Positions 1-64,000 of a stretch of DNA of 64,000 bases are shown in pieces. The notes beneath the pieces are model-generated. The model did not search any database and was not told the DNA's origin. It was given only the letters and a program-made list of their open reading frames with translations. The stretch's first letter is position 1. Each line of letters opens with the position of its first letter. The translations under genes and the position numbers were made by a program. Source of the DNA: Sphingorhabdus profundilacus (GTDB lineage Bacteria; Pseudomonadota; Alphaproteobacteria; Sphingomonadales; Sphingomonadaceae); contig NZ_SDWJ01000001.1 in the NCBI RefSeq assembly GCF_009769755.1, positions 1,116,001-1,180,000 on the forward strand, given 5' to 3'.

Positions 1-1
1 A

Positions 2-727
2 CAGGTTGCCGCCCGCCTGAAATGGCCGTGCATCCGGATTAACCTCGACGCGCATATCAGCCGTATCGACCTGATTGGCCGTGACGCCATAGTATTGCGC
101 GACGGACAACAGGTCACCGAGTTTCGCGAAGGATTGCTGCCTTGGGCGCTCCAGACACCGACCGCGCTGGTATTTGACGAATATGATGCCGGTCGGCCCG
201 ACGTGATGTTTGTGATCCAGCGGGTTTTGGAAACCGAGGGCAAGTTGACGCTGCTCGACCAGAATCGCGTCATCCGTCCGAACCCTTTTTTCCGCTTGTT
301 TGCCACGGCCAACACCGTTGGTCTTGGCGATACCAGCGGTCTGTATCACGGCACGCAGGCGATTAACCAGGGTCAGATGGACCGTTGGAACATCGTTGTC
401 GGCCTCAACTATCTGCCCGCGCAGGTTGAAAGTGAAATCGTGCTCGCCAAGGCATCGGGCACTGATGCCGCCAGCGTTGCCAATATGGTCAAGGTTGCCG
501 ATCTTACGCGACAAGGCTTTATCAACGGCGATATATCCACGGTGATGAGCCCGCGTACTGTAATCACCTGGGCCCAAAACACCGCCATTTTCAAGGATGT
601 CGGCTTCGCGTTCCGCCTGTCGTTCCTGAACAAATGCGATGAAGCTGAACGCGCACTGGTCGCCGAATATTACCAGCGCGTTTTCGGCAAGGATTTGCCG
701 GAAAGCGTGGTTGGAAAATCTGGCTAA
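2..727 (+). CDS. cobS: Cobaltochelatase subunit CobS (5' end outside window)
   Basis: AAA+ ATPase subunit of the CobNST-type cobaltochelatase, which drives ATP-dependent metal insertion together with the VWA protein CobT. The reading frame is open to the window edge, so the Walker A region lies outside; the first ATG-like start inside the frame is not the true start. Visible are the Walker B motif (LVFDEYDAG), the following sensor segment [11 protein letters not shown], and the arginine-containing stretch at the C-terminus. cobT lies two genes downstream on the same strand, which supports the assignment. No cobN or other corrin-ring gene is visible, so the pair may serve a different MoxR/VWA-type chaperone role; the family call itself is secure. 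Confidence 0.93.
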
Positions 728-769
728 GCTATGGGGTATTTCCCCCGACCGTTACTTCAGGAACATGAT

Positions 770-1306
770 ATGAAACGCCTTGTCCTCATCATCGCCCTTA
801 TTTTCGCTGCCGCCCCGGCATTTGCGGCATTGAAACCCGGTGCGCGCACAACGGACTTCACGACGCAGGCTGTTCTGGCAGGCGATACCTATACCTATAA
901 TCTCAAAAAGGCACTGAAACGGGGGCCGGTCGTCCTTTACTTCTATCCCAAGGCTTTCACCTCGGGCTGCACCGTTGAGGCACATGAATTTTCAGAAGCT
1001 GCCGATGATTTTGCCGCTTATGGAGCATCGATCATCGGAATGTCCGCCGATAAGATCGATACGCTGAAGAAATTTTCCGTCGAAGCCTGCCGGAATAAAT
1101 TCACCGTGGGTGTGGCATCCAAACCGGTTATCAAAGCCTATAATGTCAGCCTGCCTGTCATGGGCGGATCGAACCGCACGACTTATGTTATCGCGCCGGA
1201 TGGGAACATTCTCTTTGCCTATTCGGAACTGGGCGTCAAAGGCCATGTTTCTGGCGCTTTGAAGGCGGTGAAAGATTGGCGCGCGGCAAATCCCAAAGGA
1301 AATTGA
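770..1306 (+). CDS. Exported peroxiredoxin (AhpC/TSA, BCP-like)
   Basis: Thiol peroxidase of the peroxiredoxin family, 178 aa. I chose the ATG at 770 because it follows an AGGAAC ribosome site and starts a clean signal peptide (KRLVLIIALIFAAAPAFA), so the enzyme probably acts in the periplasm. The peroxidatic cysteine motif PxxxTxxC is intact (P60-x3-T64-x2-C67) and a possible resolving cysteine is at C107 in FSVEACRNKF. It sits 42 bp after cobS and its stop codon overlaps the start of the next gene (TGATG), so it belongs to the cobS-cobT transcription unit. Its role there is not known; protection of a secreted or metal-related function is only a guess. Confidence 0.88.
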   Translation: MKRLVLIIALIFAAAPAFAALKPGARTTDFTTQAVLAGDTYTYNLKKALKRGPVVLYFYPKAFTSGCTVEAHEFSEAADDFAAYGASIIGMSADKIDTLKKFSVEACRNKFTVGVASKPVIKAYNVSLPVMGGSNRTTYVIAPDGNILFAYSELGVKGHVSGALKAVKDWRAANPKGN

Positions 1307-2505
1307 TGCAGCGTTTGTTGGCCATTCTATTTGTTCCGCTGGTGCTTTCCGGCTGCAGCGTGGCCGTCCAATATGGAGATATTCCGCATAGCCAGCTGGC
1401 CGAGAGTCCCCGCTGTAATCCTGACAAAAGCGATGCAAGCGCTGTCGCTGGCAAAGACTATTTCGCGGTAACAAGCCGCCTGCCCGATTGTCTTGGTGAC
1501 AATGTGTCGTTGACAAATCACCGCACAGACCGGGTCCGATATGCGCGTTTTGCGCCACCCCGGATGATCAAGCCTGCCAAGGGAAAAGAGCAGACGATTG
1601 TGCCGCTTGCGTTCCAGCCTGAATCGGACTGGTGGGACGGACTGCGGGATGCGGCCAATCTTCGTAAAGGGCGCGTGCTCCTATATGTGCATGGCTATCG
1701 CGAAACATTTCCTTCCACTGCGAAAGATACTGTGCAGATTACTTCACTCTCGCAATTTGACGGCCCGATCATCCAGTATAGCTGGCCATCACAGGGCAAT
1801 TTGCTGAGTTATGCTGTGGATGAGACCAATATGTATTGGGACGAACGAAATTTTCGTAATTTCCTGACCAAATTGGCGCGGCAACAATGGGTGAAGGAAA
1901 TTGTCATCGTCTCCCATTCGCTTGGCGCCCGTCTGGTTATCCCGGCGGTGGAATATGTGGACCGGACCTCAACCAACGCCGATTCCAGTAATATTTCCAA
2001 TATCATATTGGCATCACCTGACGTTGATCGTGAAGATTTTGAGCGCGATATCGCCGAAGAGGTTCTGGCTGCGCGGCGTGTGAATAATGACCGGCGCATT
2101 ACCGTTTACGCATCTCTTAATGACAAGGCGTTGGCGGTGTCGCGTGCGTTACACGGCTATCCTCGCCTTGGCTCACCTTACTGTTTCAATCCATTTGAAG
2201 CCAGGGAGCTGATCGCCAAGGGCATTCCGGCGCGATGCTTTGCGACAAAAACCAAATATGAAACGCAGCCCAGTAAAACCGGTTTCACCGTCGTCGATAC
2301 GACAGATGTCACCAGCGGAGGTAGCGGACATAGCGATTATTTACGTAGTATAGCCGTCTGCCGTGATTTCGCTGCAACCGTCAATGGTGCGCGTGAAAAT
2401 GCCGACCGCATAGCCACGCAAAACGCGCATGTGTTCAGATTGCAACCCAGCGGAAAAGTGACCAAGGAACAGGTGGCGGCTGCATGTAAATGGGCGGTTG
2501 AATAA
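1306..2505 (+). CDS. Lipoprotein alpha/beta hydrolase (DUF900-like)
   Basis: Predicted alpha/beta-hydrolase of 399 aa, anchored as a lipoprotein. The start at 1306 overlaps the stop of the peroxiredoxin gene. The N-terminus has a short hydrophobic signal ending in a lipobox (LSGC, lipid-modified Cys17). The nucleophile elbow reads SHSLG with Ser205, preceded by an oxyanion-type HG pair in LLYVHGYRE near residue 128, and the SPDVDRED segment matches the acidic residue region of DUF900 proteins. The ATG of cobT overlaps its stop codon (TAATG), so translation is probably coupled. Substrate unknown. Confidence 0.8.
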
Positions 2506-4319
2506 TGGCAGGCGAATCCCCGTTGGAACAATTCAAGCAGGTGCTGACTGGTACAGCCCGCGCCATTGCCCATGAACCCGAGGTAGAACTGGCCTTCACC
2601 GCCGACGCGCCTTCGCAATCGGGCAAGAATTTTAAAGTGCCAATGCCTGGCCGCCTTTTACCGCCCGATCAAGTCGCCGAGGCACGGGGTTTTGCCGACA
2701 GTTTTGCGCTCAAATTGAAACATCACAATGCGTCCCGTCATGCCGCACTCCGCCCATCCGAAGCAATTGCTGGGGCCGCCTTTGACGCCGTTGAAAATGC
2801 CCGTGTCGAAGCACTGGGTTCGCGCAATATGGCTGGTGTCGCAGCCAATCTTGCCCATTCGCTTGACCTGAAACTCCGCACCGACCCGATCAGCCGCGCA
2901 CAATCGGCAGACGAAGTACCGATCTCTACGGCGCTGTCGCTGATCGTGCGCGAACGCCTGACCGGCACTGCGGTGCCCGAAAGTGCCGCTGCGGGTGTCG
3001 ACATGTTACGCGGCTGGATCGAGGACAAGGCCGGTAGCGATCTGGACGCACTCGGCCTTGCACTCGACGACCAATCGGCTTTTGCCGCTCTGACGCAAAG
3101 CATGTTGGAGCATCTCAATCTCACCGAAGGTGATATCGACCCGTCCGATGCCGACGACGGCGGAGATGATTCAGACGAGCAACAAGAGCAAGACGGGGAA
3201 AGCGAAGACGACGGCGAAGGTGAAGCCGGTCAATCCGAAGCCCGCGCGCAGCCCCAAGATGGCGAAGGCGAAGAGACCGAGGCCGACTATGACGGCGAAG
3301 ACATGGACGACCAAGATAGCGCCGACGGTGAAATGGGCGACGACGGCATGCAGCCCGTTACCCCGCAGCGGCGCAACTGGGACCATTTGCCGCAAAGCGA
3401 CTATAAAATCTGGTCGACCAAATATGACGAGACGATCACCGCGACCGAACTGGCCGACGAAGAAGAGTTGAACCGCCTTCGCGCTTATCTCGATCAGCAA
3501 TTGTCCAACCTGCAATCGGTGGTCACCAAACTCGCCAACCGGCTGCAGCGCCGCTTGATGGCGCAGCAGAACCGCAGTTGGGATTTCGATCAGGAAGAAG
3601 GCATGCTGGACGCCGCGCGGCTGGCGCGCGTTGTTGTGTCCCCGGGAAGCTCGCTTTCATACAAGGTGGAGCGCGAAACCGATTTCCGCGACACGGTCGT
3701 GACCCTGTTGCTCGACAATAGCGGTTCGATGCGTGGCCGCCCGATCAGCATTGCGGCGATCAGCGCTGATATCTTGGCGCGCACACTTGAACGCTGCGGT
3801 GTGAAAACGGAGATATTGGGCTTTACAACTCGCGCCTGGAAAGGCGGACAGGCGCGCGAAGACTGGCTTGCATCCGGTCGTTCGCCCATGCCGGGTCGTC
3901 TGAATGACCTGCGACATATCATCTACAAAAAGGCCGATGAGCCTTGGCGGCACGCGAAGCGCAATCTCGGCCTGATGATGCGCGAGGGGTTGTTAAAGGA
4001 AAATATCGACGGCGAGGCTTTGCTCTGGGCGCATAACCGCCTCATTGCTCGGGCAGAAGACCGCCGCATATTGATGGTGATCTCCGACGGTGCGCCAGTC
4101 GACGACAGCACCCTGTCGGTCAACCATGGCGGCTATCTCGAACAACATCTACGCAAGGTCATCGAAATGATCGAAACCCGCTCGCCCGTTCAACTGGTCG
4201 CCATCGGCATCGGCCATGACGTGACGCGCTATTACAAACGCGCTGTGACCATCATGGACGCCGAACAACTGGGCGGGACGATGATCGAGCAACTGGCAGG
4301 CTTGTTTGACGAGGAGTGA
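2505..4319 (+). CDS. cobT: Cobaltochelatase subunit CobT
   Basis: VWA-domain partner of CobS, 604 aa, the usual length for CobT. The order is an N-terminal helical domain (about 1-200), a long highly acidic low-complexity linker (about 205-285, rich in D, E, G and Q), and a C-terminal von Willebrand A domain with an intact metal-ion-dependent adhesion motif ([10 protein letters not shown], DxSxS). In B12 synthesis CobS-CobT form a chaperone-like complex that acts with CobN; no cobN is visible here. The gene overlaps the upstream lipoprotein gene by one base. Confidence 0.93.
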
Positions 4320-4321
4320 GT

Positions 4322-4358
4322 TTGACAGATCATATATAATATGATTAAGTATGATCAT
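4322..4358 (+). promoter_or_regulatory. Promoter/operator region of ParDE-like pair 1
   Basis: A TTGACA hexamer at 4322-4327 is followed by an inverted repeat ATCATAT-ATA-ATATGAT (4329-4345) and, ten bases further, a palindrome ATGATCAT (4351-4358) that contains the start codon. Repeated ATGAT/ATCAT half-sites one helical turn apart are what ribbon-helix-helix autorepressors usually bind. The assignment as operator is inference. Confidence 0.5.
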
Positions 4359-4641
4359 GTCCAAACTTGAACGCATTACCGTCACCATGCCTGAAGAAAT
4401 GGCCGCCAGAATGCGAGCCGCTGTCGAATCGGGTGAATACGCCACCACGAGCGAAATCGTCCGCGAGGCGTTGCGTGATTGGCAAGAGTATCAGGAAAGG
4501 CGACTGTTAAAACTTGAAAAACTGCGCGATCTAATTGCCGAAGGTGAAAGAGGTCCATATCGGTCGGCGACCGAAGTGCTTGATGAACTTGAAGCGAAAT
4601 ACCTCAAGATAGCTGAATTGACGAAAAACTCCGCTGCATGA
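4351..4641 (+). CDS. Ribbon-helix-helix antitoxin, ParD-like
   Basis: Small DNA-binding antitoxin, 96 aa at most (a second ATG at 4357 would shorten it by two residues). The N-terminus ITVTMPEEMAARM is the beta strand and first helix of a CopG/ParD ribbon-helix-helix fold, followed by YATTSEIVREALRDWQ, the second helix typical of ParD. The charged C-terminal half would bind the toxin. It overlaps the following toxin gene by 4 bp (ATGA), the usual arrangement for co-translated toxin-antitoxin pairs, and an inverted repeat lies over its start. Confidence 0.88.
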   Translation: MIMSKLERITVTMPEEMAARMRAAVESGEYATTSEIVREALRDWQEYQERRLLKLEKLRDLIAEGERGPYRSATEVLDELEAKYLKIAELTKNSAA

Positions 4642-4925
4642 TTGAACTTGTAATTTCCAATAGCGCAGAAAATGACATTGATTCCATCGCAGCCTACATC
4701 GCCCAGGACAATCCGACACGTGCCGTGACGTTCATTGCGGAAATACGAGCAAAATTCCTCGAAATTGCAGAGCGTCCGAACAGTTTTCCGGAAAAGGCGT
4801 TGTGGCGCAAGGGTAAACGTTCAGCCATAACTGGTAAATACCACATCATATTTGAAATCAAGCCAACGGTCATTGAAATCGATCGAATCTTGCATGGCGC
4901 AAGAAACATCCCGGAAATTTTATAG
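4638..4925 (+). CDS. ParE/RelE-superfamily toxin
   Basis: Toxin of 95 aa with the RelE/ParE fold pattern: an N-terminal strand IELVISNSAENDIDSIAAYIA, a helix with NPTRAVTFIAEIR, and the C-terminal strand block YHIIFEIKPTVIEIDRILHGARN, which has the HGARN ending common to ParE proteins. ParE members poison gyrase whereas RelE members cut mRNA; the sequence pattern and the ParD-type partner favour ParE. It is translationally coupled to the antitoxin and ends two bases before the nitroreductase start. Confidence 0.85.
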   Translation: MIELVISNSAENDIDSIAAYIAQDNPTRAVTFIAEIRAKFLEIAERPNSFPEKALWRKGKRSAITGKYHIIFEIKPTVIEIDRILHGARNIPEIL

Positions 4926-4927
4926 AT

Positions 4928-5599
4928 ATGAACGTAACCGAAGCCGTCGCGACCCGCCGTTCGATCCGGCAGTTCCTGCATACACCCGTGCCACAAGATG
5001 TCCTCCAGCGTGTGCTTCAAAAGGCACAGCGGTCACCTTCGGGCGGCAATACGCAGCCGTGGAACGCGGTCATCCTGACCGGACAGCCGCTAACGGACCT
5101 GACCGCCAAGATCAAAGCCAAGGCAGCGACCGCGCCTTTGGGTGAAGGGCACGAATATGACATCTACCCCAAGGGGCTGGAGGGCCGTTATGAGGATCAG
5201 CGCCGCGGTGTCGGCAAGGCGATGTTCGATGCCCTCGGCCTTGCACGCGAAGATGGCGCTGGCCGTGTCGCGCAGATGATGAAAAACTGGGACAGCTTTG
5301 ATGCGCCCGTACAACTGTTCACCTACACCCGCAAATATATGGGGCCACCCCAATGGTCGGACATGGGCATGTGGTTACAGACCGTGATGTTGCTGCTGCG
5401 TGAAGAAGGCCTCGACAGTTGCGCGCAGGAAATCTGGGCTATGTACGGCACCTATATGCGCGAATTGCTGAACATCGATGATGACCATATCTTCTTCTGC
5501 GGCATGGCCATAGGATATCGCGACCCCGACGCACCGGTGAATGGCTTCACGGTTCCACGCGTGGAAATCGATCAAGCAATCCGCTGGGAAGGGTTTTAG
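4928..5599 (+). CDS. Nitroreductase family protein
   Basis: FMN-dependent NAD(P)H oxidoreductase of 223 aa. The N-terminal block VATRRSIRQFLHTPVP and SPSGGNTQPWNAVIL is the FMN-phosphate binding signature of the nitroreductase family, and the C-terminal DDHIFFCGMAIGYRDPDAPVN is the conserved core ending. Reduction of quinones or nitro compounds is the family activity; the natural substrate cannot be read from the sequence. It starts directly after the ParE-like toxin, so it may be read from the toxin-antitoxin promoter. Confidence 0.9.
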   Translation: MNVTEAVATRRSIRQFLHTPVPQDVLQRVLQKAQRSPSGGNTQPWNAVILTGQPLTDLTAKIKAKAATAPLGEGHEYDIYPKGLEGRYEDQRRGVGKAMFDALGLAREDGAGRVAQMMKNWDSFDAPVQLFTYTRKYMGPPQWSDMGMWLQTVMLLLREEGLDSCAQEIWAMYGTYMRELLNIDDDHIFFCGMAIGYRDPDAPVNGFTVPRVEIDQAIRWEGF

Positions 5600-5610
5600 G
5601 ATAATTACAC

Positions 5611-5700
5611 GTCATGCTGAACTTGTTTCAGCATCCATCGTGCAACCGAGAGCGGAGAGTTGCGAGGCGAAATGGACCCTGAAACAAGTTCAGGGTGACG
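5611..5700. repeat. Bipartite palindromic repeat, copy 1
   Basis: Two related palindromes in opposite orientation: TGCTGAACTTGTTTCAGCA (5614-5632) and ACCCTGAAACAAGTTCAGGGT (5676-5696). Each can fold into a hairpin and the two share the core GAACTTGTTTCA / TGAAACAAGTTC. The same arrangement recurs at five other intergenic places in the window. It fills the 141-bp gap before cysS. Confidence 0.85.
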
Positions 5701-5740
5701 GTGGCTTGACCTATTCGCGTAATTCCAGCATCGCCACCCC

Positions 5741-7174
5741 ATGACCGAATTACGCCTCTTCAACAGCCTGACCCGGCAACTTGAACCCTTTGTTCCCATC
5801 CATCCCGGCGAGGCGCGCGTCTACACTTGCGGCCCCACGGTCTATAACTATCCCCATATCGGCAATATGCGGGCTTATGTCTTCGCGGATACGTTGGGCC
5901 GCGTGCTTTCTTACAAAGGCTATAAGCTCACCCATGTCATCAACATCACCGATGTCGGCCATCTGACCGATGACGCCGATGCGGGTGAAGACAAGATGGA
6001 AAAGATGGCGGCCGAAAAAGCACAATCCATCTGGGATATCGCAAAGCATTATACCGAAGCCTATTGGGAAGACATCAGGGCACTCAATATCCGCCAACCG
6101 GCGCATTGGTCGATTGCTACCGACTATGTTCCCGCGATGATCGAGTTCGCGAAAAGCATAGCGGACAAGCATTGCTACGAACTGGAAAGCGGCCTCTATT
6201 TCGATACATCAACGGTCGCCAATTACGGCGCGCTGGCGCGGGCCAAAACCGAAGATGGAGAAGGCCGGATCGAACAAGTCGACGGCAAACGTCACGCCGC
6301 CGACTTTGCCATCTGGCGCAAGACGCCCGCCGGGGAATCGCGGCAGATGGAATGGGACAGCCCCTGGGGCAAAGGCGCGCCGGGCTGGCATCTGGAATGC
6401 TCGGTTATGTCCGAAGCTCTTCTAGGCCTGCCCTTTGACATTCACACCGGCGGCATCGACCACCGCGAAATCCACCACCCCAATGAAATTGCCCAAAACC
6501 AGGCGCGGTGCGGCGGCGACCATAGCGGTGCAAGGATCTGGATGCACAATAACTTCCTGATCGAACGCAGCGGCAAGATGAGTAAGTCATCGGGCGAGTT
6601 TTTGCGTGTGCAATTGCTGATCGACAAGGGCTTCCACCCCCTCGCCTATCGTTTGATGTGCTTACAGGCGCACTACCGCAGCGAATTAGAGTTTAGCTGG
6701 GAAGGGTTGCAAGCGGCGTTTGTGCGGTTGAAGCGGATGGTGATGGGGGTTGAGCAATTACGATCTAGCACTTCCCAACCCGCCACCAAGCCGGGAGAAT
6801 GGTGGTTTGAAAGACTTTCGGCTTTTGACGATTCAGTCTTGGATGATCTAAATACTCCGAAGGCCCTCATTTGGATTGACGACGTATTAGGGCTAAAAAA
6901 TGTCAACTCAGGCGAGCGGCTGGCCGTGATTAAAGATATGGACGCTGTCTTGGGCCTCAACCTTTTGATGCTCAACCGCCAAGACCTCCGCGTTCGCCCC
7001 AAATCCACACTCATCACCGAGGAGGAAATCGAAGCCGCCCTCACCACCCGCAAAGAAGCCCGGGCGGCCAAGGACTTCGCCCGCTCTGACGCGATCCGCG
7101 ATGACCTGATTGCAAAGGGCGTGGAAGTTATGGACGGCGACCCCCTCGGATGGGATTGGAAGCTGGATATATGA
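5741..7174 (+). CDS. cysS: Cysteinyl-tRNA synthetase
   Basis: Class I aminoacyl-tRNA synthetase charging tRNA-Cys, 477 aa, normal for bacterial CysS. The HIGH motif is present as HIGN (39-42), the KMSKS motif at 279-283, and the zinc/cysteine-selecting ligands are visible as C30, C220 and the HHPNE block (245-249). The C-terminal helical anticodon domain is complete, ending in DPLGWDWKL. The gene overlaps the next one by 4 bp (ATGA). Confidence 0.97.
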   Translation: MTELRLFNSLTRQLEPFVPIHPGEARVYTCGPTVYNYPHIGNMRAYVFADTLGRVLSYKGYKLTHVINITDVGHLTDDADAGEDKMEKMAAEKAQSIWDIAKHYTEAYWEDIRALNIRQPAHWSIATDYVPAMIEFAKSIADKHCYELESGLYFDTSTVANYGALARAKTEDGEGRIEQVDGKRHAADFAIWRKTPAGESRQMEWDSPWGKGAPGWHLECSVMSEALLGLPFDIHTGGIDHREIHHPNEIAQNQARCGGDHSGARIWMHNNFLIERSGKMSKSSGEFLRVQLLIDKGFHPLAYRLMCLQAHYRSELEFSWEGLQAAFVRLKRMVMGVEQLRSSTSQPATKPGEWWFERLSAFDDSVLDDLNTPKALIWIDDVLGLKNVNSGERLAVIKDMDAVLGLNLLMLNRQDLRVRPKSTLITEEEIEAALTTRKEARAAKDFARSDAIRDDLIAKGVEVMDGDPLGWDWKLDI

Positions 7175-7527
7175 TGCTGAAGATTGCATGGCTTGTTCTT
7201 GCTGCGGTGCATGCCACGCCCGCCCTCGCATTTTTCAGGCCGGCTACTCTCACAACATTGTATCGCCTAGACAACTCCAATCCGCTTTTCCTCTTAATGC
7301 ACCACCGCGCCGCGTTGTTCGTTGCAGTATTCGCACTCTGCCTTTGGTCGGCGTTCGACAGCCAACCACGGCGTGCCGCCGTGGTGGTGACCGGTATTAG
7401 CATGCTCTCCTTTCTTGCACTCTATTTCCTGAATGATAGCCCAAAACCGTTGAAGACCATTGCAATGGTCGATCTGGTGGGCATCCCGTTCCTTTTCTTC
7501 GTGGCATGGAAGGCTTTCTGGCGTTGA
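7171..7527 (+). CDS. Small integral membrane protein
   Basis: Protein of 118 aa with about four hydrophobic segments (around residues 3-20, 43-60, 67-84 and 95-113). The start at 7171 overlaps the cysS stop (ATGA), giving the N-terminus MMLKIAWLVLAAVHA. I do not recognise a characterised family; the architecture resembles small sphingomonad phosphopantetheine-adenylyltransferase-like or DoxX-like hypothetical membrane proteins but no catalytic motif is seen. Coupled to cysS upstream and to the dehydrogenase downstream. Confidence 0.75.
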   Translation: MMLKIAWLVLAAVHATPALAFFRPATLTTLYRLDNSNPLFLLMHHRAALFVAVFALCLWSAFDSQPRRAAVVVTGISMLSFLALYFLNDSPKPLKTIAMVDLVGIPFLFFVAWKAFWR

Positions 7528-8468
7528 CCAAAACCAAACTCGTAATGGCGGGCCTCGTCCGTCCATTGATTGAACCCCGCCTCCCTGAATGGGTGGAGCC
7601 GCACTGGTTCATGTCCAAAGACGAGGCATTGGAATTGGCGCCAATGGCCGAAATCGGATGGTTTGACATGTATGACAAGGCCGATATGGCCGCTGTTATC
7701 GGGGCCGCCACGCAGATGAAATGGCTCAATTCCATCTATGCCGGTGTCGATGGCATGCCTTTGGCCCAACTGAAAAAGCAAGGCTGCGTGGTCACCAACG
7801 GCGCGGGGATCAATGCGATTACCATCGCTGAATATGTTGTGATGGGAATGCTGACCATGGCGAAGGGTTATCGGGAGGTCGTGCGCGCGCAGGAGCGGCA
7901 CGAGTGGCTGCAGGACTCGCCGGGCAAGGTTGAACTTTACGGCTCCAAGGCTTTGCTGCTGGGCTATGGAGCGATCGGCAAGCTAATCGAGGAGCGGCTT
8001 AAACCCTTTGGCGTCGATGTCACCATCGTTCGCCGAACCCCTGGACGGACCAGCCTTGCGCCCGACGCGTGGCGGGCGCGTTTGGGCGAATTTGACTGGG
8101 TTATACTCGCCGTTCCTGCAACCGCAGAAACCGACGATATGATCGGCGCAGACGAGTTAGCGACTATGAAACAGAGTGCCGTGCTCATCAACATCGCGCG
8201 GGGTTCGGTCGTCGAACAGGAAGCGCTGGTAAACGCGCTTCGCGACAAGCAAATTGGCGGCGCTTTTCTGGATGTCACAACACCCGAACCCCTGCCCGCC
8301 GACCATCCCTTGTGGACGCTCGACAATGCCCACATCACCATGCACCTTTCGGGGCGGGCGCAGGACAAGATGTTTATCCGTTCCGCGACCCGTTTCTTTG
8401 AAAATCTCGACCGGTACCGAAAGGGCGAGAAACTGGAACCTCTTGTCAATCTGGATCTAGGATATTGA
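7524..8468 (+). CDS. D-isomer-specific 2-hydroxyacid dehydrogenase
   Basis: NAD(P)-dependent 2-hydroxyacid dehydrogenase, 314 aa. The Rossmann glycine motif is LLLGYGAIGKLIEERL (about 155-170), the conserved arginine is in NIARGSVVE, and the segment with the catalytic Glu/His near the C-terminus includes VTTPEPLPADHPLW and HITMHLSG. I chose TTG at 7524 because it overlaps the upstream stop (TTGA) and has GGAAGG about ten bases upstream; an ATG at 7506 without a ribosome site is the alternative. Likely substrates are glyoxylate, hydroxypyruvate or similar; the exact one is not readable. Confidence 0.85.
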   Translation: MTKTKLVMAGLVRPLIEPRLPEWVEPHWFMSKDEALELAPMAEIGWFDMYDKADMAAVIGAATQMKWLNSIYAGVDGMPLAQLKKQGCVVTNGAGINAITIAEYVVMGMLTMAKGYREVVRAQERHEWLQDSPGKVELYGSKALLLGYGAIGKLIEERLKPFGVDVTIVRRTPGRTSLAPDAWRARLGEFDWVILAVPATAETDDMIGADELATMKQSAVLINIARGSVVEQEALVNALRDKQIGGAFLDVTTPEPLPADHPLWTLDNAHITMHLSGRAQDKMFIRSATRFFENLDRYRKGEKLEPLVNLDLGY

Positions 8469-8470
8469 AT

Positions 8471-8863
8471 ATGGCGCATAACCCGGCTGAAATCTGGCAT
8501 AAGGTTGCCCTGTCACGCGATGTCGATGCGATTGCCGCGATCCTGCATGACGACTGCATATTTGAAAGCCCTGTGGTGCATACACCACAATTGGGCAAGG
8601 CGATTACCGCCAAATATCTGGCCGCCGCCGGACATACGCTTGGCAACAGCGATTTTGCCTATGTCGGGGAATGGCACCGGGAAAATTCGGCCATATTGGA
8701 ATTTCAGACGGTCATCGATGGGATTGCGATCAACGGCATCGATATGATCAGTTGTGACGACGACGGTCTTATCACCCATTTCAAGGTCATGGTCCGCCCG
8801 TTGAAGGCAATGAACATGCTCCATCAGAAAATGGGCGAGATGCTGATGAAGATGTCCGGGTGA
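8471..8863 (+). CDS. NTF2-like / SnoaL-like domain protein
   Basis: Protein of 130 aa with the NTF2-like cone fold pattern: MAHNPAEIWHKVALSRDVDAIAAILHDDCIFESPV is the first helix pair and strand common to the SnoaL-like group, and the last part (DGLITHFKVMVRPLKAMNMLHQKMGEML) is the closing sheet plus helix. Such proteins are either small enzymes (isomerases, dehydratases) or ligand binders; no defined activity can be given. It starts 2 bp after the dehydrogenase and overlaps the next gene by 4 bp (GTGA). Confidence 0.78.
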   Translation: MAHNPAEIWHKVALSRDVDAIAAILHDDCIFESPVVHTPQLGKAITAKYLAAAGHTLGNSDFAYVGEWHRENSAILEFQTVIDGIAINGIDMISCDDDGLITHFKVMVRPLKAMNMLHQKMGEMLMKMSG

Positions 8864-10017
8864 CCCCGATTACCTTGGACCATTTTGATGTCGCCTTGTT
8901 TCTGCGCGACTATTGGCAAAAAAAGCCGCTATTGATCCGCAATCCCTGGTCGCAGTGGATCAACCCGCTTGACCCCGACGAACTGGCTGGACTGGCCTGT
9001 GAACCAGAGGTGGAGTCCCGACTTGTCATCGGTGCACAAGGCAGTTGGGCCGTCGAACATGGCCCCTTGGCAGAGGCGCGTTTTGCCAAATTGGGTCAGG
9101 AACCGTCGACATTGCTGGTGCAGGCGGTCGATCATCATGTGCCACAGGTGGCCGAACTGATCGCACCTTTCCGGTTCATTCCCGACTGGCGGATTGACGA
9201 TATCATGGTCAGCTATGCCACCGATGGCGGCGGCGTGGGTCCGCATTTCGACCAATATGATGTGTTCCTAATTCAAGGAAATGGACGTCGTCGCTGGCGC
9301 GTGGGGCAGTTGTGCGATGCTGACAGCCCCCTATTGCCACATGAGGATTTGCGATTGCTGGCGAATTTCGACGCCACTGACGAATGGCTGCTGGAACCCG
9401 GCGACATATTATATGTGCCGCCACGCATCGCGCATGATGGGGTTGCAGTCGGGGACGACTGCATGACATATTCAGTCGGTTTTCGCGCGCCATCACGCAG
9501 CGAGCTAATTGCCCATTATGTCGATGATATGGTTGCCGCAATGGACGATGACGACCGCTATTGCGACCCTGAACTGGCGCAACAGTCCAACCCGGGTGAA
9601 ATATCGGCCAAGGCATTGGCAACCCTGCATCATATGGTTTGCGCTACTCTGGCCGACCCCCAACGCTTTGCCCGCTGGTTCGGGGAATATAGCACAACGC
9701 CTAAATATCCGGAGGTTGATTGGACCCCGGACGAGCCCGTCAGTATCGAAGAAGTCCGTCTGCACCTTGCCAATGGCACGACGCTGGTACGAAACCCGGC
9801 CAGCCGTTTTTCCTTCATACAAGCGGGTACCGGCGTCGATCTGTTCGTCGACGGTCGCAGTTTCCCATGCCGAGACGAGTGCGAGGCATTTGCCCGAAAA
9901 ATCTGCGCGGAAAGCCGTTTGGTGCCGGGCGTCCTATTGTCACGGCCTGATTCTGTCCATTTATTGGTTATGCAATTGGCCAATCATGGGGCAATTGCGT
10001 TCGAGCAGGATGACTGA
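8860..10017 (+). CDS. JmjC/cupin ribosomal protein oxygenase (RoxA/YcfD-like)
   Basis: Fe(II)/2-oxoglutarate-dependent hydroxylase of 385 aa; the bacterial family hydroxylates an arginine of ribosomal protein L16. The N-terminus has the signature FLRDYWQKKPLLIRN. The iron ligands are visible as HxD in VGPHFDQYDVFLIQ and the distal His in YVPPRIAHDGVAVG. The C-terminal winged-helix-like part seen in YcfD follows. The GTG start at 8860 overlaps the previous stop. The enzyme is translationally coupled to a small zinc-ribbon protein downstream. Confidence 0.88.
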   Translation: MTPITLDHFDVALFLRDYWQKKPLLIRNPWSQWINPLDPDELAGLACEPEVESRLVIGAQGSWAVEHGPLAEARFAKLGQEPSTLLVQAVDHHVPQVAELIAPFRFIPDWRIDDIMVSYATDGGGVGPHFDQYDVFLIQGNGRRRWRVGQLCDADSPLLPHEDLRLLANFDATDEWLLEPGDILYVPPRIAHDGVAVGDDCMTYSVGFRAPSRSELIAHYVDDMVAAMDDDDRYCDPELAQQSNPGEISAKALATLHHMVCATLADPQRFARWFGEYSTTPKYPEVDWTPDEPVSIEEVRLHLANGTTLVRNPASRFSFIQAGTGVDLFVDGRSFPCRDECEAFARKICAESRLVPGVLLSRPDSVHLLVMQLANHGAIAFEQDD

Positions 10018-10333
10018 AAAGATTGTGCGAACACGGCTCAGCATTTGTAACAAAAAGGTCCGTTATCAGAACGAACGGGATGCTTTGGCTGTTGCCGTGC
10101 GCGCCGACATCCTATTGCATCCATATCGATGTGACCGCTGTCACAAATTTCACCTCACAAGCAGGACAAAGGGCAAAAGACTGGTCAGGCCGGATCGCCA
10201 ACCTCCCGCCATGTCCCTTGCGCCAATCCTTCGACCGTCCAATCACCGATTGCCCAACGAACCAGCCGCAGGGTTGGTAAGCCAACCGCTGCCGTCATCC
10301 GCCGCACCTGCCGGTTGCGGCCTTCCTGAATAG
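10010..10333 (+). CDS. Small zinc-ribbon protein overlapping a convergent gene
   Basis: An ATG at 10010, inside the last codons of the oxygenase gene, opens a 107-aa frame. Its first part carries the pattern C-x3-K-x-x-Y-x5-A, then [14 protein letters not shown], a CxxC zinc ribbon found in small uncharacterised bacterial and phage proteins (Y-x-C-x-x-C-x-x-x-H-L-T). About 60 residues look conserved; the remaining 45 are read antisense through the 3' end of the pseudouridine synthase gene. Either the gene really overlaps the convergent gene by 149 bp or the tail is unselected. Function unknown; coupling to a ribosome-modifying enzyme hints at a translation role, which is inference. Confidence 0.6.
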
Positions 10334-10742
10334 TAAGGCGCATCCAATGATCGGGTACGGTCTTGCGAAATCGCACCGGCGGATCGCGGGGCCATAGATC
10401 GGGGGGTGCAATGGACTCTGCCTCGGCCGGTAATGTCATCCCGTCGTTCAGCATAATTCCGGCACGCAACGCCGCCAATGCCGCGTCGGTTATCGTTCCT
10501 TCGACCTGCACCAGATAGCTTTTCGGCATTTTAAAGCGAGGGTCAGAAATACGGGCCTGCAACCGCCCGTCATCGGTCAGCAGCATCAGCCCCTCGCTGT
10601 CCATATCCAGCCGTCCCGCAGGATACACATCTGGCACATCGACAAAAGCCGATAAAGTTGGGCGCGGTGATCCAACGGTGCCCTTGTCCGTAAACTGCGG
10701 TAAAACACCAAATGGTTTATTGAACAAGATCAGTCGGGTCAT
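10185..10742 (-). CDS. rRNA pseudouridine synthase, RsuA/RluE family
   Basis: Pseudouridine synthase of 185 aa. The first motif is [14 protein letters not shown] with the catalytic Asp, and the RluE/RsuA signature [24 protein letters not shown] lies near the end in two parts ([10 protein letters not shown] and LRLVRWAIG). The S4 domain present in RsuA and RluB is missing, as in RluE, which modifies 23S rRNA. I chose the ATG at 10742, giving [14 protein letters not shown]; an upstream ATG adds seven residues. Its 3' end overlaps the tail of the zinc-ribbon frame on the other strand. Confidence 0.88.
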
Positions 10743-10853
10743 AGCCGCTATATCATATCCCAATTCCGATCCTGACTCCGTTCAACCCGTAATTTCCGAA
10801 CCCCCATTGCATTGCCTCCGTCCTTTCCCGACGGACACTCAGCGGGTTCAATT

Positions 10854-12794
10854 TCAGACTATAACCTGCCCACCCAGCGCAACAATCCTGTTCGATGGAA
10901 TGTGAAAGAATTCTGCCGGATTATAGGCATTACGCTGTAAAAAGATCAAAATAATATCCTGCCAAAAAGGCAATCCTTCGTCTTTGGATGCAGACAGCAC
11001 ACTTCGACCGACAAAATAACTTGTTTTCATCTCGTTCAGCGGGGCATCGGATTTGGGAATGGCCCTTGCCAATGCTTGCGGAACATCAGGGGCATCCATA
11101 AATCCGTAACGCAGCGTAACGCGTGCAAAATTGGCATCAACTTTTTCATACTTAGCGCGTTCTTCCTCCGGTACATGGGGTACGCCTGCAGTTTTGACAT
11201 TAAGAACCACATTACGTTCATGTAAAACCTTATTATGTTTAAGATTGTGTAAAATGGTGCTGGGGACGCCGTCTGGATTGGCGGTCAAATAAACTGCCAT
11301 TCCTTCGACCCGTGCGACCTCGCTGTTGGTCAGCGATTTGCTGAGTTCGGCCAAAGTGATCACACTTTCATTTTCTTTAATATCAATAAGTCTTTTGCCG
11401 CGAACCCATATCCAGATGACAAGACAGATTAGCGAACCGACCGCAAGCGGGACCCAGCCGCCATCGACAACCCGCAAAATGTTCGCGCCAAAGAATATGA
11501 GGTCGATCACAAGAAAAGGTAACATGACCAGCATGGATTTCGGCAGACTCCAGTTCCAAAGTTTATGGACCACAACAAACGCAAGACAGGTCGTAACCAC
11601 CATCGTTCCGGTTACGGCGATGCCATAGGCAGACGCCATCGCTGACGAATTGCCGAACTGCACAACCAATAGCCATACGCCTAACAACAGCAGCCAGTTA
11701 ATCGCCGGAATATAGATTTGTCCGGCGCTGCCCGGCGATGTCTGCACGATTTTCATTCGTGGCAGAAGGCCAAGCTGGATCGCTTGTTGAGTCAAGGAAT
11801 ACGCCCCCGTTATAACAGCTTGGCTGGCGATGATCGTTGCCAAACCGGCCAGAATTATCATCGGCAAACGAAAGGATTCCGGGCACATCAGAAAAAACCA
11901 GTCTTGCGTTTCCAATGGCACTCCCGCTAAACGCGCCCGTTCTAATGCGGCCATCGCAAACGCGCCTTGACCAAAATAGTTCAGGCTTAACGCCGGAAAC
12001 ACCAGCAGGAACCAACTCAAGCGAATTGGGAAGCGGCCAAAATGCCCCATATCAGCAGTCAGTGCCTCTGCACCCGTTACCGTTAAAAACACCGACCCCA
12101 GAACAATTAGCCCAATCATTCCGTTGCTGGCAAGAAAACTGACGGCATGATGTGGCGACAAAGCCGCAATTATCCCAGGATAATCCGAAATATGCATCAC
12201 TCCGAGCCCCCCTATTGCAAGGAACCAGATCACGCAAATGGGACCAAATAATTTCGAAACCAACGCCGTACCGCGATATTGGATCGCAAAGAGCAGCACC
12301 AGAATAACGATTGTTATGCTGACAATTGTCTGTTGCGAAATGCCACTTCCGATACCTGGTATTGTCTTCGTACCTTCAACCGCCGATAGAACGGACAAAG
12401 CCGGAGTGATGATTGCATCACCGTAGAACAGAGATGCGCCGACGGCTCCAAGTGCAAGCACCACACCAGTTCGGCCGCCGGTGCCACGGCCCGCTAGAGC
12501 CAAAAGAGCCAAAACACCGCCCTCACCGTCATTGTCCGCGCGCATCAAAAAGATAACATATTTGACCGTCACGACCAAAATGAGAGACCACAATGCCAAG
12601 CTTAATACGCCAAAAATGGCTGCTTCCTCGATGCCGCCCATTGGCGCGCTGTGGTGCAATGCTTCGCGGAACGCATAGAGCGGGCTGGTTCCGATATCGC
12701 CGAAGACCACACCAATCGCGCCTATTGTAAGTGCGGAAAGGGAATGTTTATGAATGAGCTGAGAATTAACTGAACCCGAATGCACATTTTGCAT
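10854..12794 (-). CDS. kup: Low-affinity potassium transporter Kup
   Basis: KUP/HAK/KT family K+/H+ symporter, 646 aa. The N-terminal block IGAIGVVFGDIGTSPLYA is the family hallmark, followed by about twelve membrane helices up to residue 450 and a C-terminal cytoplasmic domain of about 190 residues, complete here. It is transcribed alone; the 222-bp gap upstream holds the groEL terminator. No K+ riboswitch was recognised. Confidence 0.95.
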   Translation of the reverse strand: MQNVHSGSVNSQLIHKHSLSALTIGAIGVVFGDIGTSPLYAFREALHHSAPMGGIEEAAIFGVLSLALWSLILVVTVKYVIFLMRADNDGEGGVLALLALAGRGTGGRTGVVLALGAVGASLFYGDAIITPALSVLSAVEGTKTIPGIGSGISQQTIVSITIVILVLLFAIQYRGTALVSKLFGPICVIWFLAIGGLGVMHISDYPGIIAALSPHHAVSFLASNGMIGLIVLGSVFLTVTGAEALTADMGHFGRFPIRLSWFLLVFPALSLNYFGQGAFAMAALERARLAGVPLETQDWFFLMCPESFRLPMIILAGLATIIASQAVITGAYSLTQQAIQLGLLPRMKIVQTSPGSAGQIYIPAINWLLLLGVWLLVVQFGNSSAMASAYGIAVTGTMVVTTCLAFVVVHKLWNWSLPKSMLVMLPFLVIDLIFFGANILRVVDGGWVPLAVGSLICLVIWIWVRGKRLIDIKENESVITLAELSKSLTNSEVARVEGMAVYLTANPDGVPSTILHNLKHNKVLHERNVVLNVKTAGVPHVPEEERAKYEKVDANFARVTLRYGFMDAPDVPQALARAIPKSDAPLNEMKTSYFVGRSVLSASKDEGLPFWQDIILIFLQRNAYNPAEFFHIPSNRIVALGGQVIV

Positions 12795-12963
12795 GACCGG
12801 AAACCTCTATTGTTGGGCGGCGGCAAATACTCCTCTTGTTTTGCAATGCAATAGAAATTTCATAAATTTTTAACTTATATATTTGAGTGGCTTATAACCT
12901 TAAAATCGTCTGTTTGGGCAGTTGAGACCCCCCGATTGTGCATCGCACCATTCGACTCGCAAC

Positions 12964-12993
12964 AAAAAAGGCCGGTGAGTTTCCCCACCGGCC
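12964..12993 (-). terminator. Rho-independent terminator of groEL
   Basis: Perfect 8-bp stem GGCCGGTG/CACCGGCC (12970-12977 and 12986-12993) with an 8-nt loop, followed on the minus strand by a run of T (the A run at 12964-12969). It lies 25 bp beyond the groEL stop codon. Confidence 0.9.
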
Positions 12994-13017
12994 CCTTTTT
13001 GAACAAAGGCGTTGGAC

Positions 13018-14784
<1,767 letters not shown>

Positions 14785-14799
14785 CGGCAGTAGCGTGCG

Positions 14800-15087
14800 T
14801 TAGGAAACGATCCCGAGGATATCCGATTCCTTCATAATCAACAGGTCTTCCCCATCGATCTTGACCTCGGTTCCGGACCATTTGCCAAACAGGATCTTGT
14901 CGCCAGCCTTGACGTCGAGCGGCGTAACTGTGCCGTCATCTGCCTTGGTGCCTGAACCTACGGCGACAACTTCGCCTTCCTGTGGCTTTTCCTGAGCGGT
15001 GTCGGGGATGATAATCCCACCAGCGGTTTTTGCTTCGGCCTCGACCCGACGGACGAGGACACGGTCATGCAACGGACGAAATGCCAT
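14800..15087 (-). CDS. groS: Co-chaperonin GroES (Hsp10)
   Basis: 10-kDa co-chaperonin of 95 aa. The start at 15087 gives [20 protein letters not shown], the normal GroES N-terminus; the mobile loop ([19 protein letters not shown]) and the C-terminal [15 protein letters not shown] are present. A ribosome site AAGGTTC precedes the start. It is the first gene of the groESL operon behind the CIRCE element. Confidence 0.98.
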
Positions 15088-15161
15088 GTAGAACCTTCCT
15101 TTTAACTGTTTCGCCATCCCGCCACTCCCGCAGGGAAGCAGGTGACGGCAATGAATAGGTG

Positions 15162-15188
15162 TTGGCACTCACTAAACGAGAGTGCTAA
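15162..15188 (-). promoter_or_regulatory. CIRCE operator (HrcA-binding) of groESL
   Basis: TTGGCACTC-N9-GAGTGCTAA, matching the CIRCE consensus TTAGCACTC-N9-GAGTGCTAA with a single mismatch in the left arm. It lies about 75 bp upstream of the groES start, the expected place for HrcA repression. Confidence 0.95.
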
Positions 15189-15253
15189 CGGTGCCCAGAT
15201 AGGGTGTTTTTGTGACGGGTCAAGGACTGCGGACAAGAATTTTTGCGGATATT

Positions 15254-15279
15254 GTAACCGTTGGCTTTTGCGTGTCGAA
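15254..15279 (+). promoter_or_regulatory. SigF-type ECF promoter of the bufferin operon
   Basis: GTAACC (15254-15259), 16-bp spacer, CGAA (15276-15279). This is the bipartite motif I recall for SigF-dependent promoters of Caulobacter. The -10 element ends 73 nt before the bufA start codon, and the cognate sigma factor is encoded in the same operon. Confidence 0.85.
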
Positions 15280-15352
15280 TGATTGGCGGGACCAGATGAA
15301 AGATGGTCCATTCCCCTCTGGCTCAATGCCCAAACAGAATTGGAGAATCACG

Positions 15353-15643
15353 ATGAACACTATGATTTTGAAGCTGGCCGGTGCCGCGGCAGCTCTTTCA
15401 GCTGCAGCAACCATGGCAGCTGCCCCCGCACAAGCAGCAGGCGACAAAGAAAAATGCTATGGCATTTCACTAAAAGCAAAAAATGATTGCGCCGCAGGGC
15501 CAGGCACAAGCTGTGCCGGCACGTCGACTGTTGATTATCAAGGCAATGCTTGGAAGTATGTCGCGACGGGCTCTTGCGAAAAAATGGGCGGATCGCTTGC
15601 CGCCAAAAAAGGAAATGCCAAACCAGTGCCGATGAAGGGCTAA
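15353..15643 (+). CDS. bufA: Bufferin precursor peptide (DUF2282)
   Basis: Precursor of a copper-binding ribosomally made peptide, 96 aa. The start at 15353 gives a signal peptide ([19 protein letters not shown], cut near AQA-A29), so the product goes to the periplasm. The mature part holds four cysteines (C35, C46, C54, C75) in the DUF2282 pattern [36 protein letters not shown]. In characterised bufferins the central cysteines are converted to thiooxazole rings by BufB-BufC, and the modified peptide buffers copper. All partner genes follow on the same strand and a SigF-type promoter lies upstream. Confidence 0.92.
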
Positions 15644-15731
15644 GCAAATTTGTCGCCATTTTGGACGCATTTGAAATTCCATCGAACGCGTTCCGGGTGA
15701 CGACCCCAATTTGAGAGCATATAGTTTGCGG

Positions 15732-16604
15732 ATGGACATCAAGCCTACCCCTTCCCTCCTTCCTCCTTCGGTCGGGATAGGTTTGAAGCCGCAACATTAT
15801 GAAGCGTTGCTCGACCCTTCATGCCCATCGGGTCGCTCCTGCTGGGTCGAAGTCCATCCGCAGAATTATTTCGGCGATGGCGGTCCGCCACACCGTTGGC
15901 TGACTGCCATCGCCGAACGCTATCCGCTCAGCTTCCATTCGGTCGGGTTATCACTTGGTTCTGCCGACGGATTGAATGGCTATGATCTTGAACGGCTGGC
16001 GGTACTCTGCGATTTATACCAACCTGCATCGGTTTCTGATCATCTAAGTTTCTCAGGCAATGCCCACAATCGTTTTGCCGACCTGCTTCCTGTGCCTTAT
16101 ACAAAACCGTCGTTGGACCATTTTGCTCGCGAAATCGGCAAAGTTCAGGATCGTCTAAAACGATCAATATTGATAGAAAACCCATCCCGCTATCTGGCCT
16201 ATCGCGGTGACGAAATGGAAGAGGTCGAGTTCATCTCACGGCTGATTGGCGTCACCGGATGCGGGCTCCTATTTGACATCAACAATGTAGAGGTATCAGC
16301 AACCAATCTGGGTTTTCCGCCTCTGTCCTATCTTGACGCTATCGATCCCGCTTTGGTCGGCGAAATCCATTTGGCAGGTCATGCAGTCGAAAATCACGAT
16401 AGCGGACCATTGTTGATCGACGATCATGGCAGCAAAGTGACGCAAACAACCTGGAGCATGTATCGCACATTTATCGAGCGCGCAGGTCCTATAGCGACAT
16501 TGATCGAATGGGATACCGACGTACCTGATTACGAGGTTTTGTTAGCAGAGGCAGCATTGGCGCAGGCAATCATGGACGAGGCATGTTATGCTTTCGCTGT
16601 CTGA
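15732..16604 (+). CDS. bufB: MNIO-family iron oxidase BufB (DUF692)
   Basis: Multinuclear non-heme iron-dependent oxidase of 290 aa (DUF692), which installs heterocycles on cysteines of the BufA core. A TIM-barrel set of metal ligands is visible: H69 in FHS, H104 in SDHLSF, E149 in LIENPS, D182 in FDINN, H213 and H217 in EIHLAGH, and E259 in LIEWD. The start at 15732 gives MDIKPTPSLLPPSVGIGLKP, which matches the family start; a TTG 21 bp upstream is less likely. It overlaps bufC by 17 bp, as expected for an enzyme-partner pair. Confidence 0.92.
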   Translation: MDIKPTPSLLPPSVGIGLKPQHYEALLDPSCPSGRSCWVEVHPQNYFGDGGPPHRWLTAIAERYPLSFHSVGLSLGSADGLNGYDLERLAVLCDLYQPASVSDHLSFSGNAHNRFADLLPVPYTKPSLDHFAREIGKVQDRLKRSILIENPSRYLAYRGDEMEEVEFISRLIGVTGCGLLFDINNVEVSATNLGFPPLSYLDAIDPALVGEIHLAGHAVENHDSGPLLIDDHGSKVTQTTWSMYRTFIERAGPIATLIEWDTDVPDYEVLLAEAALAQAIMDEACYAFAV

Positions 16605-17304
16605 AGCGCAGACGAACTTTATCGAAACGATCAACGATGGCCCCGATCGGCTGGATCCGCGATTATTCAGCGGTCCGGTGGAACGGATCATGTTGGGGCT
16701 AAAGGCGCATGCCAATACGATAAATCATGCCCGGATCGTGGCGCTCGAAGACACCTTTCCGCTGACGCGCCAATACATCGGTGAAATAGAATTTAACAGA
16801 TTAGCCCGTGAATTTGTCGAAACCGAAACAGCCCGCGCCTGTAACAACAACCAAATTGGACTGCGTTTTCCCGAATATCTGGCTGATGCAGCCACTATGG
16901 AACTGGCGCAAGTCGAGTGGGCATGGCTCGAAAGTTACAATGCAGCAGAAGCGACGGCATTGACGCTCGCCGAACTTGCCGGACTGGATCAGGCAAGTCT
17001 GCTTTCGCTTCTCATTGCACCGCATCCTTCGGCCAGACTGATACCAGTTTCATCGCCTTTGGCAATTGCCGTTGAAAATCTTTCCGATCTGCAACCATCC
17101 GCCATTTTGGCTGTGCGCCCTTCTATCGAAGTTCGCCTCGTTCCGCTGGACCGACTGCAAATGACGTTGTGCGCTGTATCGGCGGAGAAAAATGCTACTT
17201 TGGGTAACCTTTTGGCGATTGCCATCGAACAGGCTTGTGAACAGGCACCTTTGGAGCCAATTTTTCACCTCATTAGCGCAGGTGCGCTGATAAAAGCCGG
17301 ATGA
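16588..17304 (+). CDS. bufC: BufC, DUF2063 partner of the MNIO enzyme
   Basis: Protein of 238 aa with the N-terminal DUF2063 domain (EAQTNFIETINDG, RIVALEDTFPLTRQYIGE, LAREFVETETARA), which binds precursor peptide and helps the DUF692 oxidase. The N-terminal 90 residues are helical, the remainder is a mixed domain that is variable in the family. It overlaps bufB and lies 3 bp before the DoxX gene. The last 100 bp contain a second exact SigF-type promoter motif. Confidence 0.88.
   Translation: MLSLSEAQTNFIETINDGPDRLDPRLFSGPVERIMLGLKAHANTINHARIVALEDTFPLTRQYIGEIEFNRLAREFVETETARACNNNQIGLRFPEYLADAATMELAQVEWAWLESYNAAEATALTLAELAGLDQASLLSLLIAPHPSARLIPVSSPLAIAVENLSDLQPSAILAVRPSIEVRLVPLDRLQMTLCAVSAEKNATLGNLLAIAIEQACEQAPLEPIFHLISAGALIKAG
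17204..17229 (+). promoter_or_regulatory. Second SigF-type promoter motif, inside bufC
   Basis: GTAACC (17204-17209), 16-bp spacer, CGAA (17226-17229), in sense orientation 78 nt before the bufD start. It would allow separate, autoregulated expression of bufD-sigF-nrsF. It lies in coding sequence, so function is less certain than for the copy before bufA. Confidence 0.55.
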
Positions 17305-17307
17305 TGT

Positions 17308-17760
17308 ATGAACGCCCTTTCAGTCTCCTATCACCGCATTGTTGCGATGCTTTCGTCTATGTTTGCGGAATCGGCCATGTTGCTATTCGTCCGTTTTTCC
17401 CTCGCCGGAATTTTCTGGCGCTCGGGACGCACGAAAGTTGAAGATGGCAGCTGGCTGTCGGTAAGCGATACTGCAAAATTTCTGTTTAAAGAGGAATATA
17501 GCAATGTTCCTTTGCCGCCTGAGCTTGCTTCCTATCTCGCGACTTATGCCGAACATCTCTTTCCTGCCTTACTGGTTATAGGTTTGCTAACGCGGGTTTC
17601 CGCGCTGGCGCTATTAGGTATGACGATGGTAATCCAGATATTCGTCTATCCCGAAGCATGGTGGTCGGTACATATGATATGGGTGGCTTTGGCTTTGGTG
17701 CTCATTGTGCGCGGCGGAGGAAAATTCTCCGCTGATGCAATTCTGACGCGTTCAAAATGA
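17308..17760 (+). CDS. bufD: DoxX-family membrane protein of the bufferin operon (BufD)
   Basis: Integral membrane protein of 150 aa with the DoxX pattern: LLFVRFSLAGIFWRSGRTKV in the first helix region, a second block HLFPALLVIGLLTRVSALALLGM, and a final helix MIWVALALVLIVRGGG. About four membrane helices. DoxX proteins are regular members of buf clusters, with an unclear role in redox or copper handling. The stop overlaps the sigma-factor start (ATGA). Confidence 0.87.
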   Translation: MNALSVSYHRIVAMLSSMFAESAMLLFVRFSLAGIFWRSGRTKVEDGSWLSVSDTAKFLFKEEYSNVPLPPELASYLATYAEHLFPALLVIGLLTRVSALALLGMTMVIQIFVYPEAWWSVHMIWVALALVLIVRGGGKFSADAILTRSK

Positions 17761-18281
17761 TCGCGCGCGAAGAAACCATGCGCGACCTGATGCGCCTTGC
17801 ACAAGCAGGCGACAAGCAGGCTTACGCCGTATTGCTGGAGCAAACCGGTCGATGGCTTGCACGGTTCTTTTCACAAAAAATTGCTGCTGATGCGGTTGAT
17901 GACCTTGTCCAGGAAACCTTGATTTCGCTGCATCGCAAACGCGCCAGCTATGATCCGTCGCGGCCGTTCTTGCCTTGGCTCGCGGCCATTGCGCGCTATA
18001 GGTGGGTGGACCGCTTAAGGCAAACCTATCGCCACGCCGCCGATGAATTGCAAGATCAGCACAGCGAAGACAGCCATGAAGATGTCGTCGGCGCCAAAAT
18101 CAGCATCGATAATCTGCTGCATAAATTACCGCCAGCACAAGCGCTCGCGATCCGGCTTGTAAAAATAGATGGCCTCAGCATTGCCGAGGCTTGCATCAAA
18201 TGTGGCCAGTCCGAACCGCTGGTTAAGGTAAACATACATCGTGGTCTCAAAAAACTTGCCACGCTTATCGAGAGTGAATGA
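17757..18281 (+). CDS. sigF: ECF sigma factor, SigF type
   Basis: Extracytoplasmic-function sigma factor of 174 aa. Region 2 is visible as DAVDDLVQETLISLHRKRAS and PFLPWLAAIARYRWVDRLR, and region 4 as HKLPPAQALAIRLVKIDGLS with IKCGQSEPLVKVNIHRGLKK, a helix-turn-helix. In Caulobacter the SigF-NrsF pair senses chromium, cadmium and copper stress and switches on DUF2282-DUF692 operons. Here sigma and target genes lie in one operon, which fits autoregulation. The start overlaps the bufD stop; an internal ATG at 17778 is possible. Confidence 0.92.
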   Translation: MIAREETMRDLMRLAQAGDKQAYAVLLEQTGRWLARFFSQKIAADAVDDLVQETLISLHRKRASYDPSRPFLPWLAAIARYRWVDRLRQTYRHAADELQDQHSEDSHEDVVGAKISIDNLLHKLPPAQALAIRLVKIDGLSIAEACIKCGQSEPLVKVNIHRGLKKLATLIESE

Positions 18282-18282
18282 C

Positions 18283-18918
18283 ATGAATAAGAATTTCGAC
18301 ATTGCCGCGCTGGTTGATGACCTTGAACCGGTCAATCCCATGCAGCAAAAGATACCCTTGGTGTTTTTGGCAGCCATAACCTTTATGGCAACAGCCCTTG
18401 TGATATGGGCCCAGGGCATGCGTGCGGATGTATTGGCAGGACATCCTGACGAAATGTTTTTGATCCGTGCGGGTGTCTTGCTTCTGCTTGGAAGTGCGAC
18501 CGGCTATGCTGTAACATCAATGGCCAGCCCGGCGGTTGGCCGCAGCCAAAATGGCTGGCAAGTGGCACTTGCCGCTGCCGCAGTTTTCCCTCTTGCTGCG
18601 ATTGTAGTGGCATCCACGGGTGATGTAGGTCCGGCAATATCAGCGATGGAATCCGGTATGCGGTGCATGTCCTATAGCTTAATCGCTGCGACGGCGACGG
18701 CGGTTCCAATGGTGGTCTGGCTTCGTAAAGGCGCGCCTTCGTCACCGGGACGCGCCGGCTGGCTTACCGGCATTGCATCGGGGGGCTTGGGCGCTTTTGC
18801 CTATAATCTGCACTGCCCGTTCAACAATGTTGTCTATATCGGACTTTGGTACAGCCTCTCGATCCTGATCTGTGCGATCATTGGCCGGTTGGTGGTACCA
18901 CGTCTCATTCGCTGGTGA
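18283..18918 (+). CDS. nrsF: Anti-sigma factor NrsF (DUF1109)
   Basis: Six-helix integral membrane anti-sigma factor of 211 aa. The start at 18283 gives MNKNFDIAALVDDLEPVNPM, the cytosolic N-terminal segment that would hold SigF. Two conserved cysteines are present: C128 (in GMRCMSYSL) and C178 (in NLHCPFNN). They are 50 residues apart, the same distance as C131 and C181 that I recall for metal sensing in Caulobacter NrsF. It starts one base after the sigma gene and closes the operon. Confidence 0.93.
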   Translation: MNKNFDIAALVDDLEPVNPMQQKIPLVFLAAITFMATALVIWAQGMRADVLAGHPDEMFLIRAGVLLLLGSATGYAVTSMASPAVGRSQNGWQVALAAAAVFPLAAIVVASTGDVGPAISAMESGMRCMSYSLIAATATAVPMVVWLRKGAPSSPGRAGWLTGIASGGLGAFAYNLHCPFNNVVYIGLWYSLSILICAIIGRLVVPRLIRW

Positions 18919-18932
18919 TGCACAAGCCATGT

Positions 18933-18968
18933 ATTTTTGTTACCCTTCGCTTAATCGGGTATAACAAA
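18933..18968. terminator. Possible bidirectional hairpin between nrsF and hisF
   Basis: GTTACCC (18939-18945) and GGGTATAAC (18957-18965) form an imperfect stem whose outer part is extended by T and A runs. It lies between convergent genes. There is no clean U tract after the stem in either direction, so terminator function is uncertain. Confidence 0.35.
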
Positions 18969-18971
18969 AAA

Positions 18972-19730
18972 CTAACTCCGCACTGCAAGGCCTGCCGAGC
19001 GCAAAGCAGCATGGGCTTGGGCGATACTATGCTGGCCAAAATGGAATATTGACGCGGCAAGAACGGCACTGGCATGGCCTTTAACGACGCCTTCAACTAG
19101 ATGGTCAAGATGACCAACGCCGCCGCTTGCAACGACCGGCACATTGACGGCATCTGCAATTGTACGGATGAGTTCAAGGTCATAACCGTCGCGTGTTCCG
19201 TCGCGGTCCATACTGGTCACCAGCAGTTCTCCTGCGCCGAGTTTGGCGAGCTTAACCGCATGCTCCAGCGCATCTATTCCGGTCGGTTTGCGGCCTCCAT
19301 GCGTAAAGATTTCCCAACGATCCCCGCTGCGCCGTGCATCGACCGAAGCGACGACACATTGGCTTCCGAAACGTTCAGCGATGTCGGCCACCACTTCGGG
19401 GCGGGCAACCGCCGCACTGTTGACCGCCACTTTATCTGCGCCCGCCAGCAACAAAGCCCGGGCGTCGTCCGCACTCCGCACACCTCCGCCCACGGTCAGG
19501 GGCATGAAGCATACTTCCGCGGTGCGGCGCACGACGTCGATGATCGTACCCCGCCCTTCGTGGCTCGCACCAATGTCGAGAAAACATAATTCGTCGGCTC
19601 CCGCCAAATCATAGGCTTGCGCCTGTTCTACCGGATCACCGGCATCGCGAAGGTCAACAAAGTTTACGCCCTTTACGACGCGTCCATTTGCCACATCCAG
19701 GCAAGGTATAACACGTACCCGGACTGTCAT
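18972..19730 (-). CDS. hisF: Imidazole glycerol phosphate synthase, cyclase subunit
   Basis: HisF, 252 aa, a TIM-barrel enzyme that joins ammonia from HisH with PRFAR to give imidazole-glycerol phosphate and AICAR. The start [21 protein letters not shown] and the phosphate-binding VASGGVG block are typical, as is [14 protein letters not shown] with its metal-free catalytic Asp region. It overlaps hisA by 4 bp and is the last gene of the hisB-hisH-hisA-hisF group. Confidence 0.97.
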
Positions 19731-20455
19731 GCCCTATTTCCCATCGCAATCGCCGTCGCCAGATCGAGGCGTCCGTCGTAAATTGCACGTCCTGTAATAA
19801 CACCTTCAATCCCGTCCTTGGCATGCAGCGAAAGCATATGGATATCATCGATACCTTTCACCCCACCACTCGCGATAACCGGTATCTGTACTGCCCGGGC
19901 AAGATCAACCGTTGCTTCGATATTGCAACCGGTGAGCATTCCGTCACGGCCCACATCGGTGAACAGGATAGATGCAACGCCAGCATCCTCGAACCGGCGC
20001 GCCAGATCGACTACCGGCATGTCGGATGTCTCGGCCCAACCTTCGGTCGCAACACACCCGTCGCGTGCATCAACGGCAACCACGATGCCATTTTCGAATT
20101 CGCGCGCCATATCTTTCACAAATTGCGGGTCTTTGAGCGCCGCTGTTCCGATGACGAGCCGCGCAACGCCCATGTCGAACCAGCGTTCGACGGTTTGCAC
20201 ATTGCGGATACCTCCACCGAGTTGAATATAGCCCGGGAAATTTTCGATTATTCCCTCAACTGCCTCGGCATTTTCAGGCCGTCCGGCAAAGGCACCGTCA
20301 AGGTCGACGACGTGCAAATACTCTGCGCCCTGCTCGGCGAATAGCAAAGCCTGCGCCGCCGGATCGTCTGCGTAGACGGTGGCCCGGTCCATATCGCCTT
20401 CGGCTAAGCGCACTACTTCGCCGCCTTTCAGGTCGATTGCGGGAAAAACGATCAT
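19727..20455 (-). CDS. hisA: Phosphoribosylformimino-AICAR ribotide isomerase
   Basis: HisA, 242 aa. The start [21 protein letters not shown] with catalytic Asp8, and the second half [21 protein letters not shown] with the second catalytic Asp, are typical; [16 protein letters not shown] is the phosphate-binding site. It catalyses the Amadori rearrangement before the HisHF step. The gene is between hisH (13 bp gap) and hisF (4 bp overlap). Confidence 0.97.
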
Positions 20456-20468
20456 GCTAAATCTCCCT

Positions 20469-21080
20469 TCACGGCTTCCACTCCAGAAAGCGTTTCAGGA
20501 AATTGATGCCGTAAGTCTGGCTTTTCTCAGGATGAAATTGGACGCCAATGATATTGTCTCTGCCGATGGCAGCGACCAGCGAACCGCCATGATCGCTTGT
20601 TGCCAAAATATCCTCTGCGTTTTCGGCATCAAAGTGATAGCCATGCAGAAAATAGGCTTCGCCGCTCTCTACCAGCGGCGCGCCTGTTTTTGGCGTTACG
20701 TCGTTCCACCCCATATGCGGAACTTTCAAATCTGCTAAAGGCTCAATCGCACGAACCGTGCCCTTGATCCAACCCAACCCTTTCGTCTTTCCATGTTCAA
20801 CGCCTGCATCAGCCAGAAGCTGCATGCCGACGCAAATGCCCAGGAACGGAATGCCGTCGCTAAGCACTTTGCGCTCCATCGCGTCAATCATGCCATCAAT
20901 GGCCGACAAAGCCTCAAAGCAATGGGCAAATGCTCCAACGCCGGGCAAGACGATCCGGTCAGCGTTCGCCACCATGTCAGGATCAGCGGTCACCACAACA
21001 TCCACAGCGCCAGCCGCTCTCAATGCATTGTGCACCGAATGCAGATTGCCCGCGCCATAATCAATTAGCGCCAGTGACAC
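20469..21080 (-). CDS. hisH: Imidazole glycerol phosphate synthase, glutaminase subunit
   Basis: HisH, 203 aa, class I glutamine amidotransferase supplying ammonia to HisF. The nucleophile motif is PFLGICVGMQLL with the catalytic Cys, and the His-Glu part of the triad is in VQFHPEKSQTYG. N-terminus MSLALIDYGAGNLHSVHNAL is standard. It lies 3 bp downstream of hisB. Confidence 0.97.
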   Translation of the reverse strand: MSLALIDYGAGNLHSVHNALRAAGAVDVVVTADPDMVANADRIVLPGVGAFAHCFEALSAIDGMIDAMERKVLSDGIPFLGICVGMQLLADAGVEHGKTKGLGWIKGTVRAIEPLADLKVPHMGWNDVTPKTGAPLVESGEAYFLHGYHFDAENAEDILATSDHGGSLVAAIGRDNIIGVQFHPEKSQTYGINFLKRFLEWKP

Positions 21081-21083
21081 GAC

Positions 21084-21671
21084 TTACAGCGTCCCCTTGG
21101 TAGACGGAATGGAATCCGCCTTGCGCGGATCAATCTCTACCGCCTGCCGCAAGGCTCGGGCCAAAGCCTTGTAGCAGCTCTCGACAATATGATGGTTGTT
21201 CGAGCCATACAGGTTCTCGACATGCAGGGTGATCCCAGCGGCGGTCGCAAAGCTGTGGAACCAATGCTCGATCAGCTCGGTATCCCATTCACCCAACCGC
21301 GGCATAGCCAAGGATACCTTCCAGACAAAATAGGGACGCCCGGAAATATCAAGCGCACAGCGTGTCAGAGTTTCGTCCATCGGTGCATAGGCCGTGCCAT
21401 AGCGGGTAATTCCGCGCTTATCACCCAGCGCCTGAAGAACAGCCTCGCCGATGGCGATGCCTGTATCTTCTGTGGTGTGGTGCTGGTCTATATGCAGATC
21501 ACCAACGGCATTGACCTTCAGATCAATCAACGAGTGCCGCGACAATTGTTCCAGCATGTGATCGAGAAACCCGATACCCGTGGTAATGTCATAAACGCCG
21601 CTGCCGTCAAGATTTACCTCGACATCAATCGACGTTTCACTGGTTTTGCGGCTAATGGTCCCGGAGCGCAT
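21084..21671 (-). CDS. hisB: Imidazoleglycerol-phosphate dehydratase
   Basis: HisB of the monofunctional type, 195 aa. Metal-binding histidine motifs are visible: [29 protein letters not shown] and [14 protein letters not shown]. The start at 21671 gives [20 protein letters not shown]; the longer frame to 21767 would run into the promoter shared with the divergent sspB. First gene of the his group in this window. Confidence 0.97.
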
Positions 21672-21765
21672 GGGCGTCGCTATACGGATAATATCGCGCT
21701 TGGCAAGTTGACTTGACGACAACAAGCATCTTGATTTCAACTTCCCGACGGTCCACCAAGCGCGC

Positions 21766-22242
21766 ATGAGCGAAGAGCATTTTGATAGCCTGATTCCCTA
21801 TGACGATGTTGTGCAAGAGGCACTGCGCGCTGTGGTGGGCCGCGTGCTCGGCGATGTTGCGTTGAACGGCCTGCCGGGCGACCATCATTTCTATATTACT
21901 TTCAAAACACAAGCGCCCGGCGTTGCAATCCCATCCCATTTGCATGAACGGTTTCCGGACGAAATGACCATCGTGCTTCAACACAAATATTGGGACCTAA
22001 AGGTCGAGTCGGATCATTTTGAAGTTGGTCTCTCTTTCAGCCAGATACCGTCCCATCTTTTCGTACCCTATTCCGCAATCACAGCATTTGTAGATCCGGC
22101 TGTCGATTTTGCGTTACAATTCCATGTCGATGCCGGCGAAACCGGCCCCGAACCACATGACGTCGCCGGCAATGACGAACCGTCGGTTCAGGTCGAGGAT
22201 GGCTCAAATGTCGTCAGTGTGGATTTTGGACGTAAAAAGTGA
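21766..22242 (+). CDS. sspB: ClpXP adaptor SspB (alphaproteobacterial type)
   Basis: SspB-like adaptor, 158 aa, which delivers ssrA-tagged and other substrates to ClpXP. The N-terminal [19 protein letters not shown] and the core [36 protein letters not shown] are the substrate-binding domain of the alphaproteobacterial variant. The C-terminal tail is acidic and disordered and ends [11 protein letters not shown], the short ClpX-docking motif. It is divergent from hisB (94-bp gap) and overlaps fumC by 4 bp. Confidence 0.92.
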
Positions 22243-23630
22243 CGGGCAACACCCGCGCTGAATATGACAGTTTTGGCCCTATAGACGTACCGGCTGCGGC
22301 ATATTGGGGCGCGCAAACCCAACGCAGCATCACAAATTTCCCCTTCCCGGCGCAGGAACGCATGCCTTTGGGGATTATTTACGGCCTCACCCACGTCAAA
22401 CGTGCAGCCGCGCGAACGCACAGAGAGTCGGGCGCACTCGCACCAGAAGTCGCTGCTGCGATCATATCTGCCACCGACCGTATCTTGGCCGGCGAGTTTG
22501 ACGACCAGTTTCCGCTCGTGATCTGGCAAACAGGTAGCGGTACACAATCAAATATGAATGTGAACGAGGTGATTGCGGGCATCGCCAACGAAACCCTGAC
22601 AGGCACGCGCGGTGGCAGTTCGCCGGTGCACCCCAATGACCATGTAAATAAGGGACAGTCGTCCAACGACAGCTTTCCAACCGCAATTCATATCGCGGTA
22701 GCCCAGGCAACCCATGGCAAATTGCTGCCATCTTTAGCAATTCTTACCGAAGCGCTTGGTTCCAAATCTGTCGCCTGGGCCAACATCATCAAAATTGGCC
22801 GCACCCATTTGCAAGATGCGACGCCAATGACGCTCGGCCAGGAATTTTCTGGTTATGTGGCCCAATTGATCGCGAACCGCGCCCGGATTGAAGGCACCGT
22901 CCTTCATAATGTGCAAAAACTGGCGCAGGGCGGGACCGCGGTTGGCACCGGGCTGAACGCGCCGGAGGGATTTGACCAAGCCATGGCAAGCGACATCTCG
23001 ACCGCAACCGGCATCGCTTTCGAACCGGCCCGCAACAAATTTGAGGCACTAGCCTCCAATGACGGGTTGGTACAAATGTCTGGAGTTTTGAATACATTAG
23101 CCGTCAGCCTGACAAAAATCGCCAACGATATCCGTTTACTCGGGTCCGGTCCACGTTCGGGGTTGGGCGAACTTTTGCTTCCTGAAAACGAGCCGGGAAG
23201 CTCAATCATGCCGGGCAAAGTCAATCCGACACAGTGCGAAATGCTGACGATGGTCGCGGCACAAGTGATTGGCAATCATCAGGCGGTAACCATAGGCGGC
23301 CTTCAAGGTCATTTGGAACTAAATGTGTTCAAACCGCTCATCGGCGCAAATGTCCTGCGTTCCATTGAACTGCTAAGCATCGGCATGGACACTTTCGCCA
23401 AAAACTGTGTCGCAGGTCTCGAACCTGACCATATTCGTATCGCATCGTTGATGGAAAATTCGCTCATGCTGGTAACCGCATTGGCGCCAGTCATCGGATA
23501 TGACAATGCCGCAAAAATTGCAAAGCAGGCACATGCTGCGGGAACAACATTGCGCGCGGCGGCTTTGGCATCCGGGCTGGTTGACGAAGTCACCTTCGAT
23601 ACCCATGTCAGACCTGAAGATATGGTTTAG
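22239..23630 (+). CDS. fumC: Class II fumarate hydratase
   Basis: Iron-independent fumarase, 463 aa. The aspartase/fumarase signature [15 protein letters not shown] is intact, as are [14 protein letters not shown] and [16 protein letters not shown]. The GTG start at 22239 overlaps the sspB stop (GTGA). This TCA-cycle enzyme does not depend on a Fe-S cluster, in contrast to AcnA encoded further along. Confidence 0.97.
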
Positions 23631-23663
23631 GGTCGTAACTTCAAACGGCGATTAAAAGGTAAT

Positions 23664-23690
23664 ATCCTGAAACGGGTTCAGGATGACGAT
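23664..23690. repeat. Palindromic repeat, single arm (copy 3)
   Basis: ATCCTGAA-ACGGG-TTCAGGAT followed by GACGA, at 23664-23688. It is one half of the bipartite repeat found elsewhere in the window, with a GGG instead of AAG in the loop. It lies between fumC and the next small gene. Confidence 0.75.
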
Positions 23691-23707
23691 GTTTGGGAGT
23701 TTTCGGT

Positions 23708-23902
23708 ATGTTGAGATCTATCGCAGGGGCAGTTGTCGGCGAAGTCATCGGTCGCAAGCGCGGCAATGGGCTGTTGGGCGCAGGACTGGGTCTGGTGGCC
23801 ACACGTATCGCGACACGCTCCATCCCCGGCTTGCTGCTGGTAGGCGGTGCCATTGCCGCCAAGACCATTTACGACAAGCGCAAAGAGCGCCGCGCTGAAT
23901 AA
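23708..23902 (+). CDS. Small glycine-rich hypothetical protein
   Basis: Protein of 64 aa with a glycine-zipper-like segment (GAVVGEVIGRKRGNGLLGAGLGLVAT in two parts) and a hydrophobic helix PGLLLVGGAIAAKTIY, then a basic end KRKERRAE. The start ATG at 23708 is preferred over an upstream TTG. I do not know a function; short proteins of this type recur in sphingomonads and may associate with the membrane. Confidence 0.65.
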   Translation: MLRSIAGAVVGEVIGRKRGNGLLGAGLGLVATRIATRSIPGLLLVGGAIAAKTIYDKRKERRAE

Positions 23903-23959
23903 AGCACCACACCCCAAAAACCAATTGACGCGAACCCATTGTTTCGCGCAGTAGCGGTT

Positions 23960-24613
23960 ATGGTCGACAGCAACACTCACAAGCCGCACGAACTCGCAAG
24001 ACGCGGACTTCTTTTCGTGCTTTCCTCCCCTTCGGGCGCAGGAAAATCCACGCTTTCCCGCATGTTACTGGATGCAGACGAAAAAATTGCCCTGTCTGTG
24101 TCGTATACAACGCGTCCGCCACGCCCGGGCGAAATAGATGGTGTGCATTACCATTTTACCGATGTGCCGACTTTCAAACAAATGGCCGCAGACGGCGATT
24201 TTCTCGAGTGGGCCCATGTTTTCGGAAATCGTTATGGCACGCCAAAGGCTCCGGTCGAAGAAAAGCTGGCGGCCGGTTGTGACGTTTTATTCGATATTGA
24301 CTGGCAGGGCGCGCAGCAATTGTATCAGGAAGCTGGCCCTGATGTTGTCCGGGTTTTCATCCTACCCCCGTCCATCGAGGAACTCGAACGCCGACTGCAT
24401 ACCAGGGCGCAAGACAGCGATGCCGTGATCGCCGACCGAATGAGCCGCGCCAAATCCGAAATAGGCCATTGGGACGGCTATGACTATGTCTTGATCAACG
24501 ACGACATTCAGGCATGTTTTAACAAAGTTCGCCAGATCCTCGCTGCTGAACGCATGAAAAGGCGGCGGCAAAAGGGACTTATTGGATTTGTCCGTGATCT
24601 AGCGGCTACTTAA
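23960..24613 (+). CDS. gmk: Guanylate kinase
   Basis: GMP kinase, 217 aa. The P-loop is SSPSGAGKSTLSR, and the GMP-binding residues lie in SYTTRPPRPGEIDGVHYHF; the lid region with ERRLHTRAQDS follows. The ATG at 23960 gives MVDSNTHKPHELARRGLLFVL; a longer start at 23939 would add seven residues without a ribosome site. Convergent with the DUF3429 gene. Confidence 0.95.
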   Translation: MVDSNTHKPHELARRGLLFVLSSPSGAGKSTLSRMLLDADEKIALSVSYTTRPPRPGEIDGVHYHFTDVPTFKQMAADGDFLEWAHVFGNRYGTPKAPVEEKLAAGCDVLFDIDWQGAQQLYQEAGPDVVRVFILPPSIEELERRLHTRAQDSDAVIADRMSRAKSEIGHWDGYDYVLINDDIQACFNKVRQILAAERMKRRRQKGLIGFVRDLAAT

Positions 24614-24632
24614 GGCCTAGGGTCAGGACCAC

Positions 24633-25109
24633 TTAAGCCAACGCGGCAAGCAAAAAGGTCAGACCGCCCAATCCCAATGAGAGGTGCCAGCGCATCTTCA
24701 TCCAGCCTTCCGGCAGATGACAGCGCTTTTTCAACCATCGGTCGACCAGCGGCGAGATCATAAGAAATGTTCCAATCCACGCCATTGAGGGACCAGGCCA
24801 TTCCCATCCCCATATCCAGGGCAGATAACTGGCAAACGCGATCAAACTTGGCGCGACTGCCAGAATGAAAATGGGGCCAGCGGCGGCGCCTTCTTTTCGC
24901 GCGATCACACCAAAACCCCACCAGATGCCGCCAAGAAAACTGAAAATAAACGCCGCATATCCATAGGCAGCGGCAAGACCTGTCCATCGATATTCACTGT
25001 CCGAAATCACAAGTATGACAGCGATGATCTGCGGAAGCAGGCCGGCATATCCAGCAATCAACGCGGCTTTGGGCAAATCGGATGGTGATGCCGTCGGAGA
25101 CTTTGTCAT
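24633..25109 (-). CDS. DUF3429 membrane protein
   Basis: Integral membrane protein of 158 aa with about five hydrophobic helices. The block AFIFSFLGGIWWGFGV and the alternating short helices are the DUF3429 pattern. Function unknown. It lies between gmk (convergent) and the ATP12 gene (same strand, 48-bp gap). Confidence 0.75.
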   Translation of the reverse strand: MTKSPTASPSDLPKAALIAGYAGLLPQIIAVILVISDSEYRWTGLAAAYGYAAFIFSFLGGIWWGFGVIARKEGAAAGPIFILAVAPSLIAFASYLPWIWGWEWPGPSMAWIGTFLMISPLVDRWLKKRCHLPEGWMKMRWHLSLGLGGLTFLLAALA

Positions 25110-25157
25110 AGCACGGCTTTAGACCGATGCGTTTCCTGGGGCGACCTAGGCTTTCAC

Positions 25158-25880
25158 CTATGTCGATGTGCCAAGTAGGTCGAGAAACCGCACGGCCTGC
25201 ATAAACTCGCCTTCACGATCATTACGGTTTTTCTGCGCCCAATAATCGGCGCCCCACAATTCTTCCTGCCACAACTCGTCGAGGCAGGCCGCGTTCCAAA
25301 TGTCTTGGGCTGTTCCCTCCTGTTCCACAACCGCCATTGTTGCGATTAGTGATCCCGACAGATGGGCTAGCTTTGCCATGGCCGCGAGCTCGAACGTTCC
25401 GCGCGCCGCAACTGCCGCACGCAACTTTTCAAGGGTCGCGTCCGGTTGCGGCTTATGTATGATTCCTTCGACAATTACAAAGCTGACGTCGTAACGGCCC
25501 CGCGCCCAGTTAATCCAGGGGTCCCAAATTTCAGCCTGCCGATCTGCAAGCGCATCGCCTTTTGCGGCGCGATAGCACATAAGGTCGGTTTCTCCATATG
25601 CGGCGATGGCTGTGGCGAAGCTGCTGCGGTCGGGACCGATATGGTCAATCGCTGCATTGGCAAAACCTGTAATGGGCATTCGACCTGGATCGATGCTCTT
25701 TTCAACAGCATCCCATTCCGCGACCACAGCATCGGCCAATCTCTGCGTCGGCAGCGCAAGTTCGTTACGGGTCGGTGTCTTGACCGGTCGCCCGTCAAGC
25801 CGCACGGCATAGCCAAATGTGCTCTGCTCAAGCGTCACTTCTTTCCAGAAACGCCTCATATTTTTGGCGTGCTTTTCCAT
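25158..25880 (-). CDS. ATP12 family F1-ATPase assembly chaperone
   Basis: ATP12-like protein, 240 aa, a chaperone for the alpha subunit of F1 ATP synthase in mitochondria and alphaproteobacteria. Typical blocks are RLDGRPVKTPTRNELALPT, VAEWDAVEKSIDPGRMPITG, and YGETDLMCYRAAKGDALADR. It overlaps the small membrane protein gene upstream by 25 bp. Confidence 0.93.
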   Translation of the reverse strand: MEKHAKNMRRFWKEVTLEQSTFGYAVRLDGRPVKTPTRNELALPTQRLADAVVAEWDAVEKSIDPGRMPITGFANAAIDHIGPDRSSFATAIAAYGETDLMCYRAAKGDALADRQAEIWDPWINWARGRYDVSFVIVEGIIHKPQPDATLEKLRAAVAARGTFELAAMAKLAHLSGSLIATMAVVEQEGTAQDIWNAACLDELWQEELWGADYWAQKNRNDREGEFMQAVRFLDLLGTST

Positions 25881-26080
25881 CGTTTGGACAGGAATACCGG
25901 TACCATCAGAAAATCGAACATCCCCACCAGAAACAGCACATAACCAGCCACTTTAGGAAGGCCGAAGGCTTCGCGAGCAATAACGGCAAGGCCGATAACC
26001 AACATGATCGCGCCGGTAATGCGGCAAATGTTGATAACCAAAAAGCGATATTGCGCCTTTGTTTCGTCTTCGGGTGTCAT
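25856..26080 (-). CDS. Small membrane protein
   Basis: Protein of 74 aa with two hydrophobic helices (INICRITGAIMLVIGLAVI and VAGYVLFLVGMFDFLMVPVF). The ATG at 26080 gives MTPEDETKAQYRFLV; the longer upstream frame is the shadow of the HAD gene. Its start overlaps the HAD gene stop by 4 bp and its 3' end overlaps the ATP12 gene, so it is part of the same transcript. No known function. Confidence 0.7.
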   Translation of the reverse strand: MTPEDETKAQYRFLVINICRITGAIMLVIGLAVIAREAFGLPKVAGYVLFLVGMFDFLMVPVFLSKRWKSTPKI

Positions 26081-26739
26081 ACAAAATCTCCCAACAAAGC
26101 GGCAAGTTCGTCCATGGATTCGGCAATGGCATCGGCACCAGCTGCGCGTAGTTCTTCCACCGGATGATAGCCCCAATTGACGCCGATGGTGCGCGTACCT
26201 GCCGCGCGGCCCATCTGGATGTCGTAAACCGTGTCCCCAATAACAACCGCCCGCCCTGCCGCCACGTCGGCATCGGCGAGCGCTTGATGAACCATCGAAG
26301 GATGGGGTTTCGAAGGATGCCGGTCGGCGGTTTGCAAGGTGACAAACAGTCCCTTGATTGCGTGATGGTCAAGGCAGCGTTCCAACCCGCGATCCGATTT
26401 GCCCGTTGCTACGCCCAGCAACCAGCCGCTTTCGTCCATTGATGCCAAAAGACCTGCCATGCCATCATAAAGAGGCTCATGCTCCAGCCCGTCATTTCGC
26501 AGGGCAAGATAGGAAGCACGATACAGTTCGACCATTTTGGTGTGTTTTATTGAATCTGCATTGGGCAAAAGTACACGCATTATTTCAAAGAGGCTAAGTC
26601 CAACAACCCGTCTGATTGCGTTACGGGCAGGTGGTGGCATTCCGGCTTGTTCAAAAGTATATTCCATTGCCAAACAGATATTCGCCTGACTGTCGACCAG
26701 TGTGCCGTCGCAATCAAATATCGCAAGCCTCGCCGTCAC
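26077..26739 (-). CDS. HAD-superfamily phosphatase (phosphoglycolate phosphatase-like)
   Basis: HAD hydrolase of 220 aa. Motif I is LAIFDCDGTLVDSQ with both aspartates, motif II is in LLGVATGKSDRGLE, and motif IV is AVVIGDTVYDIQMGRAAG. The cap domain is the helical type of the Gph group. I chose the GTG at 26739 (frame M/V-TARLAIFDCDG), just after the pseudouridine synthase stop at 26747; an ATG at 26775 would overlap that gene. Substrate could be phosphoglycolate or another small phosphate ester. Confidence 0.85.
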   Translation of the reverse strand: MTARLAIFDCDGTLVDSQANICLAMEYTFEQAGMPPPARNAIRRVVGLSLFEIMRVLLPNADSIKHTKMVELYRASYLALRNDGLEHEPLYDGMAGLLASMDESGWLLGVATGKSDRGLERCLDHHAIKGLFVTLQTADRHPSKPHPSMVHQALADADVAAGRAVVIGDTVYDIQMGRAAGTRTIGVNWGYHPVEELRAAGADAIAESMDELAALLGDFV

Positions 26740-26746
26740 TTTTGCT

Positions 26747-27961
26747 TCACTTCTTCGCCACTGGCTTCTTGCCAATTGCTTTTTTAATCACGGGCTTTTT
26801 CGCAGCGATTTTCTTGCCCGTCGCCAACTGGCTACGCTTTTTGTCCTTTGGCTTGTCCATTACTGCACCGCGCGAACGGCGTTCGCCTTTTCGTTCCTTG
26901 CGGGCGGATTTCGCAATGTTGGCGGCAACACGCTTCTTGCCTTCGGCTGTTTCCGAAAATTTTGGCGCATCGAGCACCAATGCGTCGCCCAGTTCAATAT
27001 CAAATCCAAGATCAGCAAAGCTGTCCTTCATATGTGGTGGCAGGTCGGCGCGCACATCAATCTGGTGCCCTTGTGGATGATCAATACGAAGCCGCCGTGC
27101 GTGCAGATGCATTTTGCGGCTGATCGTTCCGGTTAAAAACGCATCCTTGCCGCCATATTTTCCATCACCAACAATGGGATGTCCAATTGCGGCCATGTGC
27201 ACGCGCAGTTGGTGCGTGCGGCCTGTATAAGGTTGTAATTCGACCCACGCACAGGCGTTTCCGGCGCGTTCCACGATACGATACCGTGTCCGTGCCGACT
27301 GCCCGTCCTTTTCATCGACATGCATTTTCTCGCCGCCGCTACCTGGTTGCTTGCCGATAGGCAGATCAATAAAACCATCGGCAATGGTGGGTACACCTAC
27401 CACCAAGGCCCAATAAACTTTGCGCGCCGTGCGCGACGAAAATGCTTTGGCAAAATGTCCCGCTGATCGCGAAGTCCGCGCCAGCAGCAGCGCACCCGAC
27501 GTATCTTTGTCCAGCCGGTGTACAAGCTTTGGTCGATTATCCAGTTCAAAACAGAGCGCATCCAACAGGCCGTCGACATGGTTCTCCGTCTTGGTTCCAC
27601 CCTGCGTCGCCAACCCTGCGGGTTTGTTAATAACCAGCGCTGCATCGTCCTTGTGTATGACCATACTGAGGGCGAACTCCATTTCGTCCTCTGTTAACTC
27701 GCGCCGTTTACGAACGGGTCGCGCGCTTGCCGCTGCGGTTGTGTCTGCAGGTGGCACCCTGATCGCTTGTCCTGCCGACAAGCGATCACCCGGCGTTGCG
27801 CGTTTGCCATCCACCCGCAACTGTCCTGTCCGCGCCCAGCGTGAGACAATATTGAATGACGCGTCAGGTAAATGCCGCTTGAACCAGCGGTCGAGCCGGA
27901 TACCGTCATCATCGGGCTGGACGACAAATTGCCGGATCCCTTTTTCCTCGCTCTTACTCAT
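26747..27961 (-). CDS. RluA-family 23S rRNA pseudouridine synthase (RluC-like) with basic tail
   Basis: Pseudouridine synthase of 404 aa. An N-terminal S4 domain (RLDRWFKRHLPDASFNIVSR, TGQLRVDGKR) is followed by the catalytic domain with HRLDKDTSGALLLA (catalytic Asp) and QPYTGRTHQLRVHMAAIG. After residue 330 there is a long extension rich in Lys and Arg (KKRVAANIAKSARKERKGER and several KKPV repeats), probably an RNA-binding tail. The start at 27961 overlaps the crcB stop (ATGA); an ATG two codons upstream is also possible. Confidence 0.9.
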   Translation of the reverse strand: MSKSEEKGIRQFVVQPDDDGIRLDRWFKRHLPDASFNIVSRWARTGQLRVDGKRATPGDRLSAGQAIRVPPADTTAAASARPVRKRRELTEDEMEFALSMVIHKDDAALVINKPAGLATQGGTKTENHVDGLLDALCFELDNRPKLVHRLDKDTSGALLLARTSRSAGHFAKAFSSRTARKVYWALVVGVPTIADGFIDLPIGKQPGSGGEKMHVDEKDGQSARTRYRIVERAGNACAWVELQPYTGRTHQLRVHMAAIGHPIVGDGKYGGKDAFLTGTISRKMHLHARRLRIDHPQGHQIDVRADLPPHMKDSFADLGFDIELGDALVLDAPKFSETAEGKKRVAANIAKSARKERKGERRSRGAVMDKPKDKKRSQLATGKKIAAKKPVIKKAIGKKPVAKK

Positions 27962-28335
27962 ACCCATAATGCCTTTGCTGCCGTCATACCGGCAAATAAT
28001 GCCCCTAAAGCGAGGAGGACCGAAGCCAGCGCATATCCGGCGGCCAGTTCCGTTTGCCCTTGCTCGATCATCTGTGCCATTTCCAGGCTGAATGCACTGA
28101 ATGTCGTAAATCCGCCTAAAACCCCGACACCCACAAATAAGCGCAACGGTTCAGCCGAGTTATCGCCCCGCAACACCCACGCCGCCAGAACACCCATTGC
28201 CAAACCACCCAAAATATTTGCGGCAAAGGTCGACCAAGGCCAACCCTGCCCCGCATAAGGCAGAGCCCGCGACAAGCCAAAGCGCAACCCCGCCCCAATA
28301 GCTCCGCCCGACATAACAAGAATGATGGAATACAT
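27958..28335 (-). CDS. crcB: Fluoride ion channel CrcB/Fluc
   Basis: Dual-topology fluoride channel of 125 aa with four membrane helices. Conserved blocks are GGAIGAGLRFGLSR, FAANILGGLAMGVL (the Asn of the family) and GVGVLGGFTTFSAFSLE with the phenylalanine box. Single-gene type. No fluoride riboswitch was recognised in the 130 bp upstream. It is translationally coupled to the pseudouridine synthase gene. Confidence 0.95.
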   Translation of the reverse strand: MYSIILVMSGGAIGAGLRFGLSRALPYAGQGWPWSTFAANILGGLAMGVLAAWVLRGDNSAEPLRLFVGVGVLGGFTTFSAFSLEMAQMIEQGQTELAAGYALASVLLALGALFAGMTAAKALWV

Positions 28336-28413
28336 CCCGCCGCCTTAGCGGGCGAAGGCCGATATGGGAAGCGAGACGGTAAATGCTATGCACCATTGCC
28401 TTGGTATTCGGAC

Positions 28414-28441
28414 AAAAAATAGGGCGGCACCTCTGCCGCCC
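28414..28441 (-). terminator. Rho-independent terminator
   Basis: Stem GGGCGGCA/TGCCGCCC (28422-28429 and 28434-28441), loop of 4 nt, followed on the minus strand by T residues (A run at 28414-28419). It ends the lipoprotein gene transcribed leftwards. Confidence 0.88.
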
Positions 28442-28465
28442 CAGGCGCTTCGGTCTGTTTAACGC

Positions 28466-29263
28466 TTAACGGCCATTATTGGCCACGATGTCGACAATGG
28501 TGCCGCCACCGGCTTTTGCGTTGAAGGTAATGAAATAGGCTCCGCCGTCATTGTCCCGGGTTCCGCCCAGAACATGTTCGCCGGCGCGCAATTGATGTTC
28601 GGCGTTATAACCGGACTTGCGCGCTCGTGTGTAATAATAGTCGATAACATTCTGTATGGCGGCCGATGTGGAGAATGACACTACCCGAATGTCGCAAATG
28701 CCGCCATCCACGCCCCCGGCTTCTTTCACACGGCCTTGCGGATAGACCGGGAATTCGGCTGGCATTCTGTTTGCCCAGCCCGCGCCATATTGTAACTTGG
28801 CATCGCAAGTACCCTTGCCGCGCGTTACACCTTGATCTGCAGCAAGGCCACCGAGCGTCGCCGCACGGCGATCACCGCAATTGGTGCATTCTTCGGCCTT
28901 AACGACCGTTGCTTTGGGCGCACGCATCAACTTGGCGCCATCCAGCGCTTCGATAGATGCATCGCCTTCAAACCCGCTGTCCGCAGGTGTTGCACCCGAT
29001 AATGGCTTGGTCGCGGCTTTGACCGTATTCATATTCGCATTGTCGGTCAGATCGGGATCAACCAAAATGCGGTCGTTCAACGCGGCATTGACTTCAGGAT
29101 CGCTGCCCTTGCCGACCAACTGATTATCAAGATCCGCAACCGCAGCGTCATTTGCACCCTCTTCACCACAAGCGGCCAAAGGCAGGGCAAGCGCCACGCC
29201 CAGTAAAAGAGGAATTGTAAGGCGCGGGAAAGCACGCAGAAAGCTTGTTCCAGAATAGGTCAT
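28466..29263 (-). CDS. Hypothetical lipoprotein
   Basis: Protein of 265 aa with a signal peptide and lipobox (LPLAAC, lipid-modified Cys near residue 32). The first 120 residues are low in predicted order and rich in D, N and A; the second half has paired cysteines (EECTNCGD, KGTCDAKL, GGICDIRV) and a compact C-terminal domain with DYYYTRARKSGY. I do not recognise a characterised family. It has its own terminator and seems monocistronic. Confidence 0.7.
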   Translation of the reverse strand: MTYSGTSFLRAFPRLTIPLLLGVALALPLAACGEEGANDAAVADLDNQLVGKGSDPEVNAALNDRILVDPDLTDNANMNTVKAATKPLSGATPADSGFEGDASIEALDGAKLMRAPKATVVKAEECTNCGDRRAATLGGLAADQGVTRGKGTCDAKLQYGAGWANRMPAEFPVYPQGRVKEAGGVDGGICDIRVVSFSTSAAIQNVIDYYYTRARKSGYNAEHQLRAGEHVLGGTRDNDGGAYFITFNAKAGGGTIVDIVANNGR

Positions 29264-29531
29264 AGGTTCAAGCTGCGTTCATCGAGGAACAAAAGCTAGC
29301 CTTAAAGGTGGTTAACGCACCCGTTGAGTCGTATTTACCCTATGTGAGCGGTTACTATGTGCCAGCACGGGACAGACTGGGTGGCTGAGTTGATCAATAT
29401 CGTCCCGGGCAAAGTCCAAATCATCAGCTGCGGTTCGGAAAAATTCGACAGCCGGACAAAAAACTGGCCTTATACCGACCGACCATATGTTAAATGGAAG
29501 GCGGCGCATTTCAACACGCGCCGCCATTTCC
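29264..29531. other. Intergenic region with terminator-like hairpin
   Basis: Between two exported-protein genes on the minus strand. It holds a strong hairpin GGCGGCGC (29500-29507) / GCGCCGCC (29518-29525), placed directly after the stop of the DUF11-like gene, with a weak T-rich tail (TTCCATTT) on the minus strand; it probably ends that transcript. The remaining part carries no gene I can support; a 66-codon plus-strand frame has no ribosome site and no family pattern. Confidence 0.6.
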
Positions 29532-30065
29532 TTATTTCACGACGCCACGATAGCTGATTGACCGCTTTGCCCCTGCCGCGATTGAATCGGGGAAAACCCA
29601 GCGGACATGGGTTACATCATCCGGGGTAGCTGCACGTTCAACATCTGTGGTGCCTGAAGCATCTTTTGCTTTGACTTTCAGGTCAGCCAACTTGCCCCAA
29701 TTGGTACCACCATCGACCGACAATTCGGCCCAATCTTCCGCGACCGAAGTGAAACGGACTGCATCGGGCAAGGGATTAACAGCCCTAAAGCCGGAGGCTG
29801 GCTCTTTACCAGAATTGCTGACGATCAATGTGAACAACACTTTGTCGCCTGGAACTACAGCAATTTCACCGGGACCGAATAGCTTTACCTGTTCTGCGCC
29901 TGTTGGGCCGGTTTCCACGCGTTCAATTTTTACATCACTGGTCAAAGTAACCGGAGATCGTTCGGCGGCCTGCGCCATTGCGGGTCCTGAAGACACCGTC
30001 GCGCCCGACATCAACACCACCAAAGGCGTCAAAAGATAAACGGTTTTCAACATTCTGTTTTTCAT
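29532..30065 (-). CDS. Exported DUF11-like repeat protein
   Basis: Protein of 177 aa with a signal peptide (cut near AMAQA). The mature part looks like a single DUF11/CARDB-type Ig-like domain: VVPGDKVLFTLIVSNSGKEP, FRAVNPLPDAVRFTSVAE and VRWVFPDSIAAGAKRSISY. Such domains occur in envelope and surface proteins. Function unknown. It stands alone, ended by the hairpin at 29500-29525. Confidence 0.75.
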   Translation of the reverse strand: MKNRMLKTVYLLTPLVVLMSGATVSSGPAMAQAAERSPVTLTSDVKIERVETGPTGAEQVKLFGPGEIAVVPGDKVLFTLIVSNSGKEPASGFRAVNPLPDAVRFTSVAEDWAELSVDGGTNWGKLADLKVKAKDASGTTDVERAATPDDVTHVRWVFPDSIAAGAKRSISYRGVVK

Positions 30066-30179
30066 TACATTCCTGCCATATTCGAATGATTACAAACCGG
30101 GTCGCTGCAATTGTATCGCGGGTTGATAGCTAAAGGGTAGCAAAATCTGCATGACGGCCTGATAAAAATGGAGAAGATG

Positions 30180-30458
30180 ATGACTGCCCCCAGCCCCGAT
30201 ACCATCGCAGCTTTAATGGATGCGGGCGGAGAAATGCCTGTTCGCGTAGTTCCGGGGGCTCGAGTCGAAAAAGCAGCGGTTGAGAATGGCGCGCTTAAAA
30301 TCTGGATCAGAACCGCACCCGAAGACGGCAAGGCAAACAAGGCCGTGATCGAGCTGTTGGCGAAAATCATTTCGGTGCCGCGCAGTAATGTGGAGATCAT
30401 CAAGGGACTGACCAGCCGTGACAAGCGCGTGCGGATAACCCTAAATCCTCTTAAATAA
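30180..30458 (+). CDS. DUF167 (YggU-like) protein
   Basis: Protein of 92 aa of the conserved DUF167 family. The blocks VRVVPGARVEKA, APEDGKANKAVIELLAK and SNVEIIKGLTSRDKRVRI are typical. I chose the third ATG of the frame (30180), because GGAGAAG lies six bases upstream. The family has no established biochemical role. Confidence 0.9.
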   Translation: MTAPSPDTIAALMDAGGEMPVRVVPGARVEKAAVENGALKIWIRTAPEDGKANKAVIELLAKIISVPRSNVEIIKGLTSRDKRVRITLNPLK

Positions 30459-30553
30459 CGCCAAAAACCGCCGTTTATTAGCGTTATGGTAACCATCGCG
30501 GTTTAGGGTGTATTTCTTATGAACCGGTTTCTTTTACCCTTGCCTGATGTGGA

Positions 30554-32752
30554 ATGACGATGGCCGTCGCAAAACTCTTCCGTAGTTTCCCCGGTGTGGG
30601 CCCCAGTGATAGCGCACGGTACGGTTCTGTAGCCGTCATCACAGCGACTGATGCAAGCCGTCGGCTTGAAGTGCTCGACGACTTTGAACATGCCGGTATT
30701 GGCTGGCTTTGGGCGACCGATGCGGATTTCCGGTTGATCTATATTTCTGAAAATGCAGCGGAAAAATTGAATCGCCCGATCGAAGAATTGCTGGCGCAGC
30801 CGCTGACCACCTTGTTCGAAACCGACAGCAGCACCAGCGGCGAACGGTCCGACCGGCCTCTGAATTTCCAGTTGACCGCGCGCAACAAGATTATTGATCA
30901 GACAGTCCGCTTTGCCCTAAACATAGGGCAGGATGAGGGGCGGCACACATGGTGGTCGATCTCAGGTCATCCAAAATTCGACAAATCCGGAAGTTTTCAA
31001 GGCTATCGCGGCAGCGCGAAAGACATCACCGTCGAATATGAACGAAAGCTCGTCGACTCCCGTTTGGCCGAATTTGACTCACTGACCGGCCTTGCGAACC
31101 GCCACCGTATGGACAAAAAGCTGGAAAGCATATTGTCCGCTTACAAATCGGCCAAACGCAGCTGTACGCTCATCATGCTTGATCTAGATCGGTTCAAGCA
31201 TGTTAACGACACGCTTGGCCATCCGGCGGGTGATGATCTGTTGTGTCAGGTCGCGCGGCGTTTGGAACGGGTCGTGGGCGCACGCGGCGAAATCGGCCGT
31301 TTGGGTGGCGACGAGTTCCAGATCATCCTGCCCGACCTTGATGACCGGGGCAAACTGGGCGAAATGGCCAACAAGATCATCCAAATCGTGTCGCAACCCT
31401 ATACTATCGAGGATAAGCGCGCGACCATTGGCACCTCAGTCGGTATTGCGATTTCACCTTATGATGGCATCGACAAGCTGGACCTGATCCACAATGCCGA
31501 CCTTGCACTATACGCCGCAAAAAATGGCGGACGCGGCCAGTTCCGCTTCTATTCTGCCGACCTGAAAGACGAGGCCGAAGAGCGCCGGCTGCTTGAAGAA
31601 GGTCTGCGCGACGCGCTTGCCAATGATATGCTGGAACTGCATTACCAGCCGGTCGTCCGCACCGAGGACAATATGGTCGTGACGTTCGAAGCGTTGATGC
31701 GCTGGGAACACCCCGAACGCGGTACCATTGGACCCGACGTTTTCGTACCCATTGCAGAAGAATCCGACCTTATAAACCAGATCGGTGCCTGGGCCCTGAA
31801 CAAGGCATGCAAAGACGCGATGGCCTGGCCCAAATCGGTACGCGTTGCCGTCAATGTTTCAGCCGCCCAGTTCGCACATTCAGACCTGATCAACATCGTC
31901 ACCCACGCACTCGAAACCGCTGGCCTTGAACCCAATCGCCTCGAACTCGAGCTCACCGAAAGCGTGTTCATGGGCGATGGAGAGACCATCGACGATATCT
32001 TTCGTGCGCTAAAGGATTTGGGCGTACGCCTTGCGCTGGACGATTTCGGCACCGGCTATTCTTCACTCAGCTATTTGCGCTCCGCTCCGTTTGACAAGAT
32101 CAAGGTTGATCGCACCTTTGTCGACAGCTGCACCCAAAAAGACCAGAACAGCGCGAAGATCATCGCCGCCATCATTGGCCTGTCCGACGCTTTGGGAATG
32201 GAAACCACAGTTGAAGGCGTAGAAGCCTTTGACCAGTTAGAAGTCGTCAAATCCAAAGGGGCGCGCTTTATTCAGGGTTGGATTTATTCCAAGGCGTTGA
32301 CCCAGGAAACCGTCATTCACCAATTGAAATGCGGCGAACTTAGGATCGAACCCGACGGCCCCGAACGCCACCGCCCCGAACGCCGGTCCGTGTTCCGTCG
32401 CATTGGCGTGATACATGACGATCACCGTTATGACGCGCTGATGCGGAACCTGTCAAAGACCGGCGCGTTGATCGACGGCTTGCTCGGTGTACCCGAAGGC
32501 ACCGGCCTTGTGCTTGATTTGGGCGGCGGACAGCTTGTTGTCTCGACCGTGACACGTGCACAGGATGCATTGATCGCGGTCGAATTTGAAACCCCCTTGG
32601 TCAGCGACGGCGCCGGCGGCCTATGCACCCGCCACCGCATATCGCCTTACGTGCTCGCCGCCGCTACCTCTGTCGGCGCAACCCAGTCCAAGCCCTTATT
32701 TATGCAAGTCGCCGCCGTGTCCAGCCAAAGCGCAATGGATTTTCAGGACTGA
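30554..32752 (+). CDS. PAS-GGDEF-EAL-PilZ cyclic-di-GMP protein
   Basis: Signalling protein of 732 aa without membrane helices. Domains in order: PAS (about 40-160), GGDEF (about 165-335, with intact RLGGDEF at 249-255), EAL (about 345-600, with FEALMRWEHPERG, ELELTESVFMGD, ALDDFGTGYSS and TTVEGVE, so the catalytic acids are present), and a C-terminal PilZ-like domain (about 620-710, RRSVFRR and DLGGGQLV). The RxxD inhibitory site before GGDEF is missing. Both synthesis and breakdown of c-di-GMP are possible, with PilZ as built-in ligand sensor. Monocistronic. Confidence 0.92.
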   Translation: MTMAVAKLFRSFPGVGPSDSARYGSVAVITATDASRRLEVLDDFEHAGIGWLWATDADFRLIYISENAAEKLNRPIEELLAQPLTTLFETDSSTSGERSDRPLNFQLTARNKIIDQTVRFALNIGQDEGRHTWWSISGHPKFDKSGSFQGYRGSAKDITVEYERKLVDSRLAEFDSLTGLANRHRMDKKLESILSAYKSAKRSCTLIMLDLDRFKHVNDTLGHPAGDDLLCQVARRLERVVGARGEIGRLGGDEFQIILPDLDDRGKLGEMANKIIQIVSQPYTIEDKRATIGTSVGIAISPYDGIDKLDLIHNADLALYAAKNGGRGQFRFYSADLKDEAEERRLLEEGLRDALANDMLELHYQPVVRTEDNMVVTFEALMRWEHPERGTIGPDVFVPIAEESDLINQIGAWALNKACKDAMAWPKSVRVAVNVSAAQFAHSDLINIVTHALETAGLEPNRLELELTESVFMGDGETIDDIFRALKDLGVRLALDDFGTGYSSLSYLRSAPFDKIKVDRTFVDSCTQKDQNSAKIIAAIIGLSDALGMETTVEGVEAFDQLEVVKSKGARFIQGWIYSKALTQETVIHQLKCGELRIEPDGPERHRPERRSVFRRIGVIHDDHRYDALMRNLSKTGALIDGLLGVPEGTGLVLDLGGGQLVVSTVTRAQDALIAVEFETPLVSDGAGGLCTRHRISPYVLAAATSVGATQSKPLFMQVAAVSSQSAMDFQD

Positions 32753-32788
32753 TGACGATAGCGCTCTTTTTTATATCACCCATAGCAC

Positions 32789-32929
32789 CGTCATCCTGAA
32801 CTTGGTTCAGGGTCCATTTCGCATACATCCCCGTACCTATATGATTGCATGCTCATGACGCAAAGAAGCGCCAGCTAGTCAACGACAGGGCAAAGCTGAA
32901 CGATGGACCCTGAACCAAGTTCAGGGTAA
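32789..32929. repeat. Bipartite palindromic repeat, copy 4
   Basis: Left arm ATCCTGAACTTGGTTCAGGGT (32793-32813) and right arm ACCCTGAACCAAGTTCAGGGT (32907-32927), about 90 bp apart and inverted. This variant has GG/CC in the loop where the other copies have TT/AA. The 278-bp gap between the c-di-GMP gene and the FlbD-like gene holds nothing else I recognise. Confidence 0.82.
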
Positions 32930-33030
32930 CAGGACCGATTGAAAATTTCTGTTCGGTTGGAAATACCCCCAACCCTTTACGCCCGGCCTGCAAAGCTGCC
33001 AAGACAACGCACAAATCAAAAGGAACCCCC

Positions 33031-33216
33031 ATGATCCCCTTCGTCACCTTAACCGACACGCACGGCCAGAAAATCTCGGTCAATCCCGAAATAGTCCAAT
33101 TCATCCGCACCGCCGACAACGCCCATGACGAATGCCTGATCGTCTTTGGCAAAGACCAACTCCTCCGCGTGCGCGGGACATTGGAGGAGGTAACAGAAGT
33201 TTTGCGGGAGGGGTGA
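33031..33216 (+). CDS. FlbD-like small protein
   Basis: Protein of 61 aa after a good ribosome site (AAAGGAACC). The pattern IPFVTLTDTHGQKISVNPEIVQFI then LIVFGKDQLLRVRGTLEEV resembles the small FlbD/YlzI family (beta-strand, NP motif, closing beta-hairpin and helix) that is often near flagellar genes. No flagellar gene is nearby. The family link is by eye and not certain. Confidence 0.62.
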   Translation: MIPFVTLTDTHGQKISVNPEIVQFIRTADNAHDECLIVFGKDQLLRVRGTLEEVTEVLREG

Positions 33217-33348
33217 ATTTTGGGGTCGCTGCATAAGGCTCCCTGGACCAAACTCCCCTTCCCTTTCCTTTCCCTACACGCTAAGGCGCGCGCAGCAATC
33301 GAATCTCCCGCTTTTACGCTGGTTTGGCTGCCCGCTGATAACTGTAAT

Positions 33349-33374
33349 GTAACCTTCGACATGCGATTGTCGAA
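33349..33374 (+). promoter_or_regulatory. SigF-type promoter motif upstream of acnA
   Basis: GTAACC (33349-33354), 16-bp spacer, CGAA (33371-33374), in sense orientation and 62 nt before the acnA start. The spacer and -10 together form a palindrome, CTTCGACA-TGCGAT-TGTCGAAG. Identical in motif and spacing to the site before bufA. Confidence 0.6.
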
Positions 33375-33436
33375 GGGAGCGGGAGTAGCCGTTCCCCCAT
33401 CCAGCAAAAAGCCCAACATCAAAGGGGTATATAACA

Positions 33437-36112
33437 ATGACCGCAATCGGATTAGACAGCCTGCAAACCCGCTCCACCTTGACCGCTGGCGGCAAGACGG
33501 TGGATTATTTCTCTATCAAGAAAGTATCGGAAAAGCTGGGCGATGTGTCGCGTTTGCCCTTTTCGATGAAGGTCTTGCTTGAAAACCTGCTGCGCTTTGA
33601 AGATGGCGGTTTTACCGTTTCGGTAGACGATGTGCAGGCGCTGATCGATTGGCAGGCGGACCCCAAGTCCACCCGCGAAATCCAGTATCGCCCTGCCCGT
33701 GTGCTGTTGCAGGATTTTACCGGCGTGCCTTGCGTGGTCGATCTGGCCGCGATGCGTGATGCCATGAACAAGCTGGGCGGCGACGCGCAGAAGATCAATC
33801 CGCTGGTTCCCGTGCATCTGGTCATCGACCACTCGGTCATGGTCGATGAATTCGGCCACCCGAAAGCCGCCGAGCAGAATGTCGAGATCGAATATCAGCG
33901 CAATGCGGAGCGGTATGACTTCCTGAAATGGGGTTCAAAATCGCTCGCCAATTTCAAGGCAGTCCCTCCCGGGACGGGCATTTGCCATCAGGTCAATCTG
34001 GAACATATTGCACAGGCCGTCTGGACTTCCACAACGGATGATGGTGCCACCATTGCTTATCCCGATACCTGTGTTGGTACCGACAGTCACACAACGATGA
34101 TCAACGGTCTGGGCGTGCTCGGATGGGGCGTAGGCGGCATCGAGGCGGAAGCAGCGATGTTGGGCCAGCCGGTTTCGATGTTGATCCCCGAAGTCGTCGG
34201 GTTCAAGCTGACCGGCGCATTGGCTGAGGGCGTGACCGCGACTGACCTCGTGCTGACCGCGACACAGATGCTGCGTGCCAAGGGCGTGGTCGGACGCTTT
34301 GTCGAATATTATGGCCCGGGCCTTGCCTCGCTCAGCCTTGCCGACCGCGCGACGCTTGCCAATATGGCGCCTGAATATGGCGCAACCTGCGGCTTCTTCG
34401 GCATTGATGAAAAGACGCTCGATTATCTGCGTCTCACGGGCCGCGATGAAGACCAGATTGCGTTGGTCGAGGCCTATGCCAAGGAACAAGGCCTGTGGGC
34501 CTATACCGATATGGCGGACCCCGTGTTCACCGATACGCTGTCGCTCGATGTGGCAACCGTGGTGCCTTCGCTTGCCGGGCCAAAACGGCCGCAAGACAAA
34601 GTTATCCTGACGCAGGTGGACGATGTGTTCAACGGCGACCTTTCCAATGTGTATAAGCATGACAGCGCCAAGCGTGTCGCGGTTGAAGGCAAGACGCATG
34701 ATATTGGCGACGGCGACGTCGTGATTGCAGCGATTACATCATGCACCAATACTTCCAACCCATCGGTTCTGGTGGCCGCCGGTCTGGTAGCACGCAAGGC
34801 CAATGCTTTTGGCTTGCGGCCAAAGCCTTGGGTCAAAACGTCGCTCGCGCCGGGAAGCCAGGTGGTCACCGATTATCTCGACCGCGCGGGTCTGACCGCA
34901 GATCTGGACGCAATTGGCTTCAACCTGGTGGGCTATGGCTGCACCACCTGCATCGGCAATTCCGGTCCATTGGCCGAACCGATTTCCAACGCAATCAACG
35001 GCAATGACATTGTCGCTGCCTCGGTCATTTCGGGCAACCGCAATTTCGAAGGCCGCGTTTCCCCCGACGTGCGCGCCAACTTCCTCGCGTCGCCGCCGCT
35101 GGTTGTCGCTTATGCGCTGAAAGGCACGGTGACCGAAGATTTCACCACCACACCAATTGGTCAGGCGACCGACGGTAGCGACGTATTCCTGCGCGATATC
35201 TGGCCAACCAATCAGGAAGTGCACGATGTCATGACCGCCAACATCGACCGTTCGATGTTCACCGCGCGCTATGCCAAGGTCTATGAAGGTGACGCACATT
35301 GGCAGAAAATCCAGGTCGAAGGTTCGGACACCTATCAGTGGCGCGCTGGTTCCACCTATGTTGCGAACCCGCCCTATTTTGACGGCATGAGCATGACCCC
35401 GGCACCGGTGACCGACATTATCGAAGCCAAGCCGCTGGCAATTCTGGGTGACTCCATCACCACCGACCATATTTCGCCAGCCGGTTCGATCAAGGCGGAC
35501 TCGCCTGCGGGCAAGTTCCTGATGGAGCATCAGGTCAGCAAGGCTGATTTCAACAGCTATGGTGCACGTCGTGGCCACCACGAAGTCATGATGCGCGGCA
35601 CCTTTGCCAATATCCGCATCAAGAACGAAATGGTCCCCGGTATTGAAGGTGGCATGTCCAGCTATGCAGGCGAAGTCATGCCGATCTACGACGCCGCCAT
35701 GCGCCACAAGGCCGACGGAACGCCGCTGGTCGTCATCGCAGGCAAGGAATATGGCACGGGTTCAAGCCGTGACTGGGCCGCAAAGGGTACCAATCTGCTC
35801 GGTGTACGCGCCGTGATCGTTGAAAGCTTTGAGCGTATTCACCGCTCAAACCTCGTCGGCATGGGTGTCTTGCCTTTGCAGTTCCAAGAAGGCGAAAACC
35901 GCGGAAGCCTGGGCCTTACAGCCGATGACAGCTTTACTATCAGAAACGTCTCGAAGCTTCAGCCGCGTCAAATAGTGACCGTCGACGTAACCCGCAAGGA
36001 TGGCTCGACCTTCACCTTCGACACGCTGTGCCGGATCGATACAGCGAACGAGATCGAGTATTTCATGAACGGCGGCATCCTGCACTATGTGCTCCGGAAA
36101 CTCGCGGCTTAA
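33437..36112 (+). CDS. acnA: Aconitate hydratase A
   Basis: Aconitase of the AcnA/IRP type, 891 aa, converting citrate to isocitrate with a [4Fe-4S] cluster. Cluster cysteines are seen in [17 protein letters not shown] and [15 protein letters not shown]. Other blocks are [20 protein letters not shown] and [17 protein letters not shown]. The start is preceded by a weak ribosome site in a 220-bp leader region. The Fe-S cluster is a known copper target, which makes the SigF-type motif upstream noteworthy. Convergent with the CoA-ester lyase gene, 9 bp apart. Confidence 0.97.
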
Positions 36113-36116
36113 GACA

Positions 36117-36130
36117 CGGGTCTAGACCCG
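36117..36130. terminator. Short perfect palindrome between convergent genes
   Basis: CGGGTCTAGACCCG, a perfect 14-bp palindrome in the 9-bp gap between the acnA stop (36112) and the CoA-ester lyase stop (36122), overlapping the latter. It could act as bidirectional stop signal, but no T run follows. Confidence 0.3.
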
Positions 36131-36973
36131 GGCGAGAATTGACAGCGCCGCCTTCAAATGCGGCGCGTCGATCATCTTGCCATCCAGTTGTAGAACCCCA
36201 GCACCGGGATTGGCAGCGAAAGCGTCGACTACCTTCTGTGCGTGCTCTAATTGTTGCGTCGATGGCGTGAATGCACTGTTGATTATCGCAACTTGGGACG
36301 GATGAATGGCAAGCATTCCGGTGAAGCCATCCCGGGCAGCGCGTGCAACATATCCGTCTAACGCATCGGCATCGCTGATATTTGGAAATACCGTATCGAT
36401 AGCCGCGACACCTGCGGCATGGGCGGCGAACAAGGTCAGCGAACGGACGAGTTCATAAGGCGCGGTATAGCTTCCATCAGGCTCCCGCGAAGTTGCAGCG
36501 CCGACAGCAGCGGGCAGGTCTTCGGCCCCCCAGCTAACCCCGGCCAACCAAGGCGTAACCTCGCGCAAACTGCCAAGGTCGAAAACAGCGCCGGGCGTTT
36601 CGGTGGCAATGGGCAAAATCGGCGGCGCTTCACCATCAGGATTATCTGCGACAGCAGCCGCTTCGGCACGCAACCAGTTTATCGAGCGGGCACCTTCCGC
36701 CTTTGGCAGAACGATACCGTCCGGTAAGAACGGCAGCACGGATGCGAGGTCATCATGCGTTAAATGGCTGTCTTGTGGATTGACCCGAACGAACACAGGC
36801 ACTGGTCGGTCACCGGACAGATATTCCGCCGTCGCCTCACGCGCCGAAACCTTTTTGTCTAACGCTACCGAATCTTCTAAATCGATAATGATGGCATCAG
36901 CCAAGCTGGCCGAAGCCTTGGCAAAACGTTCAGGCCGGTCGCCGGGCACGAAGAGGAGAGAGCGGAGCTTCAT
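36122..36973 (-). CDS. HpcH/HpaI-type CoA-ester lyase (CitE-like)
   Basis: Member of the citrate lyase beta / malyl-CoA lyase family, 283 aa. The start at 36973 gives MKLRSLLFVPGDRPERFAKA, the family N-terminus. Typical motifs are IIDLEDSVALD, VFVRVNPQDS, VLPKAEGARSI (Glu ligand of Mg) and GVSWGAEDLPAAVGA. It cleaves or hydrolyses (3S)-malyl-CoA-type or citramalyl-CoA-type esters; which one is open. Together with the MaoC hydratase upstream it could form a short mesaconyl/citramalyl-CoA step. It has its own SigF-type motif 64 nt upstream. Confidence 0.87.
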   Translation of the reverse strand: MKLRSLLFVPGDRPERFAKASASLADAIIIDLEDSVALDKKVSAREATAEYLSGDRPVPVFVRVNPQDSHLTHDDLASVLPFLPDGIVLPKAEGARSINWLRAEAAAVADNPDGEAPPILPIATETPGAVFDLGSLREVTPWLAGVSWGAEDLPAAVGAATSREPDGSYTAPYELVRSLTLFAAHAAGVAAIDTVFPNISDADALDGYVARAARDGFTGMLAIHPSQVAIINSAFTPSTQQLEHAQKVVDAFAANPGAGVLQLDGKMIDAPHLKAALSILARV

Positions 36974-37037
36974 GGGTTTAAGCCTTATATGTTTCACCGG
37001 TACACTGGCCTTTTCGAAAAGCTTATAAACATGAGCT

Positions 37038-37063
37038 TTCGGTCGACCTGTCGTTAAGGTTAC
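37038..37063 (-). promoter_or_regulatory. SigF-type promoter motif upstream of the CoA-ester lyase
   Basis: On the minus strand GTAACC (37063-37058), 16-bp spacer, CGAA (37041-37038), 64 nt before the lyase start. The -35 element overlaps the stop codon of the MaoC gene. Confidence 0.58.
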
Positions 37064-37518
37064 GCGCTTTCGCTTCGCTTTAACAGTGCAGCGCGTTCGC
37101 AACTGCACACCACCTCGTCGTGCTGGTTGAGACAGCGGTGAAGGAAAGTGATGACACCTGCGTCAGGCCGCGATTTGCTCTCCTTTAAAGCTATCACTTC
37201 GGTTTCGGCCCGGAGAGTGTCGCCGAGGAACACGGGCTTTGGCATGACGAGCTTGTCGTACCCCAAATTGGCGACCAATGTACCCAAAGTCGTGTCGCCG
37301 ACTGATAGGCCGACCATAAGGGCAAAGGTGAAAGTGCCGTTGACGAGGATCTGCCCAAACTCGCTGGCCTTGGCCGCCTCAGCGTCGATGTGCAGCGGTT
37401 GCGGGTTGTGCGTCATGACCGAGAACAGCAGATTATCGGTCTCAGTCACCGTGCGGCGGATTTCATGGATGATGGTATCGCCGATTTGCCATTGGTTGAA
37501 GTATCTACCAGCCATCAC
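37060..37518 (-). CDS. MaoC-family (R)-specific enoyl-CoA hydratase
   Basis: Hot-dog-fold hydratase of 152 aa. The MaoC signature is present as FSVMTHNPQPLHIDAEAAK (catalytic Asp/His region) followed by FGQILVNGTFTFALMVGLSV. The end has TFLHRCLNQHDEVVCSCERAAL. Homologues hydrate enoyl-CoA or mesaconyl-type CoA esters. It is downstream of mccA, with a palindromic repeat between, and upstream of the CoA-ester lyase. Either of two adjacent ATG codons may be the start. Confidence 0.88.
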   Translation of the reverse strand: MMAGRYFNQWQIGDTIIHEIRRTVTETDNLLFSVMTHNPQPLHIDAEAAKASEFGQILVNGTFTFALMVGLSVGDTTLGTLVANLGYDKLVMPKPVFLGDTLRAETEVIALKESKSRPDAGVITFLHRCLNQHDEVVCSCERAALLKRSESA

Positions 37519-37532
37519 CCTACCCTTAGTCC

Positions 37533-37609
37533 GTCATGCTGAACTTGTTTCAGCATCTTACTTTTTCGCCACCACAAATTAAGACCCTGAAACAAGTTCA
37601 GGGTGACGG
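37533..37609. repeat. Bipartite palindromic repeat, copy 5
   Basis: TGCTGAACTTGTTTCAGCA (37538-37556) and ACCCTGAAACAAGTTCAGGGT (37585-37605), inverted to each other. The left arm carries the same TGC/GCA variant as copy 1. It lies between mccA and the MaoC gene in the transcript. Confidence 0.85.
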
Positions 37610-37636
37610 ATGTGGTTTGGAGTGCGGCTACGGGGG

Positions 37637-39568
37637 TCACTCCACCGCCTCGATCCGCACCAACAAAGCCTCAACCTGCACCTGCGCGCCAGCTTCGGCG
37701 TTCAGCACCGCCACTACGCCGTCGAACGGCGCGGTGAGGCTATGCTCCATCTTCATCGCCTCAAGCGTAAGGAGTTTCTGGCCCTTTATAACGCTTTGGC
37801 CGGCGGTGACATCGACCGCAATGACGCGGCCTGGCATGGGGGAGAGGATGTCGCCGTCATGGTTGCCGTGATGACCTGTTCCATCGACGCGGCTCGGGCG
37901 CAAAACCAATGTCCGGCCATTATCATCGACGAGAAAACCTTCAGCCACCGTCTCGACCCAAGGGAGGCTAGCTATCGATGGCTCAAGAAACCGGACCTCG
38001 TATTCCTTTGAGCCATCAGTGAGCGACACCACGACGAGCCGCTTCGCGGAGTTAAGGCGAAAACCGACCAGACCTGCTGGACGTTGCGGATCGCGGCCAA
38101 GGTATGTCTTTCGGATGTCTTCTGGATGCCCGCCAAGTGCGCCGTCCAGAACCATCAGGGCTGCTGCCTGCAAAGCGCTTTCGCTCGGCGCGTCCTCGGG
38201 CTGCAGCACGTCCAGCTTCCGTGCAATGAGGCCGGTGTCCAAATCCGCCGACGTGAAATCGTCGTCACGAAGAAGTTTTGTCAAAAAGGCGGCATTCGTT
38301 TTTACCGGCCAGCAACGCACCTTCTCACAAGTCTTCGCAAGCCCCTCGCGGGCTTCGTCGCGATTGTCACCGTGCACAATGAGCTTCGCAATCATCGGGT
38401 CGTAAAAGGGCGAAATTTGGTCACACGGCGTCACACCGGTTTCAATCCGCCCCTCCGTCCGCCAAGCGGTCGATAGGTCGAAATGGGTCAATGGTCCCAC
38501 GCTCGGCAAGAACCCCTTCGCCGGATCCTCCGCATATAACCGCGCCTCCATCGCCCAGCCATTGATACGCAATTCGTCTTGCCGCTTGGGCAACGCCTCC
38601 CCGCTCGCCACGCGCAGCTGCCACTCCACCAGATCGACGCCGGTAATCTCCTCGGTCACCGGGTGTTCGACCTGCAGCCGCGTGTTCATTTCCATGAACC
38701 AGATGCGGTCGGCGCGCAGGCCTTCGGATGCGTCGGCGATGAACTCGATGGTGCCTGCGCCAACATAGTCGACTGCCTTAGCCGCCTTGACCGCCGCCGC
38801 GCAGAGCTGTTCGCGGGTCGCCTCATCCATGCCGGGCGCGGGGGCTTCTTCAATTACCTTCTGGTGGCGGCGTTGCAGCGAACAGTCGCGTTCGAACAAA
38901 TGGACGATGTTGCCATGCGTGTCGCCAAACACCTGCACCTCGATATGGCGCGGGCGTTGGATATATTTCTCGATCAGGACATGGGCGTTGCCGAACGAGG
39001 CGGTGGCCTCACGCTGGCAACTGGCGAGCGCATCCGCGAATTCGGCTGCATCCTCGACTTTACGCATGCCCTTGCCGCCGCCACCCGCGACCGCCTTGAT
39101 CAGCACGGGATAGCCGATTTCAGCGGCTTGTTTCCCAAGAAACGCCGGGTCCTGGTTCTCGCCCATATAGCCCGGGGTGACGGGCACGCCCGCCTCGGCC
39201 ATCAATTTCTTGGCCGCATCCTTCAGCCCCATCGCGGTGATGCTGTCAGGCGCTGGCCCGACCCAGATCAGCCCCGCATCGATCACGGCCTGGGCAAATT
39301 CGGCATTTTCGGAGAGGAAGCCATAGCCCGGATGGATCGCCTCCGCGCTCGTAGCCTTGGCGGCGGCGATGATCTTCTCGCCCACCAAATAGCTCTCGCG
39401 CGCCGGAGACGGCCCGATATGCACCGCTTCATCGGCCTGCCGCACATGCAGCGCCTTGGCATCCGCGTCCGAATAGACCGCAATGGTGCGAATACCCATC
39501 GCCCGCGCTGTGCGAATGATCCGGCAGGCAATTTCGCCCCGGTTAGCGATGAGGAGGCTTTTCATCAT
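37637..39568 (-). CDS. mccA: 3-methylcrotonyl-CoA carboxylase alpha subunit (biotin carboxylase/BCCP)
   Basis: Biotin-dependent acyl-CoA carboxylase alpha chain of 643 aa (LiuD type). The order is biotin carboxylase N-domain (MKSLLIANRGEIACRII), ATP-grasp with VAGGGGKGMRKV, C-domain with EMNTRLQVEHPVTEEITG, a linker domain, and a C-terminal biotinyl domain with LEAMKMEHS (biotinylated Lys near residue 606). With MccB it carboxylates methylcrotonyl-CoA in leucine degradation. Start overlaps the stop of the DUF559 gene (ATGA). A plus-strand 420-codon frame here is a shadow. Confidence 0.93.
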   Translation of the reverse strand: MMKSLLIANRGEIACRIIRTARAMGIRTIAVYSDADAKALHVRQADEAVHIGPSPARESYLVGEKIIAAAKATSAEAIHPGYGFLSENAEFAQAVIDAGLIWVGPAPDSITAMGLKDAAKKLMAEAGVPVTPGYMGENQDPAFLGKQAAEIGYPVLIKAVAGGGGKGMRKVEDAAEFADALASCQREATASFGNAHVLIEKYIQRPRHIEVQVFGDTHGNIVHLFERDCSLQRRHQKVIEEAPAPGMDEATREQLCAAAVKAAKAVDYVGAGTIEFIADASEGLRADRIWFMEMNTRLQVEHPVTEEITGVDLVEWQLRVASGEALPKRQDELRINGWAMEARLYAEDPAKGFLPSVGPLTHFDLSTAWRTEGRIETGVTPCDQISPFYDPMIAKLIVHGDNRDEAREGLAKTCEKVRCWPVKTNAAFLTKLLRDDDFTSADLDTGLIARKLDVLQPEDAPSESALQAAALMVLDGALGGHPEDIRKTYLGRDPQRPAGLVGFRLNSAKRLVVVSLTDGSKEYEVRFLEPSIASLPWVETVAEGFLVDDNGRTLVLRPSRVDGTGHHGNHDGDILSPMPGRVIAVDVTAGQSVIKGQKLLTLEAMKMEHSLTAPFDGVVAVLNAEAGAQVQVEALLVRIEAVE

Positions 39569-40011
39569 GCGTTCTTCTCAATTCCTCCCCGAGCTTGTCT
39601 CGGGGAGGGGGACCGCCCTGTGTTAGCAGGGTGGTGGAGGGGCAGGCGCGATAGCGCCAATCTCAGAATGCCATCGGCAACCGCGTTGGCATCTTTAAGC
39701 ACTTCCGTCGCCGGTATCCGCACTGTGTCGATCCCCTTCGAGCGAAGCCAGGCATCCCTGTTGAAGTCTCGTTCGGGATTGTCACCCATGTCATGCGCAA
39801 TGCCGTCAATCTCGAACACCAGTCGCGCGTCGGAACAATAAAAGTCCATGCCAATCCTACTGCTGGGATGTTGCCTTCGAAACTTAACTCCTTGCGGCTG
39901 ACCGCGAAGCAAACGCCACAGCAGCACCTCAGGTAAAGTCATCTCCTTCCGCAATTTCCGCGCGCGAGCGACAGAACCGGCAGTAGGTTTCGGTGCAAGA
40001 TCCTTAAGCAT
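39565..40011 (-). CDS. DUF559 endonuclease-like protein inside the mcc operon
   Basis: Protein of 148 aa of the DUF559 group (Vsr/very-short-patch-repair-like restriction endonuclease fold). Visible are ARKLRKEMTLPEVLLWRLLR, GVKFRRQHP, MDFYCSDARLVFEIDG (catalytic acid region, D and E-x-D) and WLRSKGIDTVRIPATEVL. I chose the ATG at 40011; an earlier one at 40092 would begin in the repeat. The last 25 residues are read through the repeat copy at 39584-39642 and the stop overlaps the mccA start. The pattern suggests that the gene arrived with the flanking repeats. Confidence 0.85.
   Translation of the reverse strand: MLKDLAPKPTAGSVARARKLRKEMTLPEVLLWRLLRGQPQGVKFRRQHPSSRIGMDFYCSDARLVFEIDGIAHDMGDNPERDFNRDAWLRSKGIDTVRIPATEVLKDANAVADGILRLALSRLPLHHPANTGRSPSPRQARGGIEKNA
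39584..39642. repeat. Two-hairpin repeat flanking the DUF559 gene, left copy
   Basis: Begins with CCTCCCCGAG-CTTGT-CTCGGGGAGG (hairpin 1), then GGGACCGCC, then CCCTG-TGTTAG-CAGGG (hairpin 2), and ends with GTGGTGGAGGGG. It is an inverted copy of the element at 40018-40073. The first 34 and last 12 bases are the same in both. Confidence 0.88.
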
Positions 40012-40429
40012 CGCAAGCCCCTCCACCACCGCCTTCGGCGGCGGTCCCCCTCCCCGAGACAAGCTCGGGGAGGATTTGCAAGCTTCTTCCATTCAATGAA
40101 TGCTCTTTGTTCAGTGAAGCAATCCAATGTCGCTCTCGACTATTTAGTTCTTCGCGGGAACAGTTCTCAACAATTTCGAGTCTAATCGGCTTCTCGCAAG
40201 ACACAGCTGCTGCAAGCGCTGTATGAATCCGCCGGAAGCCGGATGGGTTCTGTGGTCGATAAGGCTTCCCACCGAGCAACCTGCTGACGTTGCGCTCGTA
40301 TGCGCCCAATGGTCGGCTTGCACGAGTATAACGGCCAACGTAAACCGCCTTGCCGTCGATCCACCAGCGGTAGATGCCAGGCAGCGCGCACGTGGCGTTG
40401 GTTTGATCAGGCTCAGGCAAATACCTCAC
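40004..40429 (-). CDS. GIY-YIG-like nuclease domain protein inside the mcc operon
   Basis: Frame of 141 aa, with GTG at 40429 overlapping the mccB stop (GTGA). The block [18 protein letters not shown] matches the GIY-YIG core (here GIY-x9-YVG), followed by a conserved Arg in GGFRR-type position ([12 protein letters not shown]), and ERHWIASLN, which holds the Glu expected for metal binding. The last 20 residues are read through the repeat at 40018-40073 and are Gly-rich. The end overlaps the start of the DUF559 gene. A nuclease assignment is by motif only. Confidence 0.68.
40018..40073. repeat. Two-hairpin repeat flanking the DUF559 gene, right copy
   Basis: Inverted counterpart of 39584-39642: CCCCTCCACCACC, then hairpin CCGCC-TTC-GGCGG, GTCCCC, and CCTCCCCGAG-ACAAG-CTCGGGGAGG. 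The second hairpin differs in sequence from the left copy but keeps the pairing, which points to selection on structure. Confidence 0.88.
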
Positions 40430-42027
40430 ATCCGGAACACCCCGAACCGGGGCACCTCCTCGACCGGGGCATTTAACGCCGCCGCCAGCGCCAGCCCCAG
40501 CACATCCCTCGTCTGCGCCGGGTCGATAATCCCGTCGTCCCACATCCGCGCGGTGGCGTAATAGGGGTTGCCTTCATCTTCATATTTCTGGCGGATCGGG
40601 GCCTTGAAGGCTTCGGCGTCTTCAGCGCTCCATTTCTCCGCATCGCGGTGGACGGTCGCGAGCACGCTCGCCGCCTGTTCGCCGCCCATAACGCTGATCC
40701 GCGCATTGGGCCAGGTGAAGAGGAAGCGTGGGCTATAGGCGCGCCCGCACATGCCGTAATTGCCCGCACCAAAGCTGCCGCCGATCAGCACGGTGATCTT
40801 GGGCACGCTGGCGGTGGCAACGGCGGTAACGAGTTTTGCGCCATGCTTCGCGATCCCCTCCGCCTCATATTTGCCGCCGACCATGAAGCCGCTGATATTT
40901 TGCAGGAACAATAAGGGTATCCGCCGCTGGCACGCAAGTTCGATGAAATGCGCGCCCTTGACCGCACTTTCGCTAAACAGCACGCCGTTATTGGCGAGGA
41001 TCGCGACCGGCATTCCCCATATATGCGCGAAGCCACAGACCAATGTGCTGCCATAAAGCGCCTTGAATTCGTGAAACTCGCTGCCGTCGACGAGGCGGGC
41101 GATGACTTCGTGAACGTCATAGGGCGCGCGGACGTCGTCGGGAATGACCCCGTAAAGTTCATCCGCGTCATATTTGGGCGGTCGCGGGTCTTTGAGGTCG
41201 ATGTCGGGTTTGTGGATGGGGCCAAGGTGCGAAATGATATCGCGCACGATCGTCAGCGCATGTTCGTCATTCTCCGCCACATGATCGACCACACCCGATT
41301 TGCGGCCATGCAGGTCGCCGCCACCCAGATCCTCAGCGCTGATTTCTTCACCCGTCGCGGCCTTCACCAACGGCGGGCCGGCCAGAAATATTGTGCCCTG
41401 ATTGCGGACGATCACGCTCTCGTCGGACATCGCAGGAACATAAGCGCCGCCAGCGGTGCAACTACCCATGACGCAGGCGATTTGCGGAATACCCTTGGCG
41501 CTCATGTTCGCCTGATTGAAGAAAATGCGCCCGAAATGGTCGCGGTCGGGAAATACCTCGTCCTGATGCGGCAGGTTTGCGCCGCCGCTGTCGACGAGAT
41601 AAATGCACGGGAGGCGGTTGGCTTCGGCAATTTCCTGGGCGCGCAGATGCTTTTTGACGGTCATAGGATAATATGTGCCGCCCTTCACCGTCGCATCGTT
41701 GCAAACAATCATACACTGGCGGCCCGATACACGTCCGATGCCGCAGATCAGGCTCGCGCCATGCACATCACCTTCATACATGGCATTGGCCGCAAGCTGG
41801 CCGATCTCCAGAAATGGCGAACCCGGATCGAGCAGCCGCTCCACCCGCTCTCGCGGCAACAGCTTGCCTCGTGAAACGTGCCGCTCGCGTGACTTCTCGT
41901 TACCGCCCAATGCAGCCTTTGCAACCTTTGCCCAAAGTTCGTCACGCAACGCACGGTTGTGCGCGGAACGGGATCGATACTCGTCGCTCTCTACATTAGC
42001 GCTCGTTTCGAGAACCGGCGCGCTCAT
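40426..42027 (-). CDS. mccB: 3-methylcrotonyl-CoA carboxylase beta subunit (carboxyltransferase)
   Basis: Carboxyltransferase subunit of 533 aa (LiuB type). The start at 42027 gives [20 protein letters not shown]. Crotonase-fold motifs are [36 protein letters not shown] and [16 protein letters not shown]. It works with the biotinylated MccA encoded 860 bp downstream, from which it is separated by the two nuclease frames. The start overlaps the AbgT gene stop by 4 bp, so the transporter heads the operon. Confidence 0.94.
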
Positions 42028-43625
42028 TTGAAAGCCTCCACCGGCGGTGTATAGAAAACCTGCGCGCCCGGCCCAAGTGGCAAGTCGAAGGTGACCCAAG
42101 TCACCGTCATTGTCAGCCCGACAACCATGAAACTGAGCGCATAGGGCAACATGAGCGCGAGCAGCGACCCAACGCCCAGCGTCTTGTCATAGCGCCGTGC
42201 AAAGGCCAAAATCAGTGGAAAATAGCTCATCAATGGGGTCATGATATTCGTGTAACTATCTCCCATACGGTAAGCGGCCGTCGTCATCTCGGGGCTTATG
42301 CCCAGAAGCATGAATTTAGGCACGACCACAGGCGCCATGGCACTCCATTTTGCGGCTGCCGAACCAATGAACAGATCGAGGAACGACGAGACGAATTGCA
42401 CGCCCGCCAGCAACAAAGGTGCCGGTACGTTCATCTGCTGGAGCACCAGCGCCCCATCAATTGCGAAGATCGGTCCCAATCGCGACCAGTTAAACATCGC
42501 AACAAAATGCGCGGCGAAAAACACGAATACCAGATAGGGCGCAAGCATCCGCACCCCTTCTTGCATCATCACGACGACATCCGACGAATTTTTGATTGTC
42601 CCGACCGCGCGCCCGAATGCGATGCCAGTGACCAGAAACAGCAAGAAAAATCCTGCGACAAGAGCGGCGTAAAAAGGCTGAAGCCGCGCGGGCCCTGCCT
42701 GCGTTTCATCAATCAGCGGTGTGTATTCCGGCCAAAGCGCGAGTGCCGCAAACGCCGAAACAATCACCAATTCGGCGAACCCTGCTGCGCGCAGGCCGCG
42801 CCGTTCTGCGGGTGTGACTTCGGAACGCGCAAGCTCTGCCTTAAGTTCTTCGTCCGGAACGCCGCCCCACACCCCAAGGCGCGGCTCCACAACGCGATCG
42901 GTAATGTACCAAATGATCGGCGTGAAAACGACAACGATCGTAAGGATGAACCACCAGTTACCGAGCGGATTCATCGTCCATGCCGGGTCGATGATCCGCG
43001 CCGCTTCCTGCGTAAAGCCAAATAGCAGCACATCCATCTGGCCAGGCGTGACGTTTCCGGCAAAGCCCCCTGAAACCCCAGCGAACGCCGCCGCCAGCCC
43101 TGCCAACGGATGCCGCCCGACGCTGGCGTACAGAATTGCGGCAAGCGGAATGAACACCACATAGGCGGCGTCGGATGCATGATGGCTCACCATTCCGATG
43201 ATCGCAACGATGGGAGTGAGGATGACCCGCGGCGCGTTACGCAGCGAGATGCGGATCAGCGCCGAGAACATCCCTGATCGTTCAGCCACAGCCGCGCCGA
43301 GAATGAGGGTCATGACTAGCCCAAGCGGCGCAAATCCGGTCAGTGTGCGCGGCATTTCGGTCAGCAGCCGCGCAATATTTTCTTCGGAAAACAGGCTTGT
43401 CGCACTGTAAGTCAGCACGCCGCCTTTCAACTCGCCCCATTGCGGCGCAGTTTCACCCGTATAGGCAAGCGACGCCGTCCAGCCGAGCACCTGCCCCAGC
43501 GCAGATAGCAGCATCAGGAATAAAATGAGCCACAGGAATATTATCGCAGGGTCGGGCAATTTGTTGCCCAACCGCTCGATTGCTCCCAGAAAGCCGCGCT
43601 GTTGCGGTGAAGATGCGATTGTCAT
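42024..43625 (-). CDS. AbgT-family transporter
   Basis: Membrane transporter of 533 aa with about eleven helices and two re-entrant loops, as in AbgT and MtrF. Family blocks are [55 protein letters not shown] and [19 protein letters not shown]. Characterised members move p-aminobenzoyl-glutamate or export sulfonamides. The start at 43625 gives [20 protein letters not shown]. Coupling to mccB (ATGA) is unusual and suggests a carboxylate or acyl-peptide substrate, which is inference. Confidence 0.9.
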
Positions 43626-43671
43626 ATGTGGACTATAGCGTCCGCTTTTGTCTTGGGAATATGTAACTTTG

Positions 43672-44091
43672 TTACGAGAACCGCCCCTGCAGTTCGTAAA
43701 GCGCCAACGCCGCTTTTGCAGCCTCTCCGCCCTTGTCCTTTTGCTTGGGATCAGCGCGCACCAGCGCCTGCTCTTCATTTTCTACGGTCAAAATTCCGTT
43801 GCCGATCGCGATTCCGTCCATCGTGAGCGCCATGATTCCGCGGGCACTTTCGCCAGCCACGATTTCAAAATGATAGGTTTCGCCGCGGATCACGACCCCG
43901 ATGGCGACAAAACCGTCATATTGCCGGCTTTCGGCCGCCATCGCGATTGTACCAGGCAGCTCGAGCGCACCCGGAACGGTAATAACGTCCACTTCATGCC
44001 CAGCCGACTTTAATGCTGCCTTGGCTCCGGCCACGAGCATGTCGTTCAAATGATCGTAAAAACGTGCTTCAACTATAAGGAACTTCGCCAT
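43672..44091 (-). CDS. ribH: 6,7-dimethyl-8-ribityllumazine synthase
   Basis: RibH, 139 aa, condensing dihydroxybutanone phosphate with the ribityl-pyrimidine in riboflavin synthesis. Motifs are [30 protein letters not shown] and [17 protein letters not shown] with the catalytic His. It overlaps the ribB gene by one base, so supply of the butanone phosphate is coupled. Confidence 0.96.
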
Positions 44092-45392
44092 TATTCGCCT
44101 CCGGTGCCAGGTATCGGCCGCTCGCCTACAATGGAGAGTCCATAACCTTCAAGCCCCACCAATGTGTGATGTGTATTTGTGAGCAAGACCATATCTTGTA
44201 CACCCAATTCGGTCAGGATCTGGGCACCACCGCCATAATCTCGCAATTCCTCGACTTCCGGCGCACCAGCTTGTTTGCCTTCGGCCCGCAATTGCATGAA
44301 ACGCGTCACAATGCCTTTCATAGGCTTGTTGATGACAACAACCACGCCAGCCCCTTCAGCAGCAATCGCTTCCATGGAACGCGACAATAAGCCAGCCCGT
44401 TCATTTTCTTCACCGAAAACATCCACGAACATAGACATGGTGTGCATACGCACCAACGTTGGTTTATCAGGATCAACTCGGCCTTTGACCAGCGCCATCG
44501 TCTCGTCGCCAGTCGCTTTGTTATAGAAAGTCATCGCCGTCCATTCGCCGCCCCAACGGCTGTTAAACTTCATTTCCGCACGCTTTTCGACCAAATGGTC
44601 ATGCTTGCGGCGATAAGCGATCAGGTCTCGGATGGTCCCCATCTTCAGGCCGTGCAGGCGCGCAAATGATACAAGATCGTCCATCCGCGCCATCGTACCA
44701 TCGTCTTTCATGATCTCGCAAATGACACTGGAGGGATTGAGTCCAGCTAAGCGAGAAATATCACAGCCAGCTTCGGTATGCCCTGCCCTTACCAACACGC
44801 CGCCGTCACGGGCAATCAACGGGAATACATGACCTGGCGTCACAATGTCGTCCCGACCTTTCGAAGCATCAATTGCAACAGATACTGTCCGTGCACGATC
44901 GGCAGCGCTGATCCCTGTGGTTACGCCCTCACGCGCCTCGATAGATGTCGTGAACGCCGTTTCATGCCGTGTCCCATTGGCGCGGCTCATTAAATCCAGA
45001 CCCAGTTGTTCGACCCGGTTTTTGGTGAGCGTGAGGCAAATCAATCCGCGCCCATGGGTTGCCATGAAATTGACGGCATCAGGTGTCGCCATTTGCGCCG
45101 GAATGATAAGATCACCTTCATTTTCCCGATCTTCGTCATCAACCAATATGTACATGCGGCCGTTGCGCGCTTCTTCGATAATTTCTTCAATCGGTACCAG
45201 CGCCGGTGTGTCGTCATTGGAAAACAAATAGCTCTCCAGCTTGCGTAGCGTCTCGGCCGTCGGGTTCCAATCGGGCTGGTCCAGGTCACGCAAGGTGTTG
45301 GCATGAAGGCCGGCCGCTCGGGCCAAGCCGGAGCGAGAGAGACCACCATCATGCACCAGGGCGCGAAGTTTTGCGATAAGTTGTGTAGACAT
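44091..45392 (-). CDS. ribB: 3,4-dihydroxy-2-butanone 4-phosphate synthase with HTH and degenerate RibA domains
   Basis: Protein of 433 aa in three parts. Residues about 1-55 form a helix-turn-helix-like segment ([20 protein letters not shown]). Residues about 65-270 are a complete RibB domain with [28 protein letters not shown] and [14 protein letters not shown]. The C-terminal 160 residues look like GTP cyclohydrolase II but lack the zinc cysteines, as in RibBX-type proteins. It should make only the butanone phosphate. No FMN riboswitch was recognised in the 240 bp upstream. Confidence 0.9.
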
Positions 45393-45635
45393 GAATCGGT
45401 ATTTTTCACATTATGGTGTGATTGTCAAAAGGTAAATTCACATTACAGCATTGTTAATTACCCCCCAAGGACAAAGCTGTTTCGCTGTTTCTTTTGCTCA
45501 TGCCTTGCATCAAATTAACGCTCATTGCATAATCGCAACCGTAATAAAGAACGAAAAACAGCACATCTGCTTGGCATCACATTGTATTTCCCACATTGAA
45601 AGCATGTTTTGATCAATCGTGACGAAAGAAGGAGA
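45393..45635. other. Divergent intergenic region ribB / DUF2855
   Basis: AT-rich region of 243 bp with divergent start sites. I see promoter-like A/T stretches and a GAAGGAG ribosome site for the DUF2855 gene, but no riboswitch, strong hairpin or known operator. Confidence 0.6.
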
Positions 45636-46718
45636 ATGGCTTTGGCGTCGACAGTCTGGATAAAAAAGGCATCGTTAACCGACACCCATATTCATGCGGA
45701 CACGCTGCCTCCCTTGGGTGATGGGGAAGTTCGGCTGAAGATCGAAAGCTTCTCTGTCACGGCAAATAATATTACTTACGCGGTTATGGGTGACATGTTT
45801 GGGTATTGGAACTTCTTTCCGGCGGAGGGCGATTTTGGCATCGTCCCGATGTGGGGCCACGCTATCGTTGAAGATTCGCGCAACCCCGACGTCGCCATTG
45901 GCGAACGCATTTATGGCTATGTGCCGATGGGTACACATCTGGATGTGCTTCCGGGAAAAGTCAGCTTCGGCGGATTTACCGATATGGCCGCCCACCGCCA
46001 ACCGATGAGTCCGGTCTACAATCAGTATAGCCGCCTGAACGCCGATCCGGAACATGACCCCGCCAAAGAAAATGAGCGAATGTTGTTTGGACCGCTTTTC
46101 AAAACCGGTTTTCTGATTGAGTCCATGTTCCGGCGCGAAAAATGGTTCGGCGCAAAAAATCTGACTATGACAAGCGCGTCGTCGAAAACTGCGATGGGTT
46201 TGGCGAGCGTGGCCAAAGACTTGTCCTTGGACATCAAGCGCATTGGCCTGACGTCCAAAGGCAATGTTGCATTTGTCGAAAAATGTGGTCTTTTTGATCA
46301 GATACTTGCCTATGAAGATATCGCGCAACTGCCGCAGGAGCCTTCGGTTTCGGTTGATTTTGCGGGTAACAGCCAATTGCTCCATGACATCCATGCCGTG
46401 CTTGGAAACCAGTTGAAATATAGCTGTCTGGTCGGCGCGACCCATGTCGAGGCGCGCGGCCTTGGCGGCGGCGGCGAAATGGCGGGGCCAAAACCAATCC
46501 TGTTTTTTGCGCCCGATCATGCTGTCGCTTCGATACAAGAACTGGGTCCCAAAGCTTTTGGTGAAGCAGTCGCCAAAAGCTGGAAAAGCTTTTTGGGCGC
46601 TGTCGACGGCGTCGTCGCTGTGGACAAGCGCCAAGGCCTCGACAATGCTGCAAAGAGCTTTGCCGAAACGCTCGAAGGACGGACCGACCCGCAAAAGGGA
46701 ATCATTATTCATCCTTGA
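45636..46718 (+). CDS. DUF2855 family protein
   Basis: Protein of 360 aa of the DUF2855 family, which has a medium-chain dehydrogenase-like (quinone-oxidoreductase-like) fold with an N-terminal GroES-type part (GDGEVRLKIESFSVTANNITYA) and a weak Rossmann part (ASSKTAMGLASVAKD). The ATG at 45636 is preceded by GAAGGAG. The classic Gly-rich nucleotide motif is altered, so activity is open. Convergent with the next gene and overlapping it by 14 bp. Confidence 0.82.
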   Translation: MALASTVWIKKASLTDTHIHADTLPPLGDGEVRLKIESFSVTANNITYAVMGDMFGYWNFFPAEGDFGIVPMWGHAIVEDSRNPDVAIGERIYGYVPMGTHLDVLPGKVSFGGFTDMAAHRQPMSPVYNQYSRLNADPEHDPAKENERMLFGPLFKTGFLIESMFRREKWFGAKNLTMTSASSKTAMGLASVAKDLSLDIKRIGLTSKGNVAFVEKCGLFDQILAYEDIAQLPQEPSVSVDFAGNSQLLHDIHAVLGNQLKYSCLVGATHVEARGLGGGGEMAGPKPILFFAPDHAVASIQELGPKAFGEAVAKSWKSFLGAVDGVVAVDKRQGLDNAAKSFAETLEGRTDPQKGIIIHP

Positions 46719-47532
46719 TGCTTTTGCCGTGGTCGAAATTGTATTGCAGAAACCGCGCGCCCGCTCCGGGTGGATCCTGGGGCGGCCCAGCGAAGCATTG
46801 TGCGACCACCATCCATTGCTTTGCAATATCGCCACTGACCCGTAAATCAGTGTCCGCAATATTACGGCATTGGGTGACCACTTGGCAGAACTCAGTTGCG
46901 CTGCCTTCAATCAACCCGCTTTCCGAAGTTTCGCCATATTCCCAAAGCGCACCAGATGGTGCTTTCAGTTTCAAACGCGGCATAGACCCGGGCGGGTCCA
47001 TCCGGCGGTTTTTCCAAGTCCAGCCCCATGTGTTTACGCCCAGACGTACAATGTTGCCGATCCGATCGCTGTCTTGGCGTTCAACACCCAAAACATCATA
47101 AATCGCTTGGCCATGGGCCCAGGTCTCCATCAGGCGCGCGGTAATGGAACTAAGCGCGCTCATTTCCGGACCGACCCATTTCAAACGCTGCTTGGGCTCT
47201 ACCGCCGCAAAATGACTGGCCATGATCTTGGCTTGTCCAATCCAGTCCGCCCGCAATTGCTGTCCTGACAGCCCTCCAAGATAGGTCATCTCAAAATCGG
47301 GCAACCGTCCTCCCCGGACGCCCGCCGCCATGTTCTGCAAAAATTCGGTAAAGGCCGCTTCATCAACACAGGAGAGATCAGCAGCGATATTCCAGATATG
47401 TAAATGGCGTAGAATAGTGTTGATCGTCCAACCCTTGAATAAGGTAGGCGATTCAAATTCATCGTCGGAAAGCGGCTCAATCAGCGCGAAGAGCGCCGTG
47501 CTTTCGTCGTAAAAGTCCTGTGCCTGTTGCAT
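46705..47532 (-). CDS. TIGR03084-like / DinB-fold metal-binding protein
   Basis: Protein of 275 aa with the mycothiol-maleylpyruvate-isomerase-like helical-bundle fold: an N-terminal histidine block (LFKGWTINTILRHLHIWNIAAD), a second one (SSITARLMETWAHGQAIYD) and a C-terminal domain (SATEFCQVVTQCRNIADTDL). The His-containing helices would bind a metal. The start at 47532 gives MQQAQDFYDESTALFALIEP. It is 7 bp downstream of the acyl-CoA dehydrogenase and probably belongs to the same CoA-ester pathway; reaction unknown. Confidence 0.8.
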   Translation of the reverse strand: MQQAQDFYDESTALFALIEPLSDDEFESPTLFKGWTINTILRHLHIWNIAADLSCVDEAAFTEFLQNMAAGVRGGRLPDFEMTYLGGLSGQQLRADWIGQAKIMASHFAAVEPKQRLKWVGPEMSALSSITARLMETWAHGQAIYDVLGVERQDSDRIGNIVRLGVNTWGWTWKNRRMDPPGSMPRLKLKAPSGALWEYGETSESGLIEGSATEFCQVVTQCRNIADTDLRVSGDIAKQWMVVAQCFAGPPQDPPGAGARFLQYNFDHGKSIKDE

Positions 47533-47539
47533 ATCGCCC

Positions 47540-48805
47540 CTAACCCATAAACCCGAACATATGACCGGCAACCTTACGCATCTGTATCTCTTCGGCGCCT
47601 TCGGTAATGCGATAGCGCCGGTGGTGGCGATAGATATGCTCAAACGGTTTGTGCCGTGAATAGCCAAGGCCGCCATGAACCTGCATGGCGAAATCTGCGG
47701 CATGGCAGACAAGACGATTGGCCTTGTAATTGCACATGCTGACCTTGTCAGACAAGCGGACGGCCACGTCCGGTTTGGACATCATGTCCATTTCGGCCGC
47801 TGTCTTATAGATCAACAGACGGAGCATTTCTGCATCAGTCTGAAGCTCCACAAGCGGAAACTGGATGCCCTGATTGACGGCAAGCGGCTTGCCAAAAGGC
47901 TTGCGCTCCCGCGCATATTTCACCGCCTCGTCGATACAATATTGCGCCGCGCCGAGGGACGACGCCGCCTGCCGAATGCGATTTTCATGTACGAAATGCT
48001 GCGCGACGGCGAGGCCATTGTCCAATTCCCCCAACATTGCGCTTTCAGGAACCCATACATCGGTATATTTCACCTTCGGGTGATCGGTGGGCATGTTGAA
48101 TGTCCACAGATATTCGCCAATTTCAAACCCCGCGGCATCCGTTGGGACGACGAAACAGGTAATGCCACGTGCCTTGCCATTATCGCCATTTGTGCGGGCA
48201 AATGTCATTACATGCGAGGTATAAGGCAAGCCGGTGGTCCACATCTTGTTGCCGTTTATACAATAGCCGGCCACGCCATCTCGTACTTCCGGCACTGCCC
48301 GCGTGTCCATATGCGTGGCATCGCTGCCATGATGCTCTTCGGTCAGACCGAAGCTCCACCCCATTTTGCCTTCAAGCATAAGCGGGATAAAATCGCGCCT
48401 TTGTTGCTCTGTTCCGAAATCACGCAGCATCAGCACCTGAACCAGATTGCCGACAATGCTGCTCTCATTCTGCAAGTCATTGTGCAAACCTAGGCCTTTG
48501 TGCGCCAGATGATGCCGGATGACCGCCATCGCCAGATTGCTGCCGTCCTGCCCGCCATATTCTTTCGGAATGGCATAGCGATAATGGCCTGCCCGGTCCG
48601 CAACCTGCCGCATTTCGGCCAGCAACGCCCACCAATCGGCGCGTGGATGCCCGTCATTGTCCCAGTCGGTCCGGGCATGTTCGCGACGATGATCGAAAAA
48701 GCGGATATTGTCGTCGCGGTTTTCTATCGGCTTGATTTCGCGCTCGATAAATTCGTCGAGAGTGGTGAGATAGTCGGTGATTTCCTTTGGAATTGCGAAT
48801 AACAT
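47540..48805 (-). CDS. Acyl-CoA dehydrogenase
   Basis: FAD-dependent acyl-CoA dehydrogenase of 421 aa, of the ACAD10/11-like or FadE-like branch. Motifs are GWSFGLTEEHHGSDATHMDT (FAD and acyl binding), the middle beta domain with KMWTTGLPYTSH, and LGYSRHKPFEHIYRHHRRYR near the end. The start at 48805 gives MLFAIPKEITDYLTTLDEFI. It lies downstream of an APH-type kinase gene, the pairing known from ACAD10-like systems that handle hydroxyacyl-CoA; that function is inferred. Confidence 0.92.
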   Translation of the reverse strand: MLFAIPKEITDYLTTLDEFIEREIKPIENRDDNIRFFDHRREHARTDWDNDGHPRADWWALLAEMRQVADRAGHYRYAIPKEYGGQDGSNLAMAVIRHHLAHKGLGLHNDLQNESSIVGNLVQVLMLRDFGTEQQRRDFIPLMLEGKMGWSFGLTEEHHGSDATHMDTRAVPEVRDGVAGYCINGNKMWTTGLPYTSHVMTFARTNGDNGKARGITCFVVPTDAAGFEIGEYLWTFNMPTDHPKVKYTDVWVPESAMLGELDNGLAVAQHFVHENRIRQAASSLGAAQYCIDEAVKYARERKPFGKPLAVNQGIQFPLVELQTDAEMLRLLIYKTAAEMDMMSKPDVAVRLSDKVSMCNYKANRLVCHAADFAMQVHGGLGYSRHKPFEHIYRHHRRYRITEGAEEIQMRKVAGHMFGFMG

Positions 48806-48934
48806 TTTACTCTCTCCCTTGCCGCGAAAACCGCAGAAAATCAGGCAGATTTTCAGCCTCTCCGCTGGTTTTGCCATCCAATGAATCCAAACGATAGTGG
48901 GCGAGTTGACAGGGCATGCCCGGCTTTTCAAGAA

Positions 48935-48956
48935 GATTTAATTGCACGATTAAATC
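48935..48956. promoter_or_regulatory. 22-bp dyad upstream of the acyl-CoA dehydrogenase
   Basis: GATTTAAT-TGCACG-ATTAAATC, a perfect inverted repeat with 8-bp arms that overlaps the stop codon of the phosphotransferase gene, about 130 bp before the dehydrogenase start. A TetR-family regulator gene lies in the same cluster, so an operator is possible. Alternatively it is a weak transcript hairpin. Confidence 0.4.
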
Positions 48957-50278
48957 CAAAGCTCGATTGCCTTGGCGAGTGCCGAATATTTCGGCTGGTC
49001 TACCCGCAATTTCTGCAACGATTGTTGCTTTAACTGGGCAAGCAAACCAGGTGTCGCCAATGACTTTCGCCCAGCCAGCAGGTCGTCGGACAAGGTTTTG
49101 TCATATAATGTGGTTTGATGCTGAGATTCCCGCTGCAACATACCCAATGCATTTAGCGCGACCGAGGCCATGAACCGGTCTCTGCCCTGTGCCATTGGCT
49201 TGACCTCGTTTTCAATCCAACCTGCGATCGCTTCCAGCATTTCGAAAGCGGATGGTTCACCGGTGCGTCGGACTGCGGTGGTGGAAGGGATCATGACAGA
49301 GCCACGCTCTGCTGCGGGCGCGTCAAGTTCCAGAAGCAGCAACAGATCCACTTCGGTTTCCGAAGTACGCCTGCCAATCACTGCGCGCTCCAATCCGGTG
49401 TCTAGTCCATTGCGCCAAATATCGGCCATTTGAAGGCAACATATACCCCACCATAAAGTCGCGTAGACCAGCCACCAGCGGAAACGGTTCGGGTCGACGG
49501 CGACACCGCTGGCGGTTTCATATTCTGCCCAAAACACATCCAGTTGACCAAGGCCAAAAGCGGGGCGATCAATATGTCCAAAGCGCCAGCTGTTAATGCA
49601 GCCAAACGCGAGGTCCTGATGCCGGTCGCCCAAATGCGCGAGTTCCCAATCAAGCACCACCGCCAGTCCTCGCGCGTTGGCCATGATGTTGCCCATGCGG
49701 AAATCACCGTGCAGCAGCACCGGATTGACAGCGACCGGGCATTGATCGTCCAACCAACGCAACGCAAACGCCATGACCGGACGGTCACCGCCAAAAGCAA
49801 GAAACCGGGCCTTGAGTTCTGCCAGCAAACTTTCCCCGGTTGTAACAGGCAAATTCGGCAAAGCGTCTCTCGACACATTGTGGATCAGTGCCAGTTCGCG
49901 GGCAAAATCGGCAAGCAATGTCGGGGGCGGATCTGCCAGAATCCGGGTCGGATTAACCTCGGCATCGACGCGCCGCATCAGATAGCCCGTTCCCAAATCA
50001 TCGCCGGAAACAATCTCCGCCACTATTTCAGGTGCCTTCACTCCGGCTGCAAAGGCAGCACGCACCACGGCGGCTTCGACATCATGGCCATAAACGCGCC
50101 CCACCATCAATTCAGCGGAAGGGGCGCGGCGCAGGACATAGCCTTGACCTGCATAATCAAAGGACCAGCTTTCCATATTGGCGCCGCCAGACAGACGACT
50201 GAGCTCGTCTATCGAACCGTTTCCGCCCAGTTTGCGCCTTACAAATCGAAGCAGTTTCGCCGCGAAAATCTCGGTCAT
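48950..50278 (-). CDS. APH-type phosphotransferase family protein
   Basis: Aminoglycoside-phosphotransferase-like kinase of 442 aa. The N-lobe starts with LRFVRRKLGGNGSIDELSRL; the catalytic Brenner motif is LLHGDFRMGNIMAN and the metal-binding motif VVLDWELAHLGDRHQDLAF. The C-terminal 120 residues are an extra helical domain. In ACAD10/11-type pathways such kinases phosphorylate 4-hydroxyacyl-CoA before the dehydrogenase acts; the neighbour acyl-CoA dehydrogenase fits this, but no test is possible from sequence. Overlaps the next gene upstream by 4 bp. Confidence 0.88.
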   Translation of the reverse strand: MTEIFAAKLLRFVRRKLGGNGSIDELSRLSGGANMESWSFDYAGQGYVLRRAPSAELMVGRVYGHDVEAAVVRAAFAAGVKAPEIVAEIVSGDDLGTGYLMRRVDAEVNPTRILADPPPTLLADFARELALIHNVSRDALPNLPVTTGESLLAELKARFLAFGGDRPVMAFALRWLDDQCPVAVNPVLLHGDFRMGNIMANARGLAVVLDWELAHLGDRHQDLAFGCINSWRFGHIDRPAFGLGQLDVFWAEYETASGVAVDPNRFRWWLVYATLWWGICCLQMADIWRNGLDTGLERAVIGRRTSETEVDLLLLLELDAPAAERGSVMIPSTTAVRRTGEPSAFEMLEAIAGWIENEVKPMAQGRDRFMASVALNALGMLQRESQHQTTLYDKTLSDDLLAGRKSLATPGLLAQLKQQSLQKLRVDQPKYSALAKAIELWI

Positions 50279-50670
50279 CCCCCGCGCCCCTTCCAGTAAG
50301 CGAAGACTTTACTTTGCAGCTTGGCGATATGTGCCTGCGCCTGCGGACCGGTCCATTGGCCTTGATAATCGGTCCGGCCGGTCCACCAGCCCTGCCCCGG
50401 TAGTCCATCCCCCTCGCGGACCACCAACACCGCCAGCGCGGGCGCGCCTTCCTGTGCGGTCAGCATGTCGATCCGGTCGACCGTCTTGCAAACGGCGCGC
50501 ATTTTTGGCCGGGTGAAGCGGAAACCGAGGGTGAGGAGCAATTCGGAGTAGCTGATCGCTCTGCCATCCCTCGCGCACTGTTCCAACAGGCCTTTGATCC
50601 GCGCAACATCGTGCAGCGCGGAAAGATCGGCCGCCGGATCGCTCAGAAAATCTTCAAGAACGGCGTCCAA
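50275..50670 (-). CDS. Hypothetical protein
   Basis: Protein of 131 aa. An N-terminal helical part (ALHDVARIKGLLEQCARDG) is followed by a winged-helix-like segment (AISYSELLLTLGFRFTRPKM) and a C-terminal block QGWWTGRTDYQGQWTGPQAQ with several Trp and Gly. I do not recognise a characterised family. It is translationally coupled to the phosphotransferase gene (ATGA) and starts 9 bp after the nitronate monooxygenase gene. Confidence 0.68.
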   Translation of the reverse strand: MDAVLEDFLSDPAADLSALHDVARIKGLLEQCARDGRAISYSELLLTLGFRFTRPKMRAVCKTVDRIDMLTAQEGAPALAVLVVREGDGLPGQGWWTGRTDYQGQWTGPQAQAHIAKLQSKVFAYWKGRGG

Positions 50671-50678
50671 TTATCCTC

Positions 50679-51620
50679 CTATGAATAGGTCTTGGCCATT
50701 TGCCCCATGATGTCGTGAAAATCGGCGATGACCTCGTCGATGATCTGCTTGGCAGGTTTAACCTCGTCAATGCGTCCGGCCACCTGCCCCGACAGGGCAA
50801 TAGCCGCCTCCATATCCCCACCGAAATAAAGGTCGAGAACCCCACGCATTTCGCCCATGATATTGTCCGTCGGCTCCAGATCGAGCTTCGTCGTCCGCTC
50901 GGTCCGCAGCGCGCGCAGCGCCGGGCCGGGGCCGTGCCGGTTCAGGAACAGCGTATCGGTTTCCTTGGCGGTAATGATGGCGTCCTTCCAATTTTGGTGC
51001 ACTGGTGATTCCGCCGCGCTGACCATCCGGGTGCCCATCTGGATAGCTTCAGCCCCCAAGGCAAAGGCCGCCGCCATCGTCCGTCCACATACCATGCCAC
51101 CGGCGGCGATAATCGGGACGTCGACCTTGCTGCGGATCAGCGGCAGCAAGACCATCAATGCGACGTCTCGCGGGTTTTTGAACCCGCCGCCTTCGCCGCC
51201 TTCAACCACCAGACCATCGACGCCAGCGTCAATCGCTTTCAAAGCACCCGCCAGCGTCGGGACGACATGGAACACCGTCAAGCCCGCCGCTTTCAACGGG
51301 CCGCAATATTTGTTCGGGTCACCTGCCGACGTCGCCACGAATTTCACGCCCTGATCGACTACGAAGTCTACGATGCCCGGGTCGCGGACAAAGGCTTGGG
51401 CGATGTTGACGCCAAAGGGTTTATCGGTCAGTTCCCGCATCTTGACGATTTCGGCGCGCACCTCCTCCAGTTGGCCGGACGAGGTTTCGATTATCCCCAA
51501 ACCGCCCGCATTCGACACCGCCGATGCCAATTGGGCGCGGGCGATCCAGCCCATCGGGGCTTGAACAATGGGATATTCAACGCCCAATAACTGAGTAATG
51601 CGGTTACTGATCTTGGTAAT
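50679..51620 (-). CDS. Nitronate monooxygenase (probable ATT start)
   Basis: FMN-dependent TIM-barrel enzyme of the 2-nitropropane dioxygenase family. Motifs are VEYPIVQAPMGWIARAQLAS, GVDGLVVEGGEGGGF and VPIIAAGGMVCGRTMAAAFALGA (phosphate binding). A TTG at 51587 gives 302 aa but cuts off a segment read as TKISNRITQLL that belongs to the family N-terminus. Upstream there is no ATG, GTG or TTG; an ATT at 51620 has AGGAGAG five bases upstream. I therefore place the start there (313 aa). Related enzymes may act as enoyl-CoA reductase-like proteins in lipid clusters. Confidence 0.82.
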   Translation of the reverse strand: MTKISNRITQLLGVEYPIVQAPMGWIARAQLASAVSNAGGLGIIETSSGQLEEVRAEIVKMRELTDKPFGVNIAQAFVRDPGIVDFVVDQGVKFVATSAGDPNKYCGPLKAAGLTVFHVVPTLAGALKAIDAGVDGLVVEGGEGGGFKNPRDVALMVLLPLIRSKVDVPIIAAGGMVCGRTMAAAFALGAEAIQMGTRMVSAAESPVHQNWKDAIITAKETDTLFLNRHGPGPALRALRTERTTKLDLEPTDNIMGEMRGVLDLYFGGDMEAAIALSGQVAGRIDEVKPAKQIIDEVIADFHDIMGQMAKTYS

Positions 51621-51636
51621 GGCCGCTCTCCTGCCA

Positions 51637-51651
51637 GATTATAAAATAATC
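51637..51651. promoter_or_regulatory. AT-rich dyad between tetR and nitronate monooxygenase genes
   Basis: GATTAT-AAA-ATAATC, a perfect 6-bp inverted repeat in the 38-bp gap before the monooxygenase start. Candidate operator for the TetR-family protein encoded next to it. Confidence 0.35.
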
Positions 51652-51658
51652 AATATTT

Positions 51659-52303
51659 TCAAGACACTATCTTAATATGGGATTCTTTTGTTAATTCGGC
51701 TGAAGCTTGCACGCCCAATCCGTTGAACATTGCATCGACGATATGGGCCAGTTTTTCGACCCTCAATTTGCCGGTTCCGATATAGATGATGGACTCAGGA
51801 TTCGTGTAACAATGTATCATTTGATTGATGAGCGACACCGTCTCGTCAATCGACAGACCCTGAAAATAGCCTTGCTCCATCGCCTCGGCCACGATCAACG
51901 ATAGATAATGGTCGCCAAGGTCGACATAGCCGCGCACGACTTCGAAATGTTGCTGGCCGATTTCGAGGTAGCTTTTCAGCAGGTCAGGCTCCGCCTCATA
52001 TTTTTGGACCATCACCAAGAACCGCCGCGCAAAAAATTCATACATTTTATTACGCACCGGTAAGTCGGATTCAGTTACCTCGACCATGATCTTGCTCTTG
52101 TCTTCAAAGAACCGTTCCGCCACCGCCTCCAGCAAAGCCTCTTTGTTTTCGAAAAAGCGGTAGAGGTTGGACGGCGACATTCCCGCCGCAGCGGCAAGGT
52201 CAGTCATGGAAATATCGACTGCACCGCGTTTTCGAACAAGATCATCGACGACGGTCAGCAACTCGGCTCTTCCAGCCTCTATATCAGTTTGGGGGCGGGC
52301 CAT
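51659..52303 (-). CDS. TetR-family transcriptional regulator
   Basis: Repressor of 214 aa. The N-terminal DNA-binding domain has ISMTDLAAAAGMSPSNLYRFFENKEALLEAV, split here as MTDLAAAAGMSPSNLYRFF and NKEALLEAVAERFF. The C-terminal domain (about 75-210) is a helical ligand-binding part. The start at 52303 gives MARPQTDIEAGRAELLTVVD. It likely controls the flanking acyl-CoA genes and itself, as is common in lipid catabolism clusters. Confidence 0.9.
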   Translation of the reverse strand: MARPQTDIEAGRAELLTVVDDLVRKRGAVDISMTDLAAAAGMSPSNLYRFFENKEALLEAVAERFFEDKSKIMVEVTESDLPVRNKMYEFFARRFLVMVQKYEAEPDLLKSYLEIGQQHFEVVRGYVDLGDHYLSLIVAEAMEQGYFQGLSIDETVSLINQMIHCYTNPESIIYIGTGKLRVEKLAHIVDAMFNGLGVQASAELTKESHIKIVS

Positions 52304-52328
52304 GGGGGGGGTTCCTGTATTATATGTG

Positions 52329-52343
52329 CACAACAGTTTTGTG
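52329..52343. promoter_or_regulatory. Dyad upstream of tetR
   Basis: CACAA-CAGTT-TTGTG, a short perfect inverted repeat within an AT-rich stretch, 26-40 bp before the tetR start. Candidate autoregulatory operator. Confidence 0.35.
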
Positions 52344-52360
52344 ATATATGGCGAATATCT

Positions 52361-53476
52361 TCAATCTTCAATGCCGTCGAACGCAAATCGACCCTGCCCT
52401 GCCGCATCGTCGACATCGCCAGAATCGCCAACCAGTCCGGACAAGGTCAAACCCAGCAACCTTATCCCCATTTCCGCCGGCAATATCTGGTCCAGCAAGG
52501 CATGGCCCAATTGCGTGAACTCGGCCCGGTCGGCCAATAGATGCCCTAAAGTCCGCGACCGGGTGACCGTGCGGAAATCCGAATAGCGCGCCTTCAGCAC
52601 CAATGTCTTGCCCTTGGCCTGATAACGTTCGATCCGGTCCCACACGATGTCGATAATCTCGTCCAGCGCCTCGCGCAGTTCATCCTCGCTGCGTTTGTCG
52701 TCAAAATAAGTCAGCTCCCCGCCTAAGGATTTACGCACGCTATTGGCGTTGACCGGCCGGTCATCAATCCCGCGCGCCGCCTTGAACAAATAGCTGCCCC
52801 AACTGCCGAAATGATGCGCCAGCCAGGCCTCGTCCTTCTGCGCGAGGTCGGCGCCGGTATGTACGCCGAGTTTCGCCATCTTCTCCGCCGTGCGTGGCCC
52901 TACGCCATGAAAGCGCCGCACCGGTAAACTTGCGACAAATTCCGCGCCCTGTTCAGGCAAAATGACGCACAATCCATCGGGCTTGTTCTGGTCACTGGCC
53001 AGCTTGGCGATAAATTTGTTATAGCTGACCCCCGCGCTCGCCGTCAGTCCGGTCTCGGCGCGGATCGCGGCACGGATCGCCTTGGCTATCTTGACAGCAG
53101 AGCCAATGCCCTGTCTGTCCTGCGTCACATCGAGATAGGCCTCATCGAGCGACAGCGGCTGGATAAGGTCGGTGTGCCGGGCAAAGATATCGCGGATCTG
53201 CCGCGATACTGCGCGATAGGCTTCAAAGCGGGGTTTTACAAAAATCAGGTCAGGACATTGCCGCTGCGCCGTAATCGAGGGCATGGCCGAACGGACACCA
53301 AAGGCCCGCGCCTCATAACTCGCCGCCGCCACCACGCCCCGTTTGGACGACCCGCCGACCGCAACGGGCTTGCCCCGCAATTCCGGATTGTCCCGCTGCT
53401 CCACGCTCGCAAAAAAGGCATCCATATCGACATGGATGATCTTGCGGACAGGCGGCGGGGCGTCGTGTTTGGGCAC
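52361..53476 (-). CDS. dinB: DNA polymerase IV (Y family)
   Basis: Translesion polymerase DinB, 371 aa. Catalytic motifs are IIHVDMDAFFASVEQRD and LSLDEAYLDVTQD; the steric-gate Phe follows DMDA. The thumb HhH motif is VRRFHGVGPRTAEKMAKLG, and the little-finger domain is complete. The C-terminal beta-clamp motif is not obvious. I found no GTTC-N7-GTTC type SOS box in the 92 bp upstream. Confidence 0.95.
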   Translation of the reverse strand: MPKHDAPPPVRKIIHVDMDAFFASVEQRDNPELRGKPVAVGGSSKRGVVAAASYEARAFGVRSAMPSITAQRQCPDLIFVKPRFEAYRAVSRQIRDIFARHTDLIQPLSLDEAYLDVTQDRQGIGSAVKIAKAIRAAIRAETGLTASAGVSYNKFIAKLASDQNKPDGLCVILPEQGAEFVASLPVRRFHGVGPRTAEKMAKLGVHTGADLAQKDEAWLAHHFGSWGSYLFKAARGIDDRPVNANSVRKSLGGELTYFDDKRSEDELREALDEIIDIVWDRIERYQAKGKTLVLKARYSDFRTVTRSRTLGHLLADRAEFTQLGHALLDQILPAEMGIRLLGLTLSGLVGDSGDVDDAAGQGRFAFDGIED

Positions 53477-53568
53477 TAGGGTGGATTATGGGGATGTTAT
53501 GGGGATTGCTATGGAAAATCGCCTGCGGGATTTTTGGCCTGAAGTTTTTTAGCTAGAAGGAAGAACGC

Positions 53569-55251
53569 CTAACACTCAATCTCCGCCCGCAAAGCCTTCC
53601 GGTCCAGCTTCCCAATCATCGTCTTGGGCAAAGCCTCCCGAACCACAACGGCCTGCACCCGCTCATGCTTGCCCAATTGCGGGTTCAGCCATGTCATCAG
53701 CGCCGCGCCATCTTCCGTGGCACCGTCTTGCAGTGTCACGAAGGCGCGCGGCATTTCGCCGTGATAGGCGTCGGGTACGCCGATCACGAGTGCCTCTTTC
53801 ACCGCGGGATGCTTGTAGAGCACATCTTCGACCTGGCTGGGAAAAACCTTGAACCCGCCGACCGCGATCATGTCTTTCAGGCGGTCGACAATATGGATGA
53901 AGCCGTCCTCGTCAATCGTCGCCACATCGCCGGTACGCAGATATTTGCCGACGAACACTTCGGCATCGGCATCGGGCCGTTTCCAATAGCCGCACATGAC
54001 CTGTGGCCCTGCAAAGACCAACTCGCCCGGCTCGCCTTCGGGGGCGGGCTTGGTGGGGTCTTCCTTGTCGAGCAGTTTGACATCAGTGCCCGGAATAGGC
54101 TGGCCGATACTGCCTAATTTGTTCAGCCCTTCATAGGGGTTACACGAGACCACACCGGAGCTTTCGGTCAGGCCATAGCCTTCGATTACGACGGCACCGC
54201 TGCGTTCTTCAAAGCGCGCCTTCAACTCGGCGGCCAAAGGTGCGCCGCCGGAAATGCAGGCGCGCAGGCTGGTGAAATTGGTTTTTGCGATATCGGGGCA
54301 GTCAAGCAACGCCTGATACATGGTCGGCACGCCGGGAAGCGATGTCACATGGGTCCGGTTCACCGCCGCCAGCGCCGCCTTCGCTTCAAAGCGTGGCAGC
54401 ATGACGATTTCGCCGCCATTATAAATGGTCCGATTCAAAACAGTCGCGTTGGCGAACACATGGAAAAATGGCAATACACCCAATATGCGGTCGGGTGCCG
54501 GATTGTCCGGCATGTTGATCCGGCTGTGCGGGTCCAGCATATTGATCTGACGTGCATTGGCGGTGATATTCTGGTGGCTCAGCATCGCCCCTTTGGGCAC
54601 GCCCGTGGTGCCGCCCGTATATTGCAACTGGGCAATGTCTTTTTCAGGGTCGCAGCTTTGGACGCTGTAATCCCCTTCATTGTTGGTAAGCGCTGCATAG
54701 GTGGTGATGCGGCTATCGGCCGGAATGGCGACGACATCCTTGCGCTTGAACAGGCGATAGGCAAAGCTTTTGGCCCGTGGCAAGGCTTCGGCGATGCTAC
54801 CCACCACCAGTTCCTTCAGGCTGCTATTGTCCAAAACCTTGATGGCGGTCGGCAAAAGCGCCGCCGCCGATACGGTGAACAGGATCGAAGTCCCGCTGTC
54901 GGCCACCTGATGCGCCAGCTCGTCCACCGAATAGAGCGGAGAAAAATTGACCACCGTCGCCCCGGCGGCAAGTGCGCCATAATAAGCGGCGATATAATGC
55001 GGCACATTGGGCAGGAACAGGCCAATATGATCGCCCTTCCCTATCCCCTTGTCCTGCAGGCCCTTGGCCACGCGCCGTACGCTTTCGGCCATTTCGGCAT
55101 AGCTATATTTGCGGCCCATAAAGTCCGCCAAAGCGGCCGTGCCCCTGCGCTCTGCCGATTGGAAAAACATATCGTGCATGGCCAGCGGTGCAAAATGCTG
55201 GTCCCATTTGGTCGGGTGGAGATAATGGCTTTGCCAGATGCTGTTTGTCAT
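53569..55251 (-). CDS. Long-chain fatty acid-CoA ligase (FadD-like)
   Basis: AMP-forming acyl-CoA synthetase of 560 aa. The P-loop is LQYTGGTTGVPKGAM; further motifs are VIEGYGLTESSGVVSCNP, GYWKRPDADAEVFV, YLRTGDVATIDEDGFIHIVD and the catalytic Lys region LPKTMIGKLDRKAL. It activates fatty or aromatic acids to CoA thioesters and would feed the acyl-CoA dehydrogenase of this cluster. It lies 17 bp downstream of the MBL hydrolase gene. Confidence 0.94.
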   Translation of the reverse strand: MTNSIWQSHYLHPTKWDQHFAPLAMHDMFFQSAERRGTAALADFMGRKYSYAEMAESVRRVAKGLQDKGIGKGDHIGLFLPNVPHYIAAYYGALAAGATVVNFSPLYSVDELAHQVADSGTSILFTVSAAALLPTAIKVLDNSSLKELVVGSIAEALPRAKSFAYRLFKRKDVVAIPADSRITTYAALTNNEGDYSVQSCDPEKDIAQLQYTGGTTGVPKGAMLSHQNITANARQINMLDPHSRINMPDNPAPDRILGVLPFFHVFANATVLNRTIYNGGEIVMLPRFEAKAALAAVNRTHVTSLPGVPTMYQALLDCPDIAKTNFTSLRACISGGAPLAAELKARFEERSGAVVIEGYGLTESSGVVSCNPYEGLNKLGSIGQPIPGTDVKLLDKEDPTKPAPEGEPGELVFAGPQVMCGYWKRPDADAEVFVGKYLRTGDVATIDEDGFIHIVDRLKDMIAVGGFKVFPSQVEDVLYKHPAVKEALVIGVPDAYHGEMPRAFVTLQDGATEDGAALMTWLNPQLGKHERVQAVVVREALPKTMIGKLDRKALRAEIEC

Positions 55252-55268
55252 ATTGCCACGATGCGATA

Positions 55269-56378
55269 TTATTTTGAACTATACCAGCCCACGCCGTCAC
55301 GGACCTCGACTGTGGCGCGGCCGGCGCGTTCAAGATACCGCAGATGCGCCATCGCCTCACCTGTAGCAAGGCCATACATGCTGTCATCAATCGGCCGCCC
55401 GAACAACAGGCCAAACGTATCTACGCCGCGCATTTCCTTGGTTCGAAGCGCCGCCTCCAACCGGTCAAGCTGCTCATGATGGCCTGCCGCCAATCGGTCC
55501 AGACGAGTGTGGATGCCATTGAACGGAAAGCCATGGGCGGGCAGCACCAGCATATCTGCGGGCAAGGCCGCCCGGAATTTCGCAATCGACGCCAACCATT
55601 CGGCCAAGGGGTCTGCATCCGGTTCGCTATCCATGATCGACACATTTGATGTGATGCGCGGTAAAATCTGGTCGCCTGCGATAATCACCCCATTGCGGTG
55701 ATCGACCATACAGGCGTGCTCTGGCGTGTGCCCTCCGCCTGTCAAGATGTGCCAGTCGCGATGTCCGACCCGCACTGTTGCGCCGTCGTCCAGCCGATGA
55801 TGCCCGCTGGGTAAACGCGAAACCGCCCGGGCAAAATTGCCCCAACCGCCCTTTCGCATCTTGTCCAGCCGTTCGTCATCATAGCCGTATAATTTCCGGC
55901 GCCTCAAAATATCTTCGGGTGGATGTTCCAGTTGTTCGTTGACCAGCAACCGCGTCAACAACCATTCGGTGCGGTTCATCCACACCGGAACCTTGAATTT
56001 ATTGGCCAACCAGCCCGCGCATCCGACATGGTCGGGGTGGAAATGGGTTACAAAAATCCGCGTAAGTTGCCGTTGCGACAACGGCCCTGCAAACATCGAT
56101 TTCCAGTAATCGACCACATCGGGAAGGAACAGGCCGGTATCGGCAATCGCATAACCATTGCCCTGCGGCGCATCATCATCAAGCAGCCACAGATTGATAT
56201 GCGACAAATTCCCCGGAACCGGCATCCGCGTCCAGCCAAGGTCAGGCGCAAGCTGATAGATTTCGCCATATTGCGGGGCATGGTCGCCCAGGGGATAGGT
56301 CAATCCCTTGAGTTCCTTCGCTTCAAAGCCGTGGTCGGCGAGCGAAGCATCATATGCGGGGGGTGTTTTGGGTGCCAT
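55269..56378 (-). CDS. Metallo-beta-lactamase-fold hydrolase
   Basis: MBL-fold protein of 369 aa. Zinc ligands are in VTHFHPDHVGCAGWLA (HxHxDH), TGGGHTPEHACMVD and VIIAGDQILPR. The C-terminal 100 residues form a helical domain like that of lactonase/thioesterase-type MBL proteins. A CoA-thioester or lactone substrate would fit the neighbour ligase; not provable here. A long gap with repeats lies upstream. Confidence 0.88.
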   Translation of the reverse strand: MAPKTPPAYDASLADHGFEAKELKGLTYPLGDHAPQYGEIYQLAPDLGWTRMPVPGNLSHINLWLLDDDAPQGNGYAIADTGLFLPDVVDYWKSMFAGPLSQRQLTRIFVTHFHPDHVGCAGWLANKFKVPVWMNRTEWLLTRLLVNEQLEHPPEDILRRRKLYGYDDERLDKMRKGGWGNFARAVSRLPSGHHRLDDGATVRVGHRDWHILTGGGHTPEHACMVDHRNGVIIAGDQILPRITSNVSIMDSEPDADPLAEWLASIAKFRAALPADMLVLPAHGFPFNGIHTRLDRLAAGHHEQLDRLEAALRTKEMRGVDTFGLLFGRPIDDSMYGLATGEAMAHLRYLERAGRATVEVRDGVGWYSSK

Positions 56379-56463
56379 TGCATAGCCGTGCCTTAATCAC
56401 GCGGTTAAGGCAATGCTGACGTTAGGGAAGGTTCGAAGAGACAAGCATCAATTTTAAGCAGCC

Positions 56464-56605
56464 GTCACCCTGAACTTGTTTCAGGGTCTATTGGTAAGCC
56501 CTCACCCGACCTGTAGTGACAAGCCATGCTGCGACGCGAGGTTGCTCTTAGCTCATACCGACGGAGCCGCTGCACGATGGACCCTGAAACAAGTTCAGGG
56601 TGACG
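56464..56605. repeat. Bipartite palindromic repeat, copy 6
   Basis: ACCCTGAACTTGTTTCAGGGT (56467-56487) and ACCCTGAAACAAGTTCAGGGT (56581-56601), inverted copies about 93 bp apart. The 402-bp gap between the MBL gene and the second toxin-antitoxin pair is filled by this element, the tandem repeat that follows it, and the toxin-antitoxin promoter. Confidence 0.85.
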
Positions 56606-56704
56606 GTGGAGGGAGCGGAGGGTGACGGTAGAGGGAGCGGGGGTGACGGTGGAGGGAGCGGGGGTGACGGTGGAGGGAGCGGGGGTGACGGTAGATGGGG
56701 CTTC
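56599..56704. repeat. Tandem repeat, about 21 bp x 5
   Basis: Five copies of GGTGACGGTGGAGGGAGCGG with minor changes, starting at 56599, 56621, 56642, 56663 and 56684. The first copy begins within the right arm end of the palindromic repeat (AGGGTGACGG). The open frame through it (GSGGDG repeats) overlaps the antitoxin gene and is not considered real. Confidence 0.85.
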
Positions 56705-56760
56705 AGGGTGAAGGTGGGTAGGGGTCGAACAAATACACCAAATTGCCGATCAACTTTTTT

Positions 56761-56799
56761 TGTGCTATCAATAAATACAAATGAGTACAATGGAGCACA
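56761..56799 (+). promoter_or_regulatory. Possible operator of ParDE-like pair 2
   Basis: TGTGCT (56761-56766) and AGCACA (56794-56799) form an inverted pair around the antitoxin start codon at 56781, in an AT-rich stretch. Binding by the ribbon-helix-helix antitoxin is inference. Confidence 0.35.
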
Positions 56800-57074
56800 A
56801 ATTGACCGAAACCGCACCCACATCGACTATGACGATACGCGTGACTCCTGAAACGAAGGCGCAATTAGGCCGACTGGCTCAGGCTACTAAGCGAAGCCGC
56901 GCTTTTCTGGCAGGCGAAGCTGTCGCGCATTATGTCGCGCGAGAAGTGGCTATTGTCGAAGGAATCAAACGTGGGCTCAACGACATAAATACAGGAAATT
57001 TGGTTCCCAACGATATAGCTATGGAAGAATTATCTGCTGTAATTACAGATATATCTGCTAGCGGACGTGGATGA
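56781..57074 (+). CDS. Ribbon-helix-helix antitoxin (CopG/ParD-like)
   Basis: Antitoxin of 97 aa. The fold pattern is STMTIRVTPETKAQLGRLAQATKRSRAFLAGEA in two parts: MTIRVTPETKAQLGRLAQ (strand and helix 1) and RSRAFLAGEAVAHYVARE (helix 2). The C-terminal part is acidic and would bind the toxin. ATG at 56781 and 56790 are both possible starts. It overlaps the toxin gene by 4 bp (ATGA). Not closely similar to the antitoxin at 4351. Confidence 0.87.
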   Translation: MSTMEHKLTETAPTSTMTIRVTPETKAQLGRLAQATKRSRAFLAGEAVAHYVAREVAIVEGIKRGLNDINTGNLVPNDIAMEELSAVITDISASGRG

Positions 57075-57379
57075 GACGGGCGGTCTTTTGGTCACGAGAT
57101 GCGCTTGATGATCTCAAACAACATCTCGGTTACATTGCGGCTGAAAATCCCGATGCCGCACATAAAATCGTTGATACGCTCCGCAAGACGGGCGATGCTT
57201 TGTCAGACTTTGCAACCGGGCGACCAGGCCGGGTCAGCGGTACATATGAAAAATCAGTAAGCCGCTTGCCCTATATCATTGCCTATGCGTTAATCCTGAA
57301 TCAAGGACGCGAAATAGTCGCGATTTTGCGCGTAATTCATACGTCAAGAAACTGGGATGAAGAAAACTGGCCGTCTTGA
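57071..57379 (+). CDS. ParE/RelE-superfamily toxin
   Basis: Toxin of 102 aa with the ParE pattern: VFWSRDALDDLKQHLGYIA, NPDAAHKIVDTLRKTGDALS, PGRVSGTYEKSVSRLPYIIA and EIVAILRVIHTSRNW. The end IHTSRNW is the ParE signature (H-x-x-R-x-W). Coupled to the antitoxin. Target is probably gyrase, by family. Convergent with trcR, 45 bp apart. Confidence 0.87.
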   Translation: MRRAVFWSRDALDDLKQHLGYIAAENPDAAHKIVDTLRKTGDALSDFATGRPGRVSGTYEKSVSRLPYIIAYALILNQGREIVAILRVIHTSRNWDEENWPS

Positions 57380-57424
57380 CTCTTTAACCGATAATATTGG
57401 AGATGATTTGCTTATGGCCGAGGT

Positions 57425-58126
57425 TTACTCGCCCGTTTTCTTGAACAATGTATCCGCGGTCAGCTCCGGCTTTGCGACTTCGTCTTCCTCACCGTTCAAT
57501 GCGGCTTCTGCCTTGCGGGCGGCCTCAGTGCGTTCGGCGCGAAGTTCTTCGATCAAGGCTTCGCGGTCGGTGCCGAGACGCGCGTCATCGGCGGCGCTAT
57601 TGTCGATGCCGGCCTTTTTCGCGGCGCGGGTCACGATGGCGTCGAGTTCACGTTGCGATGTCAGGCCCAGAGTGACTGGATCCTTTGGCTGGATTTCAGC
57701 GATGTTCCAGTGGCTGCGTTCACGAATGGCGGCAATCGTGTTGCGGGTGGTGCCGATCAATTTGCAAATCGCGCCATCGGAAATCTCAGGGTGGTTCCGC
57801 AGCAACCAGGCAATGCCATCGGGCTTGTCCTGACGCTTTGACACCGGCGTATAGCGCGGGCCTTTGGTGCGGCGGACCTGATCGGGACCTTTCGACATTT
57901 TCAGGACATAGTCTTCGTCGGCCTGTCCCTTTTCAATTTCGTCCATCGACAGTTCGCCAGCGTGCACAGGGTCACGGCCGGTATATTTGGAGCCGGTCAT
58001 ATCGTCCGCCATGGCCTGTACTTCCAAAATGTGGATCCCGCAAAACTCGGCGATTTGCGAGAAGCTGAGCGCGGTATTGTCGACCAGCCAGGCGGCGGTC
58101 GCGTGCTGCATCAAGGGGGTGGCCAT
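57425..58126 (-). CDS. trcR: Cell-cycle transcriptional regulator TrcR (DUF1013)
   Basis: Protein of 233 aa of the DUF1013 family, conserved in alphaproteobacteria. Typical blocks are TAAWLVDNTALSFSQIAEFC, HILEVQAMADDM, KPDGIAWLLRNHPEISDGAI and KLIGTTRNTIAAIRERSHWN (helix-turn-helix). TrcR is described as a RNA-polymerase-associated cell-cycle regulator in Rhodobacter/Caulobacter relatives. The C-terminal 60 residues are charged and helical. Divergent from the hydrolase gene. Confidence 0.92.
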   Translation of the reverse strand: MATPLMQHATAAWLVDNTALSFSQIAEFCGIHILEVQAMADDMTGSKYTGRDPVHAGELSMDEIEKGQADEDYVLKMSKGPDQVRRTKGPRYTPVSKRQDKPDGIAWLLRNHPEISDGAICKLIGTTRNTIAAIRERSHWNIAEIQPKDPVTLGLTSQRELDAIVTRAAKKAGIDNSAADDARLGTDREALIEELRAERTEAARKAEAALNGEEDEVAKPELTADTLFKKTGE

Positions 58127-58287
58127 TTTTATTGCTCCAATAATAAGGGCCGCACCTTGCGGCGCGGCCTGAATATGTTGTCGAAGACATTAGGCCAAGT
58201 TCGCGCAATCGGCAAGCCGCAATCCGCGATGGCACTTGCGCCGGGAACAACTCGGGTGCATTCATTCTGAAAAAGCGGGAGAAACTT

Positions 58288-59247
58288 ATGAAACGGCTGT
58301 TGAAATGGTTCGGGATTTTGGTCGTGCTCGCAATTGCGGGGCTGTTTCTGTGGGGCTATGCGCCCGACACCGATGCGGCGGCGATGAAGGCCAAATATGG
58401 CGGTGGCGCGTCCCAATTTGCCGAATTGCAACCCGGCCTGACGGTCCATTTCCGTGATGAAGGCAAGCGCGACGGGCGCGCTATCGTCCTGATCCACGGC
58501 TCCAACGCCTCGCTTCATACATGGCAACCTTGGGTGAAGATTTTAGGCGCGGATTATCGCATCATCACGCTCGACCTACCGGGGCATGGCCTGACCGGCG
58601 CGCATCCCGGCGGCGTGTATGACTATCCCGTTTTTGTCGACGTCGTTGACCGGTTGATGACCCGTCTAAAGGTCAAATCTGCAGTGATTGGCGGCAATTC
58701 CATGGGTGGCGGTACCGCGTGGATGTTTGCCCTCGCCCATCCTGAAAAAACCGACGCGATGCTGTTGATCGACGCCGCGGGGGCGCCGCAATGGCAGGCG
58801 CGCAAGATACCCATCGGGTTCCGTCTGGCGCGAATGCCGGTGGTCAAGGAACTGACCCGCTTCATCGCCCCGCGCAGCATGTTTGAATCGAGCATCAAGA
58901 CATCGATGTCGGTACAATCCAAAATCGACGATGCGCTGATCGACCGCTATTGGGAACTGAACCGCTACCCGGGCAATCGCGAAGCGACGATGAAGCGCTT
59001 TGCCCTGCCGCACAACAACCATCAGGCGTCGAAACAGGGACTGGCGGCCATCAAGGTGCCGGTGATGATTATGTGGGGTGAAGAGGATAATCTGATTCCG
59101 GTCAGTTCGGCGCACTGGTTCGCTGATGCCTTACCCGAAGCCAAGCTCGTCATCTATCCCAAGGTCGGGCACATCCCGATGGAAGAAGTGCCGGAACAAA
59201 GCGCGGCAGATGTGCAAGCCTGGCTCGGCGGCATTACCGAAGGTTAA
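58288..59247 (+). CDS. Alpha/beta hydrolase
   Basis: Hydrolase of 319 aa with a membrane anchor or signal (MKRLLKWFGILVVLAIAGLF). The HG oxyanion motif is IVLIHGSNASLHTW, the nucleophile elbow GGNSMGGGTAWMF (Ser), the acid in MIMWGEEDNLIP and the catalytic His in YPKVGHIPMEE. Family members include esterases and epoxide-hydrolase-like enzymes; substrate not predictable. The ribosome site is GCGGGAG. The gene ends over the convergent oxidoreductase gene by 4 bp. Confidence 0.88.
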   Translation: MKRLLKWFGILVVLAIAGLFLWGYAPDTDAAAMKAKYGGGASQFAELQPGLTVHFRDEGKRDGRAIVLIHGSNASLHTWQPWVKILGADYRIITLDLPGHGLTGAHPGGVYDYPVFVDVVDRLMTRLKVKSAVIGGNSMGGGTAWMFALAHPEKTDAMLLIDAAGAPQWQARKIPIGFRLARMPVVKELTRFIAPRSMFESSIKTSMSVQSKIDDALIDRYWELNRYPGNREATMKRFALPHNNHQASKQGLAAIKVPVMIMWGEEDNLIPVSSAHWFADALPEAKLVIYPKVGHIPMEEVPEQSAADVQAWLGGITEG

Positions 59248-60242
59248 ACCGCGAGCACAATCTTGCCGACATGATCGCCCGATTCCATGTGCGCGTGGGC
59301 GTCGGCAGCGTCGGTCAGCGCGAAAATCCGGTCCATTTCCGGACGCAGCCGCCCTTCGGCGACCATAGGCCAGACATTGGCAAGAATTTCCTGCGCGAGC
59401 AGCCCCTTGAACTGCGCCGAACGCGGTCGCAAGGTTGATCCAGTCAGTGTCAGGCGGCGCACCATAATCTGTGCAATGTTGATTTCGGCAACCATCCCGC
59501 CTTGCACCGCGATGGTCACATGACGGCCATCGTCGCGCAGGCATTGCAAGTTGCGCGCGACATAGCTGCCGGCGACCATGTCCAGCACGATATGAACGCC
59601 CTGCCCGTCGGTCAGTCGCTTGACCTCATCAACAAAATCGGTGTCGTTATAATTGATCGCCTGATCGGCACCCAACGCCTTGGCAGAATTGCATTTTTCG
59701 TCCGAACCACAGGTTACAATAACATCCAGCCCGAACAATTTACCCAATTTGATCGCCATTGTACCAATGCCGCTGGTGCCACCATGGATCAGGATCATTT
59801 CGCCATCGCGGGCATAGCCGCGTTCAAACACATTGTGCCAGACGGTGAACAGAGTTTCAGGCATCGCCGCAGCCTGTGCCATGTCGAGTGATACAGGAAC
59901 AGGCAGGCATTGGTCAAACCGCGCAAGGCAATATTCGGCATAGCCGCCACCTGAAACCAGCGCGCAATATCGCCCGCCGATTTCGGCCCCACCGACGCCA
60001 TCGCCAACAGCAACAATAGTTCCCGACACTTCAAGGCCGGGCAAGTCGCTGGCGCCCGGCGGGGGTGGATAAAGACCCTTGCGCTGGATGACATCGGGCC
60101 GGTTTACACCAGCATAAGCGACCTTCAGCAGGACCTCCCTCTCACCCGGCGCAGGCACAGGACGCTGACAGGGTGTAAGCACTTCGGGGCCGCCCGGCGC
60201 GGAAATCTCCATCGCCATCATCATCTGTGGCAATTCTGCCAT
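59244..60242 (-). CDS. NAD(P)H-quinone oxidoreductase (zinc-free MDR)
   Basis: Medium-chain reductase of 332 aa, of the PIG3/quinone oxidoreductase branch. Blocks are VLLKVAYAGVNRPDVIQRKG, PGLEVSGTIVAVGDGVGG and the nucleotide motif ILIHGGTSGIGTMAIKLGKL. No structural zinc cysteines are seen, as normal for this branch. It reduces quinones with NADPH. Divergent from the DUF1192 gene with 76 bp between starts. Confidence 0.93.
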   Translation of the reverse strand: MAELPQMMMAMEISAPGGPEVLTPCQRPVPAPGEREVLLKVAYAGVNRPDVIQRKGLYPPPPGASDLPGLEVSGTIVAVGDGVGGAEIGGRYCALVSGGGYAEYCLARFDQCLPVPVSLDMAQAAAMPETLFTVWHNVFERGYARDGEMILIHGGTSGIGTMAIKLGKLFGLDVIVTCGSDEKCNSAKALGADQAINYNDTDFVDEVKRLTDGQGVHIVLDMVAGSYVARNLQCLRDDGRHVTIAVQGGMVAEINIAQIMVRRLTLTGSTLRPRSAQFKGLLAQEILANVWPMVAEGRLRPEMDRIFALTDAADAHAHMESGDHVGKIVLAV

Positions 60243-60318
60243 GCCGACCCCCCAAAATTGCGCCCGTTACAGCGGGAACTTATTGACAGCAACCTCGGTC
60301 CAGTCAACACTACAAAAT

Positions 60319-60516
60319 ATGCAAAGCGACGAGAATTTACCCCTCCGCCGTGATGATCCTCTGACATTGCTGGTCAGGCAGGATCTGGACCCTCTGTCGG
60401 TTAACGAGCTGGAAGCCCGCATCGCAACCCTGAAATCCGAAATCACCCGTTGCGAAGGCAAAATCGCCTTTGCCACCCGCCATCGCAGCGCCGCCGATGC
60501 GTTGTTCAGGAAATGA
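60319..60516 (+). CDS. DUF1192 protein
   Basis: Protein of 65 aa. The ATG at 60319 gives MQSDENLPLRRDDPLTLLVR, and the pattern QDLDPLSVNELEARIATLKS matches the DUF1192 family, small coiled-coil proteins of alphaproteobacteria. The last part ITRCEGKIAFATRHRSAADA is the second helix. Function unknown. A longer frame starting at 60241 has no ribosome site. Confidence 0.88.
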   Translation: MQSDENLPLRRDDPLTLLVRQDLDPLSVNELEARIATLKSEITRCEGKIAFATRHRSAADALFRK

Positions 60517-60644
60517 AAGATCAGCGAAAAGAATGAATTTTTCACGCATTTGCCGTTATCTTCTTCGAGGCGGTTGAAAGCGCAAAAGCCGGAACCGATA
60601 TAGAGAATTAGAAATTCAGCGACCCCAGTTTAAGGAACAACGCC

Positions 60645-62984
60645 ATGCCATCATTTGCGGAATCGCTGGAAGCCACGCTTCACAACGCGCTCAAGCACGC
60701 CGGTGACCGCGCGCATGAATATGCGACGCTGGAACATCTTCTGCTTGCGCTGATCGACGATGCCGATGCCGCCAAGGTGATGCAGGCCTGCGGCGTTGAT
60801 TTGGGCGAATTGTCCGATGTTGTGATGACCTATCTCGATAGCGAACTGGAAAGCCTGCGCGTCGATGGCAAGGTCGACCCGTCACCGACCAGTGGATTCC
60901 AGCGCGTTGTCCAGCGCGCCATTCTGCATGTGCAAAGTTCCGGCAAGGATGTCGTAACCGGCGCAAATGTGCTGGTTGCGCTGTTTTCCGAACGGGAAAG
61001 CTATGCCGTTTATTTCCTGCAGCAACAGGATATGAGCCGCCTCGACGCGGTATCCTATATCAGCCATGGCATAGGCAAAGATGGCAAGCTGGCCGAACCG
61101 CGCCAAATTCAGGGCAGCGAACAAAAAAGTGAAGAGCCAGAGGACACCAAGTCGAAAAAGGAAAAGAAAGAAGGCGCGCTCGACCAGTTCACCGTCAATC
61201 TGAACGAAAAGGCCAAGCAGGGCCGCATCGACCCGTTGATCGGCCGTAGTGCAGAGGTTGACCGCACCGTGCAGATCCTGTGCCGCCGGTCGAAGAACAA
61301 TCCGCTTTATGTGGGCGAACCCGGCGTTGGCAAAACCGCCATTGCCGAGGGACTTGCACGGCGTATCGTCGAAAAGCAGGTTCCAGAAGTGCTGTTGCCC
61401 GCCGTCATCTACTCGCTCGACATGGGCGCGTTGCTGGCAGGTACGCGCTATCGCGGCGACTTTGAAGAACGGTTGAAGGCCGTTGTATCGGAGCTTGAAA
61501 AGCTACCCGACGCGATCCTGTTCATCGATGAAATCCACACCGTTATCGGCGCTGGCGCGACCAGCGGTGGCGCGATGGATGCGTCGAACCTTTTGAAACC
61601 GGCCCTTTCAGGCGGCACCATCCGCTGCATCGGGTCGACGACCTACAAGGAATTCCGCAACCATTTCGAAAAGGACCGCGCCCTGTTGCGCCGGTTCCAG
61701 AAAATTGACGTCAACGAACCAACAATCGAAGACACGATCAAAATTCTCGCCGGATTACGCAGCGCGTTTGAAGAACATCACAAGGTCAAATACACGCCCG
61801 ACGCGCTGAAGGCGGCGGTGGAACTGTCCGCGCGCTATATCAACGACCGCAAATTGCCGGACAAGGCCATCGACGTCATTGACGAAGTTGGCGCGATGCA
61901 GATGCTGGTCGCCCCGTCCAAACGGCGCAAGCTGATTACTGCACGCGAAATCGAAGCGGTCATTGCCACCATTGCACGTATCCCGCCGAAAAATGTATCG
62001 AGCGATGACAAGACGGCGCTGGGCTCGCTCGAAGCGGATCTGAAACGGGTCGTATTTGGACAGGACAAAGCCATTGAAATATTGGCAAGCGCGATCAAAT
62101 TGTCGCGCGCCGGTTTGCGTGATGGCGACAAGCCGATTGGCAATTATCTGTTTTCCGGCCCCACCGGCGTCGGCAAAACCGAAGTTGCGCGGCAACTTGC
62201 CTCAATCATGGGAATCCCGCTCAAGCGTTTCGACATGAGCGAATATATGGAACGCCATTCGGTCTCGCGCCTGATCGGTGCGCCTCCGGGCTATGTCGGG
62301 TTCGATCAGGGCGGCCTGCTGACCGATGCGGTCGACCAGAACCCGCATTGCGTGCTGTTGCTCGATGAAATTGAAAAGGCCCATCCGGACCTGTTCAACA
62401 TATTGCTGCAGGTGATGGATAATGGTCGCCTGACCGATCATCATGGCAAGACGGTCGATTTCCGCAATGTCATCCTGATCATGACGACAAATGCCGGTGC
62501 CAGCGATATGGCGAAGGAAGGCATCGGTTTCGGCAATAATATCAGCAAGGAAGATGCCGGCGACGAGGCGGTGAAGAAATTGTTCGCCCCTGAATTCCGC
62601 AACCGTCTGGATGCTCAGGTACCATTTGCTTATTTGCCGACCGAGGTTGTGGCACGCGTGGTCGACAAGTTCATTCTGCAACTTGAACTGCAACTGGCCG
62701 ACCAGAATGTCCATATCAAGCTCGACGACGAGGCACGTGCCTGGTTGACCGAGCGCGGCTACGACAAGCTCTATGGCGCACGCCCGATGGGCCGCCTGAT
62801 CCAGGAAAAGATCAAGCAGCCGTTGGCCGAGGAGCTATTGTTCGGCAAACTGGTGCATGGCGGCGAAGTGGCGGTCCATATGAAAGACGGCGCCCCAGTC
62901 TTCGAAATAACCCCCGCCCCGCCCAAAGCCGCCAAGCCCAAGGCACCCAAAAAGGCAACGGGTAAGGCCAGCAAGGCGGAGTGA
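60645..62984 (+). CDS. clpA: ATP-dependent Clp protease ATP-binding subunit ClpA
   Basis: AAA+ unfoldase of 779 aa. Domains: Clp N-domain (about 1-145, AHEYATLEHLLLALIDDADA), acidic/basic linker (DTKSKKEKKEGA), D1 with VGEPGVGKTAIAEGLARR, D2 with FSGPTGVGKTEVARQLASI and VLLLDEIEKAHPDLFNILLQ. The C-terminal end has a Lys/Pro/Ala-rich tail (PKAAKPKAPKKATGKASKAE), longer than in E. coli ClpA. No clpS gene lies directly upstream. It feeds ClpP with N-end-rule and other substrates. Confidence 0.96.
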   Translation: MPSFAESLEATLHNALKHAGDRAHEYATLEHLLLALIDDADAAKVMQACGVDLGELSDVVMTYLDSELESLRVDGKVDPSPTSGFQRVVQRAILHVQSSGKDVVTGANVLVALFSERESYAVYFLQQQDMSRLDAVSYISHGIGKDGKLAEPRQIQGSEQKSEEPEDTKSKKEKKEGALDQFTVNLNEKAKQGRIDPLIGRSAEVDRTVQILCRRSKNNPLYVGEPGVGKTAIAEGLARRIVEKQVPEVLLPAVIYSLDMGALLAGTRYRGDFEERLKAVVSELEKLPDAILFIDEIHTVIGAGATSGGAMDASNLLKPALSGGTIRCIGSTTYKEFRNHFEKDRALLRRFQKIDVNEPTIEDTIKILAGLRSAFEEHHKVKYTPDALKAAVELSARYINDRKLPDKAIDVIDEVGAMQMLVAPSKRRKLITAREIEAVIATIARIPPKNVSSDDKTALGSLEADLKRVVFGQDKAIEILASAIKLSRAGLRDGDKPIGNYLFSGPTGVGKTEVARQLASIMGIPLKRFDMSEYMERHSVSRLIGAPPGYVGFDQGGLLTDAVDQNPHCVLLLDEIEKAHPDLFNILLQVMDNGRLTDHHGKTVDFRNVILIMTTNAGASDMAKEGIGFGNNISKEDAGDEAVKKLFAPEFRNRLDAQVPFAYLPTEVVARVVDKFILQLELQLADQNVHIKLDDEARAWLTERGYDKLYGARPMGRLIQEKIKQPLAEELLFGKLVHGGEVAVHMKDGAPVFEITPAPPKAAKPKAPKKATGKASKAE

Positions 62985-63000
62985 TGTGAGGAACAGGGAT

Positions 63001-63020
63001 GGCCACTTCTTCCGGTGGCC
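63001..63020 (+). terminator. Hairpin downstream of clpA
   Basis: GGCCAC (63001-63006) and GTGGCC (63015-63020) form a 6-bp stem with 8-nt loop, followed by ACTCCTT. The U tract is poor, so the strength as terminator is uncertain. Confidence 0.5.
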
Positions 63021-63046
63021 ACTCCTTAAAAACGTAGTTTCAGACC

Positions 63047-64000
63047 CTAAGCCGCTATAACATCCTTAGATTTCCTCGCCGCGCGGCGGCGGGCGAGCAG
63101 GCCGGCTGCGGCTGCGCCGAAGAGCAGGACCATGGGCGGGGCCGGAACATCGGTGCCTCCGGTGGAGCCGCCCGTCGATCCACCGCTCGACGAAGATGAC
63201 GAACTGGAGGATGAAGAAGAGCTGCTTGACGAGGAGGATGATCCACCAAAGGATGAAGACGTGCTGCCGCCAAAGCTTGACGAGCCGCCGGATGACGAAC
63301 TGGACGATGATCCGCTAGATCCGCTGCTGCCGCCCGAACCACCGGGATGGTCTGAGCCGCCGCCCGAGGACGAACTGCTGCTCGACGACGAACTCGACGA
63401 TGACGACGAGCTGGATGAAGAGGAGGAACCGGAACTGGTCACCGCACCACTTGATGTGCTGACATTGCCCGATGATGTCGAAACACCGCCTGTTGACGTC
63501 GATACACCACCGGTCGAAGTTGAAACGCCGCCAGTGGAGGTGCTGACGCCACCTGTTGATGTGGAAACGCCGCCCGATGTGCTTGAAGTGCTCGACCCAC
63601 CGGTGGATGTGCTGCTTGAACCGCCGGTGCTGGTGTTGCTGTTATTGTTGTTGATGATAATCGATGTGCCGTTGGATGACCCACTGCTGCTCGATGCGCC
63701 GGAAGATCCGATCGGCGTTCCGCTCGAAGCGCCCGCCGCGCCGCCATCGCTGCTCGTTCCGCCCGTGCTGCTGGAGGTCGACGAAATCACAATGCTTCCA
63801 CCGCCGCCACCGCCGCCGGAGAAACCGCCAAAAAATCCACCGCCAAAGCCGCCGCCAAAGCCGCCCGAACCGCCGATCAATACAGGAACGCCGCCGCCGC
63901 CGCCGCCTTCATAAGGCTGAGAGGGAAGGAACGGGACCGGAATGGGCGGCATGCCCTGGCTCGCGACTGTGACAACGCTGGGTGTGCAGGTGCTGGTCGT
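63047..64000 (-). CDS. Ser/Gly-rich surface protein with PEP-CTERM-like end (5' end outside window)
   Basis: The frame is open to the window edge: 16 codons precede the ATG at 63952, so the gene probably starts beyond the window. The visible 317 residues are almost fully low complexity: Gly-rich (GGFGGGFGGGFFGGF), an STGG-rich part with about five copies of GGVSTST, and long serine runs. The end is ordered: VPAPPMVLLFGAAAAGLLARRRAARK, which is a VPxP motif, a membrane helix and basic residues, as in PEP-CTERM sorting signals. It is probably a surface-exported, exosortase-processed protein; function unknown. The opposite strand is an open Asp/Glu/Pro-rich shadow. Confidence 0.72.
   Translation of the reverse strand, partial: TTSTCTPSVVTVASQGMPPIPVPFLPSQPYEGGGGGGVPVLIGGSGGFGGGFGGGFFGGFSGGGGGGGSIVISSTSSSTGGTSSDGGAAGASSGTPIGSSGASSSSGSSNGTSIIINNNNSNTSTGGSSSTSTGGSSTSSTSGGVSTSTGGVSTSTGGVSTSTGGVSTSTGGVSTSSGNVSTSSGAVTSSGSSSSSSSSSSSSSSSSSSSSSGGGSDHPGGSGGSSGSSGSSSSSSSGGSSSFGGSTSSSFGGSSSSSSSSSSSSSSSSSSSGGSTGGSTGGTDVPAPPMVLLFGAAAAGLLARRRAARKSKDVIAA

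Follow-up and report, generated by a model that had tools for sequence, protein, structure and literature searches.

Putative SigF-type promoters upstream of bufA and inside bufC in a bufferin operon of Sphingorhabdus profundilacus

Bufferins are a recently described and very common family of copper-binding peptides, and to our knowledge the switching of bufferin genes is known for few species. How such genes may be switched is the question raised by a six-gene locus at positions 15254-18918 on the + strand of the window, the 64,000-nt stretch of Sphingorhabdus profundilacus DNA that was analyzed, in which genes for a sigma factor and an anti-sigma factor follow the bufferin genes. The new element appears to be the wiring: sequence comparisons point to a SigF-type promoter that occurs twice in the cluster, before bufA and inside bufC.

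Profile searches bore out the gene order given in the initial annotation, bufA-bufB-bufC-doxX-sigF-nrsF, and identified the locus as a bufferin cluster of the Buf1 (DUF2282) kind, accompanied by its cognate ECF16-type sigma/NrsF pair and by a promoter that fits this pair. The bufA gene (15353-15643, +) encodes a 96-aa Buf1 precursor (Pfam PF10048, 84.5 bits against a cut-off of 22.4), in which Cys35, Cys46, Cys54 and Cys75 form a four-cysteine pattern that is conserved in the alignment. Its hydrophobic N terminus ends in AQAAG and is signal-peptide-like as judged by eye only, and its score against the BufA2 profile (29.8) fell below the cut-off of 60 for Buf2. The bufB product (15732-16604, +) is an MNIO (DUF692) bufferin maturase (NCBIfam MNIO_BufB NF050167, 332.8 against 310) that also matches PDB 3bww and MbnB chains. 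The DUF2063 partner encoded by bufC (16588-17304, +) was recognized by Pfam PF09836 (47.8 against 27.2) and the DoxX-family membrane protein (17308-17760, +) by Pfam PF07681 (65.3 against 23.6), and neither reached the cut-off of the NCBIfam profile tried, HvfC for BufC (25.8 against 142) and HvfX for the DoxX protein (53.6 against 80).

The sigF-like gene (17757-18281, +) encodes a 174-aa ECF sigma factor with sigma-70 regions 2 and 4 found by both Pfam and NCBIfam; its ECF16-type label is taken from its NrsF partner and the promoter. The nrsF gene (18283-18918, +) encodes a 211-aa DUF1109/NrsF anti-sigma factor (Pfam PF06532, 138.8 against 26.8) that did not reach the narrower NCBIfam NrsF equivalog (76.6 against 300). 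In the alignment, its Cys128 and Cys178 fall on the pair of cysteine positions conserved in the family, the former invariant in 18 of 18 aligned sequences and the latter present in at least 90%. The claim that all six genes are coupled by overlaps or tiny gaps held for the five genes from bufB to nrsF, with overlaps at bufB/bufC and doxX/sigF and gaps of 3 nt at bufC/doxX and 1 nt at sigF/nrsF; we limited it to these five because bufA and bufB are 88 nt apart.

The start given for the cluster, position 15254, coincides exactly with the start of a perfect match to the Caulobacter SigF promoter sequence. This site, P1 (15254-15279, +; GTAACC-N16-CGAA), lies 73 nt upstream of the bufA ATG. The other SigF-type site, P2 (17204-17229, +; likewise GTAACC-N16-CGAA), lies in frame in the bufC codons for GNLLAIAIE, 78 nt upstream of doxX, with doxX-sigF-nrsF downstream. 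Four perfect matches to GTAACC-N16-CGAA were found in the window, against 0.08 expected. Compared with the ECF16 consensus (T/C)GTAAC-N17-CGAA, as quoted in PMC8315932, P1 fits fully and P2 fits except for a G at the first position. RNA structure upstream of bufA was not unusual (z -0.04), and scans for sigma-70-like promoters and terminators gave no excess over shuffled sequences.

Both sites recur in relatives. The comparison covered 20 six-gene loci with a total of 81,421 nt, 19 of which retain bufA. GTAACC-N16-CGAA stood at P1 in 16 of these loci and at P2 in 19, and neither strand had a further copy. When the sixth base was left free (GTAAC-N17-CGAA), all 19 loci retaining bufA had P1 and all 20 had P2, and the + strand of the 81,421 nt had no other site. 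P2 lies inside bufC and in frame in 19 of the 20 loci.

The view that P1 alone drives one six-gene transcript, with the P2 match a by-product of the conserved BufC motif GNLLxxxxE, is consistent with this in-frame position in a conserved protein stretch and with genes from bufB to nrsF that overlap or almost touch. We consider it unlikely, since the evidence from codons and from rearranged loci argues against it. In a codon-frequency test of the 19 loci that have P2 in frame, the motif was expected 0.2 times and observed 18 times, a comparison that treats related loci as independent. When the 172 bufC columns were ranked by excess synonymous identity, the P2 motif codons took places 2, 7, 8 and 9, and the residue preceding the Asn varies (G, R or S) while its codon always ends in GT; part of the conservation of P2 is nevertheless protein-driven, because this stretch of BufC is itself conserved. 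P2 still matches in the one locus (L077) where it is intergenic, between bufC and doxX, and a site of its own is retained by stand-alone sigF-nrsF. Conversely, in five loci where bufA adjoins doxX-sigF-nrsF and bufB is divergent (L183-L186 and L293), no site was found between bufA and doxX; with the bufA start positions used, sites stood only upstream of bufA and facing bufB. These results suggest that the sigma pair probably has a feedback promoter of its own.

The six-gene order proved to be conserved when relatives were searched. The same-genus set comprised 37 genomes, our own included, 18 with NrsF and 19 without; 13 of the 18 NrsF-bearing genomes had the order (one of these loci ends inside bufB at a contig end), as did 7 of 12 non-duplicate loci from a scan of genome contigs. 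Absence of the sigma and anti-sigma genes from this place in close relatives was also looked for, and both were present in the same-genus loci where the groES/hisF slot has bufferin genes that are readable from end to end, a result that covers loci other than L102 and L108, which are cut by contig ends. Three plasmid loci (L294-L296) were inspected for gene order and left out of the counts.

The cluster had also been described as a self-contained module in one transcript, a description borne out only in part; self-containment is contradicted by the comparison. Three relatives (G021, G031 and G018) carry stand-alone sigF-nrsF in the same groES/hisF slot without bufferin genes, with a site upstream of sigF that is perfect in two of them and GTAACT in G021. 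In such relatives, Buf1 and Buf2 genes located elsewhere bear a SigF-type site. The S. profundilacus genome itself contains, on contig C2, a second bufferin operon that lacks sigma and NrsF genes; we do not claim this operon as a SigF-type target, its upstream matches all having two mismatches. Moreover, SigF-type sites were found upstream of unlinked genes.

Genome-wide motif counting was tried as a way of finding such targets and abandoned, as perfect matches alone fail to separate targets from chance. With one mismatch allowed, the motif occurred 173 times in the S. profundilacus genome and its backward pattern 345 times; since the motif shows no enrichment relative to the reversed pattern, single unconserved matches are mostly chance. 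Perfect matches were more frequent in NrsF-bearing genomes (2.8 per Mb; 12 of the 18 compared) than in genomes without NrsF (1.6 per Mb; 12 of the 19 compared; Mann-Whitney p 0.011), but relatedness and base composition are uncontrolled in this comparison, and we therefore relied on conserved positions only. Many further motif matches in relatives fall inside long ORFs.

The sigma factor probably commands several distant genes, namely YHS, DUF1223 and MsrP/MsrA-like genes. Six of 20 YHS loci passed the peptide filter; two had a perfect site, one a site with one mismatch and three none, the three site-less genes belonging to the second bufferin operon type. In the S. profundilacus genome, a GTAACG site was found at one MsrA locus (L291) and none at the other (L290), and GTAACT sites were found at the DUF1223 locus and, at the Oxidored_molyb locus, upstream of a cytochrome b/MsrP-like gene pair. 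Sites upstream of MsrA, MsrB, YaaA and DUF1223 genes recurred in relatives.

Two further candidate promoters lie in the window. One (33349-33374, +) is a perfect match upstream of aconitase (acnA ATG at 33437), perhaps a SigF-type target. The motif was present in 4 of 27 aconitase promoters examined (26 plus L135; L140, with a match at a contig start, and L144, a second partial match in G032, were left out, and G016 and G023 gave no match in the aconitase search). It was perfect in three relatives as well, all with NrsF, and its distribution was 4 of 17 genomes with NrsF against 0 of 10 without. Because the flanking DNA is also conserved and the site contains an inverted repeat, we hold aconitase only as a possible target. 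The other candidate (37038-37063, -) is a perfect match upstream of a CoA-ester lyase-like gene of the HpcH/HpaI family (Pfam; ATG at 36973). Nine sources were scanned and seven gave a start peptide (L196 and L197 did not); the site was perfect in two, G031 among them, had one mismatch in two (G021 and G018) and was missing in three.

We propose, with good though not full confidence in the scheme as a whole, that the ECF16-type sigma factor encoded in the Buf1 operon activates this operon in a positive feedback loop. By analogy with Caulobacter, the anti-sigma factor NrsF in the membrane would hold the sigma factor as long as the cell is unstressed. Periplasmic copper, or stress that oxidizes thiols or methionine, may alter NrsF through its two conserved cysteines and free the sigma factor. 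Once freed, it would fire the conserved site P1 to give the BufA precursor and the maturase BufBC, and P2 to raise doxX, sigF and nrsF separately from the long message. It would also act in trans on a small envelope-repair regulon comprising YHS, DUF1223 and the cytochrome b/MsrP-like pair, probably MsrA, and possibly aconitase and the CoA-ester lyase. Mature BufA would be exported and, like the bufferins studied so far, would carry thiooxazoles on its two central cysteines, through which it would bind copper; both the specificity for copper and the formation of thiooxazoles are carried over here from relatives only. Counting against the scheme are the findings in C. metallidurans and S. meliloti described below, the lack of strong autoregulation of Caulobacter sigF under metal stress, the genome-wide motif counts, the two-mismatch matches upstream of the second bufferin operon and the absence of a site at the MsrA locus L290.

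The signal and the metal could be otherwise. The main job of the sigma/NrsF pair may be the response to hypochlorite, methionine or general envelope oxidation, with the bufferin as one output and copper not the direct signal, a reading that we regard as quite possible though short of probable. The sites that recur in relatives upstream of MsrA, MsrB, YaaA and DUF1223 genes and those before MsrP-like, DUF1223 and MsrA genes in the S. profundilacus genome fit it, as do the HOCl response of the autoregulated Brucella ECF16 pair (PMC8315932) and the response of Caulobacter SigF to Cr and Cd (PMC3511200). Against it, the bufferin genes bear the most constant sites in this analysis, and PMC8224329 describes the Caulobacter regulon, sigF and nrsF included, as copper-induced and needed for copper tolerance, a sigF mutant being copper-sensitive. 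That the metal bound is not copper, or that BufA is unmodified here, seems improbable: gig/bufferin operons respond to gold and silver too according to the same source, but BufB scored above the curated bufferin maturase cut-off and the four-cysteine BufA is conserved.

With arguments still close to balanced and tilting slightly against, we tentatively suggest that a sigma feedback promoter has been written into a RiPP-maturation gene, kept across at least two sphingomonad genera and allowed to shape the end of BufC; that the doxX-sigF-nrsF switch fires apart from the peptide message and moves as a unit; and that this switch links a peptide that buffers copper with the repair of protein methionines and with enzymes of the TCA cycle, for example the Fe-S enzyme aconitase. 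The conserved P1/P2 pair would predict transcription start positions and explain the placement of sigF-nrsF in or apart from the operon, and the sites give a candidate list of co-regulated repair genes in sphingomonads.

The arrangement was compared with known systems. The copper-induced SigF-NrsF system of Caulobacter crescentus, known to drive bufferin operons (CC3254-3257 and CC2907-2905), is alike in gene families, promoter sequence, NrsF cysteines, which matter in that species (PMC3511200), and an MsrP-type gene in the regulon (PMC3511200; PMC8224329). Its sigF-nrsF, however, has its own promoter outside the bufferin operon (PMC3511200; PMC8224329), without strong autoregulation of sigF under metal stress (PMC3511200), whereas here the pair forms the last two genes of the bufferin row with a putative promoter inside bufC. 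Six transmembrane helices are given as a feature of ECF16-type anti-sigma factors (PMC8315932). Cupriavidus metallidurans has the same gene kinds (gigPABT and rpoQ-rsqA) in a copper- and gold-induced operon, but its arrangement is divergent and the gigPABT transcript ends at gigT; that report found no evidence for RpoQ initiating gig transcription (PMC10304878). In Sinorhizobium meliloti, RpoE7-EcfR7 occurs together with SMb20530-20527 and has DUF692 and DUF2063 targets; each of the two units has a TGTAAC...GCGAAT promoter of its own, none of the conditions tried revealed an inducer, and fusions of rpoE7 and its targets gave no response to H2O2, Cd or chromate (PMC6180224). A survey of MNIO clusters, whose main text does not contain the word "promoter", reports sigma and NrsF genes from Buf1 clusters but not from Buf2 clusters (PMC12452194).

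The cluster at 15254-18918 comprises bufA (DUF2282), bufB (MNIO), bufC (DUF2063), doxX, an ECF sigma factor gene (sigF) and the NrsF anti-sigma gene, all on the plus strand and in the order proposed by the initial annotation. Its tight coupling was borne out from bufB to nrsF, where junctions overlap or leave gaps of 1-3 nt, but not between bufA and bufB, which are 88 nt apart. Comparison of both sides across loci placed groES-groEL on the left, named by Pfam in a relative with the same slot, and on the right hisF-hisA-hisH, named from their sequences. BufB passed the curated bufferin-maturase cut-off in a profile search, and alignment revealed four conserved cysteines in BufA. NrsF contains Cys128 and Cys178, corresponding to the two cysteines that matter in Caulobacter NrsF (PMC3511200).

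The SigF-binding sequence of Caulobacter is GTAACC-N16-CGAA (PMC3511200, figure legend). The 64-kb window contained four perfect matches, versus 0.08 expected in shuffles, and the looser form GTAAC-N17-CGAA returned the same four (0.28 expected). P1 (15254-15279, plus strand) precedes bufA and begins exactly at the cluster start assigned by the initial annotation, and P2 (17204-17229, plus strand) lies within the 3' end of bufC. The other two, about 20 kb from the operon, precede an aconitase gene (33349-33374, plus strand, with an inverted repeat inside the site) and a CoA-ester lyase-like gene (37038-37063, minus strand), both named from Pfam; these genes are only possible SigF targets.

To follow the gene order in relatives, as the initial annotation had suggested, we compared 61 genomes, the genus supplying 37 (own included) and the wider order 24. 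NrsF occurred in 19, of which 18 belong to the genus, and the complete order bufA-bufB-bufC-doxX-sigF-nrsF was kept in 13 of these 18, including G012, whose contig begins inside bufB. The slot between the gro and his genes was compared in the genomes with NrsF, and in three (G018, G021 and G031) it retains sigF-nrsF alone. An NrsF relative adjoins a Buf2 (BufA2-type) operon in G014, and a distant sigF-nrsF pair sits on a short contig in G032. A public-genome scan with the NrsF alignment yielded at least 25 loci, 13 of them duplicating genomes already covered; among the 12 others listed, seven have the six-gene order, including the Sphingopyxis-labelled L181, L187 and L188, and four have bufA-doxX-sigF-nrsF with a divergent bufB. 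The highest-identity NrsF relatives among the matches listed were labelled Sphingopyxis, Sphingorhabdus or Sphingomonadales. In two more same-genus genomes (L102 and L108), bufA follows a groES-sized gene, but the contig breaks off ahead of the sigma position, so neither counts for or against the gene order. In G030 (L083, 3601-4553), bufB is broken into two ORFs, and the end of the NrsF match lies apart and contains stop codons, which may reflect decay or misassembly of this copy.

We scanned 20 loci with the six-gene order, starting 400 nt ahead of the bufA frame and finishing at the nrsF end (81,421 nt in total). The full motif marked P1 in 16 loci and P2 in 19, and neither strand contained a further copy. 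The looser form was found at P1 in all 19 loci retaining bufA and at P2 in all 20, with no other plus-strand match, versus ~0.3 expected by simple arithmetic. In all five loci checked (L081, L084, L085, L187 and L188), P1 was followed downstream by a start codon ahead of the bufA cysteine motif. P2 is in frame within bufC (GNLLxxxxE) in 19 of the 20 loci; in L077 the match is still present, between bufC and doxX. To tell DNA constraint apart from protein constraint, we multiplied the frequencies of motif-fitting codons, taking the amino acids as fixed and using the codon usage of each locus. The codons matched in 18 of 19 loci versus 0.2 expected, kinship between loci being ignored. By synonymous identity the motif codons ranked 2, 7, 8 and 9 of 172 bufC columns, which is high but not alone on top. 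In the first codon (GGT, CGT or AGT) the amino acid varies while GT stays constant. Where bufA and doxX are adjacent (L183-L186 and Sphingobium RAC03 L293), no site separates them, and a pair of sites facing both ways lies in the interval separating bufA from the divergent bufB side. A site also precedes sigF in the stand-alone sigF-nrsF pairs; it is perfect in G031 and G018 and reads GTAACT in G021. The best reading of these patterns is that P2 would be a real sigma-dependent promoter for doxX-sigF-nrsF.

The bufferin genes, the sigma/NrsF pair and the link between them are already known. What appears to be new is a variant of that system, with sigF-nrsF at the 3' end and a putative promoter inside bufC; no description of it was found in the literature searched, outside which lay most subscription papers and Fig. 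3d of PMC12452194. The module probably works as follows. NrsF would hold the sigma factor and release it once affected by periplasmic copper or by oxidative damage; free sigma would then fire P1, giving peptide and maturase, P2, giving more of the switch, and targets in trans, and mature BufA would buffer periplasmic copper. The genes, the conservation of the promoter sequences and the cysteines come from this analysis, and the thiooxazole chemistry is taken from PMC12452194 and PMC13097082. Published work reports that the Caulobacter regulon, including sigF and nrsF, is copper-induced and that a sigF mutant is copper-sensitive (PMC8224329). Against the scheme, RpoQ dependence was not demonstrated for gig of C. 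metallidurans (PMC10304878), S. meliloti rpoE7 fusions failed to respond to three stresses (PMC6180224), and Caulobacter sigF is not strongly autoregulated when metals are the stress (PMC3511200).

Sites were also found outside the cluster. The bufA-doxX genes of G018, G021 and G031 lie elsewhere in the genome, next to a Buf2-type operon that includes bufB and bufC, and both units carry a site; the G021 precursor (in L098) passed the BufA2 profile. In the own genome, a perfect site precedes a YHS-domain gene, as it does the G021 ortholog, and GTAACT-type sites precede a DUF1223 gene and a cytochrome-b/MsrP-like pair, whose MsrP-like protein scored 99.4, below the NCBIfam MsrP cut-off of 207. 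A GTAACG-type site stands at a longer distance before one of two MsrA genes. A further 60 stretches around perfect sites, nearly all from relatives, were fetched and 59 analysed, since two overlapped. Recurrent downstream genes encoded MsrA (four genomes), MsrB, DUF1223, GST, a TPR-like protein identified by eye and a small secreted protein (three each), and YaaA, DUF2147 and YHS (two each). Most other matches had no repeated neighbour, and many fell within long ORFs. Finding Msr genes here fits the known link between them and ECF16 sigma factors (PMC8315932; PMC8224329). SigF-type sites also precede small secreted-looking, Cys-containing proteins in L252 (G018), which had no Pfam match, and L282 (G028).

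Several other bufferin arrangements were observed. A second operon in the own genome (contig C2, L025, 3600-6570) consists of a YHS-domain gene, DUF2282 bufA, MNIO bufB, DUF2063 bufC and DoxX, with neither sigma nor NrsF genes and no close SigF site upstream. In L091 (G014, 4983-7718) and L095 (G036, 3012-5769), an NrsF gene is followed by a SigF-type site and a Buf2 bufA-bufB-bufC operon; in neither was a sigma-like ORF found immediately next to it, and L095 has one ~2 kb away. This differs from a survey that places sigma and NrsF genes in Buf1 (DUF2282-type), not Buf2, clusters (PMC12452194). The divergent loci L183-L186 and L293 (1500-5627) are hybrids, with Buf1 bufA-doxX-sigF-nrsF opposite bufB; in L293 the divergent unit is headed by a precursor that looks Buf2-like by eye, so a single maturase might act on the two precursors. 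Buf1-like precursors in L105, L115 and L116 have, by eye, lipoprotein-like N-termini (Cys-Gly after a hydrophobic stretch), and the fetched stretches contain no MNIO gene; a SigF-type site precedes the precursor gene in L115 and lies upstream of two tandem precursors in L116.
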